From Gemmatimonadota bacterium (GTDB taxonomy: Bacteria; 4572-55; J002), in NCBI GenBank assembly GCA_003697105.1, contig RFFQ01000052.1, forward strand, positions 1 to 14,267: a DNA stretch of 14,267 nucleotides, given 5' to 3'. Under the pieces are notes generated by a model. That model was given only the letters and a program-made list of their open reading frames with translations, did no database searches and was not told the DNA's origin. The translations under genes were made by a program, and so were the position numbers. Below are positions 1 through 14,267 of the stretch, in pieces (position 1 is the first letter of the stretch; each line of letters begins with the position of its first letter).

Positions 1-203
1 AACGATTAAGTTAAGGTGTTTCCGCGGGTAACAAAAAATGAAGCCTACGCGGGGGATTTCGTAGCGGAAATGTAGCTTCAACGCAAAGTTAGATGGAAGT
101 CGGATCCCGTCCGACTCACCTCACCCGAAGTTCGGATTGTGTCCTTCACTACCCTCGGAACCTGTATAAAATAACAGGTGACCACCCGATATGGGAATAG
201 CTT
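1..203 (+). other. Hairpin-rich non-coding segment, possible truncated group II intron RNA
   Basis: I see no credible gene here. The stretch is dense in perfect inverted repeats: 19-25 with 64-70 (TTTCCGC/GCGGAAA, 7 bp), 39-44 with 75-80 (TGAAGC/GCTTCA, 6 bp, an alternative fold to the first), 98-104 with 110-116 (AGTCGGA/TCCGACT, 5-nt loop) and 160-165 with 174-179 (ACCTGT/ACAGGT, 8-nt loop). That suggests a folded RNA. The overall look faintly recalls the region before the reverse-transcriptase ORF in bacterial group II introns, but this is an impression from memory. No domain V and no reverse transcriptase are in the window. The segment ends where the IS91 remnant begins. Confidence 0.3.
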
Positions 204-935
204 TTAATTTACTGATAAACAACAGATTACCGGTTTGCACTCAGGACACTTGAGCGCCGAAGCGCTCTTTTTGACCGTTTCGACCGCCATCTTCAACGCC
301 TGACGGATTCGGGTTAACATTTTGGTTTTGATCGACCCCGCCAGAAACCCATACGACCGGATTTTCTGAAACCCCTTCGGCAACACATGACTCAAAAATC
401 GACGTAAAAACTCTACCGGATTCAATCGCATCGTCTTGGTCTTTCCACCATCGCGATAATCCCGATAACTGAACTCCACCCCATCATCAGTCACCTCCAA
501 AATCCGCGAGTTGGCAATCGCCACCCGATGGGTGTAACGACCCAGATACTTCACCACCGCTTCCGTAGTTCCAAACGGCGCTTTGGAAAAAATACGAAAC
601 AGACCCCGATTCCGATCCAACAGAAAATAATCGAACAATTGACGATCCCGCAGATGTTCAATCGACCCGCTAAACGTCAACTGGCGCTACAACCTCCGCA
701 GCCCCGCCAGAAATTTACCCTTAAACATCCGCGACATCGCCTTCACCGGAAAGAGAAATTTGCCTTTATATTTCGATTCGACCCAGCGCCCGTCCGTCGT
801 GAGACCCCCCGCCGGGACAATCCCATGAATATGAGGATGATAGGATAACGTCTGTCCCCACGGGTGTAAAATCGAGATAAACCCGATCTGTGCCCCCAGA
901 AATTTTGGATCAGCGGCAAACGTCTGCAACGTCTC
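204..935 (-). pseudogene. IS91-family transposase remnant (HUH/Y2), N-terminally truncated, amber-interrupted
   Basis: IS91-family transposases are HUH single-strand transposases that nick with paired tyrosines and move by rolling circle. Both hallmarks are visible on the minus strand: HPHIHG (HUH histidines at 825-833) and, further on, YLGRY (534-548), the YxxxY pair. The C-terminus has a Cys-x2-Cys pair (CPEC). The two halves are in one frame but separated by a TAG at 687-689, in the context RRL-stop-RQLTF. Related proteins, as I recall them, have a Tyr there, so a one-base Tyr-to-amber change is likely. The N-terminal third, including the zinc-binding region, is missing: the reading begins at about LQTFAADPKF (near 935) and joins foreign IS110 sequence. 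Inactive remnant. Confidence 0.85.
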
Positions 936-1129
936 CAACCCGATCCGCCAACTCATGCAAATCACCGGTGAATGTCTCGAAAACCCGAACCGAATCAGCC
1001 GACAAATGGGGGAGCAACTGCTACCCATATCTCCGCCGAACCCACATCAATACCCGCAGAATTCGGGTGGGCAATCGCCAGATGCTCAAATTTAACCGGT
1101 GGCTTCTTACCCTTACGATGACGCTTCAT
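936..1129 (-). pseudogene. IS110-family transposase N-terminal stub, frameshifted
   Basis: The start ATG at 1127-1129 has a good ribosome binding site (AGGAG, 8 nt upstream on the minus strand). The product begins MKRHRKGKKP and reaches HPNSAGIDVGSAEIWVAV, matching the start of the RuvC-like DEDD domain of IS110-family transposases, with the first catalytic Asp in GIDVGS. The frame then hits a stop, but a neighbouring frame continues with recognisable IS110 sequence (DSVRVFETFTGDLHELAD). The switch falls in a run of five C on the minus strand (1008-1012), consistent with one extra base. Homology ends near 935, where the IS91 remnant takes over in a third frame. Only about 60 of the family's usual 300-400 residues remain, so it cannot be functional. 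Confidence 0.75.
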
Positions 1130-1200
1130 AATCCAATCTCCTATCAAAACCGTGATAAGATACAGTGAGTTCGATAGAAGATAGGGCATCAGAGACGAAC

Positions 1201-1253
1201 CACAAGTTTCATCGGTCAACGAAATGACCGAACATAGGGACAGCTAACTTGTG
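1201..1253 (-). other. Nested hairpin upstream of the IS110 stub (possible bridge-RNA or end remnant)
   Basis: An 8-bp perfect outer stem (CACAAGTT 1201-1208 with AACTTGTG 1246-1253) encloses a 7-bp perfect inner hairpin (TCGGTCA 1212-1218 with TGACCGA 1225-1231, 6-nt loop) and a 14-nt asymmetric internal loop on one side (1232-1245). It lies about 70-125 nt upstream of the IS110 start codon. In IS110-type elements the region between the left end and the transposase encodes a structured bridge RNA with large internal loops. Position and shape fit; identity is inference. Confidence 0.4.
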
Positions 1254-1255
1254 AT

Positions 1256-1308
1256 TAGATCGATCGGATCGATCTAATTCTGTGGATTAAAAGTTGTTTA
1301 GATCGATC
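1256..1308. repeat. Three copies of TAGATCGATC, two forming a palindrome
   Basis: TAGATCGATC occurs at 1256-1265, as its exact reverse complement at 1267-1276 (one-base spacer, giving a 21-bp perfect palindrome), and again in direct orientation at 1299-1308. The array sits between the outer edge of the IS110 remnant and the lipA terminator. It could be an operator, a GATC-methylation-rich site or an insertion hot spot. Nothing in the sequence decides between these. Confidence 0.6.
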
Positions 1309-1352
1309 AAAAAACCGCGATTTAATCGATAAATAAATCGAATATCGCGGTT
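1309..1352 (-). terminator. Rho-independent terminator for the lipA operon
   Basis: On the minus strand a stem with 9-bp perfect outer arms (AACCGCGAT 1313-1321 and ATCGCGGTT 1344-1352), extended by further pairing inside, is followed directly by six T (1314-1309). It lies 200 nt after the lipA stop, with no other minus-strand gene between. The opposite strand lacks a T-run, so it reads as a minus-strand terminator. Confidence 0.75.
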
Positions 1353-1448
1353 CATATCTAAAATTCCCCGTTTCCAGTGAAACGATAGATGAAGTACTCT
1401 TTTTCAGAAAATACACGGATGAGGTTAAAAGATCAAGTGTAAAAATAG

Positions 1449-1613
1449 GTTATTTTAGCAAACTTAAAAATAGTTGGGGCGCGTCCGCCTAACGATGTTG
1501 ATAACCGTATCCAAAAAAGCATCAACGAGCACATTGAAAAAGAAGCGCATCTACCCCGAATAGACACCAATTTCTTTGGCGCTGAGGTCTGCATGGTAGG
1601 AACTCCGTACTAA
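1449..1613 (+). other. Possible gene remnant, 54 codons without start
   Basis: The stretch 1353-1550 holds no full gene. One plus-strand frame is open from 1449 to the TAA at 1611-1613 and reads like protein in its middle (ARPPNDVDNRIQKSINEHI). It has no ATG or visible ribosome binding site, and its end overlaps the lipA 3' end tail-to-tail. It may be the end of a gene destroyed by the neighbouring insertions, or chance. I do not recognise a family. Confidence 0.2.
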
Positions 1614-2474
1614 GGGACCGGATGCCACATGCTGAAAACCGAGTTTGTAACCTTCCCGCTCGTACAATTTGAACTCATCGGGGTGCACAAAGCGATCCAC
1701 CGGCAAGTGCATTTTGCTGGGTTGCAAATATTGCCCGATGGTGATAATATCGACCCCTACATTGCGGAGGTCATGCATCACTTCTATCACCTCATCCGGG
1801 TGTTCACCGATGCCCACCATCAAGCCACTTTTGGTAACCAACCCTTGATCTTTAGACCGTTGTAATAATTCTAGCGTACGAGGATATTTTGCTTGCGGAC
1901 GTACCCGAAAATAGAGGCGCGGGACAGATTCAATATTGTGGTTTAGTACATCCGGTTTAGCATCTATCACCCGTTGGAGGGCATCCCAATTGCCCATAAA
2001 ATCTGGGATAAGCACTTCCACTTTGACATGGGGGGTGGTTTGGCGTACCAACCGGATGGTTTCAGCAAAAATATCCGCACCCCCGAGCTTTTGGTCATCT
2101 CGATTAACAGAGGTGATCACGGCATACCTTACGCCCATTTTTTGGATGGCATCGGCAACGCGAGCCGGCTCATCATAATCGAGCGCCTCCGGTTTACCGG
2201 TTTTCACCGCACAAAAACCACAACTCCGGGTACACACATCCCCCAAAATCATGAACGTAGCGGTGCCATGTGCCCAACATTCACCCATGTTAGGGCAACG
2301 AGCACTCTCACAAACGGTATGTAATTCATGCCGTTTCACCAGATCGAGCGTTTTTTTGTAAGTTTTTCCTGACGGCATTCTTACTTTTAGCCACTCGGGA
2401 CGGCGTCCGAGTGGTTTTTCTTGGGAGGTTTCTGGGATAAGTTCCTGAGATTGAACAATATTCAGATTACGCAT
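1551..2474 (-). CDS. lipA: Lipoyl synthase
   Basis: Radical-SAM enzyme that inserts two sulfurs into protein-bound octanoyl chains to make the lipoyl cofactor of 2-oxoacid dehydrogenases and the glycine cleavage H protein; cytosolic. The 307-residue product has the usual length and all key motifs. The auxiliary cluster cysteines are C55, C60 and C66 (CESARCPNMGEC). The SAM-cluster CxxxCxxC is C81, C85 and C88 (CTRSCGFC). The C-terminal RSSYHA, whose serine ligates the auxiliary cluster in known enzymes, is intact. The start has a clear ribosome binding site (GAGG before ATG). It follows two mini membrane protein genes by 26 nt, so it is probably cotranscribed from the promoter near 3000. No lipB or lplA is in the window. 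Confidence 0.97.
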   Translation of the reverse strand: MRNLNIVQSQELIPETSQEKPLGRRPEWLKVRMPSGKTYKKTLDLVKRHELHTVCESARCPNMGECWAHGTATFMILGDVCTRSCGFCAVKTGKPEALDYDEPARVADAIQKMGVRYAVITSVNRDDQKLGGADIFAETIRLVRQTTPHVKVEVLIPDFMGNWDALQRVIDAKPDVLNHNIESVPRLYFRVRPQAKYPRTLELLQRSKDQGLVTKSGLMVGIGEHPDEVIEVMHDLRNVGVDIITIGQYLQPSKMHLPVDRFVHPDEFKLYEREGYKLGFQHVASGPLVRSSYHADLSAKEIGVYSG

Positions 2475-2500
2475 AATGTCCTCATTTGATGAAAATACGA

Positions 2501-2719
2501 TTATTCCTTACCGCTAGAGCCTTCTAACATGCGGAGTTTGTATTCCAGTTCTTGCCGTTGCAGTTCGGCGTCTTCTTCTTGTAACAGCAATTCTCGTTGG
2601 CGGAGTTCCAGCTCTTTTTCGCGAATTTTCAGAAATTTCAGCCCTAAAATAAACGCGAAAACCAACGCCGGAGACCCCACAAAAATACTTATGATTGCCA
2701 CAATCGCTTCAATATCCAC
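2501..2719 (-). CDS. Mini membrane protein with coiled coil (PspB-like architecture), copy 2
   Basis: A 72-residue protein with one hydrophobic segment (about residues 4-28) followed by a charged, Glu/Gln/Leu-rich helix (about 31-67), likely a cytoplasmic coiled coil. The start is GTG at 2717-2719, with a GGAGG site lying inside the last codons of the preceding gene, whose TAG ends two bases before this start. The two are therefore probably translationally coupled. It is a clear paralogue of its upstream neighbour: both share PAL(I/V)FA(F/Y)ILG in the membrane segment and AEL-RQ-LE-KLR-LE in the coil. The layout recalls phage-shock protein PspB, but I see no diagnostic sequence match, so function is unassigned. 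Confidence 0.8.
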   Translation of the reverse strand: MDIEAIVAIISIFVGSPALVFAFILGLKFLKIREKELELRQRELLLQEEDAELQRQELEYKLRMLEGSSGKE

Positions 2720-2721
2720 TA

Positions 2722-2946
2722 CTATATTCCTCCATTTTGCTCATCTTCCAACAAACGCAATTTGAACTCCAAATGTTGGCGTTCTAACTCAGCTTCTTCT
2801 TCACGGACAGATACTTCACGCTCCAGTAATTCCACTCGCCGTTCTTGAATCTGCAAAAACCGGTTACCCAGAATATAGGCAAAAATAAGTGCCGGTAAAC
2901 CAATCATTGTACTTAAAATTGCCACAATGGGGATCAAAAATTCCAT
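2722..2946 (-). CDS. Mini membrane protein with coiled coil (PspB-like architecture), copy 1
   Basis: A 74-residue protein: membrane helix at about residues 4-26, then a highly charged helix at 31-69. I chose ATG 2944-2946 because it has AGAGG at normal spacing and gives a product aligning end to end with the following gene. The open frame extends upstream to 3039, but that would run through the candidate promoter and terminator. First gene of the probable operon leading to lipA. Tandem duplication of such a gene suggests hetero-oligomers or a dose effect (inference). A PspB-like or generic coiled-coil membrane anchor role is possible but unproven. Confidence 0.8.
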   Translation of the reverse strand: MEFLIPIVAILSTMIGLPALIFAYILGNRFLQIQERRVELLEREVSVREEEAELERQHLEFKLRLLEDEQNGGI

Positions 2947-2976
2947 AAAAACAACCTCTTTCAAATGATATTCCCA

Positions 2977-3005
2977 AGAGTACTCTTTTCCGGGGATTTC
3001 GTCAA
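2977..3005 (-). promoter_or_regulatory. Candidate sigma70-type promoter for the mini-protein/lipA operon
   Basis: On the minus strand TTGACG (3005-3000) is followed after 17 nt by TACTCT (2982-2977). The -35 is good, the -10 weak. The -10 lies within a perfect 12-bp palindrome AAGAGTACTCTT (2976-2987), which could be a repressor site. It falls just after the anti-sigma terminator and 31 nt before the first start codon. Confidence 0.45.
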
Positions 3006-3009
3006 CAGC

Positions 3010-3043
3010 AAAACGAAAAGCACTTGCGGGATGACACAAGTGC
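3010..3043 (-). terminator. Rho-independent terminator after the anti-sigma gene
   Basis: Minus-strand stem GCACTTG (3043-3037) with CAAGTGC (3026-3020), 10-nt loop, followed by TTTTCGTTTT (3019-3010). It sits 31 nt after the stop of the anti-sigma gene and before the promoter of the next operon, separating the two units. Confidence 0.75.
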
Positions 3044-3074
3044 CCTCAAGCGGTACTCAAAATACGACCCCAAA

Positions 3075-4526
3075 TTATTGGCGGAGTGCCTCAAGCCGCT
3101 CTTGTGCGACCATTGCCCACGTTTCCGGCGGTTGGGAGGCGAGGTAATCTTGCCAATATTGCCGTGCTTGGTGGTGCCAGTGACGTTTTTCCGCATAAAC
3201 CGCCAAATTGAAATACGTATCCGCATTCATTCCGGCTTGATTTTCCAATTGATGGAATCGTTGTTCAGCCTGTTCCAGCCGGTCTAGTTCATACAACGCA
3301 ATCGCTAAGGCACTGGTAATATGAATATTCTGGGTTGTAACCACTTCACATAGGTCGATGATCGATTCCCATTGGCGGAGTTCACCGAACAAGCTGATCG
3401 CATACAATCGCGTATCGAGGTCTTGGGGGTGGTGTTTTAAATACGTTTTAAATTGATTACCTAAGGCGGTTAATGCCAGTCGTGCGTCCATATTGGGTTG
3501 GTTTCGTTCTGCTGGCGGCAGCATATACGGGAATTTCCAATCCACAAACTCCATATTTTTTTGAAGGGTCTGAAATTGGTGGATCAGAGCGGGTGCGCTT
3601 AAAACCATTCCGTTGGCGGTTGGGGGAGCCACTGCCGAGACGGTTTGGCGGGGGGCAACCGTTCCGGCAAAGGAGTGAGTTAGAGGCGGCGGCGCGGGAG
3701 CAGAACGTTGTAAATCCGACAACATCGAGGCGCCACCGGAAGATTCAGTGGAATACGGCGTGACCTTAGAATATCCCTCATCCGGGGCTTGATCCACCTC
3801 GGCGAGGGGCTGATCTCTCAATAGATAGTCATCAATTGTTTTTTCTGGAGCAATACCCGCCGGGATATTCTTCTCATCCGTTTCCGATGAGGTTTCTGCC
3901 GGCTCATCCGGCAGGTCTTCTGCAATGGGTTCCGGCAAGGGGGAAGGCAAGATCGTCTCCGGTTGGGGGGTTGTCACATCGTTTCTTTTTGTTTCTGCCA
4001 ACACCGGTTTTGTAGGGGTTTCCTCAGGAGAAGCCTCATCCATCAAGATTTCCGGCAAGTTAGCGTCTTCCGCCGGTTCTTCGCGTAACTCTGTAGGAAT
4101 GGCGCTGAAGCCCCGCCCCGAATGTTGTTCTTCCACAACCGGCTCCGGTGGGGGTTGCTGGTTATAAAGCAGAATACCGGTCACCAAAACAAAAATAGCC
4201 GCCATAGTTCCGATCCAGCGGGGGGTACGTACCGTATTTTTTAGCCACATCAGCATTGTAAATTGACGAGCAGAAGCGCCGCTTGCCGCAAGGCGGGAAG
4301 GTGCGGTGGTCGCCTCCGACAACCGGTCTTCGTGGAGGATCACCAACATTTCCCGGCAGTAGGCACACTCTGCTAAATGCTCTTCCAGCAAATCCAGTTC
4401 TGCGGGAATCAAACGATTTTCCAAAAATCCGTTCAGTAAATTGGCATCGCATGTTTCTACCGAATTATGTGTCAAATCGGGTGGAAATGTGGTTAATAAG
4501 TAGCGAATTAAGGCGCTATTTTTCAT
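3075..4526 (-). CDS. Membrane anti-sigma factor: zinc finger, TM helix, Pro/Glu-rich stalk, TPR-like tail
   Basis: A 483-residue protein in four parts. Residues 20-65 form a zf-HC2-type anti-sigma zinc finger (C26, then H50-x3-C54-x2-C57), the part that in known members sequesters an ECF sigma factor in the cytoplasm. Residues about 104-121 are a single membrane helix. Residues about 125-340 are a Pro/Glu/Thr-rich stalk, predicted periplasmic. Residues about 360-483 are helical TPR-like repeats (for example ADTYFNLAVYAEKRHW), a plausible sensor or docking surface. It follows the sigma gene by 104 nt, typical of a cognate pair. The ribosome binding site is weak, but the start gives a complete N-terminal domain. 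A signal could be transmitted by proteolysis of the stalk or membrane segment (inference). Confidence 0.85.
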   Translation of the reverse strand: MKNSALIRYLLTTFPPDLTHNSVETCDANLLNGFLENRLIPAELDLLEEHLAECAYCREMLVILHEDRLSEATTAPSRLAASGASARQFTMLMWLKNTVRTPRWIGTMAAIFVLVTGILLYNQQPPPEPVVEEQHSGRGFSAIPTELREEPAEDANLPEILMDEASPEETPTKPVLAETKRNDVTTPQPETILPSPLPEPIAEDLPDEPAETSSETDEKNIPAGIAPEKTIDDYLLRDQPLAEVDQAPDEGYSKVTPYSTESSGGASMLSDLQRSAPAPPPLTHSFAGTVAPRQTVSAVAPPTANGMVLSAPALIHQFQTLQKNMEFVDWKFPYMLPPAERNQPNMDARLALTALGNQFKTYLKHHPQDLDTRLYAISLFGELRQWESIIDLCEVVTTQNIHITSALAIALYELDRLEQAEQRFHQLENQAGMNADTYFNLAVYAEKRHWHHQARQYWQDYLASQPPETWAMVAQERLEALRQ

Positions 4527-4630
4527 GGGGCATCCGGTTTGGTTTTGATCTCAAAAAATTCAGTTTTGTTCATGACGGGAAATATCACATATCATGCACC
4601 ATTTCTTCACAAAATTTCCGAGGGGAGGGG

Positions 4631-5608
4631 TCAATCCGCTCGGATGGTACCTTTCAAGTTTAAGTCTAAATCCTTCATAACAAGGGAAAAATACTCAAAT
4701 GTTTCTTCCTTGCTGAGTCCGAATGTACCCAACATTTCACGCTCAATGGCGGTGCGTAGTTTCTGCCGAATCTTTGCCAACCAGCGGCTGGCAGTGGATT
4801 CGTGCACATGGTACATCTCGCCGATGGTTTTTTCTTTTAAGCCTTTGAAATAGTAATAATCGACAAGGTTTTTTTCTTTAGCATTCAATTGTTGAAAGGC
4901 TTTGGGCACAACTGCGCGGAAGATTTCCCGGTATTTTTTTTGTTGGTACTGTTCTTCGGGCGATCCGGTCTGTTCATCAGCAAGACGACTTTCCAAATTG
5001 GGTGGATGGTCATCATCATCCCCTTCAACGGGCGAAAAGGGGACTTCATTAGCACGTGATAATTGGCGATGCCGATCAACAACTTTCCGATAGACGATAA
5101 TCCGTAGCCACCCTTTGAGGGAACCTAACCCATTATAAGAGGCGATCTTAGAACTGGAATCATCCGCCTCAGAAACCGGTATATACAGGTCTGCCAAGAG
5201 AGAATCCGCCAAATCATGAGCTTTTTCCGAATTTTTTAGATATTTCAGCGCCACCTGATAGATAAACGGCTGGTACTCTTGCTGAAAGATTCCCCATGCC
5301 GCATTATCGCCTTGCGCACAGGCGGTTGCCAGAAATAAATCGTCCAAAACTAGAGATTCCAATAAGTCCAGCGGGGTGGCATGTTCTCCGGGCGGGAGTG
5401 TCGAAAATCGTTTGGCGATAATTTGGGCAACGACACGGGCAAAATCGGTCGTGGAGAGGCGAATTTGTTCCCAGCGACTGCGGCAATCTTCAGTAAGGGT
5501 CTGGAGGCGGTGGAGGTGCGCTTCGATGAATGCCTGAAGGGCGTCCGGGTCTCCTCGCAAACAGCTAGCCGCCCATTGGGCATTGAACGGCATCGATTCG
5601 CTTTTCAT
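4631..5608 (-). CDS. ECF-type sigma-70 family RNA polymerase sigma factor with N-terminal extension
   Basis: Directs RNA polymerase to a dedicated promoter set. Region 2 spans about residues 93-182 (core-binding and -10 helices, ending KGWLRIIVYRKVVDRHR). An acidic linker follows (EGDDDDHPPN). Region 4 covers about 237-290, with a helix-turn-helix (EKTIGEMYHVHESTASRWLAKI) for the -35. About 90 extra residues precede region 2, longer than in ordinary ECF factors, plus some 35 after region 4. I chose ATG 5606-5608, which overlaps the upstream stop as ATGA and has GGAAGG at proper distance; an ATG at 5624-5626 lacks one. The partner anti-sigma gene follows directly. Probably autoregulated, as is common in the family, but no target motif can be proven here. 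Confidence 0.88.
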   Translation of the reverse strand: MKSESMPFNAQWAASCLRGDPDALQAFIEAHLHRLQTLTEDCRSRWEQIRLSTTDFARVVAQIIAKRFSTLPPGEHATPLDLLESLVLDDLFLATACAQGDNAAWGIFQQEYQPFIYQVALKYLKNSEKAHDLADSLLADLYIPVSEADDSSSKIASYNGLGSLKGWLRIIVYRKVVDRHRQLSRANEVPFSPVEGDDDDHPPNLESRLADEQTGSPEEQYQQKKYREIFRAVVPKAFQQLNAKEKNLVDYYYFKGLKEKTIGEMYHVHESTASRWLAKIRQKLRTAIEREMLGTFGLSKEETFEYFSLVMKDLDLNLKGTIRAD

Positions 5609-6096
5609 GGTGTTGAACCTTCCCATTGTACGTCACGCAGAATAATCTCGTAACGATAAATATACTGGGGTTGGGTATTTTCCGTAGTAAATTCAAGCCG
5701 GCGGGTCGTATTACCGGGCAGGTCTTCAGTGACCAGAATCCCTTCAAAGTCATCCCCATTATCATCATACAATCGGGCAATCATTTCAAGACGTTTCACC
5801 GTACGAGAATCATAATTGATGACATCCAAGGTGACAACTGTTTTTTTCTGATCGCGGGTCTGCAAAGAGGAAATCACGTGGACGGCAATTTGGTCTTGTG
5901 TTTCACCAACAGCTAAGATGCGATGCTCCTCCTGATAGAGCAAGTTGACATAAAAAAAGGCCCCGATTAACAACACAAGTAAAATTAACGCGGAAATAAC
6001 CTGCAACCATTTGCGATCCGGTACCAGGGACTGTCCGCAATTGGAGCAGACCTGCCTTTTCTCCGGTTGTCGTGTTCCACAATGGGGACAATACAT
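5605..6096 (-). CDS. Membrane protein with N-terminal zinc ribbon
   Basis: A 163-residue protein. Residues 3-20 hold a zinc ribbon (CPHC at 3-6, CSNC at 17-20), followed by a basic stretch, a membrane helix (about 29-53) and a roughly 110-residue extracytoplasmic domain rich in beta-type sequence (KKTVVTLDVINYD, RLEFTTENTQ). I use ATG 6094-6096 because it has AAGGA upstream and because a strong promoter lies at 6149-6177, inside the longer open frame that runs to 6183. The stop overlaps the sigma-factor start by four bases, so it is the first gene of the zinc-ribbon/sigma/anti-sigma operon and may tune the system. The family is not one I can name; zinc-ribbon membrane proteins are diverse. 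Confidence 0.8.
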   Translation of the reverse strand: MYCPHCGTRQPEKRQVCSNCGQSLVPDRKWLQVISALILLVLLIGAFFYVNLLYQEEHRILAVGETQDQIAVHVISSLQTRDQKKTVVTLDVINYDSRTVKRLEMIARLYDDNGDDFEGILVTEDLPGNTTRRLEFTTENTQPQYIYRYEIILRDVQWEGSTP

Positions 6097-6148
6097 CCAA
6101 ACGTCCTTGTAAGATAAGAGAGGGGTGAATGTGGTTGAATTGGGCAAA

Positions 6149-6177
6149 ATGTTAGTGAATCGGGTACAGCTTGTCAA
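6149..6177 (-). promoter_or_regulatory. Near-consensus sigma70 promoter of the zinc-ribbon/sigma/anti-sigma operon
   Basis: TTGACA (6177-6172) is followed after exactly 17 nt by TAACAT (6154-6149) on the minus strand, about 45 nt upstream of the expected transcription start to ATG distance for 6096. It decides the start codon of the zinc-ribbon gene. The spacer contains GTGAAT (plus strand 6155-6160), matching half of the dyad at 6206-6229. Confidence 0.75.
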
Positions 6178-6205
6178 TGCCATTTTGGTTGAATCTATCC
6201 GGCGG

Positions 6206-6229
6206 ATTCACAAGGTGTCAGTTGTGAAT
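6206..6229. promoter_or_regulatory. Operator-like dyad ATTCACAA-N8-TTGTGAAT
   Basis: A perfect 8-bp inverted repeat (6206-6213 and 6222-6229) in the 348-bp divergent gap 6097-6444, about 29 nt upstream of the -35 of the leftward promoter. GTGAAT half-sites recur at 6125-6130 and 6155-6160. The layout fits an activator or repressor site. The arms have the opposite polarity to a CRP site. Apart from this dyad and the two promoters I see nothing else in the gap. Confidence 0.5.
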
Positions 6230-6339
6230 GACATGTTCTACCCCGCTTTCGGAAATCACTTTAAGATTAAAGGGAAAACATCAAATTTTTCTGATAGTTA
6301 AGACATCTTCATAGAACGGTCTCATCTACCGAAAAAAGG

Positions 6340-6368
6340 TTGACATCTTAATATGGATTTGGTATCAT
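6340..6368 (+). promoter_or_regulatory. Near-consensus sigma70 promoter of the rightward gene cluster
   Basis: TTGACA (6340-6345), a 17-nt spacer, then TATCAT (6363-6368), followed by an AT-rich start region. The leader to the ATG at 6445 is about 70 nt. It is the only strong rightward promoter I find, and the six following genes are all co-directional with gaps of 7-47 nt, so it may drive the whole cluster. Confidence 0.75.
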
Positions 6369-6444
6369 TATTTTTAATTCATTGACAAACATGATAGTAG
6401 GTATTGTCTCCCCCCTTTTGCACCGTCAATTTTGGAAATAATGG

Positions 6445-7116
6445 ATGCTTGATAATTTTAGTCTGGAACGGTTGGTACTGATTACCCCACCCATTTTGCT
6501 GGCGTTGACCGTTCATGAATTTGCCCATGCGTGGAGCGCCTATAAATTAGGGGATCCCACCGCCAAAAATGAAGGACGTCTGACCTTAAACCCACTCCAC
6601 CACATGGACCCGATTGGCACGTTCGCTATTTTCATTACCGCGATGGTGGGCTTTGGGATTGGCTGGGCACGACCGGTACCCGTTAATCCGTATAATTTCA
6701 AGCACATGGATCGGGATGATTTGTTAGTCTCCATTGCGGGACCGGCTTCTAATATGTTGCAAGCAATTGTCATGGGGGTTGCCGTTCGTGTATGTCTGTG
6801 GCTGGGATTAGCGGTGAATTCGCCTCTGGTGATGATGCTCTTTGCCGGATTGACAATCAACTTGGCATTGGCGATCTTCAACATGTTACCGATTTTTCCA
6901 TTGGATGGGTCGCATATTCTGCGGGCGTTAGTTCCTTCCCGTTATAAAATTATGTTGGATGAAAGCCGCCGGTATGCACCGTTATTGCTTCTCTTTTTAA
7001 TATTTACACCCATCTTGGGGTACATTATTTCGCCGTTTATCTTCCGCTTCAGCGTGCTGTTTTTAGGATCAGATCAGCTCTTTAGAAGCCTTGCGTACTA
7101 CTTTTACCAGATGTAG
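6445..7116 (+). CDS. Site-2 protease family (M50) intramembrane zinc metalloprotease
   Basis: A 223-residue multi-spanning membrane protein. Zinc ligands and catalytic Glu are in HEFAH (H24, E25, H28) inside the first helix. The third ligand lies in the second M50 motif FNMLPIFPLDGSH (N146, D154-G155). The sequence between (RLTLNPLHHMDPIG, VSIAGPASNM) is typical of the compact, PDZ-less YwhC-like branch. Known relatives cut substrates within membrane helices, but substrates of this branch are poorly known. The start has GGAA about 7 nt upstream. First gene after the rightward promoter and divergent from an operon encoding a single-pass anti-sigma factor, so that protein is an attractive but unproven substrate. 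Confidence 0.92.
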   Translation: MLDNFSLERLVLITPPILLALTVHEFAHAWSAYKLGDPTAKNEGRLTLNPLHHMDPIGTFAIFITAMVGFGIGWARPVPVNPYNFKHMDRDDLLVSIAGPASNMLQAIVMGVAVRVCLWLGLAVNSPLVMMLFAGLTINLALAIFNMLPIFPLDGSHILRALVPSRYKIMLDESRRYAPLLLLFLIFTPILGYIISPFIFRFSVLFLGSDQLFRSLAYYFYQM

Positions 7117-7123
7117 TCTACTG

Positions 7124-8026
7124 ATGCGTCCGTGTTGTCCCGTTATTTTTGTGTTTGGTTTTTTGCTGGTTGGGAGTGGGTGCACCTCATCTCCCTCTTA
7201 TCACCCGCAGAACCATCCCTACCAGCAGTTGTTGCGGGTTCACCCTGAACTTAGCTCGGTGCGGTATCAGTTGGGGTATGACCTCTACCGGCAAGGAAAT
7301 ATGTTGGAGGCAGCAAAAGCGTGGGATGAGGTATTAAAAAGCCACCCGCGTTTTGCCAATGTGTACTGGTTGCGTGGGGTTATTCATCGTAATTTCGGCG
7401 ATCACGCTCAAGCCAAAACTCATTTTCAACAGGCATTAGCCCTGAGTCCTTCCTCCGCGGAAGCCCATCACCAACTCGGTTTGGAATACGCTTTGGAAGG
7501 TAATTTTGCGACAGCTCGCGGCTACTTTGAACGGGCAGTGGAACTCGATCCAGACGCGGCAATATATTGGAACAACCTCGCCATGAATTACGTGCAACTG
7601 AATGACCTCCCCGCGGCGATTCAAGCATATCAAGCGGCACTGAGACATGATCCATACAATACGGACATCCAGTATAATTTAGGCGTTACGTATGTCAGAG
7701 CAAATCAATTTGAACCGGCAAAATTGCAATTTGAATCGATTTTACAAACACACCCGAATCACAAAGCCACATACTTTTCATTGGCATCGGTGCTAGCGGA
7801 ACAAGGACATTATGATCGGGCGATGCAATTGCTGGAGTCAGTTCGCCCTCGATTTAACACCGATCCAGACTTTTACTGGAATCTGGCAATTTTACTTGAA
7901 AAACAGAATCAGTTTGATGATGCCCGTCTCATCTGGCAAAAATATTTGAGTTTGGCTTCAAACAGTGCAGAGCGCCAGCAAGTGGAAACCCACGTGATTA
8001 AATTGGAATCAATTTTAAATGAATAA
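7124..8026 (+). CDS. TPR-repeat lipoprotein
   Basis: A 300-residue protein with a short hydrophobic signal ending GSGC at C20 (slightly atypical lipobox, Gly at -3), followed by TSS and then six to eight tetratricopeptide repeats from about residue 35 to the end (for example SAEAHHQLGLEYALEGNFATA, ending DP or HP turns). Probably a periplasmic-facing lipoprotein; no sorting rule can be applied safely. ATG at 7124 lies 7 nt after the protease stop and has no clear ribosome binding site, so it may rely on coupling. A TTG at 7091, overlapping the protease gene, would add 11 residues. TPR lipoproteins of this size resemble PilF/PilW-type pilotins in layout only. Its place beside an MglA cassette suggests a scaffold role. 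Confidence 0.85.
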   Translation: MRPCCPVIFVFGFLLVGSGCTSSPSYHPQNHPYQQLLRVHPELSSVRYQLGYDLYRQGNMLEAAKAWDEVLKSHPRFANVYWLRGVIHRNFGDHAQAKTHFQQALALSPSSAEAHHQLGLEYALEGNFATARGYFERAVELDPDAAIYWNNLAMNYVQLNDLPAAIQAYQAALRHDPYNTDIQYNLGVTYVRANQFEPAKLQFESILQTHPNHKATYFSLASVLAEQGHYDRAMQLLESVRPRFNTDPDFYWNLAILLEKQNQFDDARLIWQKYLSLASNSAERQQVETHVIKLESILNE

Positions 8027-8062
8027 ATTTTAGATGACACCCGCGGATTGAGGCAGAGTTAG

Positions 8063-9178
8063 ATGATCTCGTTTAATTATGACTTAAAAGAAATTAACAC
8101 CAAAATTGTGTATTATGGTCCGGGGCTTTGTGGAAAAACCACGAATCTTCAATATGTTCATGCAAATATTCCCGAGAATACACGTGAAAAAATGATTTCG
8201 CTGGCGACCAAAACCGACCGAACGCTGTTTTTTGACTTTTTACCCATGAAATTGGGGAATATCGGGGGATATAATACACGATTTCATTTATACACCGTGC
8301 CCGGACAGGTGTTTTACAACTCGACCCGCAAGGTGGTTTTAACCGGCGTGGATGGTATCGTGTTCGTTGCAGATTCACAAGCCCACCGGTTGGAAGCCAA
8401 TATTGAAAGTTTTGAAAATTTGGAAGAAAACCTCCGCGAAAAAGATATTGATATTAAAGATATTCCCCTCGTGTTACAATATAACAAGCGGGATTGTCCC
8501 AATATCCTCTCGGTGGAAAAACTGAACTCGGCACTTAACACCAATAACTACCCCTATTATGAAGCAATTGCGATTACCGGTGCGGGTGTTTTTGAAACCC
8601 TCAAGGGGATTTCGCAACTGATGTTGAACGAGTTCTACAAGCGCGGTAGTTTTGCAAAATTGGGTATTGAACCGCGCCGAAAACCCCGGCGAAAAGATGA
8701 ACGAGACGATACGAATATATGGGAATCGGGCATTGATGATAACTTAATTAAAAGCGTACCACCAAATGAAGCCACCACAAAAACATCAACGATGGTGTCC
8801 GTCCCCGATAACCTGCCCCAGATGAGCGATGATCCGCTGGTTCCAAAACTGGAAGAAGAACCCGCGGCATCACCGGCAACGAGCATCCCCGATTTACCCA
8901 CACTAGATGCTCCCACCGATTTACCGGGACTGGAACCTCCGCAGACAACACCGGCGATGGAACCCGAAACAAACCAATCAACTAAACTCACTACTACTTT
9001 GGATTTGCCAGGCATGAATACACCCAATACCCCATCCGGAACACAACCAAAAACCGAAACACCTGCCCCGACCGTAAAGGAAGTTCGGAAACGGATCAAT
9101 GTGCCCATTAAAATCGCCTTAGATAAACTTCCCCAACGGTTGAAACTTGAGATTACCTTGGATATCGAATTGACTTAA
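8063..9178 (+). CDS. mglA: MglA-family Ras-like GTPase with long C-terminal tail
   Basis: Cytoplasmic polarity switch: in Myxococcus xanthus MglA-GTP marks the leading pole and drives motility machines. Residues 1-195 match MglA closely and even keep its numbering: P-loop GPGLCGKT (19-26), Arg53, switch 2 TVPGQ with Thr78 and Gln82, and NKRD (141-144) for guanine recognition. The family's usual length is about 195; this protein has 371. After a basic patch (RRKPRRKDER) comes a Pro/Thr-rich linker (about 225-335) and a terminal block of some 34 residues (INVPIKIALDKLPQRL, then alternating hydrophobics) that looks folded or peptide-like. GAGG precedes the ATG. The following gene encodes a Roadblock protein, the expected regulator type. 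GTPase identity is firm; the tail's role is unknown. Confidence 0.95.
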   Translation: MISFNYDLKEINTKIVYYGPGLCGKTTNLQYVHANIPENTREKMISLATKTDRTLFFDFLPMKLGNIGGYNTRFHLYTVPGQVFYNSTRKVVLTGVDGIVFVADSQAHRLEANIESFENLEENLREKDIDIKDIPLVLQYNKRDCPNILSVEKLNSALNTNNYPYYEAIAITGAGVFETLKGISQLMLNEFYKRGSFAKLGIEPRRKPRRKDERDDTNIWESGIDDNLIKSVPPNEATTKTSTMVSVPDNLPQMSDDPLVPKLEEEPAASPATSIPDLPTLDAPTDLPGLEPPQTTPAMEPETNQSTKLTTTLDLPGMNTPNTPSGTQPKTETPAPTVKEVRKRINVPIKIALDKLPQRLKLEITLDIELT

Positions 9179-9194
9179 CATTAAGGTGGTCGGA

Positions 9195-10322
9195 ATGAAC
9201 ACAGAAGGTATGCTTCAAGAAACACCGCTTCAGGAAATCCTTCAAACGATTAGTTTGAATCGTAGTAGTGGTAAGCTCTACTTAAAAAGTGATGTCGGGC
9301 ACGGACAAATCATGTTTCGGCAGGGAAAAATCGTGGGTGCACAATCCTCTTTGGAGAGTTTAAGACTCGGCGATATTTTGATTTTGCAAGGGTGGCTTAA
9401 CACCCCCCAACTAGAAGAAGCCCTAACCCTACAAAAAGAAACCGACGAACATCATCTCATCGGTGAAATTTTACAGCAACACAATTGGGTAACCGCGGAT
9501 AACATTGAATACGCCTTGAAACTTCAAGTCCAGTATGTGTTTTTTAACCTGCTTCGGTGGAATGTAGGGACATATACCTTTTATGAAGGTGCTGTACCAG
9601 ACACAACACCGGTAAAATTTTTAGTTGAGGAACTCTTGATGGAGGGTATGCGGCGGCTCGAAGATGACGATGACAACGATATCGAGGTCATTACGGTGAA
9701 TGAATTGGAAATTGTGGATGCGGAAAGTCCGGCAGAAGAGGTCACCCCACCGGAAAACTTAAACACCCCCACCCCACCTACTTACGAAGATATTGTGATT
9801 TCAGACCCGCAACCCACCCCAACAGAAACCGCCCCATCAAATACCCTGTCGGGCATTGCGGCGAAACATCGCCTTCATTTCCTAGAAATGCTACAACAAC
9901 GGTTAGGAAATCGTTATCTGGAAGAAATTCAGTCCATAGAAGTGAAAGACGACCAATCCATCCGGGATATTTTGGATATTTTTCGGAAGGACCCGCGGGT
10001 CAAAATCGCGGCATTAGTCGCCAAAGATGGTCTGTTCTATGGAACCAGTACCAACGCCCGTGAAAATGTGTATGCCGTTGGCGCCATGGCATCCAATACG
10101 TGGGGCATGATTCTCTCCTTTGGTGAAGAATTACTCAATCATAAGCAATTAACCTCCGTTTATTTTCATTTTGAAGAAGATGTGGTGCTACTGCAACTCA
10201 TCTCCGATAACATCGCACTGTTAATTGTGGGGGAGTTGGGTATCGATCTGGAATTTATCTCCTGTACATTACTTGCCTATCAAGATCATCTATTAAATCT
10301 GCTTGAAACTCAACATATTTAG
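9195..10322 (+). CDS. DUF4388-Roadblock/LC7 fusion protein (MglB-like)
   Basis: A 375-residue cytoplasmic protein. Residues about 5-140 form a DUF4388/PatA-N-like module (LQEILQTISLNRSSGKLYL, then GDILILQGWLNTPQLEEAL and FFNLLRWNVGTYTFYEG). An acidic and Pro/Thr-rich linker follows (EDDDDNDIE near 156, then PTPPTYEDI). The C-terminal 110 residues from about 266 (DPRVKIAALVAKDGLFYG, later SVYFHFEEDVVLLQL) are a Roadblock/LC7 domain, the fold of MglB, which acts as GTPase-activating partner of MglA. I chose ATG 9195-9197 because AAGGTGG is placed correctly before it; GTG 9186 lies within that site. It starts 16 nt after the MglA stop. Regulation of the adjacent GTPase is inferred from fold and neighbourhood. 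Confidence 0.88.
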   Translation: MNTEGMLQETPLQEILQTISLNRSSGKLYLKSDVGHGQIMFRQGKIVGAQSSLESLRLGDILILQGWLNTPQLEEALTLQKETDEHHLIGEILQQHNWVTADNIEYALKLQVQYVFFNLLRWNVGTYTFYEGAVPDTTPVKFLVEELLMEGMRRLEDDDDNDIEVITVNELEIVDAESPAEEVTPPENLNTPTPPTYEDIVISDPQPTPTETAPSNTLSGIAAKHRLHFLEMLQQRLGNRYLEEIQSIEVKDDQSIRDILDIFRKDPRVKIAALVAKDGLFYGTSTNARENVYAVGAMASNTWGMILSFGEELLNHKQLTSVYFHFEEDVVLLQLISDNIALLIVGELGIDLEFISCTLLAYQDHLLNLLETQHI

Positions 10323-10352
10323 CCATCATCTTAATCTTTAAGGAAACCGTCC

Positions 10353-11696
10353 ATGGACATAGTAGAGCTACTTTTTTCCGAAGAAGGGATTGTCAATACT
10401 GTCTTAATTTTGGCAATGGTATTGACGTTTCTCTTATTGATTTGGGTCAACATTGAACGGCGGAAAAAAGAAGAATTTGAGCTTGAGATCGAAGAAAAAG
10501 AGCATGAAGTCGAACAAATCCGAGGACAAGTCCATCTGGAACAAGCAAACTTGTTAAAAGAAGAATATGAGCAAAAGATTCAAAATATTGATGCCAAATA
10601 CCGGCACAAAATCGAAGAACTGATCCGGAAAGAACAACAGCTCCGAGATGAAAGCGAACAGCGTATCCGGGCATTGGAAGCAGAAAAACAGTCCCTGATT
10701 CGAAAACATCAGCACGAAATCATCGAAAAAGAGCATGAATATACAACCCAAATCGCAGAATTGCGGCAAAAGATTGTCGAACTCCAAGCGGAAGGCACCA
10801 ATACCGCTCCCTCACAGGCATCCTCTGAAATGTTGGTAGAGTTGCAAGCCCTCGCAGAAAAACGGCTGGAAGATGAACGGCGGTTGCTTCAGGTCAAAGA
10901 ACGACAATTGGAAGTTGCCCACGAACGTATCGTGGAAAACTCACCTATTTTATCCAAGTTGAGCACCCTCGAAGGAATGATTCAACAGCTCTCTACCAGC
11001 TTATTTGCCTCCTCCATGGCCAACGGACACCAACTCGTGCTCAGTAAAACCCATACCGATATTTTAAAACAAGCCTTCACAGAGGCACAAACGGAAATCA
11101 TACTATTTTGCTCCAAAATGACCCGCCACGGCTTAGCACAAATTACCCCCCTGTTGGAAGAATGCCTGCGGCGGGGAGTTCAAATTGATTTGGTGATCGG
11201 TACCTCCTATTTCTTAAATGAGTCGCGGCTACACCTACCGGACTTGATCCAACTATTGGAAATCGCCGAACAATACGAAAATTTACAAATTCGTTCCCGT
11301 TACGAGATTGATCAAGAGGTGTTGATCTGCGATGAGAACTGGTCTGTCCTCACCTCCGCCCATTGGCTGGGTGATCCCCAAGAAGAGGACTTAGGGGTTC
11401 AACTCTCCGGTACCGCCTCAACATTGAAACTCAAAGAAACGGTTTTGAAACATATCCAACAAGCCGATTTTCTGCATTTGAAAACCGATAGAATTAAAGC
11501 CGTCGGTAAACGAAATAATGAAATTCTAATTAAATTAATCGATTTCAAGCGTGCTTTGCGCTTAAATTCGCGCTTTATTGAGCAAATTATTCAAGAACTC
11601 CAAACGCTTCGGGAACAAAACGCGCCCGTTCAATTTGTCATCTCGGAGCACGACGGCAAAGATGTGACCTACGTAGGTCATCGCCCGACTGGATAA
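10353..11696 (+). CDS. Membrane-anchored coiled-coil protein with degenerate phospholipase D-like domain
   Basis: A 447-residue protein. A short N-terminal end leads into one membrane helix (about 12-29). Then comes a long, highly charged coiled coil (about 32-200; Glu/Lys/Gln/Arg-rich heptads). From about 230 to 375 is a phospholipase-D-like fold (TEIILFCSKM, LLEECLRRGVQIDLVIG, ENWSVLTSAHWLGDP). The HxKxxxxD signature is replaced by DQEVLICD (320-327), so His and Lys are lost and catalysis is unlikely. A helical C-terminus with a basic segment follows (RIKAVGKRNN). AAGGA precedes the ATG. The coiled coil is probably cytoplasmic, placing the PLD-like domain where it could meet the MglA/Roadblock pair encoded just upstream. 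Name and partner are unknown; a structural scaffold is my preferred reading. Confidence 0.75.
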   Translation: MDIVELLFSEEGIVNTVLILAMVLTFLLLIWVNIERRKKEEFELEIEEKEHEVEQIRGQVHLEQANLLKEEYEQKIQNIDAKYRHKIEELIRKEQQLRDESEQRIRALEAEKQSLIRKHQHEIIEKEHEYTTQIAELRQKIVELQAEGTNTAPSQASSEMLVELQALAEKRLEDERRLLQVKERQLEVAHERIVENSPILSKLSTLEGMIQQLSTSLFASSMANGHQLVLSKTHTDILKQAFTEAQTEIILFCSKMTRHGLAQITPLLEECLRRGVQIDLVIGTSYFLNESRLHLPDLIQLLEIAEQYENLQIRSRYEIDQEVLICDENWSVLTSAHWLGDPQEEDLGVQLSGTASTLKLKETVLKHIQQADFLHLKTDRIKAVGKRNNEILIKLIDFKRALRLNSRFIEQIIQELQTLREQNAPVQFVISEHDGKDVTYVGHRPTG

Positions 11697-11743
11697 ACGC
11701 GTATTATGCTTTTTTGGAAACCAAATGAAATGAGGGTCTCGTC

Positions 11744-14257
11744 ATGAAGAACCAATTTACCGCAATTCATGCCTTGCTTTTCTGTGGGCTAATCGTGCTC
11801 GGTAAAATCACCCCTGCAATAAACGCCGAGGCAAATACACGGCTGGAACAATACCGCCAGCAAGTACAAGAGCTCCCGCAAAGCCCTACCGCCAATCTTC
11901 AATTGGCGTTGGTCTATGATGAACAGCACCAGATCGACGCCGCTATTCAGCAATACCAGCGCGTATTGGAACTTGACCCCGACCAAGTCATTGCTCACGT
12001 CAACCTCGCGTCTTTATATATCAAAAAGCACCGGTATGAACGCGCCTTGCGTCATTACGAACGCGCTATCGAACTCGACCGGAACAACGGAGTTGCTCTA
12101 GCCGGACTCGGCTTTCTTTACTTTCGTAGCCAGATGTACCCTCAAGCCATTGAGTACTACCAACGGGCGATGGAACTCCGCCCCAATGATGCCAACATTG
12201 CCTACAACTTAGGATTATTGTATGACGAACAAGGAGAATGGGATTCCGCTATCGAATATTACCGGCGCGCTTTGGCAATCGATCCCAATTATGCGGATGC
12301 CCATTATAATCTAGCGGCAATTTTTGCCGAGCAAAAACAAAATTCAACCCAATCACGCGCAGAACTCGAAAAGATGATTGCCATTGTCCCGGGAGATGTT
12401 TCTGCTCATATCCGCTTAGCCCAACTCTACGAAGCTGAAAATGAGAATACCAAAGCACTGGAACAATACCAAATTGCCAGCCAAATCGATACGGATAACC
12501 TGAACTTACTCTTGACGGTGGGTCGTCTGGCAGAACGTTTGAAAGAAGCCGCCGTAGCAGAAGATGCCTACCTGCGCGTGCTCGATCTGCACCCCGATCA
12601 TGCAGAAGCAAATGCGGCACTCGCCCGGATTTACGCCCAAGAAGGATATTATGATGAAGCCATCCGAGCCATGGAAAAGGCAAATGCCTTAGGTAAACCG
12701 GTTGCCGGAAGTGCCAATATTTATCTGCAGCACGGCATTAAAGCGATCAACGAAAATCAGTTTGATGTCGCGGAAATCCAACTCAAAAAGGCGATCAATT
12801 CCGATAATCCTCCCGTGGAAGCGTTTTTCCTGCTAGCGCAGCTTAAATTGCAAAACCGGCAAGATCAAGATGCAAAACCCTTGTTAGAGAAAGTGGTCAC
12901 CCTCGACCCACAACATGTAGATGCCCATTATCTGCTGGGGTATATCAATGAAAAAGAGGCACGCCAACTGGAAAAAGCCGGTCAGGTTGCCCAAGCGGAT
13001 GCCAAATATGAAGCCGCAATTCAAAAATATAAAACCGTGATCGAGCTGGATAAAAATTCCGCCAAAGCACACTACAATTTAGGTACACTTTATGTTCAAA
13101 AAGGGAATAAAGCGTATAGCGCGGCAGAAAAAAGCCTGAGTTCGCAGGTAGAACGTCAAAAATATCTGGAAACGGGTCACCGCTGGTACGACCAAGCAAT
13201 AAACCACTTTGAGCGGGCGGTGGTATTAGACCCGCAAAACGTGAGTGCTCACTTTTCATTGGCAAAGATTTATCAGGTGCGGTCAGAAGACCTCTCGCGG
13301 AGTGAGCAATTCCGTAATCAGATGCGGGCCGCCGCCTTTGATGAATATCGCCAAGTGGTGATGTACGACCCGCGCAATGCTATCGCCAGCTCACGAGTCG
13401 GGTTATATTATGCCCAACAGCAGGAATTTGCCACAGCACATGAATATTTTGACCGCACCTTTGCGTTAGGTCCCGCTTCCGCCGAAATTTATGCCGATTA
13501 CGCCCAAGCCCTCTATCTGGAAGGTAAATATTCCCAAGCACAGCAAAATATTGATGAAGCCCGCCGACAAGACCCGCAAGACGCCCGGGTGCGAGCAATT
13601 GCCGGAGATATTTACCGGGCACGCGGGCAACTGGAATTGGCACGAAGCGAATACCGGCAAGCGGTTCAATACAAACCCGCAAACAAAGAATACCGCTATA
13701 AATATGCCCGTCTGTTGGAAGAGATGAAGTTGTACAGCCAAGCCATTGCCCAATATGACACCACCTTAATGTACCATCCCGAAAATATTGAGGCAAAACA
13801 ACGAATTGCCTATTTGCGACAACGCGAAGCCGAAGAAAAAGAACAGAATCGTGAACTCGCCCGGCAAGAATATTTGGATATTCTCAACCATGACCCCAAT
13901 AACCTTACTGCCTTAATCAATTTAGGGGGTCTGGCAGCGCAAGACGGTGACTTTTTTAAAGCCCAACGTTATTTTGAGCGTGCCAAAGATAGCCACCCCA
14001 ACAGTTATTTGGCACATTTTAATCTAGGATTGATCTTCGATTTACAAGAACAACCCACCAAAGCGGTTTACCATTACAAACGCTGTTTAGCACTCCATCC
14101 CGGATTTGCAAAGGCTCACTACTACTTAGCCCAAATCTATCAAAATGAAGGACAGATGGAAGAAGCCACCCGCCATTACTGGGAAGCTAGCCAACTCGAC
14201 CACGACAATTTAGATGCCCGCGCCCGGTTGGATGCCCTTCGGGCAGAAGGGTATTGA
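11744..14257 (+). CDS. Large secreted TPR solenoid protein
   Basis: An 837-residue protein with a signal peptide (hydrophobic core about 8-20, likely cut after AINA at residue 28), then tetratricopeptide repeats over nearly its entire length, at least fifteen by eye. Early repeats are near the consensus (IAYNLGLLYDEQGEWDSAI, YYRRALAIDPNYADAHYNLA); the middle has longer helices between repeats (about 405-500), and the C-terminal repeats regain consensus. No enzymatic domain is visible. GAGGG precedes the ATG. Last gene of the cluster in the window, 47 nt after its neighbour. Predicted periplasmic, possibly outer-membrane associated. The repeats offer a long binding surface for cell-wall or envelope partners (inference). 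The ORF closes inside the window with TGA. Confidence 0.88.
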   Translation: MKNQFTAIHALLFCGLIVLGKITPAINAEANTRLEQYRQQVQELPQSPTANLQLALVYDEQHQIDAAIQQYQRVLELDPDQVIAHVNLASLYIKKHRYERALRHYERAIELDRNNGVALAGLGFLYFRSQMYPQAIEYYQRAMELRPNDANIAYNLGLLYDEQGEWDSAIEYYRRALAIDPNYADAHYNLAAIFAEQKQNSTQSRAELEKMIAIVPGDVSAHIRLAQLYEAENENTKALEQYQIASQIDTDNLNLLLTVGRLAERLKEAAVAEDAYLRVLDLHPDHAEANAALARIYAQEGYYDEAIRAMEKANALGKPVAGSANIYLQHGIKAINENQFDVAEIQLKKAINSDNPPVEAFFLLAQLKLQNRQDQDAKPLLEKVVTLDPQHVDAHYLLGYINEKEARQLEKAGQVAQADAKYEAAIQKYKTVIELDKNSAKAHYNLGTLYVQKGNKAYSAAEKSLSSQVERQKYLETGHRWYDQAINHFERAVVLDPQNVSAHFSLAKIYQVRSEDLSRSEQFRNQMRAAAFDEYRQVVMYDPRNAIASSRVGLYYAQQQEFATAHEYFDRTFALGPASAEIYADYAQALYLEGKYSQAQQNIDEARRQDPQDARVRAIAGDIYRARGQLELARSEYRQAVQYKPANKEYRYKYARLLEEMKLYSQAIAQYDTTLMYHPENIEAKQRIAYLRQREAEEKEQNRELARQEYLDILNHDPNNLTALINLGGLAAQDGDFFKAQRYFERAKDSHPNSYLAHFNLGLIFDLQEQPTKAVYHYKRCLALHPGFAKAHYYLAQIYQNEGQMEEATRHYWEASQLDHDNLDARARLDALRAEGY

Positions 14258-14267
14258 TAATTTTTCT

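Follow-up and report, generated by a model that had tools for sequence, protein, structure and literature searches.

Group 1 MglA GTPases are defined by an Arg residue beside the G2 Thr together with the sequence TVPGQ (Wuichet and Sogaard-Andersen 2014, PMC4316618). The same paper describes MglA-PATAN and MglB-PATAN gene neighbourhoods; as cited there, the MglA-PATAN link is also found in Makarova et al. 2006. In Synechocystis, PATAN response regulators bind PilB (PMC10519157, PMC9090330), and in M. xanthus the recruitment of PilB by MglA is mediated by SgmX, a TPR protein (PMC11580455).

The locus considered here fills much of a 14,267-nt stretch of DNA (the window), and the likelier account of its core is a switch formed by two proteins, a Group 1 MglA and its likely PATAN-Roadblock regulator, with the product of gene 6 as a probable third component. 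The Group 1 catalytic motifs and the adjacent gene for a putative Roadblock partner recall the MglA/MglB systems of M. xanthus and T. thermophilus. Here, however, the Roadblock domain is fused to PATAN, the MglA carries about 180 aa of linker and tail, and the genome encodes a separate canonical mglB-mglA pair (contig C54). As in the published MglA-PATAN neighbourhoods (PMC4316618), genes for MglA and Roadblock adjoin one for PATAN, but PATAN and Roadblock form one protein in the window. PilB clusters in three genomes (G010, G158, and G297) contain the same parts, long-tailed MglA, PATAN, TPR, and Roadblock, whereas the window's pair lacks adjoining pilus motor genes. The MglA-SgmX couple of M. 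xanthus type IVa pili offers a further likeness, MglA with a TPR protein as possible effector; yet the target of SgmX, PilB, is cytoplasmic, and the two TPR proteins of the window carry export signals.

The probable six-gene operon

The features of the locus are as follows.

6340-6368, plus strand: sigma-70-like promoter, TTGACA-17-TATCAT, with extended -10 TG; 11/12 matches
6445-7116, plus strand: gene 1, site-2 protease M50; HEFAH and NxxPxFPLDG
7124-8026, plus strand: gene 2 (P0002), TPR protein with lipoprotein-like N-terminal signal; atypical lipobox GSGC
8063-9178, plus strand: gene 3 (P0003), Group 1 MglA GTPase with long linker and tail
9186-10322, plus strand: gene 4 (P0004), DUF4388/PATAN-Roadblock/LC7 fusion
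10353-11696, plus strand: gene 5 (P0005), TM helix, coiled coil, and C-terminal alpha/beta domain
11744-14257, plus strand: gene 6 (P0006), TPR solenoid with N-terminal signal peptide
14231-14255, plus strand: weak terminator-like hairpin within the end of gene 6 (a stronger hairpin lies beyond the window on contig C20)

The first-pass annotation described six genes on one strand, 7-47 nt apart, behind one strong promoter. ORF coordinates confirm the arrangement (gaps of 7, 36, 7, 30, and 47 nt), and the near-consensus site at 6340-6368 bears out the promoter. This site ranks best of 14 promoter-like sites in the region, the total of which is no higher than in shuffles. The gene 2 reading frame is open from a TTG at 7091; its start is most likely the ATG at 7124, since this yields the 7-nt gap and places the signal/lipoprotein peptide first. 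Because of their tight spacing, the six genes presumably share one transcript.

The window is the entire contig C119, and its last 99 nt, including the end of gene 6, match the start of contig C20 exactly. There, a terminator hairpin with a T run lies directly 3' of gene 6 (L193:124-157; fold z -3.9), followed by genes for a dCache-HAMP-PAS histidine kinase and then MurJ. Because this strong terminator comes right after gene 6, the operon probably ends with that gene, and the six-gene unit is probably complete.

A Group 1 MglA with a long tail

That gene 3 encodes an MglA GTPase holds up well. P0003 matches the solved M. xanthus MglA chains with an E value of 4e-79 (PDB sequence search), and is up to 65% identical to other MglAs. 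Residues R53-T54 supply the Arg beside the G2 Thr; TVPGQ lies at 78-82 in G3, with both T78 and Q82 present; and NKRD at 141-144 fits the G4 motif N/TKxD. By its motifs, P0003 is a Group 1 MglA.

The GTPase spans residues 1-190 and is followed by a Pro/Thr-rich linker and a conserved C-terminal tail (341-371; window 9083-9175). Linker and tail make up about 180 residues and set P0003 apart from the MglAs of about 195 residues. The tail is recognisable in the orthologue from G001, the second genome of the phylum (VRKRINVPIKIALDKLPQRLKLEITLDIEL in P0003, VRKAIDLPLQIREIPRQIQLNLTLNIKL in G001). The genome that contains the window encodes five further MglA homologues; the one on contig C54 adjoins canonical mglB and lies near a PilB/GspE-like ATPase gene. 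Because C54 encodes the canonical pair, the window's MglA is a paralogue with a partner of its own.

Extended MglAs at L042, L036, L037, and L038 have in common with the window's (9083-9175) a low-complexity linker and a beta-strand-like C-terminal tail, which could be a docking element. At two other loci (L174:8839-10188 and L175:9248-10465) a SurA_N-like domain is fused to the C-terminus of MglA; those clusters hold genes for PATAN, Roadblock, and TPR proteins.

A PATAN-Roadblock fusion as likely partner

The DUF4388 domain of P0004 scores 92.4 bits (cut-off 25), and the PATAN domain contains an MshE-type helical insertion at 60-114. The Roadblock half (residues ~263-348) scores 17.6 bits for Robl_LC7, below the Pfam cut-off of 23; the G001 orthologue, 32% identical to P0004, reaches 31.2 bits. 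The Roadblock regulator proposed from a first reading thus probably lies beside MglA, on the strength of the G001 score, but as a fusion to DUF4388/PATAN and below cut-off in P0004 itself. P0004 is likely the cognate partner or regulator of MglA.

An alignment of P0004 and its G001 orthologue was used to search 386 genomes. Among the matches listed, the Roadblock part is matched only in the window's genome (G000) and G001; the remaining matches cover the PATAN part only. The first-pass annotation knew of no described system with exactly this composition. The MglA-PATAN link is already in the literature (PMC4316618), whereas the PATAN-Roadblock fusion, found only in G000 and G001 among the matches listed, does stand apart.

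The PATAN insertion carries a possible signal input. P0004 scores 43.7 for an NCBIfam c-di-GMP motif (cut-off 38), and of nine PATAN proteins examined that are linked to MglA, six score above the cut-off for this MshE-related motif in the helical insertion. The six lie at the following positions.

L042, 6976-8004
L051, 5942-7111
L170, 7704-8435
L173, 5263-6444
L176, 9680-10870
L052, 11190-12344

MshEN receptors of c-di-GMP are recognised by a pair of 24-residue motifs in tandem that contain R, G, and Q. The first motif of P0004, RLGDILILQGWLNTPQLEEALTLQ, agrees with the published MshEN consensus except at one position; the second, LIGEILQQHNWVTADNIEYALKLQ, lacks the Arg and the Gly. Because one of the two halves is degenerate, c-di-GMP input through the insertion is rated as no more than possible.

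Conservation of the pair

Two genomes, G000 and G001, represent this rare phylum among the 386 searched overall. On contig C33 of G001 the orthologues of MglA and PATAN-Roadblock are adjacent and in the same order, downstream of nusA and infB. They are the only two of the six genes kept side by side there, and the six-gene order is not conserved.

The MglA-PATAN association extends beyond the phylum. Among the matches listed, 63 of the 386 genomes have both. The two lie no more than 6 kb apart in 16 of these 63 (about 0.9 expected) and no more than 3 kb apart in 11 (about 0.5 expected), where the expectation, like the counts, is for matches listed and assumes random positions and average genome size, and ignores kinship of genomes. 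The clusters contain MglB/Roadblock genes and genes for TPR or TPR-Roadblock proteins, some of them in between. Clusters in G010, G158, and G297 run straight into pilB, and those of G158 and G297 also include pilT and pilC.

Several such neighbourhoods merit description. At L051, L173, and L176, genes for PATAN, TPR-Roadblock, long MglA, and Roadblock proteins lie directly 5' of pilB (two also have pilT and pilC); this PATAN/Roadblock/MglA/pilB cluster is a candidate pilus-control operon common to three distant genomes. G335, and perhaps also G228, encodes beside PATAN, MglB, and MglA a TPR protein whose N-terminus carries a hydrophobic signal. A second neighbourhood type, with two PATAN genes and a large TPR protein, occurs at L171, L172, L178, L179, and L180; judged from N-terminal sequence only, L179 and L180 also encode CheD-like and DnaA-like proteins.

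A secreted TPR protein near the pair

Domain search identifies P0006 as a TPR protein, and it has an N-terminal signal peptide. The label "giant secreted TPR solenoid" is therefore right as to TPR and export, and overstated as to size (837 aa). Its best match in G001 is a 643-aa secreted TPR protein whose gene adjoins the MglA pair on the opposite strand. The reverse search covered TPR proteins from the window and from 17 sampled regions elsewhere in its genome; P0006 came first at 180.9 bits, with the next protein at 118.4. P0006 nevertheless has a paralogue within its genome that scores higher (209 bits) than the G001 protein does (164), and the opposite strand of the G001 gene likewise counts against orthology. 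Reciprocity is suggestive of orthology and falls short of proof, because TPR proteins close to the consensus tend to match one another. The gene 6 product is probably a third component, in loose association with the MglA pair.

Genes 1, 2, and 5

The intramembrane protease was correctly identified: the gene 1 protein scores 46.8 bits as a site-2 protease M50 (cut-off 27.2). Its supposed retention with MglA is contradicted, and by the very kind of result the first-pass annotation had named as counting against its model. Of 60 genomes, 55 have the family, with neighbours that differ from one to the next, and in G001 the homologue lies on contig C47, apart from MglA on C33. On these distributions, the protease is probably not functionally tied to MglA.

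P0002 was rightly called a TPR lipoprotein, in that domain search confirms TPR and the N-terminal signal is lipoprotein-like, with GSGC as an atypical lipobox. Searches returned generic TPR matches only, with no demonstrable orthologue. The protein falls below the NCBIfam cut-offs for PilW/Tgl pilotins (TIGR02521, 106 of 154 bits; Tgl, 61 of 225 bits).

P0005 has a single N-terminal TM helix followed by a helix or coiled coil of about 200 residues. No full-length homologue was found in the 386 genomes, including G001. (Weak matches in G005, G303, and contig C169 of G000 are confined to the TM/coiled-coil part and were dismissed as low-complexity similarity.) Pfam gave no match even at E=10, the PDB sequence search none either, and the phospholipase D motif HxKxxxxD is absent. 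PLD and TrmB chains are among the best Foldseek PDB matches to an AF2 model built without homologues (pLDDT 57; 41 for the C-terminal domain alone). Neither model is good enough to establish a PLD fold; the C-terminal alpha/beta domain is possibly PLD-like and non-catalytic. Of the "membrane-tethered pseudo-PLD coiled coil", then, the tether and the coiled coil stand, and the PLD identity comes down to these low-confidence structural matches.

Models for MglA function

The preferred reading, the two-protein switch, would work as follows. The Roadblock half of P0004 would bind MglA-GTP as MglB does, acting as GAP or co-regulator. The PATAN half would dock this complex; the target would most likely be a pilus motor of the PilB type or some other polar factor, and the GTP state of MglA would set where that target is active. 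P0003 and P0004 would thereby serve polarity. The gene 6 solenoid would be an envelope partner beyond the inner membrane. Genes 1, 2, and 5 are probably co-transcribed, lineage-specific neighbours rather than parts of the switch. The pair, probably together with gene 6, would then be a variant of a known, widespread polarity/pilus control module, and genes 1, 2, and 5 appear to have been added locally rather than to form a new machine across the envelope. Counting against this reading are the sub-threshold Roadblock score of P0004, a sample of two genomes for the phylum, and the lack in both of any pilus gene close to the MglA-PATAN-Roadblock pair.

An output different from that of known MglA systems had been proposed because the 14 kb contain no pilus genes. 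This argument does not hold. Outside the window, the genome encodes PilM, PilT-family ATPases (at least four score over cut-off), and additional ATPases of PilB/GspE type, as well as the canonical mglB-mglA pair. Because type IV pilus genes lie elsewhere, their absence from the window is uninformative about output.

The operon might instead be one of convenience: genes 1, 2, and 6 would act in protein quality control or in homeostasis of the envelope, and the MglA pair would share no more than their transcript. A stand-alone, near-universal protease, the many TPR proteins encoded in the genome, and the unconserved gene order all fit such an arrangement, which we nonetheless regard as unlikely given the tight spacing of the genes and the fact that the G001 gene adjoining the pair is reciprocally best matched with gene 6. 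MglA might also signal in something other than polarity, for example with c-di-GMP, sensed through the MshE-type insertion, directed to exopolysaccharide or secretion. The motif scores and the near fit of RLGDILILQGWLNTPQLEEALTLQ speak for this, the degenerate second motif against it, and it appears rather improbable.

Equally improbable is an envelope machine in which cytoplasmic MglA and PATAN-Roadblock are joined through gene 5 as membrane link to the gene 2 and gene 6 products as periplasmic scaffolds, with the protease as regulator. All these parts probably belong to one operon, bounded by a promoter 5' of gene 1 and a terminator 3' of gene 6, P0005 does have its TM helix, and a secreted TPR protein lies near the pair in G001 too. 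However, no full-length homologue of the gene 5 protein turned up in the 386 genomes, the protease is unlinked to MglA, and the gene 2 lipoprotein has no demonstrable orthologue. Moreover, if the coiled coil is cytoplasmic, P0005 need not touch the exported TPR proteins, because the short N-terminus before its TM helix leaves almost no periplasmic part. An MglA search of contigs found 21 loci, none of them near homologues of the gene 5 coiled coil or the gene 1 protease. Conservation with MglA in the one relative, G001, extends to the PATAN-Roadblock partner and probably to the secreted TPR protein, and not to the protease or gene 5. The envelope-spanning module of the first-pass annotation keeps its MglA-Roadblock pair, its probable single transcript, and the secreted TPR protein, and loses its unlinked protease and orphan gene 5. 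Still more doubtful is a phylum-specific MglA system in which PATAN-Roadblock couples the GTPase to the membrane coiled coil and the exported TPR proteins, so that an assembly neither Agl/Glt nor pilus reads its state across the membrane.

The fused PATAN-Roadblock partner and the long-tailed MglA extend the known MglA-PATAN link. Genes for MglA, Roadblock, PATAN, and TPR proteins travel together across many distant genomes, in some beside pilus motor genes. It is now a testable question whether, beyond the cyanobacteria, MglA complexes are brought to motors of the PilB type by PATAN domains.

Neighbouring genes

A divergent unit occupies the minus strand of the window at 3075-6183. It encodes a zinc-ribbon TM protein; an ECF-like sigma factor that resembles TIGR03001 but scores below its cut-off; and a TM protein that resembles an anti-sigma factor, its N-terminus being zf-HC2-like. 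Further along lies a gene for lipoyl synthase (1551-2474).
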